Made by a program: the position numbers and the translations under genes. The notes under the pieces are model-generated. The model saw nothing but the letters and a program-made list of their open reading frames with translations, ran no database searches and was not told the origin of the DNA. A DNA stretch of 43,821 nucleotides, taken from positions 1 through 43,821 of the forward strand of contig WLOF01000003.1 in NCBI GenBank assembly GCA_009699375.1, read 5' to 3'. This stretch comes from Actinomycetota bacterium (lineage in GTDB: Bacteria > Actinomycetota > Actinomycetes > Nanopelagicales > Nanopelagicaceae). Of this stretch, positions 1-43,821 are shown piece by piece; within the stretch, counting starts at the first letter, position 1; each line of letters starts with the position of its first letter.

Positions 1-1
1 C

Positions 2-433
2 GCAATCGTGCAATGGGGCGGTGGTTCTTATCTTATTTATCTCGGTATAGATGCTCTTAGACACCGCCATGCACATGCTGCGAATATGAGAGCAAAGGGC
101 ACAGATCAACCTTCAGGTTTTCAATCTATGCGGGAAGGTTTCTGGGTTGCTGTTCTCAATCCGAAAACACTTGTCTTCTACGCCGCAGTCCTTCCTCAAT
201 TTATTGACCGTGACGGAACAAATGCCACCTCACAATTACTAGTCCTTGGAGCAATTTTTGTTTTACTGTGCTGGTTTTCAGATGGCACTTGGGGGTTGCT
301 TGCTGGCACCGTGCGTCAATGGTTAGCAACTGATGCTTCTCGCTTGGTGATTCTCCGGGGAATTGGAGGAAGCGTGATGATCGCACTCGGCGCGTTCATC
401 CTTGTGGGAGCACTGCGTCAGGCCCTTGGGTAA
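2..433 (+). CDS. LysE/RhtB family exporter, 5' partial
   Basis: This is the C-terminal part of a LysE/RhtB-type inner-membrane exporter, a family that pumps out amino acids and related small molecules. The frame is open to the window edge, so the true start lies upstream. Visible are the family-like stretch ending in LNPKTLVFYAAVLPQFID near the middle and three hydrophobic segments, including one at the C-terminus that ends in LVGALRQALG. The substrate cannot be read from the sequence. The gene stops 10 bases before the next gene. Confidence 0.85.
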   Translation, partial: AIVQWGGGSYLIYLGIDALRHRHAHAANMRAKGTDQPSGFQSMREGFWVAVLNPKTLVFYAAVLPQFIDRDGTNATSQLLVLGAIFVLLCWFSDGTWGLLAGTVRQWLATDASRLVILRGIGGSVMIALGAFILVGALRQALG

Positions 434-443
434 TACTTGCACT

Positions 444-1124
444 ATGAAAAAACCTGCATCTCCAGCACGTGAAAATATTTCACCCTCTGATTTAACTTTT
501 GGACTCTCTACATGCAGGAGATGCCTGTGGATTAAGTACTGGTACAAAGTCATCATGCCTGGCCAATTTCCGCTTGTTAAACCACTTTCGCAATCACAAG
601 AAGAACATTTTAGAAGAGCCTCCATGCCAGACATTGACTCTTCGTTGCGCCCAGGCGTTGTAAAACAATGGGGTCAATGGGTAAAAAGCCAGCCGATCGA
701 AATTAATGGAGCTCCAACGCGATGGAGAATCAATGGAATTTATGACCTCCTTGCTCACAATGACGATGGCACTGTTGGTTTAATTGATTGCAAAGTTTCT
801 GATTCCGAGCGCGATAGCGGTGAATTTTACGCCCCTCAATTAGAGGCATATGCCTACGCTATTGAAAACCCGGCGACCGGGAAAGAATTCACTGTTGCTT
901 CAATGGGTTTGCTCATTTGGAAACTCGATGGCATTGCCGAAACTGCCAGTGGGGCTCATGGCTTCGGTGTGGCTCAAAGTTATGTTCCTGTTGCTAGAAA
1001 TGGTGCGAAGTTTCAAGAAGTCATTGCTGATTTCATTTCATGTCTTGAAGGACCATTACCTGAAGCTGGGAGTGAATGTTCCACCTGCAACTACTTAAAC
1101 CAAAGATTAGCTTTAGAAAATTAA
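444..1124 (+). CDS. Cas4/RecB-like PD-(D/E)XK nuclease with paired cysteines
   Basis: A 226-residue protein of the PD-(D/E)XK nuclease superfamily. The N-terminus has LSTCRRCLW (C24 and C27), the core has an Asp in RINGIYDLL followed by GLIDCKVSD, and YAPQLEAYAYA fits the QxxxY helix of RecB and Cas4 nucleases. The C-terminus has CSTC (C212, C215). Cysteines at both ends recall the Fe-S cluster of Cas4 and AddB, though here they are two plus two instead of one plus three. Family logic suggests a DNA exonuclease or repair role; the substrate is unknown. I chose the ATG at 444 because the frame's earlier start overlaps the upstream gene. No CRISPR or helicase gene is near. Confidence 0.8.
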   Translation: MKKPASPARENISPSDLTFGLSTCRRCLWIKYWYKVIMPGQFPLVKPLSQSQEEHFRRASMPDIDSSLRPGVVKQWGQWVKSQPIEINGAPTRWRINGIYDLLAHNDDGTVGLIDCKVSDSERDSGEFYAPQLEAYAYAIENPATGKEFTVASMGLLIWKLDGIAETASGAHGFGVAQSYVPVARNGAKFQEVIADFISCLEGPLPEAGSECSTCNYLNQRLALEN

Positions 1125-1129
1125 GGCGC

Positions 1130-1819
1130 TTACTCGTCCTCTGACTCGTCCTTTAATTCACTTTTGCGTCGCGATGCGTACATGTCCACATACTCTTGTC
1201 CTGAAAGTTTTTGGAGTGTAGACATCAATTCATCTGTAGCTAATCGGAGAACTGCTAAATCTGTTGAATCCCCCGTCAGATAAATTGGCTCACCAAATAC
1301 CATTTTTACCCGCATGACCTTTGGAATTACTTTGCCAGTAGGTTGAATTTTCTCAGTATTAAACATTGCTACGGGAACGATCGGTGCGCCAGATTCAATA
1401 GCCAACCGCGCTATTCCGGTACGCCCCTTGTACAAACGCCCATCTGGTGAACGAGTACCTTCTGGGTAAATTCCCAGACAATTTCCTTCGGCTAAAACTT
1501 TCAGACCAGTGATAAGTGCAGCTTCACTTCTTCGCCCGCCCGAACGATCAACGGGAACTTGCCCTAGCGCAATGAAAGTGAGTTTCTTCAATAAACCTTT
1601 TGGTCCGGGTGCCGTGAAATATTCGCTCTTTGCCAAAAAGGTAACTTTGCGAGGAAGCACAAGTGGCATAAAAATCGAATCGCTGAAAGATAGATGATTC
1701 GACGCAATTATTACTGGTCCGTTGATTGGAACATTACGCAAACCTTTGACCTTGGGACGAAAGAGAATCATTAAAAACGGCGTGAGGAAAGCGCGCAGAA
1801 ATGCATAGGGAACATTCAT
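1130..1819 (-). CDS. plsC: 1-acyl-sn-glycerol-3-phosphate acyltransferase (PlsC family)
   Basis: A lysophospholipid acyltransferase of 229 residues that would acylate lysophosphatidic acid at the membrane during phospholipid synthesis. The catalytic NHX4D box is NHLSFSD (residues 41-47), and the substrate-binding box YPEGTRSPDG follows at about 118-127. A hydrophobic N-terminal stretch (about 5-20) would anchor it. The C-terminus is acidic (ELKDESEDE). A clear Shine-Dalgarno sequence, GGAGGT, sits six bases before the ATG, so this gene is translated conventionally, unlike many neighbours. It converges on the nuclease gene with a five-base gap and no terminator. Close paralogues with other acceptors exist, so the exact acceptor is not certain. 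Confidence 0.88.
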   Translation of the reverse strand: MNVPYAFLRAFLTPFLMILFRPKVKGLRNVPINGPVIIASNHLSFSDSIFMPLVLPRKVTFLAKSEYFTAPGPKGLLKKLTFIALGQVPVDRSGGRRSEAALITGLKVLAEGNCLGIYPEGTRSPDGRLYKGRTGIARLAIESGAPIVPVAMFNTEKIQPTGKVIPKVMRVKMVFGEPIYLTGDSTDLAVLRLATDELMSTLQKLSGQEYVDMYASRRKSELKDESEDE

Positions 1820-1889
1820 CGGCTTACCTCCACTTCGTGTCTAGGGGACCAATTTAGTCGCTATACGCTGGATATGACACTATGGGAAA

Positions 1890-2822
1890 GTGACGCATAT
1901 CCCAAATATCGGACGATATGAGTTTTCAGGGGACGATATCGGCGTTGTCATTCTCGGAAACTCCGAAAGTTTTCCGAAATTGACGCAATCCCTCGTCGGC
2001 GAAGGATTGAAAGTTCTCAATCAAAACACCACCGATAAAAATTCCTACGAATTTGCAGAGCGACAATATTTAGACCTCAAATCTCGATGCACAAAAATCT
2101 ACATCGCAAGCTTCTTTGATGCAGCCCACCATGCACTTGCATTAGCGCAAAATTACTCAAATGAAATTTCAGGTTTGATACTCATCGAACCAAAACTCCT
2201 GACAAATAGATTTCTGAAATCTTCAAAAGAGGTCCAGAACAATTTATACCTGGTCGATCAACCCACACTACTTCTTTACCCAAATCCAGAAAACGGTGCT
2301 TCTGCAGCAGCTACTGCGTCGCTTTATATTGCCGATGAAATCTCCGCCCCATTTATCAAGGAAGTGCTACTGGAGATATCTTTCAGTGCCTCGGACCAGG
2401 ACCTTCCATTACTTATCGATGAAGCGTTATTTTTTGTGAACGAGACGAAAGACAACTCGTGGATCGCAGATGGCGCATCTGATGACGTAGAACTAATAGA
2501 TGCTGAATTTCAATCTATCGTGGCAGGGCTATCGCTCGATGAATCCACGCCAAATACTTATCTTGACCAACTTGATTCGCAAGAGGACGAACATTTCCAA
2601 ATCCCTAATCCCGAACTTTTACCCATTAGGAATCGTTCGAAAAGAAATGCGATATTTTTTATGGTTGTCGGCCCCGTTTATGCTCTAGCAACAACAATTT
2701 CAGGATTTAACCCCTTTGGTATCGAACCATGGCCAGGAGTTTTGGCTTTTATCGGTGGTTTGGCATATTTTCTTCATTCAACCCGAGATGATTTCACTGA
2801 CGATGATGGTGCCGTCGTCTAA
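1890..2822 (+). CDS. Degenerate alpha/beta-hydrolase-like protein with C-terminal membrane tail
   Basis: A 310-residue protein I cannot name. The first 200 residues read like an alpha/beta-hydrolase core: a hydrophobic strand GVVILG near 18-23, a nucleophile-elbow region YIASFFDAAHHALALA at 71-86, the strand GLILIEP and a later QPTLLLYPNP. Aligned by eye, the nucleophile Ser position of GxSxG is F76, so a classical serine hydrolase seems unlikely. An acidic linker (about 190-235) leads to two membrane helices around 250-300 and an acidic tail. The start is a GTG preceded by a weak -10-like CACTAT six bases upstream. The fold assignment is inference; the gene itself is solid. Confidence 0.75.
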   Translation: MTHIPNIGRYEFSGDDIGVVILGNSESFPKLTQSLVGEGLKVLNQNTTDKNSYEFAERQYLDLKSRCTKIYIASFFDAAHHALALAQNYSNEISGLILIEPKLLTNRFLKSSKEVQNNLYLVDQPTLLLYPNPENGASAAATASLYIADEISAPFIKEVLLEISFSASDQDLPLLIDEALFFVNETKDNSWIADGASDDVELIDAEFQSIVAGLSLDESTPNTYLDQLDSQEDEHFQIPNPELLPIRNRSKRNAIFFMVVGPVYALATTISGFNPFGIEPWPGVLAFIGGLAYFLHSTRDDFTDDDGAVV

Positions 2823-2825
2823 GAA

Positions 2826-3263
2826 TTAAGATTCAGCGAATTTTTTCAATTCTTTCAGTGCTAGATCAATGACCATCTGCGCTTGCTTCTTTCTCATCAT
2901 GGCGGGCACCGGCATAGACAGGGCGACGGTAAGTTCGTACGTCACCTTGGTGCTCTCTTCATCCTCTTCTGAAATCACATAAGCACCATCCATCGCGGTG
3001 AGGAGATCAGCATCAGAAAGGGAAAATTCCAAGCGCCCAGGCGCATTACTCCAGTCGTAATCCAACGTGACTCTATCTTTCATAACCCCAGCCTCAATAG
3101 AGAGCTTCACCGAAGTCACTCTGCCTTCTCCATCAGAACTCTGGATTTCGGCAGACTTTATAGAAGTGGACCATTGTGGATAAGAGGCTAAATCAAAAAG
3201 GATTTCTTGAACCCGGGCAACGGGTGCCTCAATAGAAATCGTTCCAGTCGATGTATCGCTCAT
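2826..3263 (-). CDS. SRPBCC (START-like) family protein
   Basis: A 145-residue soluble protein of the SRPBCC/polyketide-cyclase superfamily, a helix-grip fold that binds hydrophobic ligands. The N-terminus shows the typical pattern: a strand (TISIEAPVARV), a helix leading to LFDLASYPQW, then alternating strands and a long C-terminal amphipathic helix (MMRKKQAQMVIDLALKELKKF). It is transcribed away from the acyl-CoA ligase gene with 54 bases between starts, so a lipid-related ligand is possible, but that is inference only. A -10 element TAATCT lies seven bases before the ATG, which suggests a leaderless mRNA. Confidence 0.8.
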   Translation of the reverse strand: MSDTSTGTISIEAPVARVQEILFDLASYPQWSTSIKSAEIQSSDGEGRVTSVKLSIEAGVMKDRVTLDYDWSNAPGRLEFSLSDADLLTAMDGAYVISEEDEESTKVTYELTVALSMPVPAMMRKKQAQMVIDLALKELKKFAES

Positions 3264-3270
3264 GTCGCGT

Positions 3271-3276
3271 AGATTA
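3271..3276 (-). promoter_or_regulatory. -10 element (TAATCT), leaderless SRPBCC gene
   Basis: TAATCT on the minus strand ends seven bases before the ATG at 3263. No Shine-Dalgarno sequence is present. Transcription would start at or next to the start codon. Confidence 0.55.
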
Positions 3277-3304
3277 CCTCTTTCCGTTCGATGCTATCTC
3301 ACGC

Positions 3305-3310
3305 TAGCGT
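3305..3310 (+). promoter_or_regulatory. -10 element (TAGCGT), leaderless acyl-CoA ligase gene
   Basis: TAGCGT ends seven bases before the ATG at 3318. The spacing supports that ATG over the in-frame ATG at 3291, which would lie upstream of the transcript start. Confidence 0.55.
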
Positions 3311-3317
3311 AGGTGCC

Positions 3318-5105
3318 ATGAATGAAATTTCGGTGCCAGCCCTCGTTCCCGCTGCAACCTCTGGAAACCTCACGCACTTTGTATCCGATCGTGCCGCGAA
3401 CGAGCCGGATCGAATTATTCTCTCAAGGCCATTGGGTGACGGATGGCAAAGTGTCACCGCAATTGAATTTGAAAAAGAAATTAGAGCCGCTGCCAAAGGT
3501 TTAGTTGCATCCGGAGTATCTATTGGCGATCGAGTAGCAATCATGGCCCGAACTCGTTATGAATGGACGGTTTTGGATTTTGCAATCTGGTATGCCGGCG
3601 GATGCGTTGTTCCAATTTATGACACTTCCTCTGCAGAACAGATTCAATGGATTCTTACCGATTCGGAAGCGACTGCATTAATCGTTGAAACTCCCCTCTT
3701 AAAAGAATTGGCAGCACCTGTGCTGCCTGCTCATACCAAAACAATTTGGACAATGACAGATGATGTCTTACATGTTTTGGCTCAAGCGGGCTCTAACGTT
3801 TCTGATGAAGAAATTGATCGTAGAAGAAATTCGTTAAAGCCTGAAAGTTTGGCAACTTTGATTTACACCTCCGGCACAACAGGCAAACCAAAAGGCGTGC
3901 AAATAACACATAGGAATTTTCTCGCAGAATGTGAAAATGTTATCCAGGGCGCCAAAGATTTATTTCTTAAGCCTGGTGGGTCAACACTTCTCTTCTTGCC
4001 AGTTGCGCATGTCTTCGGTCGAATGATTCAACTTGGCGCAATTGGCGCTGGATTACACATGGCACATTGCAGTGATCCAGCAACTCGATTGCCGCAAGAT
4101 CTCGGAACATTTAAACCCACTTTCGTTTTAGCAGTTCCACGAATTTTCGAAAAAATCTATAACGGAGCAGAAGCACGCGCGGAAGCAGCTGGAAAGGGAA
4201 AAATCTTCCATAAAGCAGCTGACGTGGCGGTTTCTTATAGCGAAGCAATGGATAGAGGGCGAATTCCCTTTCTTCTTTCCATCAAGCATGCACTCTTCGA
4301 CAAGCTGGTCTACTCGAAAATTCGGGCAGGAATGGGTGGCAGAGTTGAGGCTGCGATTTCAGGTGGCGCACCATTAGGTGTCAGGCTGGGTCATTTCTAT
4401 CGTGGTGCTGGAGTGCGCGTGCTCGAAGGTTACGGTTTAACTGAAACGACGGCCGGAGCAACTCTTAATTTAACAAGCGATTACAGGGTGGGTTCCGTTG
4501 GGCGCCCTATCCCTGGTACTTCTATTCGCATTGCCGACGATGGTGAAGTACTGATTAAAGGCGACATCGTTATGAATGGGTATTGGAAAAATAATCACGC
4601 AAATGCAGAAATTTTCACTTCGGATAAATGGTTCCGTTCTGGGGATTTGGGTCGCCTTGATGATGATGGTTTTCTTTATATCGTTGGCAGAAAGAAAGAA
4701 CTCATAGTCACATCTGGTGGTAAAAATGTTGCACCAGCAGTTCTCGAAGATCGGCTGAGAGCACACCCACTTGTTAGCCAATGTCTAGTTGTAGGAGATA
4801 ACAAGCCATTTATTGCAGCACTCGTCACCATTGATGCTGATGCACTTAAAAATTGGGTTGCGGTAAATAAGAAGGACGGTAAGTCAATCGCTGACCTTGT
4901 GCGCGACCCTGACTTGATTTCAGTAATCCAAACCGGAGTAGATGAAGCAAATAAAGCGGTGAGCAAAGCAGAATCAATTCGAAAATTCACAATACTTCCG
5001 ACCGACTGGTCCATAGCTGGTGGGCAACTCACTGCGAAACTTTCGATAAAGCGACACGTGGTCGCGCAACAGTGTGCATCTGAAATAGAGGCGCTCTACC
5101 AATAG
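3318..5105 (+). CDS. Long-chain fatty-acid-CoA ligase (AMP-forming, FadD15-like)
   Basis: A 595-residue adenylate-forming enzyme that activates long-chain fatty acids to acyl-CoA using ATP. The P-loop-like A3 motif TLIYTSGTTGKPKGV follows about residue 180. Later come VLEGYGLTETT (A5), WFRSGDLGRLD (A7), and a C-terminal VTSGGKNVAPAVLEDRL with the A8-A10 elements. The N-terminus MNEISVPALV matches actinobacterial FadD15-type proteins, and with the leaderless -10 spacing it argues for the ATG at 3318; an in-frame ATG at 3291 would add nine residues. It probably feeds fatty acids into lipids or into the beta-oxidation pair at 13-16 kb. A histidine kinase gene starts ten bases downstream. Confidence 0.9.
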   Translation: MNEISVPALVPAATSGNLTHFVSDRAANEPDRIILSRPLGDGWQSVTAIEFEKEIRAAAKGLVASGVSIGDRVAIMARTRYEWTVLDFAIWYAGGCVVPIYDTSSAEQIQWILTDSEATALIVETPLLKELAAPVLPAHTKTIWTMTDDVLHVLAQAGSNVSDEEIDRRRNSLKPESLATLIYTSGTTGKPKGVQITHRNFLAECENVIQGAKDLFLKPGGSTLLFLPVAHVFGRMIQLGAIGAGLHMAHCSDPATRLPQDLGTFKPTFVLAVPRIFEKIYNGAEARAEAAGKGKIFHKAADVAVSYSEAMDRGRIPFLLSIKHALFDKLVYSKIRAGMGGRVEAAISGGAPLGVRLGHFYRGAGVRVLEGYGLTETTAGATLNLTSDYRVGSVGRPIPGTSIRIADDGEVLIKGDIVMNGYWKNNHANAEIFTSDKWFRSGDLGRLDDDGFLYIVGRKKELIVTSGGKNVAPAVLEDRLRAHPLVSQCLVVGDNKPFIAALVTIDADALKNWVAVNKKDGKSIADLVRDPDLISVIQTGVDEANKAVSKAESIRKFTILPTDWSIAGGQLTAKLSIKRHVVAQQCASEIEALYQ

Positions 5106-5115
5106 AGCCTGATAG

Positions 5116-5703
5116 ATGACAAGCCTTGAGCGCATCCATCTAGCACAAGAACTTCACGATGGAATCGCTCAAGATCTCGTTGCAATCGGATATTCACTGG
5201 ATGCCCTTTTAGCAAAGCCTGATGCCTCAACTGCCTCAAAGCGCGAAATAAGACGGCTGAGATTTCTCATCAGCACAATCATCGAAAAAGTCCGCGATGA
5301 AATGTTCGATCTTCGGAACACGCCTGCAAGCACATTCGCTCATGACATTGAACTACAGGCACAATCGTTATTGATTCCCTTCACTCTGGAACAGAGTCAA
5401 TACACATCTATGTGGGTTGATACTGACCTGCGGAGAATCCAAATTCATAAAATTGTCCGCGAAATTTTTAGGAATATTGCGGAGCACTCCAAGGCCTCAA
5501 ATGTCAGCGTTATTCTGAAAAGCACTTCTCAGAACTTCACTTTGATTGTTAGCGATGACGGTATCGGCGGAGTTTCCGAAGCAAATTTTGGAATGGGCTT
5601 ACTGGGTGCATTTGAAAGAGCAGTGGAAACCGGAATCACAATTGGCTACACATCAGATGTCAGTGGAACAACATTTACAGTAGAAAGTTCCCATGATCAA
5701 TAA
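5116..5703 (+). CDS. Sensorless cytoplasmic histidine kinase (HisKA_3 type)
   Basis: A short (195-residue) histidine kinase of the NarX/DesK class. The protein begins almost directly at the dimerisation and phosphoacceptor helix: AQELHDGIAQDL places the phosphorylated His at H14. The HATPase domain follows, with an N box (EIFRNIAEHSKASNV), a G1 box (VSDDGIGG) and a G2 region (FGMGLLGAFERA). There is no sensor domain and no membrane segment, so the signal must arrive through a partner or the cytoplasm. The gene overlaps its response regulator by 11 bases and follows the acyl-CoA ligase by ten, so co-transcription with lipid activation is possible. Confidence 0.87.
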   Translation: MTSLERIHLAQELHDGIAQDLVAIGYSLDALLAKPDASTASKREIRRLRFLISTIIEKVRDEMFDLRNTPASTFAHDIELQAQSLLIPFTLEQSQYTSMWVDTDLRRIQIHKIVREIFRNIAEHSKASNVSVILKSTSQNFTLIVSDDGIGGVSEANFGMGLLGAFERAVETGITIGYTSDVSGTTFTVESSHDQ

Positions 5704-6319
5704 CTCTGATATTTCAATCGTGCTCATCGATGATCATCAAGTGGTCCGAGAGGGTTTAAAAAGTGCCTTAACTTCTCACGGATTCTCTGTGGTTGGCGAA
5801 GCGGCCAGCAAGAAAGAGGCGCTCGCGCAGATTGCGCATGTAAACCCAAAAGTTATCGTTGTTGATCTACATCTTCCTGATGGAAGCGGATTAGATCTCA
5901 TAGCATGGGCCAGGGGAATCTCTTCCACATTAGGAATAGTTGTGTTGACTATGAGTGAAGATGACACATCCCTACTGGCAAGTTTGCAATCAGGGGCAAA
6001 TGCTTTTCTTTCAAAAAGTGCGCCAATCTCTCATGTGATTTCTGCGATCACACAAGCTTTTATATCTCCACAAAGTTTCACTGGGACCGGTCTCACTGAT
6101 GCCATCAAACGCAAGCGAGATGGATTTCATATCACTGCTAGAGAACTTACCGTTCTTGAATTCCTACCTAAAGGGCTTACTTCCGCCTCAATTGCCAAAA
6201 ATCTTTATCTCTCAGAGGCGACGGTGAAATCACATCTAGCGTCGATCTATCGAAAACTAGATGTAGCAAATAGAGCACAAGCGGTCGTTGTTGCAATGAA
6301 AAATGGAATCATCTCGTAA
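5693..6319 (+). CDS. NarL/FixJ-family response regulator
   Basis: A 208-residue two-component regulator. The receiver domain (about 7-120) has the acidic pair D13-D14, the phosphoacceptor D58 in VVDLHLPDG, a Thr in VVLTMSE and a Lys in LSKSAP. The C-terminal LuxR-type helix-turn-helix (about 145-205) contains TARELTVLEFLPKGLTSASI followed by LSEATVKSHLASIYRKL. It overlaps the kinase gene by 11 bases, which marks the pair as cognate and translationally coupled. Its 3' end overlaps the convergent glycosyltransferase gene by 11 bases. Its target genes cannot be read from this window. Confidence 0.92.
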   Translation: MINNSDISIVLIDDHQVVREGLKSALTSHGFSVVGEAASKKEALAQIAHVNPKVIVVDLHLPDGSGLDLIAWARGISSTLGIVVLTMSEDDTSLLASLQSGANAFLSKSAPISHVISAITQAFISPQSFTGTGLTDAIKRKRDGFHITARELTVLEFLPKGLTSASIAKNLYLSEATVKSHLASIYRKLDVANRAQAVVVAMKNGIIS

Positions 6320-7454
6320 TTTTTAAAATTTCCCAGAATCTCTTGGCCCAGCGATCCCAGCTCCACTCTTCGATAATCCATTTTCTTCCAGCAATTCCCA
6401 TCTGATGAGCTTTTTCAGGATTTGATAAAAGATCAACAACAGCCTTCGAAATCGCCGCTAAATTTTCACCATCAACTACCACTCCACTAATGCCATCAAG
6501 AACTGCATCAGGTGCGCCTCCAGAATTTCCAGCGATTACCGGCAATCCACATGCGCTAGCTTCGAGATAAACAATTCCAAGCCCTTCAACTTCAAGTCCC
6601 GCAAAACGAGATCGGCATGGCATAGCAAATATGTCACCTACACAAATGTATCGGGGCAAATCTGAATATTGCACTCTCCCGATAAATGTCACTGCATCGC
6701 TGACTCCGCTCTTGTGCGCAAGTGCTTCAAGCTTTTTACGGTAAGGACCTTCGCCGACAAGTAATAGATGTGCGTTCGGAATTTTCTGACGAATTGTAGG
6801 GAGCGCCTGAATGAGTCGATCTTGTCCTTTCCGATGCACAAGGCGTCCAACGCTCACAATAACTTTTGCACTACTGAGTCCTAATTCGTTACGTAGTAAA
6901 GACGATGAAGGGATTGGTGCAAAATGTGAAGTGTCTATACCTGGAGCCAATTTCTGCATCGAATGAGCACTCTCCGAATTTAATGATTGTGAAATCTCAT
7001 TTTTAGTGAAATTTCCCAAATGGGTAAGTACATCTACTGATCGCACAATCTTGGACAGGGCAAGTGAGAATGGAAACACTTTCGCCCACCACACTTCATG
7101 CCCATGTGTAAGTGCCACGATATGTTTTACTCCCGATGCCCTAAGGGATGGGGCAAGTAATCCCAGCGGAGCTGCTGCACCAAAAACTCCAATTTCAATT
7201 CCAGAATTTTTACTCACTTGCCGAATCGCTCGTGCAACTCTGGGGGTTGGAAGTAAAACCCGCGCACGGTCCCGAATCACCGATACTCCATACTCATCAA
7301 GCCATGAACGGTCATAGGCCCGCGTATCGTTTTGAGCCGAGGTATAGACGGTGACAGTGTTTTTCGGCAAGCGTTCGATTAATCCGATAATAAAAGTTTC
7401 TATCCCCCCAGCACGGGGCCCAAAATCATTTGTGACGAAAAGTATTTTCTCCAC
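6309..7454 (-). CDS. GT4 glycosyltransferase, PimB-like mannosyltransferase
   Basis: A 381-residue GT-B glycosyltransferase of family 4. The N-terminus (ILFVTNDFGPRAGGIETFI) is the acceptor-domain signature of actinobacterial PimB-type enzymes, which add mannose from GDP-mannose to phosphatidylinositol monomannoside. The donor half has the strand and loop VGRLVHRKGQDRLIQAL, LLVGEGPYRKKLE, and the EX7E-type region EGLGIVYLEASACGLPVIAG with PDAVLDG. The start is a GTG one base after the stop of the NlpC/P60 gene, so both probably share a transcript. The glycolipid substrate is inferred from family resemblance; other mannosyl or glucosyl acceptors are possible. Confidence 0.82.
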   Translation of the reverse strand: MEKILFVTNDFGPRAGGIETFIIGLIERLPKNTVTVYTSAQNDTRAYDRSWLDEYGVSVIRDRARVLLPTPRVARAIRQVSKNSGIEIGVFGAAAPLGLLAPSLRASGVKHIVALTHGHEVWWAKVFPFSLALSKIVRSVDVLTHLGNFTKNEISQSLNSESAHSMQKLAPGIDTSHFAPIPSSSLLRNELGLSSAKVIVSVGRLVHRKGQDRLIQALPTIRQKIPNAHLLLVGEGPYRKKLEALAHKSGVSDAVTFIGRVQYSDLPRYICVGDIFAMPCRSRFAGLEVEGLGIVYLEASACGLPVIAGNSGGAPDAVLDGISGVVVDGENLAAISKAVVDLLSNPEKAHQMGIAGRKWIIEEWSWDRWAKRFWEILKITR

Positions 7455-7455
7455 G

Positions 7456-8478
7456 TTAGAAACGGCGCGCAGCCACTAACCGTTTACTGCCAATTGCCAT
7501 TCCAAATTCAGCAACCTTCACCCGAGATCCGGGCCTTGGGGCATGCACCATGCGATGAGATCCCATATAAATACCAACGTGTGAAATAGGACTTCCAAAG
7601 AAAACTAAATCCCCAGCTTTGAGTGCATTCAAGGGAACATACTTTCCAAAGTGTGTCTGAGCTGCCGCAGAGTGCGGAAGAGAAACCCCAGCAACTTGCA
7701 AAGCGCGCATTGTTAAACCAGAGCAATCCCAATAGGTCATTCCTGCAGCGCCGAATACATAACGATCGCCGATCTGCTTAAGTGCAAATTTCAAAGCAAC
7801 TCCAGCTCTTCCTGAAATTCCATTTGCCTTTTTTGCTAGAGCTAGCGAGGATGCTTGATCGGCATTCTCACGAGCGAGCGCTAAGGCAGCTAAACGTTCT
7901 CGATCTGCTTTCTTGAGTTTTGCCAAAATTGCTTCTGCTTCTTTGAGTTTAGATTGGGCTTGCGCAGCTTGTTTAGTCAAGCGAGTTTGCGTGGCTGCAA
8001 CAAGTGTGAGCTTGTCATTAACGGTCATTGTCGTAGCACTTAATCGTTGTTGCGCTGCAGCGAACTTATTGAGCTCATGTGCTTTTCTGCGAGTAAGTGA
8101 TTCGAGCGATCCTGCAGCAGATAAATACAGTGTGGGGTTACTAGAAAAGAGAAGCTCAAGACTTTGGCTAATTCCTCCAGATTTATATTGCTCTATTGCA
8201 ATTGACCCTAAAACTTTTCGTAGCTGGTCCACCGTTTGACCTTGGACTGCCGCTTCTTGCTTTATTCCCGACAACGTTTTGTTCAGTTGGGCCAGTTGAA
8301 CTTTGGCTGCTTGGGCACCTTCTGCAGCCGCTGCTGCTTCCTCCTGCAAGATGGTGACCCGTCCTTGAATCTCTTCAAGAGTGGGTGCTGCGGTGGCAGG
8401 AAAAGTGAGAAGAGTGAGTGGAAGGACCATGCTCATCAGCGCTAGCGCGCGCAAAATTTGATGGGGGCCACTTCTCAT
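7456..8478 (-). CDS. Secreted NlpC/P60 cell-wall endopeptidase (RipA-like)
   Basis: A 340-residue exported peptidoglycan hydrolase that would cut peptide stems during cell division or wall turnover. It opens with a signal peptide (about 1-31, ending TFPATAAP). Next comes a long Ala/Gln/Lys-rich coiled coil (about 32-215). The NlpC/P60 domain follows with catalytic C252 in YWDCSGLT, H300 in SHVGIYMG and H312 in MVHAPRPG. This architecture matches RipA-type peptidases of Actinobacteria. A -10 TAGCCT lies six bases before the ATG, pointing to a leaderless transcript that continues into the glycosyltransferase gene. Confidence 0.92.
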   Translation of the reverse strand: MRSGPHQILRALALMSMVLPLTLLTFPATAAPTLEEIQGRVTILQEEAAAAAEGAQAAKVQLAQLNKTLSGIKQEAAVQGQTVDQLRKVLGSIAIEQYKSGGISQSLELLFSSNPTLYLSAAGSLESLTRRKAHELNKFAAAQQRLSATTMTVNDKLTLVAATQTRLTKQAAQAQSKLKEAEAILAKLKKADRERLAALALARENADQASSLALAKKANGISGRAGVALKFALKQIGDRYVFGAAGMTYWDCSGLTMRALQVAGVSLPHSAAAQTHFGKYVPLNALKAGDLVFFGSPISHVGIYMGSHRMVHAPRPGSRVKVAEFGMAIGSKRLVAARRF

Positions 8479-8484
8479 TTGGTC

Positions 8485-8490
8485 AGGCTA
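8485..8490 (-). promoter_or_regulatory. -10 element (TAGCCT), leaderless NlpC/P60 gene
   Basis: TAGCCT on the minus strand is six bases before the ATG at 8478, and no ribosome binding site is present. Confidence 0.6.
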
Positions 8491-8541
8491 ATGCCACTCG
8501 GCATAGGTATTCAAACTTCAAGCACGGTATGAGCCTGAGAA

Positions 8542-8724
8542 TTAGCCCGAAATACGCCTCGTGAAGTGCAGTGGAAGGAGAATCTCGCGCGAAGCGAGCA
8601 GCTCTATTGCCTCGCGAGTTCTTTCGCTGACCTCTTGCGTGGTGGAGGGCGTTAGGAATGTGGAGACAACGCAATCATGGCAAGCAACTTCTTTCATGGT
8701 GCACGTACCGCAGTCGATGATCAT
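8542..8724 (-). CDS. Small four-cysteine actinobacterial protein
   Basis: A 60-residue protein whose first 18 residues hold two cysteine pairs: C5 and C8 (IDCGTCT), C15 and C18 (ACHDCVV). From memory, small actinobacterial proteins beginning with a similar IDCGTC...ACGDCVV pattern sit next to NlpC/P60 genes. I believe this is a conserved family of unknown function. Two CxxC pairs suggest zinc or Fe-S binding, but only as inference. A -10 element TAACCT lies six bases before the ATG, which independently supports this start. The peptidase gene begins 63 bases downstream on the same strand. Confidence 0.75.
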   Translation of the reverse strand: MIIDCGTCTMKEVACHDCVVSTFLTPSTTQEVSERTREAIELLASREILLPLHFTRRISG

Positions 8725-8730
8725 GAAATC

Positions 8731-8736
8731 AGGTTA
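8731..8736 (-). promoter_or_regulatory. -10 element (TAACCT), leaderless small Cys protein gene
   Basis: TAACCT on the minus strand is six bases before the ATG at 8724. Confidence 0.6.
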
Positions 8737-8782
8737 CAGACCGCCACTGACAAAGAAATGGGCGCGACATGGCTGGGGTTGT

Positions 8783-8788
8783 TACGTT
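8783..8788 (+). promoter_or_regulatory. -10 element (TACGTT), leaderless RibD-C gene
   Basis: TACGTT is six bases before the GTG at 8795. It argues against longer versions of the gene, which would run back through the small cysteine protein gene on the other strand. Confidence 0.5.
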
Positions 8789-8794
8789 TGCCTC

Positions 8795-9304
8795 GTGACT
8801 ACGGTGGCTTCCATTCTCTTAGGCGCAGATGGCTCGACCGCTAAAGGCGGCAACTCCCTAGCGCTGCGAACCCCCGCGGACGAAAGCAGATTTCTCTCGC
8901 AGCGGCGAAGTGGTGATGTGATTGTTATTGGAGGTGCCACCGCCCGGGCTGAAAGTTATGCCAGAACTCCTACCGCTCTCGTGATCGTTTCTCACACCGA
9001 ACCTGAAACCCTTCACCTAAATCCTCAATCGGTTTGGTGGGAGATGTCCCCTGGTGACGCTGTACGAAAAGCCCAACGTGAATATGGGGAGAAAGTCTTT
9101 ATCGAAGGAGGAATCTCATTTCTAAAGTCTCTACTTGAAGAAGAACTCGTTGATGAACTCAGGATTAGTGTGAGCCCTGCAACCAACGGCACACATAAAG
9201 TTTCCCTGCAGGAATTACTTGAAAAATATTCTGATGTCGTAAAAGATCAAGTAGAAGAAACTACTTTCTACATATGTTCACAATTCATCAAGCAGAAGAA
9301 ATAA
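8795..9304 (+). CDS. RibD C-terminal domain / dihydrofolate-reductase-like protein
   Basis: A stand-alone reductase domain of 169 residues, related to the C-terminal half of RibD and to dihydrofolate reductase. It would use NAD(P)H on a pyrimidine or pterin-like substrate. Visible features are TTVASILLGADGSTAKGG at the start, the segment ALRTPADESRFLSQRR and the nucleotide-binding signature DVIVIGGATARAE. EGGISFLKSLLEEELVDEL follows in the C-terminal half. The frame runs upstream to an ATG at 8561, but only from about 8795 does the sequence match the family. The GTG at 8795 also has a leaderless -10. The 3' end overlaps the convergent transporter gene by 17 bases. Confidence 0.75.
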   Translation: MTTVASILLGADGSTAKGGNSLALRTPADESRFLSQRRSGDVIVIGGATARAESYARTPTALVIVSHTEPETLHLNPQSVWWEMSPGDAVRKAQREYGEKVFIEGGISFLKSLLEEELVDELRISVSPATNGTHKVSLQELLEKYSDVVKDQVEETTFYICSQFIKQKK

Positions 9305-10127
9305 GCGCAACACCTGCTACTGCCAAAATAATTCCAATATATTGAATTTTCTGCAATCGCTCGTGCAAAATCTTAAAAGCGAGAATCGCTGTCATAATTG
9401 GGAAAAGTGATCCGATGACCATAACGACAGAAACTAATCCGCGGGTGCATGCGATTCCGATAAGGAGATTTGCCGTAAAATCGGCAATTCCGATGAGCCC
9501 TACGGAAGGAATATCTTTAAGGGTGAATCCGCCAATACTTCGAATTTTCAGCGCCAATATAAATGAAATCACTAACGTTGCAACTCTCATCATGACCATT
9601 GTCATCAATGCACTCGTGACAGATCCTTGCGCCATGAAAGTTAAACTAATTCCAAAACCTAGCGCTGCACCTACTGCCAACGCCAAAGGCTTTAATGAAA
9701 GACCTTGCGATACCTCGGGTCCACTTGCGCAGAAGGCACCCAGTAAAGCAATCGTGATTCCGATGCCTTGAGTAAGTGAAAGTATTTCGCCTTGAATGAG
9801 CGCGTAAGTCGCAGGGATTATTGCTGACAACGAACTTATCGGCGATACAACTCCCATTCGCCCTGTTGCGAGTCCCGCATATAGACAACTCAAACCCAAA
9901 TATCCAGCAATGCCTGCAAAAATTCCAGAAACAAAATATCCACCGAGATCAAGATTCGGTGCAACCCAGCCATTCGAAATCAAGAGAACGATTAATCCAA
10001 AAAGTAGACCTATTGCTTGGGAGATACCGGTGACAGCAAATGCTGGATGCTTTTTGGCCAGCCTCCCGCCCTGAAAATCGGCACTGCCCCAGAGCACACT
10101 GGAGATAAGCGCTAATGCGATAGCCAC
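9288..10127 (-). CDS. EamA/DMT-family transporter
   Basis: A drug/metabolite-transporter superfamily permease of about 279 residues with roughly ten hydrophobic segments in two EamA repeats. The first repeat starts at ALISSVLWGSADFQGGRLAKK. The second begins around PLALAVGAALGFGISLTFMAQG and ends with LFPIMTAILAFKILHERLQ and IQYIGIILAVAGVALIS. The substrate is unknown. I chose the GTG at 10127 because a -10 TAACCT lies seven bases upstream. The longer frame to an ATG at 10199 adds a charged, Gly-rich leader and would overlap the divergent DUF3000 start. Confidence 0.83.
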   Translation of the reverse strand: MAIALALISSVLWGSADFQGGRLAKKHPAFAVTGISQAIGLLFGLIVLLISNGWVAPNLDLGGYFVSGIFAGIAGYLGLSCLYAGLATGRMGVVSPISSLSAIIPATYALIQGEILSLTQGIGITIALLGAFCASGPEVSQGLSLKPLALAVGAALGFGISLTFMAQGSVTSALMTMVMMRVATLVISFILALKIRSIGGFTLKDIPSVGLIGIADFTANLLIGIACTRGLVSVVMVIGSLFPIMTAILAFKILHERLQKIQYIGIILAVAGVALISSA

Positions 10128-10134
10128 GTGGGGT

Positions 10135-10140
10135 AGGTTA
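10135..10140 (-). promoter_or_regulatory. -10 element (TAACCT), leaderless DMT transporter gene
   Basis: TAACCT on the minus strand is seven bases before the GTG at 10127. It supports that start over the ATG at 10199. Confidence 0.5.
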
Positions 10141-10175
10141 CCGCCCCGCCTCCCACATTTACCCCCGTACTTCTT

Positions 10176-10181
10176 TACATT
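10176..10181 (+). promoter_or_regulatory. -10 element (TACATT), leaderless DUF3000 gene
   Basis: TACATT is six bases before the ATG at 10188. It lies back to back with the -10 of the divergent transporter gene. Confidence 0.6.
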
Positions 10182-10187
10182 TGGGGT

Positions 10188-10763
10188 ATGAACGCTCAAG
10201 AGTTTGCTCGTGTTGGTGAGCTTTTTCGTGCATTCACTCCAAGAAATGAAATTCTCTTAGAGGAAGTCCCAGCTCCCCAAAAATTGGCAGCTTTCGCACT
10301 CGCATTTTCAGCCGATGTGAGCAATGGCCTTGAAGGCGATGATGAGGACGAACTTGCATCTGGTCGTTTTGTTATCTTGCACGAGCCAGGTGGCCAAGAT
10401 ACGTGGGAGGGTGAATTTCGCTGCGTAACATTTGTCAGAGCTGATGTTGATCCTACGATGCAAGAAGATCCACTACTTCCAGATCACGGATGGAAATGGT
10501 TATTGGCATCTTTAGAAAGTGCTGGTTGTAAATACAACGCCGCTAGCGGAACTGTAACTCGAGTTGTTAGCGCATCTTTTGGAAAACTTTCAGGAAAAGA
10601 TGGTGAAGCAGAGATGGAAATCCGTGCTTCATGGTCGCCAGTCATAAAATCCGCAGAAGACTTAGTTACTCACTTGCAAGCGTGGTGTAATTTACTCACC
10701 GAAGTTGCACTCATTACTCCAATTCCTGAAGGCGTTTCTGCACTTCCTCGTATTCGCAAATAA
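10188..10763 (+). CDS. DUF3000 family protein
   Basis: A 191-residue soluble protein of the actinobacterial DUF3000 family, whose function is unknown. Recognisable are the N-terminal segment ending EEVPAPQKLAAFALAFSADV, the short motif GRFVILHEPGGQ, and DHGWKWLLASLESAG. In actinobacteria this gene typically sits directly before an HRDC-type ribonuclease D. Here the two genes are three bases apart, so they form an operon. The shared position suggests a role tied to RNA processing, but nothing in the sequence proves that. Confidence 0.88.
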   Translation: MNAQEFARVGELFRAFTPRNEILLEEVPAPQKLAAFALAFSADVSNGLEGDDEDELASGRFVILHEPGGQDTWEGEFRCVTFVRADVDPTMQEDPLLPDHGWKWLLASLESAGCKYNAASGTVTRVVSASFGKLSGKDGEAEMEIRASWSPVIKSAEDLVTHLQAWCNLLTEVALITPIPEGVSALPRIRK

Positions 10764-10766
10764 CTT

Positions 10767-12041
10767 ATGCATGTTGATGGCGACCAAGAACTCCCTGTAG
10801 AGCCAGTCACAACACCTCTTCTCGTTCCCCTCGCTGGAACTCCCCCGCTTATTACTACGGACTCTGAATTAACTCGTGCTATCGATTCTCTATCTGCGGG
10901 TGAGGGTCCATTTGCGATAGATGCCGAGCGAGCGAGCGGATACAAATACAGCCAACGTGCGTATCTCATTCAAATAAAACGCACGAATGGCGGGCTGCAT
11001 TTAATTGATCCCATTGCATTTAATCACCCTCACCCTCTCTTTGAACGCCTTAACCAACTTGTACAGACCGATGAAGTAATTCTGCATGCCAGCACGCAAG
11101 ATTTGCCTTGTCTTCGCGAAGTTGGGTTGCGCCCACAACGGCTCTTTGACACAGAACTTGGTGGGCGATTAGCAGGACTTCCACGCGTTGGTCTTGGGGC
11201 GCTCATTGAAACTCAACTAGGTTTTTCACTCGCAAAAGAACATAGCGCTGTTGACTGGTCCACGCGACCATTGCCTCAGGATTGGCTGACGTATGCAGCG
11301 TTAGATGTTGAATTATTGGTAGAACTGCGAGAGAACATTGCGCAACTTCTTTCTGCGTCGAAAAAACTGGCATGGGCTGAGCAAGAGTTTGCGGCAATTC
11401 TTGAAGCTCCACCGGCGCCTCCTCGCAAAGATCCATGGCGCAGAACATCGGGGATGCATAAGATCAAAAAACAAGAGCAACTAGCAATCATTGAAGAGCT
11501 GTGGTCTGCTCGTGATGAGATTGCACGTAATGCAGATATTGCTCCCGGCAAACTCCTCACTGATAACGCAATCTGCGAACTTGCGATGAGCGCTCCTGTT
11601 GATCGCAAAAGCTTTGAAAAAGCGCTACGCCCACTCGGAATGCGAGCGCGTTGGTTGGAAAATGTGGATGTGTGGTTGTCAGCCATTACCCACGCCCTTT
11701 CAAAGTCCGAAAGTCTCTGGCCGCAATTACGGCCAGCATCTGACGCGCTTCCACCAATAAAAATGTGGCGCGATAAGTTCCCAATTAAATTTGCCCATCT
11801 TTCACATGCTCGTGCTGGAGTGGATGCGCTTGCAGAACTCCACGGCATGCCGCCAGAAAATCTCATCACCCCAGAATTTGTTCGCCGTATCTGTTGGCAC
11901 GAACCTCAAGACGTGCCTGCCGCGCTCTTAGAACTGGGCGCTAGGCAATGGCAGATAGAGATTGTCACGGAGACATTGAAGGCAGCTCTTCGCGAGCGCG
12001 AGCCACTACCCACGCTCATTGAGGAAGAACCTGCAGTGTGA
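10767..12041 (+). CDS. Ribonuclease D (DEDDy exonuclease with HRDC domain)
   Basis: A 424-residue 3'-5' exoribonuclease of the RNase D family, which trims the 3' ends of structured RNAs such as tRNA precursors. The DEDDy catalytic set is visible: D52 and E54 in FAIDAERASGY, D112 in HASTQDLPCL, and Y176 and D180 in TYAALDVELL. An HRDC nucleic-acid-binding domain follows at about 225-300 (LAIIEELWSARDEIARNADIAPGKLL), with a helical C-terminal extension. It starts three bases after the DUF3000 stop. An inverted repeat lies just after its stop codon. Confidence 0.9.
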   Translation: MHVDGDQELPVEPVTTPLLVPLAGTPPLITTDSELTRAIDSLSAGEGPFAIDAERASGYKYSQRAYLIQIKRTNGGLHLIDPIAFNHPHPLFERLNQLVQTDEVILHASTQDLPCLREVGLRPQRLFDTELGGRLAGLPRVGLGALIETQLGFSLAKEHSAVDWSTRPLPQDWLTYAALDVELLVELRENIAQLLSASKKLAWAEQEFAAILEAPPAPPRKDPWRRTSGMHKIKKQEQLAIIEELWSARDEIARNADIAPGKLLTDNAICELAMSAPVDRKSFEKALRPLGMRARWLENVDVWLSAITHALSKSESLWPQLRPASDALPPIKMWRDKFPIKFAHLSHARAGVDALAELHGMPPENLITPEFVRRICWHEPQDVPAALLELGARQWQIEIVTETLKAALREREPLPTLIEEEPAV

Positions 12042-12043
12042 CC

Positions 12044-12071
12044 AATTACGCAACAATCAAGTTGCGTAATT
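12044..12071. repeat. 11-bp inverted repeat over the -35 region of the iron permease gene
   Basis: Two perfect 11-base arms, AATTACGCAAC (12044-12054) and GTTGCGTAATT (12061-12071), flank a six-base spacer. No run of T follows, so it is a poor intrinsic terminator. The right arm contains TTGCGT (12062-12067), which lies exactly 17 bases before the -10 TAGATT of the iron permease gene. That geometry fits an operator for a dimeric repressor. Confidence 0.6.
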
Positions 12072-12090
12072 AATCGCTTACCTTTAGATT
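12062..12090 (+). promoter_or_regulatory. Promoter of the iron permease gene (TTGCGT-17-TAGATT)
   Basis: The -35 TTGCGT (12062-12067), a 17-base spacer and the -10 TAGATT (12085-12090) end six bases before the GTG at 12097. The transcript would be leaderless. Confidence 0.6.
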
Positions 12091-12096
12091 GATGAC

Positions 12097-12915
12097 GTGC
12101 TCAGTACCTTTGTCATCGCCCTTCGTGAGGGGCTAGAAGCTGCCCTCATCGTGGGAATCTTGATTGCTTACATCGTCAAGACTCAAAGAAGGCAACTGCT
12201 TCTTCCCCTATGGACGGGTGTGGCGTTAGCAATTGTCGCCAGTTTTGGATTGGGCGGGTTCTTATCGTTCACCTCAGCAGAACTCACCCCCAAGGGAGGC
12301 GCGTTTTTCGCCGGAACCACTTCTTTCCTTGCTGTGGGTTTCGTAACGTGGATGGTTTTCTGGATGCGTTCTGCCTCCCGAGGTCTGCGAGATGAACTCA
12401 ACAGCAAGATGGAAAAAGCTCTTATTGCAGGGCCCATTGCTCTAGCTACAACTGCCTTTTTCGCTGTTGCCCGAGAAGGATTAGAAACTGCGCTCTTTGT
12501 TTACGCAAATTTTAAAACCGTGGCAGCTACATCAACTGCGTCGATTGGCTTAGTCCTGGGTTTCGCCGTAGCAATAATCTTGGGTGCATTGGTTTATAAC
12601 CGATCAGTCAAACTCAATCTCGCACGCTTTTTTACCTATACATCAATTGCACTGATCGTTGTTGCTGCAGGAGTTCTCTCCTATGGCGTACATGAATTTC
12701 AAGAATTGGGTTGGCTACCTGGAGCAGATTCGTTCGCTTGGGATGTCACTTCCTGGATGGCGCACGACTCTCTCCTCGCAACAATCTTGGGTGGAACCGT
12801 GGGCTTTGATACAACTACATCCTGGCTACAGCTTCTCATTTGGAGCGGCTACCTCTTATTCACGCTTATGACATATCTCCGCCCCGCCAGAGTTTCGCTT
12901 TCGACTACTCGCTAG
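12097..12915 (+). CDS. efeU: FTR1/EfeU-type high-affinity iron permease
   Basis: A 272-residue integral membrane permease with about seven helices. It carries two REGLE iron-binding motifs, at residues 10-14 (ALREGLEAALIVG) and 126-130 (VAREGLETALFV), the hallmark of the FTR1/EfeU family. It would import ferric iron, usually with EfeO and EfeB. Neither partner gene is in the window, and a thiolase gene follows instead. The start is a GTG without a ribosome binding site, six bases after a -10 element. The inverted repeat over its promoter suggests regulation, possibly by iron. Confidence 0.88.
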   Translation: MLSTFVIALREGLEAALIVGILIAYIVKTQRRQLLLPLWTGVALAIVASFGLGGFLSFTSAELTPKGGAFFAGTTSFLAVGFVTWMVFWMRSASRGLRDELNSKMEKALIAGPIALATTAFFAVAREGLETALFVYANFKTVAATSTASIGLVLGFAVAIILGALVYNRSVKLNLARFFTYTSIALIVVAAGVLSYGVHEFQELGWLPGADSFAWDVTSWMAHDSLLATILGGTVGFDTTTSWLQLLIWSGYLLFTLMTYLRPARVSLSTTR

Positions 12916-12973
12916 TAACCTTTTAACTAGACCTATAGCGGGGCACACTCGCTGTCTCAGTAGAGGAGTTCAC

Positions 12974-14161
12974 ATGACTCGTTCAGTCGTTCTCGTCGAT
13001 GCGGTAAGAACACCATTTGGTAAAGCCGGATCGCTCTTTGCAGAAACCAGAGCAGATGACCTGATGGTTCGCGCGCTTCGCGGACTCCTTGAACGAAATT
13101 CTAAAGTCTCCCCCGTAGATATCGATGATGTCGCGATTGCGGCTGCAACTCAAACAGGTGACCAAGGTATGAATATTGGTCGGAGTGTTTCACTACTTGC
13201 AGGACTTCCAGTGAGTGTTCCTGGTTATTCAGTTGATCGTTGGTGCGCAGGTGCACTCACCGCTGTCACAACTATTTCTGGATCCATCGCCATGGGCGCA
13301 TATGACATTGCTATTGCAGGTGGAGTAGAACATATGGGGCATCATCCAATCGGCGATGGAATGGATCCCAACCCTCGTTATATTGCAGAGAAGATTGTTG
13401 ATACAGATGCGCTCTCTATGGGAGCAACTGCTGAACGGTTGCATGACAGATTTCCTCATTTAACTCGCGAGCGTTCCGATGCTTACGCATTTAATTCTCA
13501 AATGAAAACTGCAAAAGCTTATGCAGATGGAAAGATTCAAAGAGATTTAATTCCTGTTGCAGCGCGCAGCGTGGAACTTGGCTGGGGCATTGCAACAGTG
13601 GATGAGCCACCGCGCCCAAGCACAACTCTTGAAGCACTTGCAGGACTTAAAACTCCGTTTCGTCCAGCAGGACGAGTCACAGCCGGAAATGCAGCTGGTC
13701 TCAATGATGGCGCAACTGCTGCTCTGCTTGCTAGCGAAGAGCGAGCTCATGAACTAGGACTCACAGTGAAAGCGCGTCTAGTTACATTCGCATTCGCGGG
13801 CGTAGAGCCAGAAGTAATGGGTTATGGACCAGTTCCATCCACTATTAAAGCACTCGCAAAAGCAGGACTCACCATTGAAGACATTGGTTTATTTGAAGTC
13901 AACGAAGCTTTCGCAATTCAGGTTTTATCGTTTCTTGATTACTTTGGAATCGCTGATGACGACGCTCGCGTCAATCCCTTCGGCGGAGCAATCGCAGTGG
14001 GCCACCCATTGGCTTCTTCCGGTGTGCGTCTGATGCTTAATCTAGCCAGAAGTTTTGAAGAACACCCAGAAGTTCGATATGGCATCACCACGATGTGTAT
14101 CGGTTTAGGAATGGGCGGGACAGTAATTTGGGAGAACCCACATTTCAAAGGTGGGAAATAA
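12974..14161 (+). CDS. Acetyl-CoA acyltransferase (thiolase, FadA type)
   Basis: A 395-residue thiolase that cleaves 3-ketoacyl-CoA with CoA as the last step of a beta-oxidation round. The nucleophile is C91 in VDRWCAGALTA. The C-terminal motifs are VNEAFAIQ, GHPLASSGVR with the catalytic His, and the second Cys in CIGLGMGGTVIWE. Length and motif order match degradative thiolases. A good ribosome binding site (AGAGGAG) stands about six bases before the ATG, in contrast to the leaderless neighbours. It is followed one base later by the multifunctional FadB-type gene, so the pair forms an operon. Confidence 0.92.
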   Translation: MTRSVVLVDAVRTPFGKAGSLFAETRADDLMVRALRGLLERNSKVSPVDIDDVAIAAATQTGDQGMNIGRSVSLLAGLPVSVPGYSVDRWCAGALTAVTTISGSIAMGAYDIAIAGGVEHMGHHPIGDGMDPNPRYIAEKIVDTDALSMGATAERLHDRFPHLTRERSDAYAFNSQMKTAKAYADGKIQRDLIPVAARSVELGWGIATVDEPPRPSTTLEALAGLKTPFRPAGRVTAGNAAGLNDGATAALLASEERAHELGLTVKARLVTFAFAGVEPEVMGYGPVPSTIKALAKAGLTIEDIGLFEVNEAFAIQVLSFLDYFGIADDDARVNPFGGAIAVGHPLASSGVRLMLNLARSFEEHPEVRYGITTMCIGLGMGGTVIWENPHFKGGK

Positions 14162-14162
14162 T

Positions 14163-16274
14163 ATGAGCGCTGCTGATCTACAAGTACCTGCAGGGGCACC
14201 AGATGAGGTTGTTACGAAAGCAGTAGTACGCACAGTTGATTTACAAGCATTTGGTTTTAAAGGCTCCCTCGCTCTTATCACGTTAGATAACGGTGAAGAC
14301 CACAATCGTCCAAATACTTTTGGTCCTGCATCTCTTGCCAGCTTAGATGCTGCAATCACGGAAGCGATAGCGCAGAAGCCATCTGCAATTGCTGTAACGG
14401 GTAAGCCATTCATTTTTGCCGCGGGTGCAGATCTTTCTGCCCTAAGTTTTTTAACTTCTAGAGAACAAGCGCTCCAAATTGGAAAACTCGGTCACGATGT
14501 ATTTCGTCGCCTAGGAGAATCAGATATTCCAACATTTGCATTTATTAATGGTCTAGCTCTGGGCGGCGGATTAGAAGTTGGTCTTCACTGCACCTACCGA
14601 ACACTTGCAAGTACAGCACTTACTGGTTTACCTGAAGTGTTTTTGGGGTTAGTTCCTGGATGGGGCGGAGCAACGCTGCTTCCCCAACTCATTGGACCCG
14701 AACGAGCAGTCCAAGTCATTATGTTGAATGCTCTCAACAACAATACGATGCTGAAAGCAAAAGATGCCCTGACACTTGGCGTAGTAGATGACGTTTATGA
14801 ACCAGCAGATTTTCTTGAAAAATCAGTGATCTTTGTTGCTGACATTTTATCTGGTACCAAAAAAATTGAGCGCAAAAATTACACAGATGCTGCTGGCTGG
14901 GATGTTGCTCTAGCTACAGGTAAAGCTGCCTACATGAAAAAATATGGTGGAGCGGAAATTGAAGCGCCTCGACGTGCACTTGAATTGATTGCAGAGTCAC
15001 GCACTGCAACCCGTACGAGTGGCTTCAATGCAGAAGACCAAGCGTTAGCAGACCTCACCATGAATGATCCCCTTCGTGCATCCTTGTACGCATTCAACCT
15101 CATTCAAAAGAAGCGTAAAAAAGTTGAAGGCGCTCCAAAACCTGCACTCGCTAGAAAAATCACCAAAGTTGGCGTTGTAGGAGCAGGTCTCATGGCTTCA
15201 CAACTCGCTTTACTCTTAGTACGGAATTTGAAATGTCCTGTTGTCATGACAGATCTAGATCAAGAACGTGTAAACAAGGGCGTTGCGTGGGTTCATGACG
15301 AAATTGCTAAGTTAGTTGAAAAGGGACGACTCAATAAGGAAAGTGCACAACGACTTTCTCTATTGGTGACGGGATCAGTAGATCAGAGCGTATTCTCGAA
15401 TGCAGATTTTATTATTGAAGCGATTTTTGAGGAACTGGCTTTGAAACAAGAGTTATTCAAAAATCTAGAAAAAATAGTAGGACCCGAATGTATTCTCGCG
15501 ACGAATACTTCATCGCTGAGCGTGGAAGCAATGACTCAGGGTTTAGCACATCCAGAGAGAGTGATTGGTGTCCACTTCTTCAATCCTGTCGCAGTGATGC
15601 CACTTCTGGAGATTGCAAGAACTCCAACCACCGACGACGCAACCACTGCAACTGCGGTCAACATTGGCAAGGAACTTAAGAAGACAATGGTGATTACAAA
15701 GGATGCCCCAGGCTTTGTGGTAAACCGACTCCTGATTCGCTTCATGGGTGAAATCACTGATGCAATTGATGAAGGTACCCCGCCCGAAATTGCTGACAAT
15801 GCAATGCGTAGCGTTGGGCTGCCAATGACGCCATTTGAGCTTCTAGGTTTAGTTGGTCCAGGTGTGGCGCTGCATGTTTCGGAAATTCTCAACAAAAATT
15901 TGGGGGCCCGTTATCGCATCTCTCCTACGATGAAGCGCTTCGTAGAAAATGGGGTGCGCACTTTCTACATCAAAGGAGACGATGGGAAGCAGGTTCCCAA
16001 TCCGCAAGCAGTTGTGCTCATCGAAAAAGGAAATTCGCCATCAACTTCTGAACAAGTGCGACTACGAGCGCTGAGAGCATTAGCGGAGGAAGCACGGATG
16101 ATGTTGGATGAAAAAGTTGTTGCTACTCCAAGTGAGATTGATATCTGCATGCTTTTAGGAGCAGGTTGGCCAATGGTGCTTGGAGGAATTTTGCCTTACC
16201 TAGATCGAGAAGGAATTAGCGAAGAAGTGTCCGCTTCTCGCTTCCATCCTCGGGGTGTTGCTTCTTTGCCGTAA
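14163..16274 (+). CDS. Enoyl-CoA hydratase / 3-hydroxyacyl-CoA dehydrogenase (FadB/FadJ type)
   Basis: A 703-residue fusion enzyme for two steps of fatty acid beta-oxidation. The N-terminal crotonase domain shows the oxyanion-hole segment IFAAGADLSAL, catalytic Glu candidates E138 (ALGGGLEVGLHC) and E158 (LPEVFLGLVPGWGG). The dehydrogenase half starts at about 330 with the NAD-binding GVVGAGLMASQLA and continues with NTSSLSV, HFFNPVAVMPLLEI and KDAPGFVVNRLL. I prefer the ATG at 14163, with AAGGTGGG eight bases upstream, over an in-frame GTG at 14151 inside the thiolase gene. The last 59 bases overlap dxs on the other strand. Confidence 0.92.
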   Translation: MSAADLQVPAGAPDEVVTKAVVRTVDLQAFGFKGSLALITLDNGEDHNRPNTFGPASLASLDAAITEAIAQKPSAIAVTGKPFIFAAGADLSALSFLTSREQALQIGKLGHDVFRRLGESDIPTFAFINGLALGGGLEVGLHCTYRTLASTALTGLPEVFLGLVPGWGGATLLPQLIGPERAVQVIMLNALNNNTMLKAKDALTLGVVDDVYEPADFLEKSVIFVADILSGTKKIERKNYTDAAGWDVALATGKAAYMKKYGGAEIEAPRRALELIAESRTATRTSGFNAEDQALADLTMNDPLRASLYAFNLIQKKRKKVEGAPKPALARKITKVGVVGAGLMASQLALLLVRNLKCPVVMTDLDQERVNKGVAWVHDEIAKLVEKGRLNKESAQRLSLLVTGSVDQSVFSNADFIIEAIFEELALKQELFKNLEKIVGPECILATNTSSLSVEAMTQGLAHPERVIGVHFFNPVAVMPLLEIARTPTTDDATTATAVNIGKELKKTMVITKDAPGFVVNRLLIRFMGEITDAIDEGTPPEIADNAMRSVGLPMTPFELLGLVGPGVALHVSEILNKNLGARYRISPTMKRFVENGVRTFYIKGDDGKQVPNPQAVVLIEKGNSPSTSEQVRLRALRALAEEARMMLDEKVVATPSEIDICMLLGAGWPMVLGGILPYLDREGISEEVSASRFHPRGVASLP

Positions 16275-18129
16275 GGCCATAAAACCACGTAGATACTGTC
16301 CGCGAAATATTACTTGGCGTCATTCCTATATCTTCCATAATTTGTGATCGTTTTGAGTGCTCGATAAATGTTAATGGGACTCCCACAGAGTGAATAGGAG
16401 TTGAAATCCCAGCATCTCTAAACATTTCGGAAATACTGCTGGCAATGCCCGCATGCCTAATGCCATCTTCAATGACAACAACTGCTTGAAAGCTTTTTAC
16501 CATGGTGAGCAAATACGGAGGTAACGGTTTTACCCAACGTAAGTCAACGACCGTTATTCCGATCTCCCCAATAGATTGCGCAACTTGAACAGCAATATCG
16601 GCTACAGCTCCAACGCTAATCAACAAAATATCTTTCTTTGATCCAGCGAACAGAGTATCGATGCCATCAACTCTTTCTATAGCTGGAATATCTTCAGGCA
16701 CTGCACCCTTTGGAAAACGCACAAGCGATGGGGAATCAGAAATTCTTAGCGCTTCCTGCAGTGTTTCTCTCAATCGAGCCCCATCGCGTGGTGCTGCGAT
16801 GTGCATTTTAGGAACGATTCCACTGAGCGCCATATCCCAAATTCCATGATGTGATGGACCATCATCACCAGTGATGCCAGATCGATCTAATACAAAGGTC
16901 ACGCCAGCTCCATGAAGTCCAACATCTAAAAGCATCTGATCAAATGCTCTATTCAAAAAAGTTGAATAAAGTGCGACAACAGGATGTAAGCCTGCAAATG
17001 CCATGCCAGCAGCGCTCGTAACCGCATGTTGCTCGGCTATACCAACATCAATAGTTCGATCTGGAAATTGGCTTGCAAATTTATCTAACCCTGTTGGTCC
17101 AAGCATCGCTGCAGTAATTGCCACGATATCTTTTCGCTTCTTGCCGATCTCCACTAATTCTTGGCTAAAGACTGAAGTCCATGATGGTGCAGAACTTTTT
17201 AGAGGGATTCCAGTTTCCGGATCAACAACTCCGACTGCATGGAATTTTTCGGCTTCGTCAGCAATCGCAGGCTGATAGCCACGACCCTTTTCTGTTATTG
17301 CATGAACTAGTACTGGGCCACCAAAGCTTTTAGCTTTCTTGAGGGCAATCTCCATGGCGCCAATATCGTGTCCATCAATTGGTCCCATATATTTCAGACC
17401 CAAATCTTCAAACATGCCTTGTGGCGCTAGAAAATCTTTAGCACCCTTCTTAATTCCATGTACAACGTCATAAATAACTCCACCGACCCCAGGAATACTC
17501 AGTAGAGCTTTCTTTCCCCACTTGAGAATCCACTCATATTCTTTAGTAACTCGAAGTGTCGCCAAATATGTTGCCAGTCCGCCGATTGTTGGCGAATAGG
17601 ACCGTTCATTGTCATTAACAATAATCACTAAGTTTCTGTTCTTATCAGCAGAAATATTGTTGAGTGCTTCCCATGACATTCCACCTGTCAGCGCGCCATC
17701 GCCCACTACAACCACGACGCATCGATTTTCTTGATCCGTCAGTGAAAAACCTCGCGAAATTCCATCGCCCCATGAAAGTGCGGTTGAGGCATGAGAATTT
17801 TCAATAACATCATGGACGCTCTCTGCGCGATTTGGATAACCCGCTAGTCCGCCTCTTTGACGCAGAAGATCGAAGCCATCTGCACGTCCCGTCAAAATTT
17901 TATGGACATACGTTTGATGACCGGTATCGAAAACTATGACGTCTTTGGGAGATTTAAATGCTCGATGAATGGCAATAGTGAGCTCGACAACTCCCAAATT
18001 GGGACCCAAGTGACCACCAGTTTTGGATACTTTTTCAATAAGGAATTGGCGAATCTCGCCCGCAAGTGTCGTCAATTCTTCAGGCGTGAATTTAGCCAGA
18101 TCCGCCGGAGAGTTGATCGAGTTAATCAT
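16216..18129 (-). CDS. dxs: 1-deoxy-D-xylulose-5-phosphate synthase
   Basis: A 637-residue thiamine-diphosphate enzyme that condenses pyruvate and glyceraldehyde 3-phosphate in the first step of the MEP isoprenoid pathway. Clear marks are FDTGHQTYVHKILTGR at 67-82, the cofactor motif GDGALTGGMSWEALNN from 143, VNDNERSYSP at 171-180, IDVGIAEQHAVTSAAG and DRSGITGDDGPSHHG. The ATG has a TAGAGT -10 element six bases upstream. The intervening AAGGA is too close to the ATG to be a standard ribosome site. About 19 C-terminal residues are encoded opposite the end of the FadB-type gene. No other MEP-pathway gene is in the window. Confidence 0.95.
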   Translation of the reverse strand: MINSINSPADLAKFTPEELTTLAGEIRQFLIEKVSKTGGHLGPNLGVVELTIAIHRAFKSPKDVIVFDTGHQTYVHKILTGRADGFDLLRQRGGLAGYPNRAESVHDVIENSHASTALSWGDGISRGFSLTDQENRCVVVVVGDGALTGGMSWEALNNISADKNRNLVIIVNDNERSYSPTIGGLATYLATLRVTKEYEWILKWGKKALLSIPGVGGVIYDVVHGIKKGAKDFLAPQGMFEDLGLKYMGPIDGHDIGAMEIALKKAKSFGGPVLVHAITEKGRGYQPAIADEAEKFHAVGVVDPETGIPLKSSAPSWTSVFSQELVEIGKKRKDIVAITAAMLGPTGLDKFASQFPDRTIDVGIAEQHAVTSAAGMAFAGLHPVVALYSTFLNRAFDQMLLDVGLHGAGVTFVLDRSGITGDDGPSHHGIWDMALSGIVPKMHIAAPRDGARLRETLQEALRISDSPSLVRFPKGAVPEDIPAIERVDGIDTLFAGSKKDILLISVGAVADIAVQVAQSIGEIGITVVDLRWVKPLPPYLLTMVKSFQAVVVIEDGIRHAGIASSISEMFRDAGISTPIHSVGVPLTFIEHSKRSQIMEDIGMTPSNISRTVSTWFYGLTAKKQHPEDGSEKRTLLR

Positions 18130-18135
18130 GTCCTT

Positions 18136-18141
18136 ACTCTA
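18136..18141 (-). promoter_or_regulatory. -10 element (TAGAGT), leaderless dxs
   Basis: TAGAGT on the minus strand is six bases before the dxs ATG at 18129. Confidence 0.5.
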
Positions 18142-18179
18142 CTTCTCGGCAGAAAATTGCGCATTACCTGCGCGCACCA

Positions 18180-20834
18180 TTACAAAAGTGAGCGGAGCAC
18201 GTACTGCATGATGCCACCGTGGCGGTAATAATCAGCCTCGCCTGGAGTGTCAATCCTAACTTTCGCAGTAAAACTCTTCCCATCGGCAGTCACGGTAACT
18301 TCCTTTGGCACTCCCCCAGAATTCATCGCAGTAATGCCTGAAACAGTAAAAGTTTCACTACCGGTTAGACCGAGTGAACTTGCACTTTCTCCCTCTTTGA
18401 ATTGCAAGGGTAGAACGCCCATTCCAATTAAGTTAGAGCGGTGGATTCTTTCGTAAGATTGCGCGATAACAACACGCACGCCAAGCAGCGCAGTTCCTTT
18501 TGCTGCCCAGTCTCTTGATGAACCTGATCCATATTCTTTGCCGGCCAAAATAACAAGTGGAATATTTGCACTTTGATAAGCCACTGACGCATCGTAAATG
18601 CTGCTCTGGTTACCGGAGTCCAAGAAGTTTCTCGTGAACCCACCTTCAACTCCATCAAGCAATAAATTCTTGAGTCGAATATTTGCAAATGTTCCGCGAA
18701 TCATTACTTCGTGGTTACCACGGCGTGAGCCATAAGAGTTGAAGTCTTTGCGGTCAACTCCATGATCGGTTAAATACTTTCCAGCTGGAGAATCGGCTTT
18801 TATATTGCCAGCAGGTGAAATGTGGTCAGTAGTTACTGAGTCCCCCAAAATTGCCAAGACGCGAGCGTTAGCAATATCTGTTAACGGGAGTGGGGTTCGA
18901 GGCATCTCATCAAAATAAGGAGGCTTACGAACATAAGTAGATTGAAGATCCCACTCAAAGGTTTTCCCAGTTGGAGTATCTAGTGATTTCCAGCGATGAT
19001 CGCCATCAAAAACACTCGCATAATCTTTAGTAAACATTTCTGAAGAGATTGCTGATGAGATTACTGAATCAATTTCTTGAGCACTTGGCCAAATATCGCG
19101 AAGGTAAACAGGATTACCTTGTAAGTCATTTCCCAGAGAATCCTTCTCGAAATCATGATCCATAGTGCCGGCAATTGCATAAGCAACTACGAGTGGTGGT
19201 GAAGCTAGGTAATTCATCTTTACATCCGGGCTAATTCGCCCTTCAAAATTGCGATTACCTGACAGAACCGCAGTGACCGCAAGATCGTGTTCGTTTACAG
19301 CCTTGCTTATTTCAACTGGCAGTGGGCCAGAATTTCCGATGCAGGTGACACACCCATAACCAACTAAATTGAACCCTAATTTTTCCATATATTGCGTGAG
19401 GTTTGCTCGATCGTAATAGTCAGTCACAACTTTAGAACCAGGAGCAAGCGTTGTTTTGACCCAAGGCGCTGAAGTGAGTCCTTTTTCAACAGCTTTCTTA
19501 GCAAGCAGTGCTGCGCCGATCATTACTGAAGGGTTGGAAGTATTGGTGCACGAAGTAATGGATGCGATGACTACGTCACCATTTTTAACCGTTGTGGCCT
19601 TTTGATTGACTTTGATATCAATAGGCGAACGATTAGTTTTTTCTGAAAAATAAGTTGGAAGAGAAGTTGCAAGTGCAGATTTAGAATTAGTGAGTGAGAT
19701 TCGATCCTGCGGGCGTTTAGGCCCAGCGATCGACGGAACAACTGTCGAGAGGTCGAGTTCGATATGTTCCGAAAAGCGTGGTGAATGAGATGGGTCATGC
19801 CACAAGCCCTGTTTCTTTGCATATTCTTTTACTAGTTCAACTTGTTCTGCAGTGCGTCCAGTTAATTCGAGGTAACGAAGCGTTTCTTGATCAATAGGGA
19901 AAATCGCGCAGGTCGAACCGTATTCAGGGCTCATATTTCCGATTGTGGCGCGATTGGCCATAGGTACTTCTACAACGCCTGGTCCATAGAACTCTACGAA
20001 TTTTCCAACAACACCGTGCTTACGCAATGACTCTGTAATTGTTAAGGCTAAATCAGTCGCAGTCGTACCCACTGGCATCTGTCCACTGAGTTTGAACCCA
20101 ACAACTCGAGGAATCAACATTGAAACTGGCTGGCCAAGGAGTGCTGCTTCGGCTTCGATGCCACCTACTCCCCATCCGAGCACGCCGAGTCCATTGACCA
20201 TGGTTGTATGCGAATCAGTTCCAACAACAGTATCTGGATATGCTCGCAAAACTCCATTAACTTTACGCGTCATAATTACTCTTGCTAAAAACTCTATATT
20301 TACTTGATGGACGATTCCGGTCCCTGGAGGAACAACTTTAAATTCGTCAAATGCACCCTGTCCCCAGCGCAAGAAACGATAACGCTCACGGTTACGTTCG
20401 TATTCGATATCCGTATTTTGAACAAACGAATCCTTAGTACCAAAAACATCTGCAATAACAGAATGATCAATAACCAATTCTGCTGGTGCAAGTGGATTTA
20501 CTTTCGAAGGGTCTCCACCGAGGTCTACAATTGCCTCACGCATGGTTGCCAAATCTACGATGCAAGGAACGCCAGTGAAATCTTGCATGATTACGCGTGC
20601 AGGAGTGAATTGAATTTCAGTATCTGGCTCAACCGATGGGTCCCACTCTGCCAACGCTTTAATATGCTCGGCGGTGATATTTGCGCCATCTTCGGTGCGT
20701 AACAAGTTCTCTAATAAAATCTTCAAGCTAAAGGGCAGATCGTGAGCACCTTCAATGCCAGAAATATCAAAAATTTCATAGCTCTCACCGGAAAGCGTCA
20801 GCGTGCTTTTTGACTTGAAGGAATCTTTACTCAT
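18180..20834 (-). CDS. acnA: Aconitate hydratase A
   Basis: An 884-residue aconitase/IRP1-type enzyme that isomerises citrate to isocitrate in the TCA cycle. The Fe-S ligands are in [11 protein letters not shown] and [12 protein letters not shown]. Also visible are [24 protein letters not shown] and, in the swivel domain, [13 protein letters not shown] and [17 protein letters not shown]. The ribosome binding site GGGGAG stands three bases before the ATG, so this is a leadered gene. A perfect 18-bp palindrome lies 30-47 bases upstream of the start and overlaps the end of the preceding methyltransferase gene. It is a likely regulator site. Confidence 0.95.
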
Positions 20835-20863
20835 CTTCTCCCCAGATATCGCGTTGGGCTATC

Positions 20864-20881
20864 TATCTTGACGTCAAGATA
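20864..20881. promoter_or_regulatory. Perfect 18-bp palindrome upstream of acnA
   Basis: TATCTTGACGTCAAGATA is identical on both strands. It starts 30 bases before the acnA ATG and spans the stop codon (20874-20876) of the upstream methyltransferase gene. A perfect dyad this long at this position is best explained as the operator of a dimeric regulator of acnA. It contains TTGACG, which could also act as a -35 box, but I see no good -10 at 17 bases. Confidence 0.65.
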
Positions 20882-22097
20882 CCTTATTTTTCTTCTTTTG
20901 TGAAGGTTCAAAACGAGCAACGCACTCGACATGGTGCGTCATAGGGAAAAGGTCAAAAGCCCGTAGCTCTTTCATTTCGAATCCCAATTCTGATAAGTAA
21001 CTCACATCTCGCGCCAAACTTGCTGGGTCGCACGCTACATAAATGATTTCGCGAGGGCGCTTTCTAGCAATTTTTTCCACAATATCTTTTCCGGCGCCCT
21101 CACGCGGCGGATCAAGAATCACGACATCAACCTCGGCAAGTGAATTGAGAACTTTTGCAACATCACCAGGATGAACACGAATGTTAGGAATAGTTGAAAA
21201 ATTTCGACGTGCATCAGCAATTGAAGTACTACCTGACTCCACTAAGTCAACGCTTCCCAGCGGGCCTATTTGATTGATTATGGCTGCAGTAAAGAGGCCA
21301 ACGCCCCCGTAAAGATCGAATACGCGATCGCCTTCCTTAACGCGAACAAGAAGAACATCTATCAATGTGTCAGGGGCGCTTCGATGGCTTTGCCAAAAAG
21401 ATTGTTGACTTACCTCGAGTGGGTAACCATCAATAGTTTCTTGCGTAACTGCAGGACCTTGCGTCATGCGCGGCTTAGATCCACGTTCTGATCCAGCAAT
21501 AGCAATGGAGGTTTCGCCAGATGTCGGCGATGTTATTTCTACTCGTGAATGAGCAGGCCATTTACGCGCCGACAGCTCATTAAATTTCATCTCACTTACT
21601 GCAATGAGGCAGTCATCGACCTCAACTACGTTATGAGTCCGGGATGCGTAAAATCCGAGTTTTCCTTGGGCTGAAGTAGCACTAGAAACACGCGTTCTCC
21701 AATGGAGGCTGTCGCCAACTTCTTCAACAACAATATCAATCTCCATTTTCGCAAGACGCTTAAATTGCTCTCGTATAACATCTGCTTTCAAAATGCGTTG
21801 ACGACCGATAGTGATGTGTTGAAAATCGCAACCTCCGCAGCCGCCTGGTTTGGCATATGCACACGGTGGAGTAATTCGATCAGGAGAGGCTTCAATTACT
21901 TTTATTACATCTGCTCTACTAAAGCTTGACCCTGGCGCAGTCACCTCAACTTCAACGGTTTCCCCGGGAATTGCATGGCGAACAAAAAAGACTTGATCCT
22001 CATGCCTGGCAATAAAGTGACCTCCGTGGGCCACCTTTTCAATTGATGCAACAAAACGTTGACCAGTACTCATGGGTTTTCCGCGTTGCGTCGTCAT
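20874..22097 (-). CDS. TRAM-domain class I SAM-dependent RNA methyltransferase (RumA/TrmA family)
   Basis: A 407-residue RNA uridine C5-methyltransferase. An N-terminal TRAM domain (about 12-70) binds RNA. A cysteine cluster, CAYAKPGGCGGCDFQH, resembles the Fe-S site of RlmD/RumA. The Rossmann domain holds VFDLYGGVGLFTAAI, DVVILDPPREGAGKDIVEKI and the nucleophile motif YVACDPASLARDV. Whether the target is 23S rRNA or tRNA cannot be settled. The start at 22097 has a TAGGCT -10 eight bases upstream; an in-frame ATG at residue 9 is an alternative. In many actinobacteria this gene neighbours trkA genes, as here. Confidence 0.88.
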   Translation of the reverse strand: MTTQRGKPMSTGQRFVASIEKVAHGGHFIARHEDQVFFVRHAIPGETVEVEVTAPGSSFSRADVIKVIEASPDRITPPCAYAKPGGCGGCDFQHITIGRQRILKADVIREQFKRLAKMEIDIVVEEVGDSLHWRTRVSSATSAQGKLGFYASRTHNVVEVDDCLIAVSEMKFNELSARKWPAHSRVEITSPTSGETSIAIAGSERGSKPRMTQGPAVTQETIDGYPLEVSQQSFWQSHRSAPDTLIDVLLVRVKEGDRVFDLYGGVGLFTAAIINQIGPLGSVDLVESGSTSIADARRNFSTIPNIRVHPGDVAKVLNSLAEVDVVILDPPREGAGKDIVEKIARKRPREIIYVACDPASLARDVSYLSELGFEMKELRAFDLFPMTHHVECVARFEPSQKKKNKVS

Positions 22098-22105
22098 AGT
22101 AGGTA

Positions 22106-22111
22106 AGCCTA
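22106..22111 (-). promoter_or_regulatory. -10 element (TAGGCT), candidate leaderless methyltransferase gene
   Basis: TAGGCT on the minus strand is eight bases before the ATG at 22097. This is the widest spacing of the set, so the call is weaker. Confidence 0.4.
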
Positions 22112-22127
22112 TTGGTGAAGGTGGGTG

Positions 22128-22133
22128 TAGGTT
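22128..22133 (+). promoter_or_regulatory. -10 element (TAGGTT), leaderless trkA gene
   Basis: TAGGTT is six bases before the GTG at 22140. Confidence 0.6.
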
Positions 22134-22139
22134 TTACCT

Positions 22140-22805
22140 GTGCATGTTGTGATTATGGGATGCGGACGAGTTGGCTCTTCATTAGCCAATGAATTAGAGG
22201 CTTCCGGGCATTCGGTAGCGATTATCGACCAATCGAAAGATGCTTTTCGGCGATTAGGTCCAAACTTTAAAGGAATCACCGTTACTGGAGTCGGCTTCGA
22301 TGGAGACATTCTTCGTGAAGCTGGAATCGAGCGCGCGGAAGCTTTTGCCGCGGTAAGCAATGGAGACAACTCAAACATTTTGGCTGCAAGAGTCGCCCGT
22401 GAAACATATGGTGTGAAAAATGTAGTGGCACGCATTTACGATCCAGGCCGTGCTGAAATTTACCAACGACTTGGCATCCCAACTGTTGCAACGGTTCTCT
22501 GGACTTCAGAGCAAATTATGAGACGCATATTGCCTGAAGGTTCACGCTCTGAATGGCGCGACGCAAGTGGAACTATTGCCCTGTGTGAGATGCACATAGA
22601 TTCTTCATGGTTTGGACAACCGGCCACTCTTATTGAAAATGTGACTCCGGCAAGAGTCGCTTTTATTACTCGTCTTGGAGAAGGTCTTCTTCCAGATTCT
22701 CATACTGTTTTACAAGATGGGGATCTCGTGCATGTCATGGTTTTAGAGAAAGATGTTGCGGCCGTTGAAGCCTCACTCGGTCGCTCACCAGAGGTTGCCA
22801 AATGA
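22140..22805 (+). CDS. TrkA-type potassium regulator (RCK protein), first copy
   Basis: A 221-residue cytoplasmic regulator of K+ uptake. The N-terminal Rossmann domain has the dinucleotide motif VIMGCGRVGSSLA and the acidic ribose ligand in VAIIDQ. A TrkA_C/RCK_C domain occupies about 135-215 (WFGQPATLIENVTPARVAFITR). The start is a leaderless GTG. It overlaps the second trkA by four bases (ATGA), so the two proteins are probably made together and may form a hetero-oligomer. No Trk/Ktr channel or APC permease gene is adjacent. Confidence 0.9.
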   Translation: MHVVIMGCGRVGSSLANELEASGHSVAIIDQSKDAFRRLGPNFKGITVTGVGFDGDILREAGIERAEAFAAVSNGDNSNILAARVARETYGVKNVVARIYDPGRAEIYQRLGIPTVATVLWTSEQIMRRILPEGSRSEWRDASGTIALCEMHIDSSWFGQPATLIENVTPARVAFITRLGEGLLPDSHTVLQDGDLVHVMVLEKDVAAVEASLGRSPEVAK

Positions 22806-23461
22806 GAGTAGCGATTGCTGGTGCTGGCAACGTTGGTCGCGCGATTGCACGCGAACTTCTTGATAATAAACATCAAGTCTTATTGATTGAAAAAGATCCT
22901 AAAGCTCTAAAAATCGACAGTGTTCCAGATGCTGAATGGTTAATGGCTGATGCATGTGAAATTTCGGCACTTGATGGCGCAAGACTTGGTGAATGCCAAG
23001 TACTAGTTGCTGCAACAGGTGATGACAAAGTGAATCTTGTCGCATCGTTCTTGGCCAAAACTGAATATGGAGTTCCTCGAGTAGTCGCGCGAGTGAATCA
23101 CCCTAAAAATGAATGGCTCTTTGATGCTTCATGGGGTGTAGATGTAGCAGTGTCAACGCCACGTATTATTTCCGCACTCGTTGAAGAAGCAGTAACAGTC
23201 GGGGATGTAGTCCGCTTATTCTCATTTAGACAGGGAGAAGCTAACCTCGTAGAACTGACTCTTCCAGATGATTCTGAATGTATTGGTAAAACTGTCGAAG
23301 AGATTGCACTTCCAGATAATGCTTCTTTAGCCGCAATTCTTCGTGACGGTCGAGTTATTTCAGCAAGCCCACACGATGTCTTTACTGCGGGAGATGAACT
23401 TTTGTTTGTTGCCTCAGCAAGTGCAGAAAAACAATTAAAGAAGTGCTTTATTTCTTTGTAA
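22802..23461 (+). CDS. TrkA-type potassium regulator (RCK protein), second copy
   Basis: A 219-residue paralogue of the preceding protein. It has the nucleotide-binding motif VAIAGAGNVGRAIARELL, the acidic residue in VLLIEKDP, and a C-terminal RCK_C domain (ECIGKTVEEIALPDNASLAAILRDGRV). It is translationally coupled to the first copy through an ATGA overlap. Tandem single-domain TrkA proteins like CeoB and CeoC are typical of Actinobacteria. It would gate a K+ transporter encoded elsewhere. Its 3' end lies eight bases from the convergent DUF3159 gene. Confidence 0.9.
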   Translation: MRVAIAGAGNVGRAIARELLDNKHQVLLIEKDPKALKIDSVPDAEWLMADACEISALDGARLGECQVLVAATGDDKVNLVASFLAKTEYGVPRVVARVNHPKNEWLFDASWGVDVAVSTPRIISALVEEAVTVGDVVRLFSFRQGEANLVELTLPDDSECIGKTVEEIALPDNASLAAILRDGRVISASPHDVFTAGDELLFVASASAEKQLKKCFISL

Positions 23462-23469
23462 GCTCCGCT

Positions 23470-24090
23470 TTATTTTTCTGTTGGTGGCGCGATTGAAGGC
23501 GTTTGTTTGATAATCATCCAGGTGCCCCAAGCGGTTAAAATGAAAAGTGGATATCCCATTGCTAAGTTAACAGTTCCAAGTAAATTAACATTTCCACTGC
23601 GATAAATTGGATACTGGACTGCAATCCGTCCGAAAAAAAGCGCAACCCATAACCAACCTGCACGCATATAAGCACGTTTACGGATTGGGTGTTTTCTCCA
23701 TAAAAAGTTCTCGCCCAGGATTGGTCCCAAAAGTAAACCCATAATTGGCCATCCGACAATGTTGGCGATTAAGTACGCACTTCCATAGGCTAAATTAGTA
23801 AATAGTTTAGGTAGATAGAAATCTTGAGCATGACCAGTGCGATTGGCCAAAAACGCACAAAATGCAACTCCGACGAAACCTGAGAGCACATGCTGCAAAG
23901 TGTCTTTTCGAACTAGGCGCGCAATTGCCAATACTGCGGCAATTACTACGGATGCAACCACTCCACTTTTGAGTTCGTGAGTGATGTTGTAGGCAACGAG
24001 GAAAACAAGTGATGGCAAGCCAGAATCAAGTAGACCACGAGTTCCACCAAATGCACCCATTACTTTTGCTTTATCGTCGTTGTGACTCAT
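23470..24090 (-). CDS. DUF3159 membrane protein
   Basis: A 206-residue integral membrane protein of the actinobacterial DUF3159 family, function unknown. Five or six hydrophobic segments are visible. The family-typical sequence LLDSGLPSLVFLVAYNIT lies near the N-terminus, with FVGVAFCAFLANRTGHAQDFYLP in the middle and ARAGWLWVALFF-like sequence after a basic loop (RKHPIRKRAYMRAGWLW). It directly follows dut with no intergenic base. The gene order dut-DUF3159-trkA is a known actinobacterial neighbourhood. The DUF3710 gene that I recall as usual between them is absent here. Confidence 0.85.
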   Translation of the reverse strand: MSHNDDKAKVMGAFGGTRGLLDSGLPSLVFLVAYNITHELKSGVVASVVIAAVLAIARLVRKDTLQHVLSGFVGVAFCAFLANRTGHAQDFYLPKLFTNLAYGSAYLIANIVGWPIMGLLLGPILGENFLWRKHPIRKRAYMRAGWLWVALFFGRIAVQYPIYRSGNVNLLGTVNLAMGYPLFILTAWGTWMIIKQTPSIAPPTEK

Positions 24091-24528
24091 TTACGCTCTC
24101 CCCGTAGAACCGAATCCGCCGGTTCCTCGTCCAGAACCGGGCAGTTGTGAAACTTCAATAAATTCCGCTTTTTCAATTTTTTGAATAATGAGTTGAGCAA
24201 CTCGGTCGCCTCGTTTAAATGTAATTGCTTCATGTAGATCATGATTGATTAAGATAATTTGAAGCTCACCGCGGAAACCAGCATCAACAGTGCCAGGGGT
24301 GTTCACCATCGAAACTCCATGCTTAATTGCGAGCCCAGAACGTGGATGCACAAATGCTGCGTATCCATCAGGGAGCGCGATTGCGATTCCTGTTGGGGCC
24401 AATGCTCGTTCCCCTGGTGCAAGAGTGAGATCAATTCGTGTGACTAAATCTGCGCCAGCATCTCCACCCTTGGCATAGTTGGGAAGTGGAACGCCTGGAT
24501 CAAGACGTTGAATTAATACCGAAACCAT
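24091..24528 (-). CDS. dut: Deoxyuridine 5'-triphosphate nucleotidohydrolase
   Basis: A 145-residue trimeric dUTPase that hydrolyses dUTP to dUMP, keeping uracil out of DNA and supplying the thymidylate synthase substrate. All five family motifs can be seen: GGDAGADL; VHPRSGLAIKHG; NTPGTVDAGFRGE with the catalytic Asp; GDRVAQLII; and the C-terminal Gly-rich GSGRGTGGFGSTGR. The ATG shares one base with the stop of the upstream thioesterase gene (TAATG), which indicates coupled translation. It works in the same pathway as thyX at 42 kb. Confidence 0.95.
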   Translation of the reverse strand: MVSVLIQRLDPGVPLPNYAKGGDAGADLVTRIDLTLAPGERALAPTGIAIALPDGYAAFVHPRSGLAIKHGVSMVNTPGTVDAGFRGELQIILINHDLHEAITFKRGDRVAQLIIQKIEKAEFIEVSQLPGSGRGTGGFGSTGRA

Positions 24529-25112
24529 TAGGGATTTATTTCAAAGTCTGGGTCAACGAAAGCCAATAATTCTGGACGATTTGTCGCGTAATCCAAATAT
24601 TCTTTCGGTGCGTTTTCTAAAAAATGGGTCATGGGCACAATGACGAATAGAGCTGCTGCCTTGACAGCAATGGCTCCATCTGGTGAATTAAGACGACCTT
24701 CTGCCGATGTATAAACTTTACGATTCACTTTCCCGGTTATGCGCGCGCTGATATAGAGCTTGGATCCAATGGGAACTGGTTTGAGAAAATCTGTCTCTAG
24801 TCGCGCAGTTACTGCTGGAGATCGAATCAGCCACATTAACTTTCCTAGCGCCTCATCAAAAGCCAAGGAAAGTAAGCCTCCGTGTGCAAGCCCTGGAGCA
24901 CCTTGATGATTTTCAGTCACAGTGAATTCGGCAGTGAGTTCAGTACCTTGACCAGCATGTGCAACTAAATGCAAACCTGTTGGATGTAAATCACCGCAAC
25001 CGAAACAGTGGCCGAAGTGAGATGGAATTCGGGTGCCTTCTCCCGGAGCTTTCTCATGACGTCCTGGAATTTCTGCGCCTTCTGGCGGGATAGTGCTTGC
25101 CACACGGGTCAT
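24528..25112 (-). CDS. PaaI-type hotdog-fold thioesterase
   Basis: A 194-residue hotdog-fold protein, probably an acyl-CoA thioesterase. The N-terminal FGHCFGCGDLHPTGLHL motif is common in this actinobacterial group. The helix segment GAPGLAHGGLLSLAFDEALGKLMW carries the catalytic-type acidic residue. DFLKPVPIGSKLYISARITGK follows in the next strands. The substrate is unknown. The start is leaderless, with a -10 TAACCT six bases upstream. Its promoter lies back to back with that of DUF3093, and it leads an operon into dut and DUF3159. Confidence 0.85.
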   Translation of the reverse strand: MTRVASTIPPEGAEIPGRHEKAPGEGTRIPSHFGHCFGCGDLHPTGLHLVAHAGQGTELTAEFTVTENHQGAPGLAHGGLLSLAFDEALGKLMWLIRSPAVTARLETDFLKPVPIGSKLYISARITGKVNRKVYTSAEGRLNSPDGAIAVKAAALFVIVPMTHFLENAPKEYLDYATNRPELLAFVDPDFEINP

Positions 25113-25118
25113 AGGTAA

Positions 25119-25124
25119 AGGTTA
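25119..25124 (-). promoter_or_regulatory. -10 element (TAACCT), leaderless thioesterase-dut operon
   Basis: TAACCT on the minus strand is six bases before the ATG at 25112. Confidence 0.6.
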
Positions 25125-25139
25125 CTTCATTACATCCGC

Positions 25140-25145
25140 TACCGT
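25140..25145 (+). promoter_or_regulatory. -10 element (TACCGT), leaderless DUF3093 gene
   Basis: TACCGT is six bases before the ATG at 25152. Only 15 bases separate it from the divergent -10 element, so the two promoters overlap. Confidence 0.55.
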
Positions 25146-25151
25146 CTTCCT

Positions 25152-25607
25152 ATGTCTGAAAGTTCCCTGCCTAATCCCATTTTTCGCGAATCTCTCGCGC
25201 CACCGGTCTGGTTACTGGGCTTTATCTACTTTCTTTTAGCTTCGCTAGCGCTATCGATTTGGGCAGCTTTAGGTGATAGCGCTGGGGTGATTTCAATTCT
25301 TTTCTTCACAGTACTTCTCTTGGTCATCAGAAGTAAGTCGACGTTGCATATTGAAGTTACTCACAATGAATTAACAATAAATCGTGCCCACATAGAGAAA
25401 AAATTCTTAGGAGAAGTCAAGCAACTTGACTCTGCACAAATGCGGACAACGCGAGGACGTAATGCTGATCCAGCAAGTTTCTTAGCGATTAGATTTTGGG
25501 TAAGTCAGGGCGTAAAAATTGAAGTGAAAGATTCAAAAGATTCGACCCCTTATTGGTTGATCAGTACAAAAAAGGGAAATCAACTTGCAAAAGCCCTAAA
25601 AGATTAG
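25152..25607 (+). CDS. DUF3093 membrane protein
   Basis: A 151-residue protein of the actinobacterial DUF3093 family, function unknown. Two hydrophobic helices (about 18-35 and 42-58) are followed by a soluble domain of short strands with THNELTINRAHIEKKFLGEV and RGRNADPASFLAIRFWVSQGVKIEVKD. The C-terminal YWLISTKKGNQLAKAL is a conserved-looking end. In Actinobacteria it sits with dut and DUF4193, as here. It converges on DUF4193 with a four-base overlap of stop codons. Confidence 0.85.
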   Translation: MSESSLPNPIFRESLAPPVWLLGFIYFLLASLALSIWAALGDSAGVISILFFTVLLLVIRSKSTLHIEVTHNELTINRAHIEKKFLGEVKQLDSAQMRTTRGRNADPASFLAIRFWVSQGVKIEVKDSKDSTPYWLISTKKGNQLAKALKD

Positions 25608-25900
25608 GCGCACTCTTTACATACTGCTTTAGCGCCTTCGCCCTTAGCTAATTGCGAAATATGGTGAACGAGAAAACAGCGCGAGCATGCAAATTCGTCT
25701 GTTTGTCTTGGGACAACGCGCACTGAAAGCTCTTCACCAGATAAATCTGCTCCAGGTAGCTCAATGCTTTCTGCAGCTTCGGCTTCATCAACATCAACTT
25801 GGCCGGACTGAGCATCTACACGTCGAGCTTTTAGTTCTTCAAGGGATTCTTCATGTAACTCTTCATCAGTTTTTCTGGGGGTGTCGTAGTCAGTTGCCAC
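25604..25900 (-). CDS. DUF4193 zinc-ribbon-like protein
   Basis: A 98-residue protein of the actinobacterial DUF4193 family. It has an N-terminal ATDYDTPRKTDEE, an acidic middle, and a C-terminal four-cysteine segment: EFACSRCFLVHH, then AVCKECA at the very end. The two CxxC pairs look like a zinc ribbon. The function is unknown; its strong conservation suggests a basic role. I chose the GTG at 25900 because GAGGTG stands at a good distance (six bases) and the family starts at VATDYD. An ATG nine bases upstream would be too close to that site. Confidence 0.87.
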   Translation of the reverse strand: MATDYDTPRKTDEELHEESLEELKARRVDAQSGQVDVDEAEAAESIELPGADLSGEELSVRVVPRQTDEFACSRCFLVHHISQLAKGEGAKAVCKECA

Positions 25901-26071
25901 TACATTCACCTCGCCTTCATCTTCATCATGTTTCAGGACACTGGGTATATTTACCTACGCGGGCGCATAATCGCGTATATCTGCTGCCTTAGTACCTACA
26001 ACGCCCGGCGTGTCGAAGTTATTCCTTGCGAGTTTGCTCTCCTTTTGCGCGAACTGGAGCGCGCTCGACCG
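25901..26071. other. Intergenic region between hflX and DUF4193
   Basis: This 171-base stretch must hold the promoter and leader of DUF4193 on the minus strand. A GC-rich stem (GCGCG and CGCGC around 26047-26064) lies just past the hflX stop but has no T-run in the direction of transcription. I see no RNA gene or reading frame. Confidence 0.4.
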
Positions 26072-27541
26072 CTACAGGCGGGATAACTTCTCAGCAAGCG
26101 ATGGATTCACACGTGCATGTATAGCAGTTCCCTCAGCAACGTATTCCTCACTCAGAATTTCACCATGCTCATGAATGGCATGAATGAGGTCTCCCCGATC
26201 ATAGGGAACGACAGTTTTGATCTCCACGCTTGGGCGAGGAAGTGAATTTTCAATAGCGTGAAGTAAGCCTTCCATTCCAAATCCAGAACGAACCGAGAAC
26301 GCATAACTATCTTTCTCGTTACGAAGAATCTCCATCACTTTTTCAGGATCTGCAACATCAACCTTATTTATTGCAATTATTTCTTTAATATGACTTGCCC
26401 CAATGTCATTGATAACCTCACGCACAGCACGAATCTGTTCAAACGGATCCGGGTGTGAGCCATCTACAACATGAACGATTAAATCAGCTGATTCGACCTC
26501 TTCTAGCGTCGACTTAAAAGCATCAATGAGTTGATGCGGTAAATGGCGCACAAATCCCACAGTATCTGTCAACGTATAGACACGACCGTCAGTTGTATGA
26601 GATTGACGCACAGTTGGATCCAAGGTGGCAAATAGTGCGTTCTCAACGAGTACCCCTGCATTAGTCAATGCATTAAGGAGCGAAGACTTACCCGCATTTG
26701 TATAGCCAGTAATGGCTACCGATGGAATGTTGTAACGATTTCGTTCTTGTCTCTTTGTGTCACGCGCAATCTTCATTTCCAGAATTTCATCTTTAAGCTT
26801 GGCCATTTTATCTCTAATTTTTCGACGATCAGTTTCAATCTTGGTTTCACCTGGCCCGCGACCACCAATTCCGGCACCTCCTGCCGCACGGCCACCGGCT
26901 TGCCGCGAAAGTGAATCTCCCCAACCACGAAGTCTAGGTAGCAAATAAGACATTTGAGCTAATTCAACTTGTGCCTTACCTTCTTTGCTTTTCGCGTGTT
27001 GGGCAAAGATGTCCAAAATAAGTGCTGTGCGATCAACAACTTTTACTTTCACTTTTTCTTCTAATTGGCGAAGTTGCGACGGTGAAAGTTCCCCATCGCA
27101 AATGACTGTGTCTGCCCCTGTTGCTTGAACAACCGCACGAAGTTCGGCAACTTTGCCAGAACCAATATATGTAGCTGGATCTGGTTTATCTCTCCTTTGA
27201 ATAAGCCCATCAAGCACTTCAGAGCCAGCAGTTTCTGCAAGGGCTTTTAATTCTGCCAAAGAATTTTCTGCCATGAGCGATGTGCCTTGCGTCCAGACGC
27301 CAACTAACACAACTCTTTCTAACTGAAGTTGTCGGTATTCTGCAAGCGAAATGTCCTGCAACTCTGTAGAGAAACCTTTAACTCTTCGAAGCGCATTTCT
27401 TTGTTCTAGCTCTGGCTGAGAGTCCTCATCACCAGAATCAAAATCAGCAGCCACCCGTGCACTTTCACGAAGTAACGCTTCAAACTCTGCATCTAACGCA
27501 GGGTCGTGTGAATCGTTTGCATCTGTGCTTTTCTTTGACAC
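26072..27541 (-). CDS. hflX: GTPase HflX
   Basis: A 489-residue ribosome-associated GTPase that splits or rescues stalled ribosomes under stress. The N-terminal HflX domain includes TYIGSGKVAELRAVV and the segment LSPSQLRQLEEKVKVKVVDRTALILDIF. A Gly-rich linker (RQAGGRAAGGAGIGGRGPGE) follows, then the G domain with G1 GYTNAGKS (279-286), DTVGFVRHLPHQL and NKVD. The start is a GTG; no strong ribosome site is visible. It closes the recA-to-hflX gene run and starts 16 bases after dapF. Confidence 0.94.
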   Translation of the reverse strand: MSKKSTDANDSHDPALDAEFEALLRESARVAADFDSGDEDSQPELEQRNALRRVKGFSTELQDISLAEYRQLQLERVVLVGVWTQGTSLMAENSLAELKALAETAGSEVLDGLIQRRDKPDPATYIGSGKVAELRAVVQATGADTVICDGELSPSQLRQLEEKVKVKVVDRTALILDIFAQHAKSKEGKAQVELAQMSYLLPRLRGWGDSLSRQAGGRAAGGAGIGGRGPGETKIETDRRKIRDKMAKLKDEILEMKIARDTKRQERNRYNIPSVAITGYTNAGKSSLLNALTNAGVLVENALFATLDPTVRQSHTTDGRVYTLTDTVGFVRHLPHQLIDAFKSTLEEVESADLIVHVVDGSHPDPFEQIRAVREVINDIGASHIKEIIAINKVDVADPEKVMEILRNEKDSYAFSVRSGFGMEGLLHAIENSLPRPSVEIKTVVPYDRGDLIHAIHEHGEILSEEYVAEGTAIHARVNPSLAEKLSRL

Positions 27542-27557
27542 TACTAGGCTTTCAGCA

Positions 27558-28367
27558 TCAGGAAACTAAGAATTCTGTAATGTCATGTTCTGAAATCAAC
27601 TCTGCCGGGCCACTTAAAATTGCATTGAAGTGAGAATCAATTTCAACCTCTAAACGCCCGCCTGGAGGATAAATAATCCATTTCGCCGGATATGCAGATT
27701 TGTATTTAATTGATGCAGCTAGTGCGACTGCACATGTTCCGGTGCCGCAAGATTGTGTTTCGCCTACTCCGCGTTCGAAAACGCGCATTTTAAGTTCGTT
27801 ACCCTGTAATAGCTCCACGAATTCCACGTTAACGCCTTCGGGATATGAGTCTTTAGGACGCACTACTGGTGCCTCTTTAAGATCGCCAATTTTCTCAAGA
27901 GTCTCGACGAATGCAACGGCATGAGGATTACCTATGCTGATGTTGTACCCGTTCCAGATGGAACCGTTAGCCGAAATAGTGATCTCATCATTTTCATCGG
28001 TAATGTGTCCCATATTTACAGTGATATCACCTTCGCTAGGAACACGTAGATGTTTCATTCCGTCGCGAGTATTAATTGCGAAAATACCTTCAGCTTGATG
28101 GCCGCGACTCACCAAATATCTCGCCATCACGCGAATTCCATTCCCGCACATTTCGGCAATTGAGCCATCAGCATTTCTGTAATCCATAAACCACTTACCT
28201 TCAGGCGCTGTAATACGAATGAGACCATCAGAACCAATACCTGTTTCGCGATTGCACAGTGCAGCTGTTTGGGCCGTGGTAATTGAAATTTCGCTTTTGG
28301 GATCAAAGACAATGACAAAATCATTATGTGTTCCGTGGCCATAAGTGGCCGAAATCGAGGTAGTCAT
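27558..28367 (-). CDS. dapF: Diaminopimelate epimerase
   Basis: A 269-residue epimerase converting LL- to meso-diaminopimelate for lysine and peptidoglycan synthesis. The two catalytic cysteines are C74 in AEMCGNGIRVM and C207 in ETQSCGTGTCAVA. The N-terminal YGHGTHNDFVIV matches actinobacterial DapF. The frame extends to 28595, but those 76 extra codons lie inside miaA in another frame, so the ATG at 28367 is the start. It stands 13 bases after miaA. No ribosome binding site is evident; a short dyad fills the gap. Confidence 0.93.
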   Translation of the reverse strand: MTTSISATYGHGTHNDFVIVFDPKSEISITTAQTAALCNRETGIGSDGLIRITAPEGKWFMDYRNADGSIAEMCGNGIRVMARYLVSRGHQAEGIFAINTRDGMKHLRVPSEGDITVNMGHITDENDEITISANGSIWNGYNISIGNPHAVAFVETLEKIGDLKEAPVVRPKDSYPEGVNVEFVELLQGNELKMRVFERGVGETQSCGTGTCAVALAASIKYKSAYPAKWIIYPPGGRLEVEIDSHFNAILSGPAELISEHDITEFLVS

Positions 28368-28372
28368 TATTG

Positions 28373-28387
28373 AGTAAAGTTTACTCG
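28373..28387. repeat. Short dyad at the miaA/dapF junction
   Basis: GAGTAAA and TTTACTC flank a single base. The dyad covers the miaA stop codon and lies five bases before the dapF ATG. It is A/T rich and short, so its significance is doubtful. Confidence 0.3.
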
Positions 28388-29310
28388 TGAAGGGCTGCGC
28401 GCGTGGACTGTGAATTGCGCAGATGAGAAATGATGGTTTCCAATCGAGGTTGAGTTGGTGAAATCCATCTGATTCTTTCATCCCGTGAAAACCAGGTTTC
28501 TTGGCGTCGGGCATACTGCCTCGTAGCCCTTTTTGTATCCTCTTGAGCATCAGCTTCAGAGATGAGTCCATCGGCAAACTTAATAACTTGGGCATAACCT
28601 AAAGCGAGTTGTGCTGTGCGACCTTCACGCAAACCAGAGGAAAGTAAAGTGTGGGTTTCTTGCACTAGCCCCTTTTGCCACATCTCATCTACTCGATTAC
28701 TGATGCGTTGATCAAGTGTTTCACGATCCATTACGAGCCCAAATTGCTGTGCATCGGGAAAATGTGTGCTGTCTTTCCGAGGTAGATTTGCAGTGAAGGG
28801 CTTACCTGTAATTTCAATAACTTCTAGCGCCCGTATTACCCTTCGGAGGTTTGCTTTATCTATTGCAAGTGCTGCTCCTGGATCTAACTTCTCAAGGCGT
28901 TCAAACATTGCATCTCCGCCAATTTTCTCTGCTAGCGCATTGAGCGACTTACGCACTTCCGGATCCGTGTCGGGGAAATTCAGATCGTCAAGAATTGCCT
29001 TGATGTACAGACCAGTGCCGCCAACGACAACTACATCTTTACCCCGAGAATGAATTTCTGAAATTAGCTTACGTGCGCGCTCCTGATACCAGGCAACATT
29101 TGCATCCTCGTGCACTTCAAGGACATCAAGTAAATGGTGCGCAACTCCGTCTCTTTGATCAACACTCAGTTTCGCCGTGCCAATATCCATTCCTTTGTAG
29201 AGCTGCATGGAGTCCGCGCTGATAATTTCGGCGTCTAAATGCTTAGCTAATGCGATTGCTGTTTCACTTTTTCCTGTTGCTGTTGCGCCACAAATTATTA
29301 TGAGCTTCAT
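28381..29310 (-). CDS. miaA: tRNA dimethylallyltransferase
   Basis: A 309-residue enzyme that prenylates A37 of tRNAs reading UNN codons, using dimethylallyl diphosphate. The P-loop GATATGKS lies at residues 8-15. [17 protein letters not shown] contains the catalytic Asp region, and [17 protein letters not shown] is the family signature. Near the C-terminus are [14 protein letters not shown]. The ATG overlaps the miaB stop by four bases (ATGA). MiaA supplies the i6A37 substrate that MiaB then thiomethylates, so the two adjacent genes catalyse consecutive steps. Confidence 0.96.
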
Positions 29311-30749
29311 GAACGCTTGGTTGGCATTCCAAGGAGTAATGGATCTCTACTCGACATATTTGTCCGAGCCTCATAAGCATCGCCACCTCTAGTCCTGCGC
29401 ACTTCGGCGCCAGTACCGGTCAAGAAATGAGGAGCTGCATCATCTATCTCTACAGTGACAACATCTCCAGGACGTGCCACGTTTTCGGCATCAAAGGTGA
29501 AATGGGCAAGACGAAAATCTTCTGTTCTTCCCGACATGCGTTCGCGTTCTGTATCTCTTCGACCCACATTCTCAGTGACAAGAACGTTCATACTTTTGCC
29601 AATTGCTTGCCTATTTACCGACAATGAAATTGCTTCTTGGTGGGCATGTAAACGCGTGTAACGCTCCCCCACGATTTCAGGTGCTACTTGGTTGGGCATA
29701 GTTGCTGCAGGAGTTCCGGGTCTCTTGGAATATTGGTAGGTATATGCCGCGCTAAATCGTGCTTGGGTTGCGATATCCAAAGTGTCTTGAAAGTCAGATT
29801 CAGTTTCGCCAGGAAAGCCAACAATGATGTCTGTGGTGATTTCTACATGAGGAATTGCTAGGCGCGCGCGTTCAATAATTCCTAAGTAGCGATCAGATCT
29901 ATAAGAACGACGCATGTCCTGTAGCACTTTATTGGATCCCGATTGCAACGGCATGTGCAGATGTGGCATTGCATTTGGACTTTGGGCCATTGCTTCGATG
30001 ACATCATCTGTGAAATCTCGAGGGTGCGGAGACATAAAGCGCACTCGTTCCAAGCCATCAATTTTTCCGCATGCGCGCACTAAATCTGCAAATGCTCCTC
30101 TATCTCCATTTTCAACTCCATAAGCGTTCACATTTTGTCCGAGGAGAGTTACTTCAATAACGCCTTGATCGACAAGAGTGCGAACTTCAAGCAAAATATC
30201 TGATGCTGATCGATCTTTTTCAACACCTCGAAGCGTTGGGACAATACAAAAAGTGCATGTGTTGTTGCAGCCGACCGAGATAGAAACCCATGCAGAAAAA
30301 GCTGAAAAACGACGAGCTGGGAGCGTGGATGGGAAATGCTCTAGTGATTCGAGAATCTCTATCTGGGATTCTTCTTCAATACGTGCGCGCTCGAGAAGTA
30401 CAGGCAATGAGCCAACATTATGAGTTCCGAAAACAACATCAACATAAGGCGCTTTTTTCATAATGATGGATTGATCTTTTTGCGCCAAGCATCCACCAAC
30501 TGCTATTTGCATTCTGGGATTTGCCTTTTTAATCGGGGCTAAGAAGCTGAGATTTCCGTAGAGCTTATTGTCAGCATTTTCACGAACTGCGCAGGTATTA
30601 AAAACCACAATGTCAGCTTGTTCACCCGGGACCACAGGAATAAATCCAGCCTCATCGAGCAATCCGGCAATTCGCTCAGAGTCATGGACATTCATCTGGC
30701 ACCCATAGGTTTCAACCAGATATGTACGTGCCATCACCGAACTTTGCAT
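29307..30749 (-). CDS. miaB: tRNA-2-methylthio-N6-dimethylallyladenosine synthase
   Basis: A 480-residue radical-SAM methylthiotransferase that adds the methylthio group to i6A37 of tRNA. The auxiliary Fe-S cluster ligands are C17, C53 and C87. The radical-SAM motif is C161, C165 and C168 in [14 protein letters not shown] domain lies at the C-terminus. The leaderless -10 TACTAT, exactly six bases upstream, favours the ATG at 30749; an internal ATG five codons later ([12 protein letters not shown]) is the alternative. It heads the miaB-miaA-dapF-hflX run. Confidence 0.95.
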
Positions 30750-30755
30750 AGCGCA

Positions 30756-30761
30756 ATAGTA
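30756..30761 (-). promoter_or_regulatory. -10 element (TACTAT), leaderless miaB
   Basis: TACTAT on the minus strand is six bases before the ATG at 30749 and lies in the 21-base gap after recX. It supplies miaB with its own promoter separate from recA. Confidence 0.6.
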
Positions 30762-30770
30762 CTGGCCGAA

Positions 30771-31256
30771 TTAGATTCCGATTTCTCGCATGCATTCGTT
30801 GATAACGCTACTCGAAAAACCTCTTCTAGCCAGAGCGCCGTGTAGTCGACGACGGGCCACTTCGGTATCGAGTGAGGACATAGAGCGAAACTTTCGGGTC
30901 GTGAGTTCGAGCGCAATTGCTAACTCTTCTTCATGGCCAATTTCTGAGGTGACTAATTCAATGATTTCTTGACTTACGCCTTTACCTCGAAGTTCTGTCG
31001 AAATAGTTCGCTTAGAAAGTTTTTTGGCTCTTTGACGAGATTCACTCCAGGCGCGCGCGAATTCTTCATCATTGATATGGCCTTGCTCTTGTAGCCGATA
31101 GAGAACGGCATTGGCAATATCTTCAGTAACCCCGCGACGTTTAAGTAAGTCGAAGAGCTCGCCCCTACTTTTAGCGCGAGGTGCCAGCGCAACGAGTGCA
31201 ATGGTCTCGGCTAAAAAGTAGGGGTCAGAGCTTTCGTGAATAACGGAGGTAGAAAT
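30771..31256 (-). CDS. recX: Regulatory protein RecX with a non-canonical ATT start
   Basis: A 161-residue RecX, which binds RecA filaments and curbs recombinase activity. Reading the minus strand gives YFLAETIALVALAPRAKSRG, then ELFDLLKRRGV, LYRLQEQGHINDEEFARAW and STELRGKGVSQEII, all typical of RecX. The frame has no ATG, GTG or TTG until residue 126. After the in-frame stop inside recA, the plausible start is ATT, whose A is the last base of the recA stop (TAATT). GAGGT stands nine bases before it. The CTG at residue 24 is a poorer choice. The alternative is a gene disabled by a lost start. Confidence 0.8.
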   Translation of the reverse strand: MSTSVIHESSDPYFLAETIALVALAPRAKSRGELFDLLKRRGVTEDIANAVLYRLQEQGHINDEEFARAWSESRQRAKKLSKRTISTELRGKGVSQEIIELVTSEIGHEEELAIALELTTRKFRSMSSLDTEVARRRLHGALARRGFSSSVINECMREIGI

Positions 31257-32329
31257 TAGAAATCTACCTCTGCAGTTGCTTCATCGACTGCTGCAACAAG
31301 TGCTGGGTCAATTGGCGTTGGTACATAGTGAGTACGAATCTTGCTTTCAATATCATTGGCAAGATCTGGGTTATCGAGCAAGAAATTACGGGAGTTTTCT
31401 TTGCCTTGTCCCAATTGGTCGCCTTCATATGTGTACCAAGCGCCAGACTTTTTCACGATTCCGATATCAACTCCAAGATCAAGGAGCGAACCTTCTCGTG
31501 AAATTCCAACACCGTAAAGAATGTCGAACTCTGCTTGCTTGAAAGGTGGAGCCATCTTGTTCTTAACAACTTTGACGCGAGTACGGTTACCGACAGCATC
31601 TGTGCCATCTTTAAGGGTTTCAATACGACGAATATCTAAACGAATTGATGCGTAAAACTTGAGTGCTTTACCGCCAGTTGTTGTTTCTGGAGATCCGAAG
31701 AAGACGCCAATCTTTTCACGCAACTGATTGATAAATATTGCGGTGGTCTTTGATTGGTGAAGTGCGCCAGTAATTTTACGAAGGGCTTGTGACATCAAGC
31801 GAGCTTGAAGTCCCATATGTGAATCGCCCATCTCGCCTTCAATTTCTGCGCGAGGAACAAGTGCTGCTACGGAGTCAACAACAACAATGTCGAGTGCGCC
31901 GGAGCGGATCAACATATCCATAATTTCTAGCGCTTGTTCTCCGGTATCTGGTTGTGAAACGAGAAGGGCATCAATATCGACGCCAAGTTTCTTTGCATAC
32001 TCAGCATCAAATGCATGCTCAGCATCAATAAATGCTGCGATTCCACCTGCGCGTTGCGCGTTGGCAATTGCGTGAAGTGCAAGAGTGGTTTTACCTGAAG
32101 ATTCTGGTCCGTAAATTTCAACAACGCGACCACGTGGAAGTCCGCCAATACCTAATGCGATATCCAAACTAATAGAACCTGTTGGGATGACTTCTACTAC
32201 TGCATTCGCGCGTTCACTCATCTTCATAACTGCGCCTTTTCCGAATTGACGTTCAATCTGGGCAAGGGCTGTATCGAGGGCTTTGGATTTATCGTTTGAT
32301 ACTTTTTCGTTAGCTTTTTCGCTAGCCAT
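31256..32329 (-). CDS. recA: Recombinase RecA
   Basis: A 357-residue RecA, the ATP-dependent strand-exchange protein that also triggers LexA self-cleavage. The Walker A motif GPESSGKT is at 74-81. [15 protein letters not shown] is Walker B, and the L1/L2 loops include [21 protein letters not shown] and [22 protein letters not shown]. The RBS AAAGGAAG stands about six bases before the ATG at 32329. A TTG start at 32344 is possible but would begin inside that site. A 130-base leader separates it from a LexA box. Its stop overlaps the recX start. Confidence 0.97.
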
Positions 32330-32347
32330 CTTTCTTCCTTTCAATTA

Positions 32348-32363
32348 AACGCCACCTGGCGTT
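32348..32363. promoter_or_regulatory. Hairpin in the recA leader
   Basis: AACGCCA and TGGCGTT flank two bases, just upstream of the recA ribosome binding site. In RNA the inner pairs would open, leaving a stem of about five or six pairs close to the site. An effect on recA translation is possible but unproven. Confidence 0.35.
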
Positions 32364-32459
32364 AGTTATGGTCCAGAAGGTACGGAAGGCCACTGGTGGG
32401 AAGACAGGCGCTAGGCCTGAACCGTGGAAACCGCTCTGGTTGGGTAGGGATAGAGTATC

Positions 32460-32473
32460 CGAACACCTGTTCG
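32460..32473. promoter_or_regulatory. LexA (SOS) box upstream of recA
   Basis: CGAACACCTGTTCG is a dyad with GAAC-N4-GTTC, matching the actinobacterial LexA site TCGAACN4GTTCGA at most positions. It lies 131 bases before the recA ATG. A possible -10 TATAGT (32475-32480, minus strand) abuts it, so LexA bound here would cover the transcript start. Confidence 0.8.
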
Positions 32474-32519
32474 AACTATACTTTCAAGGCCCGACACGCC
32501 GCGCCTGCTGCTGTGGAAA

Positions 32520-32984
32520 CTACCTAGAGAGCAGCGCCGCTTGCGAAGAAATCTCTTCTTTGGACAATGGATGTAGACATTGTCCAATCAGCCAACGCAG
32601 GGCCAACTCCCTCTCAGGGACAGAGGGCAGCACTGACTCAAGCCCGGCCCGAATGCGAGGCCAGAGTTCATCCTGGGCGCTGGAAAGCATCTGCGCGAGC
32701 GCACCAGGATCTGTACGTCGAAGTGTGGCGAGCGCTGAATCACTGGAGATGCGCCACGCAATGGCTTCTAATGAGTGGGCCTGATGGAAAAGCTCATCTA
32801 CTTCGCTCTCTAAAAGTGCACGCAGTACTGCATCTTTATCTCGGAAGTGGTTGTACAACGTTGCTCGAGAAACTTGCGCAGTGTCGGCAATATCAATCAT
32901 TGTCGCTTTATGTAATCCGCCCACTGAAATAAGGCTTTTGGTGCCTTCTAGAATTGCAGTTCTTGTACGACGGAATGATGTCAT
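32520..32984 (-). CDS. TetR/AcrR-family transcriptional regulator
   Basis: A 154-residue TetR-type repressor. The N-terminal helix-turn-helix reads RTRTAILEGTKSLISVGG, then TMIDIADTAQVSRATLYNHFRDKDAVL. The C-terminal helical domain is short and would hold the ligand pocket; its ligand is unknown. The frame continues to a GTG at 33038, but the -10 TACCTT exactly six bases before the ATG at 32984, and the typical family start, favour the shorter form. It sits between clgR and recA, where many actinobacteria carry DUF3046 instead. Confidence 0.83.
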   Translation of the reverse strand: MTSFRRTRTAILEGTKSLISVGGLHKATMIDIADTAQVSRATLYNHFRDKDAVLRALLESEVDELFHQAHSLEAIAWRISSDSALATLRRTDPGALAQMLSSAQDELWPRIRAGLESVLPSVPERELALRWLIGQCLHPLSKEEISSQAALLSR

Positions 32985-32990
32985 CTGACG

Positions 32991-32996
32991 AAGGTA
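32991..32996 (-). promoter_or_regulatory. -10 element (TACCTT), leaderless tetR gene
   Basis: TACCTT on the minus strand is six bases before the ATG at 32984. It decides against the upstream GTG at 33038. Confidence 0.55.
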
Positions 32997-33043
32997 GGGC
33001 TCGGCTTTACTTGATTCCAAATTATCAGTGCTGGGCACTGTTT

Positions 33044-33325
33044 TTAAGCGGCGTCAACAACAGTAAGCTTGACCGCATCTCTTGAATTCACTTCGCATAA
33101 AACTAATTCGTGAGCAACATCAGTGAGCACTGTTGAAAGTTCTACATCAAGCGCTTGGCAAATCGAATTCAATAGTTCTGAAGACGCTTCTTTCTGACCG
33201 CGTTCTACTTCAGATAAATACCCTAGAGAAACTCTGGCTTGTCGGGCAACTTCTCGCAGCGTTCGCCCTTGACTATTTCGAGATGCACGTAAAGAGCGAC
33301 CTATGTGAGTACGTAATAGCTCCAT
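33044..33325 (-). CDS. clgR: ClgR-type XRE-family regulator
   Basis: A 93-residue helix-turn-helix protein. [40 protein letters not shown] is the Xre domain with the ClgR signature. ClgR activates clp protease genes in Actinobacteria and is itself degraded by Clp. The frame extends to 33610, but that part lies antiparallel-free within cinA in another frame and shows no family match. The ATG at 33325 has AAGGGAG five bases upstream. The gene is 25 bases after cinA, a conserved actinobacterial neighbourhood. Confidence 0.88.
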
Positions 33326-33350
33326 GGTGACTCCCTTCTTGCGCCCGAAA

Positions 33351-33845
33351 TTAGGCGTTGATCGATGTTCTAAGGATACGCGCAAATGCCGATATTGCGC
33401 TGGCAATAGTGGCGTTTTGGACAGAATGACGGTCGCCATCGAGTTCGAGAAAGGTGCTCTGAACGATAGGGCCGGAGATTGATACCCAAACGCTGCCTTG
33501 TGCAACTCCTTCTGAGGGTCCAGGTCCGGCAACCCCTGTTGTTGCAATTGCCCACGTTGATGAAAATTTCTGGGCCGCCCCTTGAGCCATGGCGATAGCA
33601 ACTTCTTCACTCACTACTCCGTGAGTGTTAATAAGCGAAGGTGCTACTCCCAAAATATCTTCTTTAGCTCCGTTGCTATACGCAATGACTCCCCCGCGAT
33701 AAATTTTAGATGCGCCGGCGATACTTGTGATTACCGCACCTAACCCACCGCCAGTAATGGATTCTGCGGTACTGAGTGTTTGCCCACGTGATTCCAGTAA
33801 AGAAATAATCTCTTCCACTTCACGAACAATTGCGTTGGTTGGCAT
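33351..33845 (-). CDS. CinA C-terminal domain protein (nicotinamide-nucleotide amidohydrolase, PncC-like)
   Basis: A 164-residue stand-alone CinA C-terminal domain. Enzymes of this kind deamidate nicotinamide mononucleotide in NAD salvage. Family marks are [56 protein letters not shown] and GSVWVSI. The N-terminal CinA domain is absent, as usual in Actinobacteria. A -10 TAGGTT six bases before the ATG includes the pgsA stop codon, so cinA probably has its own leaderless promoter inside the operon. Confidence 0.9.
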
Positions 33846-33851
33846 TGAAAT

Positions 33852-33857
33852 AACCTA
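33852..33857 (-). promoter_or_regulatory. -10 element (TAGGTT) built on the pgsA stop codon
   Basis: TAGGTT on the minus strand is six bases before the cinA ATG at 33845. Its TAG (33855-33857) is also the pgsA stop codon. Confidence 0.5.
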
Positions 33858-34397
33858 TCGCTTTCGAAGGGCAAGTAAGTATGAAGCCCCCGTAGCTAAC
33901 GTAACGACTACTCCCAAATACATAAAAAGGTCTCGATATATGAAGAGGTTATCGTTAAGAGGCAATACATAGAACCCCACGCCAAAACTTGTCATCATGG
34001 TTTTAATTTTTCCCCCACGATTGGCGGCAATCACTCCTCCTGAAATAACCATCAAGCGAACAATTGTGATTCCAATTTCACGAGTCAAAATTACTACAGT
34101 GATCCACCATGGCATGTCGCCCAAAATTGAGAGCCCGATCATGGCTGTACCGACAAGTGCTTTATCAGCAATGGGGTCAAGGAGTTTTCCCAGTTCTGTG
34201 ACACTGCCGCGACTTCTGGCTAATTTGCCATCAATGAAATCAGTCATGCCCACTATAAAGAAAAGCCACCAAGCGACTATTCGCCACGTTGAATCATGGC
34301 CGCCATTTTTGAAAAGAAAATATGCACATAAAGGCAGCGCTGCAATTCTTATAAGCGTTATTGAATTGGGTAAATTGAGTTCGCTAGGTTTTCTCAT
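33855..34397 (-). CDS. pgsA: CDP-diacylglycerol-glycerol-3-phosphate 3-phosphatidyltransferase
   Basis: A 180-residue membrane enzyme that makes phosphatidylglycerol phosphate from CDP-diacylglycerol. The complete CDP-alcohol phosphotransferase motif is present: D53, D56, G57, A60, R61, G70, D74 and D78. About five or six membrane helices are visible. The ATG overlaps the rimO stop by four bases. The order rimO-pgsA-cinA-clgR is common in Actinobacteria. A phosphatidylinositol-type substrate is less likely because of this context. Confidence 0.92.
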
Positions 34398-35776
34398 ATT
34401 GCCTCTGCTATCAAATCTGCACCTATCGTTTCGCTCACCCGCGCACGAACATACTCGCCGACTGGAAAATCAGTACCGATAAAGGATGTAGATCCATCTA
34501 CTTCAGGTCCTTGGTGTTCGGCGCGACCCTCTTGCAACTCCGAATCCTCAATGAGAACGCTTATTTCTTGACCTATGCGTGCAGATGCCCGTTCGCTGAC
34601 AAGTTCATCGACTAACGACGCTAAATTTTCCACTCTTTCCCGTATGAGCTCTGGATCGACTTTGCCATCCAAACCAAGCGCTTCTGTATTGTCTTCATCT
34701 GAATAACCAAATACCCCTATCGCATCCAAATGAGCCGAACTCACGAAATTAACAAGCTCTTGGTAATCATCTTCAGTTTCTCCAGGAAAACCAACAATCA
34801 CATTCGAGCGAATTCCCGCTTCTGGAGAAATGGCACGAATTTGCTTAATGAGGTGTAGGAATTTCTCGCTATCCCCAAATCGACGCATTGCCCGCAATAT
34901 GCCTGCGCTGGAGTGCTGAAAGGACAAATCAAAATAAGGAACTACTTTAGAAGTTTCGGCGATAGCTTGAATTAAGGAGGGTCTCATTTCTGCAGGTTGC
35001 AAGTACGAAAGTCTAATTCGAGTAAGCCCATCAATCTGAGAAAGCTCTGGCAATAATTTTTCCATCAACTTCAAATCACCCAGATCTTTTCCATAAGAGG
35101 TCGTATTTTCACTCACCAGAAATACTTCACTAACACCGTGATCTACCAGCCAGGTGGCCTCTTCAATTATTTCTTTCGGGGGTCTGGAAACAAATGAACC
35201 CCGGAAATATGGAATTGCACAGAAAGAACATCGTCGATCGCACCCAGAGGCAATTTTTAACGGCGTCCACGGGGCATTACCTAATCGTTTACGAAAGAGC
35301 GACCCTCCGGCACCAACAGCAGAGGCGTACTCGGCATTGCGCACTTCTGCACGAGCGACAGGTGAAATAGGCAATAACGTTCGTCTATCTTTAGGAGCGT
35401 GGGTCTGATGTTTCTCTCCCGCAACAATTGCTTGTAATCGTGCGCTGATGTCGCGGTAGTCATCGAAACTTAATATCGCATCCGTATCAGGTAGCGCCTC
35501 TGCTAATTCATTTCCGTATCTCTCGGCCATGCAACCCACGGCTACAACCGCACGTGTAACACCGTGCCCCTTCAGTGAATTCGCTTCAAGCAAAGTGTCG
35601 ATTGAGTCTTTCTTGGCTGATTCAATAAATCCACATGTATTAACGAGTGCGACTTCTGCTAATTCGACATCGTCAACTAAAGTCCAACCATCCGCCTGGA
35701 GTCGACCTGCTAATTCTTCCGAGTCAACTTCATTGCGTGCGCACCCCAAAGTAACGACGGCAACAGTGCGTTTCAT
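34394..35776 (-). CDS. rimO: Ribosomal protein S12 methylthiotransferase
   Basis: A 460-residue radical-SAM enzyme that methylthiolates a conserved Asp of ribosomal protein S12. The auxiliary cluster ligands are C12, C48 and C82. The radical-SAM motif is C179, C183 and C186 in [21 protein letters not shown] domain lies at the C-terminus. The N-terminal [17 protein letters not shown] distinguishes RimO from MiaB, which is also in this window. A -10 TATCAT seven bases upstream suggests a leaderless transcript. It overlaps pgsA by four bases. Confidence 0.95.
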
Positions 35777-35783
35777 TGAAGCG

Positions 35784-35789
35784 ATGATA
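35784..35789 (-). promoter_or_regulatory. -10 element (TATCAT), leaderless rimO
   Basis: TATCAT on the minus strand is seven bases before the rimO ATG at 35776. Confidence 0.45.
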
Positions 35790-35794
35790 CAGAT

Positions 35795-36529
35795 TTAATT
35801 CGAAGAATTCGCCTCGAAAGTACGATCTACGACTTCTCCAACTGCTCCGAGGCTGGCTTCGGGCTTTCCATTGACGAATACATCCACTGCACCAGCATTC
35901 CCAAAACGGACATTGATTTTTTCATTGGCTGAGAATGTTTTATTTTCACCTTGGGCCATACGCCCTGAATACAAAATGGTTCCAGCGCTATCGCTTACTA
36001 ACAACCACGTAGAACCATGTGCCGCACTCAATTGCACAGTTACAGCGTTTGCACCAGTGGCGACAACCGATTGCTGAGGAGTTGGAGTCACAGTTGGTTT
36101 AGCTGGAGCAGTTGGTGCTGATGGTGACTTTTTAGCAGAAGTTGCAGAATTCATATTTGAGATCACAAGTTGACCTCCGCCGACAAGCACGAGGGCTGAC
36201 GCAGAAATAATTGCCAACGTCTTTATCGAAATTCTGTTCTTCTCATTTTTCGGGGTTGTCACATTGTTTTCGACGAGTAAGTCATACATCGAACGAGAGG
36301 CTGTTGATTGTTCGGCATCGAATAGTTCGAGAAATTCTAAAGGGTCGCAATTAAGTGCAACAGCAACATTTCGAACGTGACCACGAGCGTATGTCTCACC
36401 GCCACATTTTTCGAAATTATCATTTTCAAATTCCCTTAATAAACTTGCTCTAATGCTGGTTCTTTCGGCAAGATCATCAAGACTCATGCCAGCGCGTTTA
36501 CGCGCTGAGGCAATTGTTGAACCTAAAGT
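35795..36529 (-). CDS. RodZ-like membrane-anchored HTH protein
   Basis: A 244-residue protein with an N-terminal Xre/HTH_25 domain (TIASARKRAGMSLDDLAERTSIRASLL, then ENDNFEKCGGETYARGHVRNVA). One membrane helix follows (IKTLAIISASALVLVGGG), then a Pro/Thr-rich linker and a C-terminal beta-rich DUF4115-like domain. This is the RodZ architecture, linked to cell shape and division. I chose the ATG at 36529 because AAAGG stands six bases upstream; an ATG six codons earlier lacks a site. It sits between ftsK and rimO, its usual place in Actinobacteria. Confidence 0.85.
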   Translation of the reverse strand, partial: TLGSTIASARKRAGMSLDDLAERTSIRASLLREFENDNFEKCGGETYARGHVRNVAVALNCDPLEFLELFDAEQSTASRSMYDLLVENNVTTPKNEKNRISIKTLAIISASALVLVGGGQLVISNMNSATSAKKSPSAPTAPAKPTVTPTPQQSVVATGANAVTVQLSAAHGSTWLLVSDSAGTILYSGRMAQGENKTFSANEKINVRFGNAGAVDVFVNGKPEASLGAVGEVVDRTFEANSSN

Positions 36530-36676
36530 CATGAGTAGCCTTTGCAATACGGAGAAGTTGAGTTCTTAGGATAGCCCCACGAACTCCGAGGGAGAAGAGC
36601 AGGTGGTGGCTATCAAGCAAATTGCGAGTGATATCCCCCTAAACGCTCACCCGATTACAAGCCAACAGATAAAAAT
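36530..36676. other. Intergenic region between ftsK and the RodZ-like gene
   Basis: I see no reading frame, RNA gene or clear terminator in these 147 bases. They must contain the promoter of the RodZ-like gene unless it is read from ftsK. Confidence 0.4.
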
Positions 36677-38992
36677 TTAGTCGTGAATAGTGTTCAAAAC
36701 CGTTTCTAAGTCTTCAACTTTGACTAATACCGTCCGCGCCTTGGAACCTTCTGAAGGACCAACAATTCCACGGGATTCCATTAAATCCATTAATCGCCCA
36801 GCTTTTGCAAATCCCACTCGTAATTTCCGTTGCAACATAGATGTAGAACCAAACTGAGTTGTAATCACTAGATGCACTGCTTGCAATAATAAGTCAATGT
36901 CATCTCCAATTTCTTGTTCACTCACAGCGGTACGCGTTTGAGGCACCACTACATCCGTTCTGTATCGGGGAGAGAGTTGAGCTTTAACATGGTTAACAAC
37001 TACTTCTATTTCACGCTCAGAAACATAGGCGCCTTGAATACGCACTGCTCTGCTTGCACCCATGGGAATAAAGAGAGCATCACCTTGACCAATGAGTTTT
37101 TCTGCTCCGCCAGAATCCAAAATAACTCTGCTATCAGCTAATGAGCTCGTAGCAAAAGAAAGTCTCGATGGCACGTTTGCCTTAATGAGGCCAGTGACGA
37201 CATCCACACTTGGGCGCTGTGTTGCAAGCACCAGGTGAATACCTGCAGATCGTGCTAATTGAGTAATCCTGACAACACATTCTTCAACTTCTTTTGCTGC
37301 AATCATCATCAAGTCCGCAAGTTCATCGATGATCACTAATAAGTAAGGATAAGGCTCAAGCACTCGATCACTACCGGCAGGAGCAACAGCTTTACCGGCC
37401 CGGACCGCTTTATTGAAATCATCGATGTGGCGATACCCAAAAGTTGAAAGATCTTCGTAGCGCAAATCCATTTCGCGAACGACCCATTGAAGTGCATCCG
37501 CTGCCTTCTTCGGACTCGTAATGATGGGAGTAATAAGATGTGGAATTCCTTCATAGGCAGTTAATTCAACTCGCTTAGGGTCAATGAGCACTAAGCGAAC
37601 ATCATCAGGTGTTGCCCGCATCAAGATAGAAGTAATCATGGCGTTGATCATTGATGATTTACCCGCACCAGTTGCTCCTGCAACAAGTAAATGAGGCATC
37701 TTGGCTAAGTTAGCGCAAACAAAATTGCCTTCTACATCTTTCCCGAGCGCCACAAGCATTGGGTGATGATCTGAACCCGCAATAGTTGAACGCAGAACAT
37801 CGCCCAGTGCAACGATTTCACGATCAGTATTGGGTATTTCAATACCGACTGCAGATTTGCCTGGAATGGGTGAAAGTATGCGAACTTCAGCACTCGCAAC
37901 TGCGTAAGAAATATTCTTGGCCAGTGCGGTAATGCGTTCAACTTTAACAGCGCTTCCTAACTCAACTTCATAGCGAGTTACAGTTGGACCTCTCATAAAT
38001 CCTGTAACAACAGCATCAATTTCAAATTGCGCAAAAACCTCTGTGAGGGCTGCTACGACGCTGTCATTAGCTTTGCTCTTAGACTTTGATGGTTGCCCAG
38101 TACGCAAACTCTCAGGAGGGGGCAGCTCATAAGGAGTGTCATTAGTCAGGAGTAGTTGAACGGGTCGATCACTTGCAACCTTTTCAGGTTCAGGAGGCAG
38201 CGCAATCGGAACAGTAAATTCTTCATCAAAGCTTTCTTCATCGAGTTCTTCTTCAAGATCTTCTGCTTCGTTATCTCGGTGATGCCAGTCAGCTACAAGC
38301 GGAGTTTCAAAAGGCTCGGATTCGGAAATTTCGAAATCTTCACTAACCCGCCGAACCCCTTTTGCGCTCTTATCAAAAACCCATCGAAATGCGGAACTCA
38401 TCCGTGAAAATACTTCAGATACAGGTGTTGCCGTAATAACGAGGACTCCAAAAATGAAAAGTAGCGCAAGAACTGGGTACGTCAGTAACGGCGTCATCAG
38501 AGCCACTAATGGGCGAGAAACGCCAAAACCAATCCAACCCCCGCCATGTCGCATTGCCGTAGCTCCGGTACCAGATGAACCGTTGAGCATGTGAAGTAAT
38601 CCGGTACTACTGAGCAACAAAGCTAACGTTCCAATGGTGATTCTTCCTGTTGCCGCTTTTTCATCAGGAACGCGAAAAAGTCTGATGGCGAAATACAACA
38701 AAATTAAAGGAATAATTAATCCGATTCGACCGACGGCCCCATAAAAGAATGAAAATAGAACGCGCCCCATCAAGTTGCTGCTATGAAACCATGTTCCTGC
38801 AGAGGCAAGAAGGGCAAAAATAAAAAACAAAAAGGCAAAACCGTCGCGCTGATGTGCAGGATCTAAATCGCGAGCACCGCGGGCAATAAATCTAATTCCA
38901 GCGCCAAGAGTTTTGGCAAGAAACCACCAGAGGCCAGAAGCTCCACGGGCAATTGGTGCGCCCTTAGATTCCTGCTTCTTCTTTTTAGCCAT
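36677..38992 (-). CDS. ftsK: DNA translocase FtsK
   Basis: A 771-residue septal DNA pump that clears chromosome dimers and traffics DNA during division. The N-terminus has four or five membrane helices (about 50-190). A short acidic linker follows (220-262). The motor domain has Walker A GATGAGKS (439-446), Walker B LLVIIDELADLMM and TQRPSVDVVTGLIK. The C-terminal gamma domain (STSMLQRKLRVGFAKAGRLMDLME) reads KOPS sites. The linker is much shorter than in enteric FtsK. A -10 TACGCT stands seven bases before the ATG. Confidence 0.95.
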   Translation of the reverse strand: MAKKKKQESKGAPIARGASGLWWFLAKTLGAGIRFIARGARDLDPAHQRDGFAFLFFIFALLASAGTWFHSSNLMGRVLFSFFYGAVGRIGLIIPLILLYFAIRLFRVPDEKAATGRITIGTLALLLSSTGLLHMLNGSSGTGATAMRHGGGWIGFGVSRPLVALMTPLLTYPVLALLFIFGVLVITATPVSEVFSRMSSAFRWVFDKSAKGVRRVSEDFEISESEPFETPLVADWHHRDNEAEDLEEELDEESFDEEFTVPIALPPEPEKVASDRPVQLLLTNDTPYELPPPESLRTGQPSKSKSKANDSVVAALTEVFAQFEIDAVVTGFMRGPTVTRYEVELGSAVKVERITALAKNISYAVASAEVRILSPIPGKSAVGIEIPNTDREIVALGDVLRSTIAGSDHHPMLVALGKDVEGNFVCANLAKMPHLLVAGATGAGKSSMINAMITSILMRATPDDVRLVLIDPKRVELTAYEGIPHLITPIITSPKKAADALQWVVREMDLRYEDLSTFGYRHIDDFNKAVRAGKAVAPAGSDRVLEPYPYLLVIIDELADLMMIAAKEVEECVVRITQLARSAGIHLVLATQRPSVDVVTGLIKANVPSRLSFATSSLADSRVILDSGGAEKLIGQGDALFIPMGASRAVRIQGAYVSEREIEVVVNHVKAQLSPRYRTDVVVPQTRTAVSEQEIGDDIDLLLQAVHLVITTQFGSTSMLQRKLRVGFAKAGRLMDLMESRGIVGPSEGSKARTVLVKVEDLETVLNTIHD

Positions 38993-38999
38993 GGGGTTG

Positions 39000-39005
39000 A
39001 GCGTA
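39000..39005 (-). promoter_or_regulatory. -10 element (TACGCT), leaderless ftsK
   Basis: TACGCT on the minus strand is seven bases before the ftsK ATG at 38992. An AAGGAA further upstream is too far from the start to serve as a ribosome site. Confidence 0.45.
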
Positions 39006-39050
39006 ATTCCTTAGCAAAATCGACAAGGTCAGGCGCGCCGAGGTTAAGGG

Positions 39051-40733
39051 TTATACCTCTATGACAAGTGGAACAATCATTGGACGACGTCGATGTTCTC
39101 CCCCGACCCAACCGCCAACTGTCTTCCTAACAATTTGCGACAACTGGTGCGTTCCATTGATGCCTTCTGTCACTGCGACTGCAAGTGCTTTTTCAATTCT
39201 CAATTTCACTTCATCAAAGAGTTCAAGATCCTCTGCAAATCCACGAGCGTGAATATCAGGGCCAGCAACGATTTTTCCACTCTGCGCATCAATCACAACA
39301 ACAACCGAAATAAATCCTTCTTCTCCTAAAATTCGTCGATCTTTAAGTGAAGCTTCAGTGATATCACCGATGCTTTGTCCATCTACATAAACAAATCCCA
39401 CAGGAACGCTTCCTGAAACTTTTGCTTCGTGATTAATCAAGTCCACAACAATTCCATTTTCAACAATAATTGCATTTTCACGAGGTACGCCAGTTTGAAT
39501 CGCTAACTCAGCGTTGGCACGCAAATGGCGCCATTCTCCGTGTACAGGCATAACGTATTTTGGCTTAACGATGTTGTAGCAATAGAGAAGTTCTCCTGCT
39601 GCTGCATGGCCAGAAACATGCACCAGGGCATTGCCTTTGTGAACTACTCGTGCACCAAATCGAGTCAATTCATTTATTACTCGATAGACGGGATTTTCAT
39701 TGCCAGGAATTAATGAGGAGGCAAGAACGACCGTGTCACCCTCACCCACACGAATCGAATGATCACCATTTGCCATGCGAGAAAGTGCGGCAAGTGGCTC
39801 TCCTTGTGAGCCGGTGCAAATAAGAACAACGTTATCTCCGTAATTTTCTAATTCCTTTGAATCGATCACGCTATTTTGAGGAATTGTTAAGTACCCCATA
39901 TCTTGAGCAATTTTCATATTGCGGACCATGGAGCGTCCGACAAATGCAACTTTGCGATCATGCGAGACAGCAGTGTCGATAATTTGTTGGACTCTGTGAA
40001 CATGCGAGGCAAAAGATGCAACTATTACCCGGCGTTTAGTTGCACGAAAAACTCTATCGAGCACGGGCATAATTTCTCGCTCCGATGGGGTGAAACCTGG
40101 AACGTCGGCGTTAGTGGAATCCACTAAGAAAAGGTCGACTCCTTTTTCACCTAGCGCTGCAAAAGCCCGTAAATCAGTAATGCGACCATCGAGTGGAAGT
40201 TGATCCATTTTGAAATCACCAGTGTGCAAAACAGTTCCTGCACTTGTGTGAATAGCAACTGCGAGAGCATCTGGAATCGAGTGGTTAACTGCAACAAAAT
40301 CGACAGTAAAGGGCCCTATGTCTTCGCTCATATCAGCCCGGACTTCACGCATTAATGGAGTAATTCTGTGCTCTTTCAGTTTCGCACCGACAAGTGCCAG
40401 CGTAAGCGCCGATCCATATACAGCGATATCTCCGCGTTCACGCAATAAATAGGGAACGGCGCCGATGTGATCTTCATGTCCGTGTGTGAGGACAATTCCG
40501 ATCACGTCGTTGAGGCGATCTCGAATATAAGAAAAGTCAGGAAGAATTAAATCAATACCTGGCTGGGTTTCCTCAGGAAAAAGTACTCCGCAGTCAACGA
40601 TTAATAATTTGCCGGCAGTTTCGAAAACGGTCATGTTGCGACCAATTTCGCCTAATCCGCCGAGTGCAACGATTCGTAAACCGCCTGCAACTAACTTTGC
40701 TGGAGTATCCAGCCCTGGATGCGGATGTGTCAT
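39051..40733 (-). CDS. rnj: Ribonuclease J
   Basis: A 560-residue metallo-beta-lactamase/beta-CASP nuclease with 5'-3' exo- and endonuclease activity in mRNA decay and rRNA maturation. The zinc ligands are H84, H86, D88 and H89 in THGHEDHIG. HTGDFKMDQLPLDG and the beta-CASP segments VDSTNADVPG and CTGSQGEPLAALSRMANG follow, then HVSGHAAAGEL. It overlaps the dapA stop by one base (TAATG), so translation is coupled. dapA-rnj-ftsK is a standard actinobacterial order. Confidence 0.95.
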   Translation of the reverse strand: MTHPHPGLDTPAKLVAGGLRIVALGGLGEIGRNMTVFETAGKLLIVDCGVLFPEETQPGIDLILPDFSYIRDRLNDVIGIVLTHGHEDHIGAVPYLLRERGDIAVYGSALTLALVGAKLKEHRITPLMREVRADMSEDIGPFTVDFVAVNHSIPDALAVAIHTSAGTVLHTGDFKMDQLPLDGRITDLRAFAALGEKGVDLFLVDSTNADVPGFTPSEREIMPVLDRVFRATKRRVIVASFASHVHRVQQIIDTAVSHDRKVAFVGRSMVRNMKIAQDMGYLTIPQNSVIDSKELENYGDNVVLICTGSQGEPLAALSRMANGDHSIRVGEGDTVVLASSLIPGNENPVYRVINELTRFGARVVHKGNALVHVSGHAAAGELLYCYNIVKPKYVMPVHGEWRHLRANAELAIQTGVPRENAIIVENGIVVDLINHEAKVSGSVPVGFVYVDGQSIGDITEASLKDRRILGEEGFISVVVVIDAQSGKIVAGPDIHARGFAEDLELFDEVKLRIEKALAVAVTEGINGTHQLSQIVRKTVGGWVGGEHRRRPMIVPLVIEV

Positions 40734-41623
40734 TATTTCAAAGTTACGCCGCCGGCGATCAGATCTTGTCGCAATTGCGCGATCTGCTCGGGCGTTGCAT
40801 CCACTAAAGGTAAACGAGTGAAGCCACCAGGTAATCCCATGAGATTAAGGGCAGCTTTAGTTAAAATCGCACCTTGAGTGCGAAATGTTCCTGTAAAGAC
40901 AGGCAAAATCTTCTGATGAATCTCTAGTGCACGAGAAGAATTTCCAGCAAACCAACTATCGAGCATCTCTCTCAGTTGTGCACCAACGGTATGTCCGCAC
41001 ACTGATACAAATCCCACTGCTCCAACAGATAGCAACGGTAAATTGAGAATGTCATCGCCTGAGTACACAGGAATTCCAGAGCGTTTGATAACCCAAGAAG
41101 TTGAAGCAACATCACCTTTGGCATCTTTCAGCGCTGCAATGCGGGGGTGCTCAGCTAAGCGAACGATTGTGTCTGGCTCGATTGCTATTCCGGTGCGACC
41201 AGGAATGTCGTACATCATGACGGGCAAATCACTGGCATCTGCAATTGCGCGAAAATGCGCTTCGATTCCGGCTTGTGGAGGTTTGTTGTAATAAGGAGTA
41301 ACAACAAGTAATCCATGTGCTCCAGCTTTTTGTGCGCGAAGTGCTTGTTCAACCGAGTGTGTCGTTTCATTATTTCCAGCACCGGCAATTACTTTCGCCT
41401 TATTACCGACTGCTTCTACAACTACTTTAATTATTTTGTCTTTCTCGTCATCACTTGTCGTTGGCGCTTCACCAGTAGTTCCATTAACAACAATTGCATC
41501 ATGACCCGTAGAAAGAAGATGGGCAGCTAGTTGCGAAACTCCGTCCCAGTCGATAGAAAGATCCTTTTTGAATGGCGTAACCATTGCAGTCGCCAAGCGC
41601 CCAAACGGAGGAAGGATTGTCAT
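40733..41623 (-). CDS. dapA: 4-hydroxy-tetrahydrodipicolinate synthase
   Basis: A 296-residue TIM-barrel aldolase that condenses pyruvate with aspartate semialdehyde at the entry to the diaminopimelate/lysine pathway. The Schiff-base Lys is K166 in AALKDAKGD. The catalytic Tyr is Y138 in MMYDIPGRTG, and VNGTTGEAPTTSDDE carries the family Thr pair. It acts upstream of DapF, encoded at 28 kb. The -10 TAGCCT lies six bases before the ATG, a leaderless start. rnj follows with overlapping codons. Confidence 0.95.
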   Translation of the reverse strand: MTILPPFGRLATAMVTPFKKDLSIDWDGVSQLAAHLLSTGHDAIVVNGTTGEAPTTSDDEKDKIIKVVVEAVGNKAKVIAGAGNNETTHSVEQALRAQKAGAHGLLVVTPYYNKPPQAGIEAHFRAIADASDLPVMMYDIPGRTGIAIEPDTIVRLAEHPRIAALKDAKGDVASTSWVIKRSGIPVYSGDDILNLPLLSVGAVGFVSVCGHTVGAQLREMLDSWFAGNSSRALEIHQKILPVFTGTFRTQGAILTKAALNLMGLPGGFTRLPLVDATPEQIAQLRQDLIAGGVTLK

Positions 41624-41629
41624 GAGGTA

Positions 41630-41635
41630 AGGCTA
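41630..41635 (-). promoter_or_regulatory. -10 element (TAGCCT), leaderless dapA-rnj operon
   Basis: TAGCCT on the minus strand is six bases before the dapA ATG at 41623. It lies in the 20-base gap after thyX. Confidence 0.6.
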
Positions 41636-41643
41636 CCGCAAGG

Positions 41644-42360
41644 TCAAGGAGCGATACGGCCTGATTTTTGAAATGCTCCGTAGGTCAAGGGCATAAGAAT
41701 GGCGAAATGTTCTTCCATTTTCTCCGCAACCATCTCGATCTCGCGCTGAGGGTAGCTTGGAAAATGTGAGCCCTCATGTGAGGTGCGAAGGGAAAGAAAA
41801 TTCATCAGAGCCCTAGCGTTCATGGTCACATACATTGACGAATAGAGCGCAACAGGCAAAACGGCTCGAGCGACTTCTCGTGCAACTCCAGCTTCTAGCA
41901 TTTTTTGATATCGCTCGTAAGTAAAGAGATAACTTTCCTTCATCGCGTTAACTGTTATTTCAAATTGTTCTTGAGTTCCATCTTCAAATGTATATGCGCC
42001 TGTTTTACCCACTTGAACTAATTTTCTTTCCTTGTTTGGTACATAAAAAACAGGTTGAAGTTCACGATAGCGGCCGCTCTCTTCATTGTATGAAGCGATT
42101 CGATGGCGCATAAATTCGCGGAAGACAAAGATTGGGGCTGAAACAAAAAATGTCATAGATGTATGTTCGAATGGTGAACCATGGCGCTCGCGAGCAAGGT
42201 AATTAATTAATCCAGCAGAACGCGCTGGATCCTCGCCAACTTCTTCTAACGATTGTTCTCCGGCGGTAGAAACCCGTGCAGCCCAAATAACATCAGCATC
42301 GCTTGCACTGGCTTTGACCAGTTCAACGGTCATATCACTTCGAAAAATGGCTTCAGACAT
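41644..42360 (-). CDS. thyX: Flavin-dependent thymidylate synthase
   Basis: A 238-residue FAD-dependent enzyme that methylates dUMP to dTMP with methylenetetrahydrofolate and NADPH. The ThyX signature RHRX7S is RHRIASYNEES within EFMRHRIASYNEESGRY. ARAVLPVALYSSMYVTMNARALMNFLSLR fits the C-terminal nucleotide-binding part. It uses dUMP made by dUTPase. No thyA is in the window. A -10 TAGGGT is six bases before the ATG. thyX followed by dapA is a frequent actinobacterial pair. Confidence 0.95.
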   Translation of the reverse strand: MSEAIFRSDMTVELVKASASDADVIWAARVSTAGEQSLEEVGEDPARSAGLINYLARERHGSPFEHTSMTFFVSAPIFVFREFMRHRIASYNEESGRYRELQPVFYVPNKERKLVQVGKTGAYTFEDGTQEQFEITVNAMKESYLFTYERYQKMLEAGVAREVARAVLPVALYSSMYVTMNARALMNFLSLRTSHEGSHFPSYPQREIEMVAEKMEEHFAILMPLTYGAFQKSGRIAP

Positions 42361-42366
42361 GTCGCG

Positions 42367-42372
42367 ACCCTA
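42367..42372 (-). promoter_or_regulatory. -10 element (TAGGGT), leaderless thyX
   Basis: TAGGGT on the minus strand is six bases before the thyX ATG at 42360. Confidence 0.55.
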
Positions 42373-42411
42373 TCTATCCCCAGTAGAAGTACTAAGGATT
42401 GATACGGCACA

Positions 42412-43086
42412 ATGGCGGTCGTGTCGAACACAAGAGGATTAACCCTTCGAGACTCCCTTAGCGTCTCAATTACCGTTGGGGCTTATGGCGCTGCATTCGG
42501 AGCGGCAAGTGTTGCAGCAGGCTTCTCAGTCCTTCAAAGTTGTTTGCTTTCCTTGCTCACATTTTCTGGCGCTTCACAATTTGCAGTAATCGGCGTCATC
42601 GGGGCTGGCGGAAGTGCGCTGAGCGGAATTACAACTGCGTCGCTCTTAGGTTTTCGCAACGGACTTTACGGATTGCGCATGGCCCCACTTCTTAAAATAC
42701 GCGGAGTAAAAAGAATCATTGGCGCGCATGTCACAATCGACGAATCCACTGGCGTTGCACTCTCCCAAGAATCTCGTGGAATAGATGCGATGCGTCAAGG
42801 ATTTTGGTACACAGGTTTTGGTGTATTTATTTTCTGGAATTTGTTCACACTTGCTGGCGCATTTGGTGCACAAGCAATGGGAGATCCAGCTTCGTGGGGA
42901 CTCGATGCTGCTGTACCCGCCGCATTTCTAGGACTTGTTTGGCCACGATTGAAAACTTCAGTTGATCGAGCACTTGCGATCTCGGCCGTAGCAATGGCTC
43001 TCGTGCTCACACCATTTCTGCCCGCAGGTTTACCCATTATTGCCACAACGTTGCTGGCACTTGGCATGGGGCTGCGGAAGAAATGA
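42412..43086 (+). CDS. azlC: AzlC-family branched-chain amino acid exporter subunit
   Basis: A 224-residue membrane protein, the large subunit of the AzlCD exporter for branched-chain amino acids or their analogues. The N-terminal half has the family-like SVSITVGAYGAAFGAASVAAGF and LLTFSGASQFAVIGVIGAGG, followed by LLGFRNGLYGLRMAPLL. About six hydrophobic segments are visible. It is divergent from thyX with 51 bases between starts and overlaps azlD by four bases. The substrate is inferred from the family. Confidence 0.9.
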   Translation: MAVVSNTRGLTLRDSLSVSITVGAYGAAFGAASVAAGFSVLQSCLLSLLTFSGASQFAVIGVIGAGGSALSGITTASLLGFRNGLYGLRMAPLLKIRGVKRIIGAHVTIDESTGVALSQESRGIDAMRQGFWYTGFGVFIFWNLFTLAGAFGAQAMGDPASWGLDAAVPAAFLGLVWPRLKTSVDRALAISAVAMALVLTPFLPAGLPIIATTLLALGMGLRKK

Positions 43087-43388
43087 ATATCTACTGGTGG
43101 GGCGTACTTGGCACAAGTGCAATTGCATTTGCGCTGAAATACATAGGTCATTCAATTCCAGAGCGCTATCTTTCGCATCCGAAAATTCAAGCAACAAATG
43201 TACTTATTCCTATAGTTTTGCTGAGTGCGCTTGTCGGCGTCCAAACTTTCACTGAAAAAACTCAACTCATTCTTGACCACAGGGCAGCCGGATTAGGAGT
43301 TGCTCTTATAGCGCTCTTTCTCAAAGCGCCATTTCCTATAGTTGTTCTCAGTGCAGCACTTTCTTCAGCGCTGCTCTACCACTTATAA
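43083..43388 (+). CDS. azlD: AzlD-family small subunit
   Basis: A 101-residue membrane protein with about four hydrophobic segments, the usual size of AzlD. Visible marks are the N-terminal WGVLGTSAIAFALKYIGHSIP and a C-terminal LGVALIALFLKAPFPIVVLSAALSSALL. It overlaps azlC by four bases (ATGA), so the two subunits are made together. Its 3' end is four bases from the convergent dehydrogenase gene. Confidence 0.88.
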   Translation: MNIYWWGVLGTSAIAFALKYIGHSIPERYLSHPKIQATNVLIPIVLLSALVGVQTFTEKTQLILDHRAAGLGVALIALFLKAPFPIVVLSAALSSALLYHL

Positions 43389-43392
43389 AAAT

Positions 43393-43821
43393 TTAGAGTG
43401 GTAAGCCATTTTCAGACTTAAGTCCGTACTTCTTAGCCAAATCTGGATCAAGATCACCGGCACCAAGTGCTGATGTCCAACCGCCCTCAACTGCCAAACT
43501 TTGGCCAGAGACGTAGGAAGCTTTCGATGAAAGCAAAAATGAAACAACTTCCGCAATTTCGCTCGGATCAGCAAGACGCTTCAAAGGCGTAAGAAGTTCT
43601 AGTGACTCACGATGCTTTGGCCCAATTTTAACGAAATACTCTTTTAAAGCTGGCGTTAAAATTGCGCCAGGTGCAACTGCGTTTGCGCGAATTCCGTAAG
43701 GACCATAAGTAACTGCAACGTTACGTGTCAGCGCATCAACTGCACCCTTTGTCATCTCATAAACTGCGTGATCTCTCCAAGCTCGACGACCATGCACCGA
43801 TGAAATATTAACAACGGCTCC
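43393..43821 (-). CDS. Short-chain dehydrogenase/reductase, N-terminus beyond the window
   Basis: The C-terminal 142 residues of a classical SDR oxidoreductase, open to the window edge. The catalytic Ser is in NISSVHGRR and the YxxxK pair in VYEMTKGAVDALTRNVA. VAPGAILTPALKEYF follows the catalytic domain, and the typical end is VSGQSLAVEGGWTSALG. The substrate cannot be told. The frame has a GTG at 43797, but that is internal to the domain and not the start. Confidence 0.9.
   Translation of the reverse strand, partial: GAVVNISSVHGRRAWRDHAVYEMTKGAVDALTRNVAVTYGPYGIRANAVAPGAILTPALKEYFVKIGPKHRESLELLTPLKRLADPSEIAEVVSFLLSSKASYVSGQSLAVEGGWTSALGAGDLDPDLAKKYGLKSENGLPL

Follow-up and report, generated by a model that had tools for sequence, protein, structure and literature searches.

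The closest described system is the TamR regulon of Streptomyces coelicolor. There TamR is a MarR-family repressor of citric-acid-cycle genes, that of aconitase included, and citrate and trans-aconitate relieve the repression (PMC5487221). A second source (PMC6391409) describes TamR as responsive to citrate-like compounds but not urate, and names PecS as its paralogue; the urate-responsive proteins PecS, HucR and MftR form a MarR branch related to TamR. The S. coelicolor regulon reportedly includes the tamR-tam pair and the aconitase gene sacA (Huang & Grove 2013, Huang et al. 2015), and the locus described here shares with it an aconitase target and a regulator that is orthologous by sequence. 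The TamR circuit is already known, and its reduced form in small-genome actinobacteria is a variant. AcnR of Corynebacterium glutamicum, a TetR repressor dedicated to aconitase, resembles the role proposed here for TamR in acting at an actinobacterial aconitase promoter, but it belongs to a different protein family. A literature search for the cores of the dyad together with aconitase or actinobacteria found no paper, and a search on freshwater actinobacteria, MarR proteins and aconitase gave nothing relevant among the matches listed.

The window, that is the whole stretch of 43,821 nucleotides analysed here, contains only one perfect palindrome with a length of 16 or 18 bp, which lies in front of acnA (Table 1). 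As the sequence-only reading had noted, TATCTTGACGTCAAGATA is self-complementary across all 18 bases, takes in the stop codon of the gene before acnA (the TGA of the methyltransferase gene) and has no T-run after it. That reading placed the palindrome 30 bases before the aconitase ATG; the position before acnA stands, and the spacing to the ATG at 20834 is counted as 29 bases.

Table 1. Features of the acnA upstream region, in window coordinates
Feature	Position	Strand	Sequence or basis
18-bp perfect dyad, predicted TamR operator	20864..20881	.	TATCTTGACGTCAAGATA
acnA, aconitate hydratase, 884 aa, predicted controlled gene	18180..20834	-	NCBIfam TIGR01341 above cut-off
RlmD/TrmA-type RNA methyltransferase gene, upstream of acnA	20874..22097	-	TIGR00479 above cut-off
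Predicted -35 hexamer	20899..20904	-	TTCACA; consensus scan only
Predicted -10 hexamer, 17 bp from -35, = upstream half of dyad	20876..20881	-	TATCTT; consensus scan only

Base composition predicts 0.17 perfect 18-bp palindromes per window, and when the window was shuffled with its dinucleotides kept, 7 of 60 shuffles contained at least one. The earlier statement that such a dyad is unlikely by chance holds only in part: one per window is unremarkable, and it is recurrence and conservation that remove chance. The expectation for the 300 bases before any one gene is 0.001. When the whole assembly of the source genome (947,721 bases, 74% complete) was searched at up to 3 mismatches, two dyad sites were found, against none for a reversed-pattern control, so that the many random occurrences about which the earlier reading had worried are not seen. 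Both sites precede citric-acid-cycle genes. The second (C48:4000-4017) sits 27 bases before mdh, the malate dehydrogenase gene, which is followed on the same strand by icd; the gene preceding this site differs from the one preceding the acnA site. Aconitase, isocitrate dehydrogenase and malate dehydrogenase catalyse steps of one cycle, and in 2015 Huang and colleagues reportedly counted mdh, isocitrate dehydrogenase and malate synthase among the TamR targets of S. coelicolor. The proposal of a regulator dedicated to aconitase has to be given up: the same dyad stands before mdh-icd here, and before tam/tamR, icd or pntA in relatives.

Conservation was examined in a survey of 60 genomes, the source genome and its relatives, of which 44 contain a dyad match at up to 2 mismatches. 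Within the family of the source genome (G000-G036, the source genome being G000), acnA has an assessable upstream region in 26 dyad-bearing genomes (25 with TamR, and G019), and every one of these regions retains all 16 arm bases. The two central bases of these sites vary (TA 13, CG 9, TG 2, CA 2). Across these sites, whose preselection at up to 3 mismatches works in favour of the arms, the arms reach a mean majority identity of 1.00, compared with 0.63 for the 20 bases upstream and 0.55 for the 16 bases downstream; the comparison of the dyad with its flanks upstream of acnA orthologues, which the sequence-only reading had proposed as a check, thus comes out in its favour. The corresponding values for 24 mdh sites, preselected in the same way, are 0.98, 0.75 and 0.55. 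The mdh upstream region has a site within 2 mismatches in 26 of 26 assessable cases in the family (the 24 sites, G007 and G018); in G012 the region is divided by a contig end, and the site is visible on L090. When anchored on the gene, the upstream regions of acnA separate clearly into a group with 0-2 mismatches and another with 6-9, and a single region has 3. The site of G032, a genome without a TamR orthologue, is GTGCTTGATTTCAAGATA, located 26 bp before acnA (L158); it has 3 mismatches, with one half intact and one broken, and looks like a decaying operator.

A chance palindrome without function is scarcely credible. About 3.8 perfect 18-bp palindromes are indeed expected in 947,721 bases, but chance does not account for conserved arms between variable flanks, for a second copy before mdh or for the absence of the dyad together with TamR. 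Chance is ruled out because the two genome sites, against none for the control, both precede citric-acid-cycle genes and because the dyad is conserved in relatives. The dyad is a real, conserved feature and a predicted operator.

The palindrome contains the methyltransferase stop codon, and it could also be read at the RNA level, as a hairpin by which the methyltransferase mRNA is terminated or protected. This is very improbable, since the terminator scan, which looks for a GC-rich stem, a loop and a T-run, gives no terminator at the dyad, and an Rfam search of the window matched no family. Furthermore, a perfect 18-mer has no loop unless its central pairs break, and the same dyad is found before mdh behind a different gene. 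The arms of the acnA sites are invariant in the family, and thus offer no compensatory change that would favour pairing.

The dyad co-occurs with TamR. A search of the 60 genomes for TamR gave 38 read as carriers (at least 54% identity), among them partial or broken copies (partial in G002 and G008, two pieces with a stop in G003), and 22 read as lacking an orthologue. Fifty-four genomes of the class entered the comparison; those left out were G002 and G049, in which acnA is cut by a contig end, G040, G045 and G046, which have no acnA match at E<=1e-30, and G050, in which acnA was unsearched. All 36 of the 36 genomes with a TamR orthologue have a dyad with no more than 2 mismatches before acnA, as against 1 of the 18 without, counts that are inflated by relatedness. 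The single non-carrier, G019, is 84% complete and has both dyads, TamR not being found; its near-identical sister G008, near-identical in acnA too, carries part of a tamR gene where a contig ends. None of the 14 genomes without TamR that were examined has the dyad upstream of mdh. Well-supported branches provide four independent pairs, of which three differ in the same way, none in the opposite way and one shows no difference; the three informative pairs are too few for significance.

The dyad is very probably the operator of TamR, a predicted MarR-family homodimer. A dimeric regulator in front of acnA, as the sequence-only reading suggested, is supported, and the regulator which that reading did not recognise is most likely TamR. 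With this, a citric-acid-cycle switch in small-genome actinobacteria would have both its regulator and its sites named, and the dyad motif can be used across the class. It is improbable that another dimeric regulator binds the dyad, e.g. a TetR protein like AcnR or a different MarR protein. The source genome does have, in L019, a second MarR-like protein that exceeds the Pfam cut-off, and a TetR-like open reading frame was recognised by eye at 32520-33038, but the dyad tracks the TamR orthologue, and proteins of the L019 type, 24-31% identical to TamR, occur also in genomes without an acnA dyad (G025, G026, G027, G029 and G034). In Corynebacterium the acnR gene adjoins acn, whereas here acnA has no such neighbour and is followed by dxs. 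Near the second MarR gene lies, at L019:1937-2440 (minus strand), a gene for a lysine/alanine-rich repeat protein that has a histone H1-like tail with KKRRKKAAAK units.

The TamR orthologue of the source genome, P0001 (G000:C56:19511-19999), is a protein of 163 amino acids that exceeds the Pfam cut-off for MarR_2. It is 61% identical to a TamR that itself is 98% identical to the TamR of Streptomyces sp. LUP30, the value found for the TamR of G054; its identity to tam-linked TamR proteins is only 57-65%. G054 belongs to the same class as the source genome, which is accordingly an actinobacterium. The mean column identity in an alignment of 14 TamR-type proteins is 71%. The wing sequence of this alignment is DGRG in the rows of the family and DRRG or DRRA in the other rows, and three of the five family rows are also two residues short ahead of a conserved W. 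In the tree, the TamR rows are not separated from paralogues with support, and long branches meet. The solved chains most similar to TamR, 8ylh and 8ylf, are named only as MarR-family or regulatory proteins. The MarR chains of PDB entries 5dd8/2fbk, which we take to be HucR, match a TamR profile at about 70 bits. The P0001 gene adjoins an IspE-like open reading frame, as is also the case in L023 and L054 (ispE named by eye), and has a tRNA-Gln gene upstream.

Outside the family, the dyad is found at tamR itself. The sites of L022, L023, L027, L052 and L054 have a MarR-family gene on one side and, divergent from it, a methyltransferase gene on the other. Both methyltransferases tested exceed the cut-off of NF010703 (trans-aconitate 2-methyltransferase); this is the tamR-tam arrangement. 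In relatives with adjacent tamR and tam, the dyad lies between the two genes at up to 3 mismatches in nine of nine cases. Ten of the 11 tamR loci outside the family have an upstream dyad at this threshold, and the eleventh, that of G037, has 4 mismatches.

A larger set of Streptomyces-type loci was obtained by a search with the 14-protein alignment, and comprises the best 80 of at least 590 confirmed relatives, from named genomes. In 79 of these best 80 loci tam is divergent from tamR. The best match in the spacer has 0, 1, 2, 3 or 4 mismatches in 2, 29, 28, 18 and 3 loci, respectively, i.e. 77 of the 80 are within 3. The common form in the spacers is TATCTYGACGTCAAGAGA, and the Streptomyces tamR-tam spacers carry the same dyad as the acnA site of the source genome; the identity of the operator rests on Streptomyces other than S. 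coelicolor. The spacers of L198-L277 often contain extra, weaker copies of the dyad in 15-bp steps (33, 48 and 63 bases before tamR), which form a tandem overlapping array.

The family differs from S. coelicolor in two respects. Firstly, tam is absent from the source genome and from all family genomes searched (0 of 27), whereas it is present in 10 of the 12 TamR carriers outside the family. Secondly, none of 22 tamR loci of the family has the dyad upstream, the best matches having 6-8 mismatches. Since both tam and the tamR dyad are gone, only acnA and mdh-icd seem to be left in the circuit of the family, and tamR seems to be no longer autoregulated by the dyad. The source genome differs from the S. 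coelicolor regulon also in having two sites only, with the acnA site on the predicted -10 box. The other members of the family have genomes of 1.0-2.2 Mb. The TamR circuit outlives its namesake gene tam. Because the circuit is kept without tam, citrate is likelier to be the conserved signal than trans-aconitate detoxification.

The location of the acnA site suggests how it could act. A consensus scan of the acnA strand found a single sigma-70-like promoter, TTCACA-17-TATCTT, with 0.2 expected in shuffles. Since the upstream half of the dyad coincides with the predicted -10 hexamer, the likely mechanism is a simple one in which TamR represses at the promoter; if the predicted promoter is right, the simplest reading is that the polymerase is excluded. 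Each TamR subunit would read one TATCTTGA half, and TamR on the dyad would cover the predicted -10 box and the start point of acnA and thereby exclude RNA polymerase. Citrate, and possibly trans-aconitate, might build up, for example, when aconitase suffers damage to its iron-sulphur cluster or when flux backs up. Citrate bound to TamR would loosen the protein from DNA, and acnA and mdh-icd would be raised together. For this genome we infer TamR binding, the dimer, repression and the ligand alike. The mdh sites of the family have the upstream half TATCTT in 22 of 24 cases and the downstream half TATCTT in 3 of 24, and the upstream halves suggest that these sites, too, can be read as overlapping a promoter. 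Tentatively, and with somewhat more doubt than confidence, TamR might have been freed here from both tam and autoregulation, and might serve as an unregulated citrate sensor of acnA and mdh-icd only, its operator fused with the acnA promoter in a minimal one-input switch.

Some relatives have sites at other genes. In G001:C65 (L070) and G003:C32 (L071), both of the same genus, a dyad with 1 mismatch at 1501-1518 lies 69 bp before pntA, whose product exceeds the cut-off of NF006942 (NAD(P) transhydrogenase alpha). G005 and G035 have a 3-mismatch dyad before pntA, and the upstream match has at least 5 mismatches in the other 25 of the 29 genomes with a pntA upstream region examined; pntA was therefore rejected as a general member of the regulon. 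Because it is absent elsewhere, the pntA site of G001 and G003 is a recent gain or a remnant. G027, with two sites and no TamR, was considered as an exception and rejected: both matches are asymmetric 2-mismatch sequences, neither lies before acnA or mdh, and the best matches upstream of these genes have 6 and 7 mismatches, respectively. G055 has a dyad site before icd. In G058, in which no tam was found, acnA and tamR are divergent neighbours, and the dyad (L125, G058:C181:8600-8617) is situated between them.
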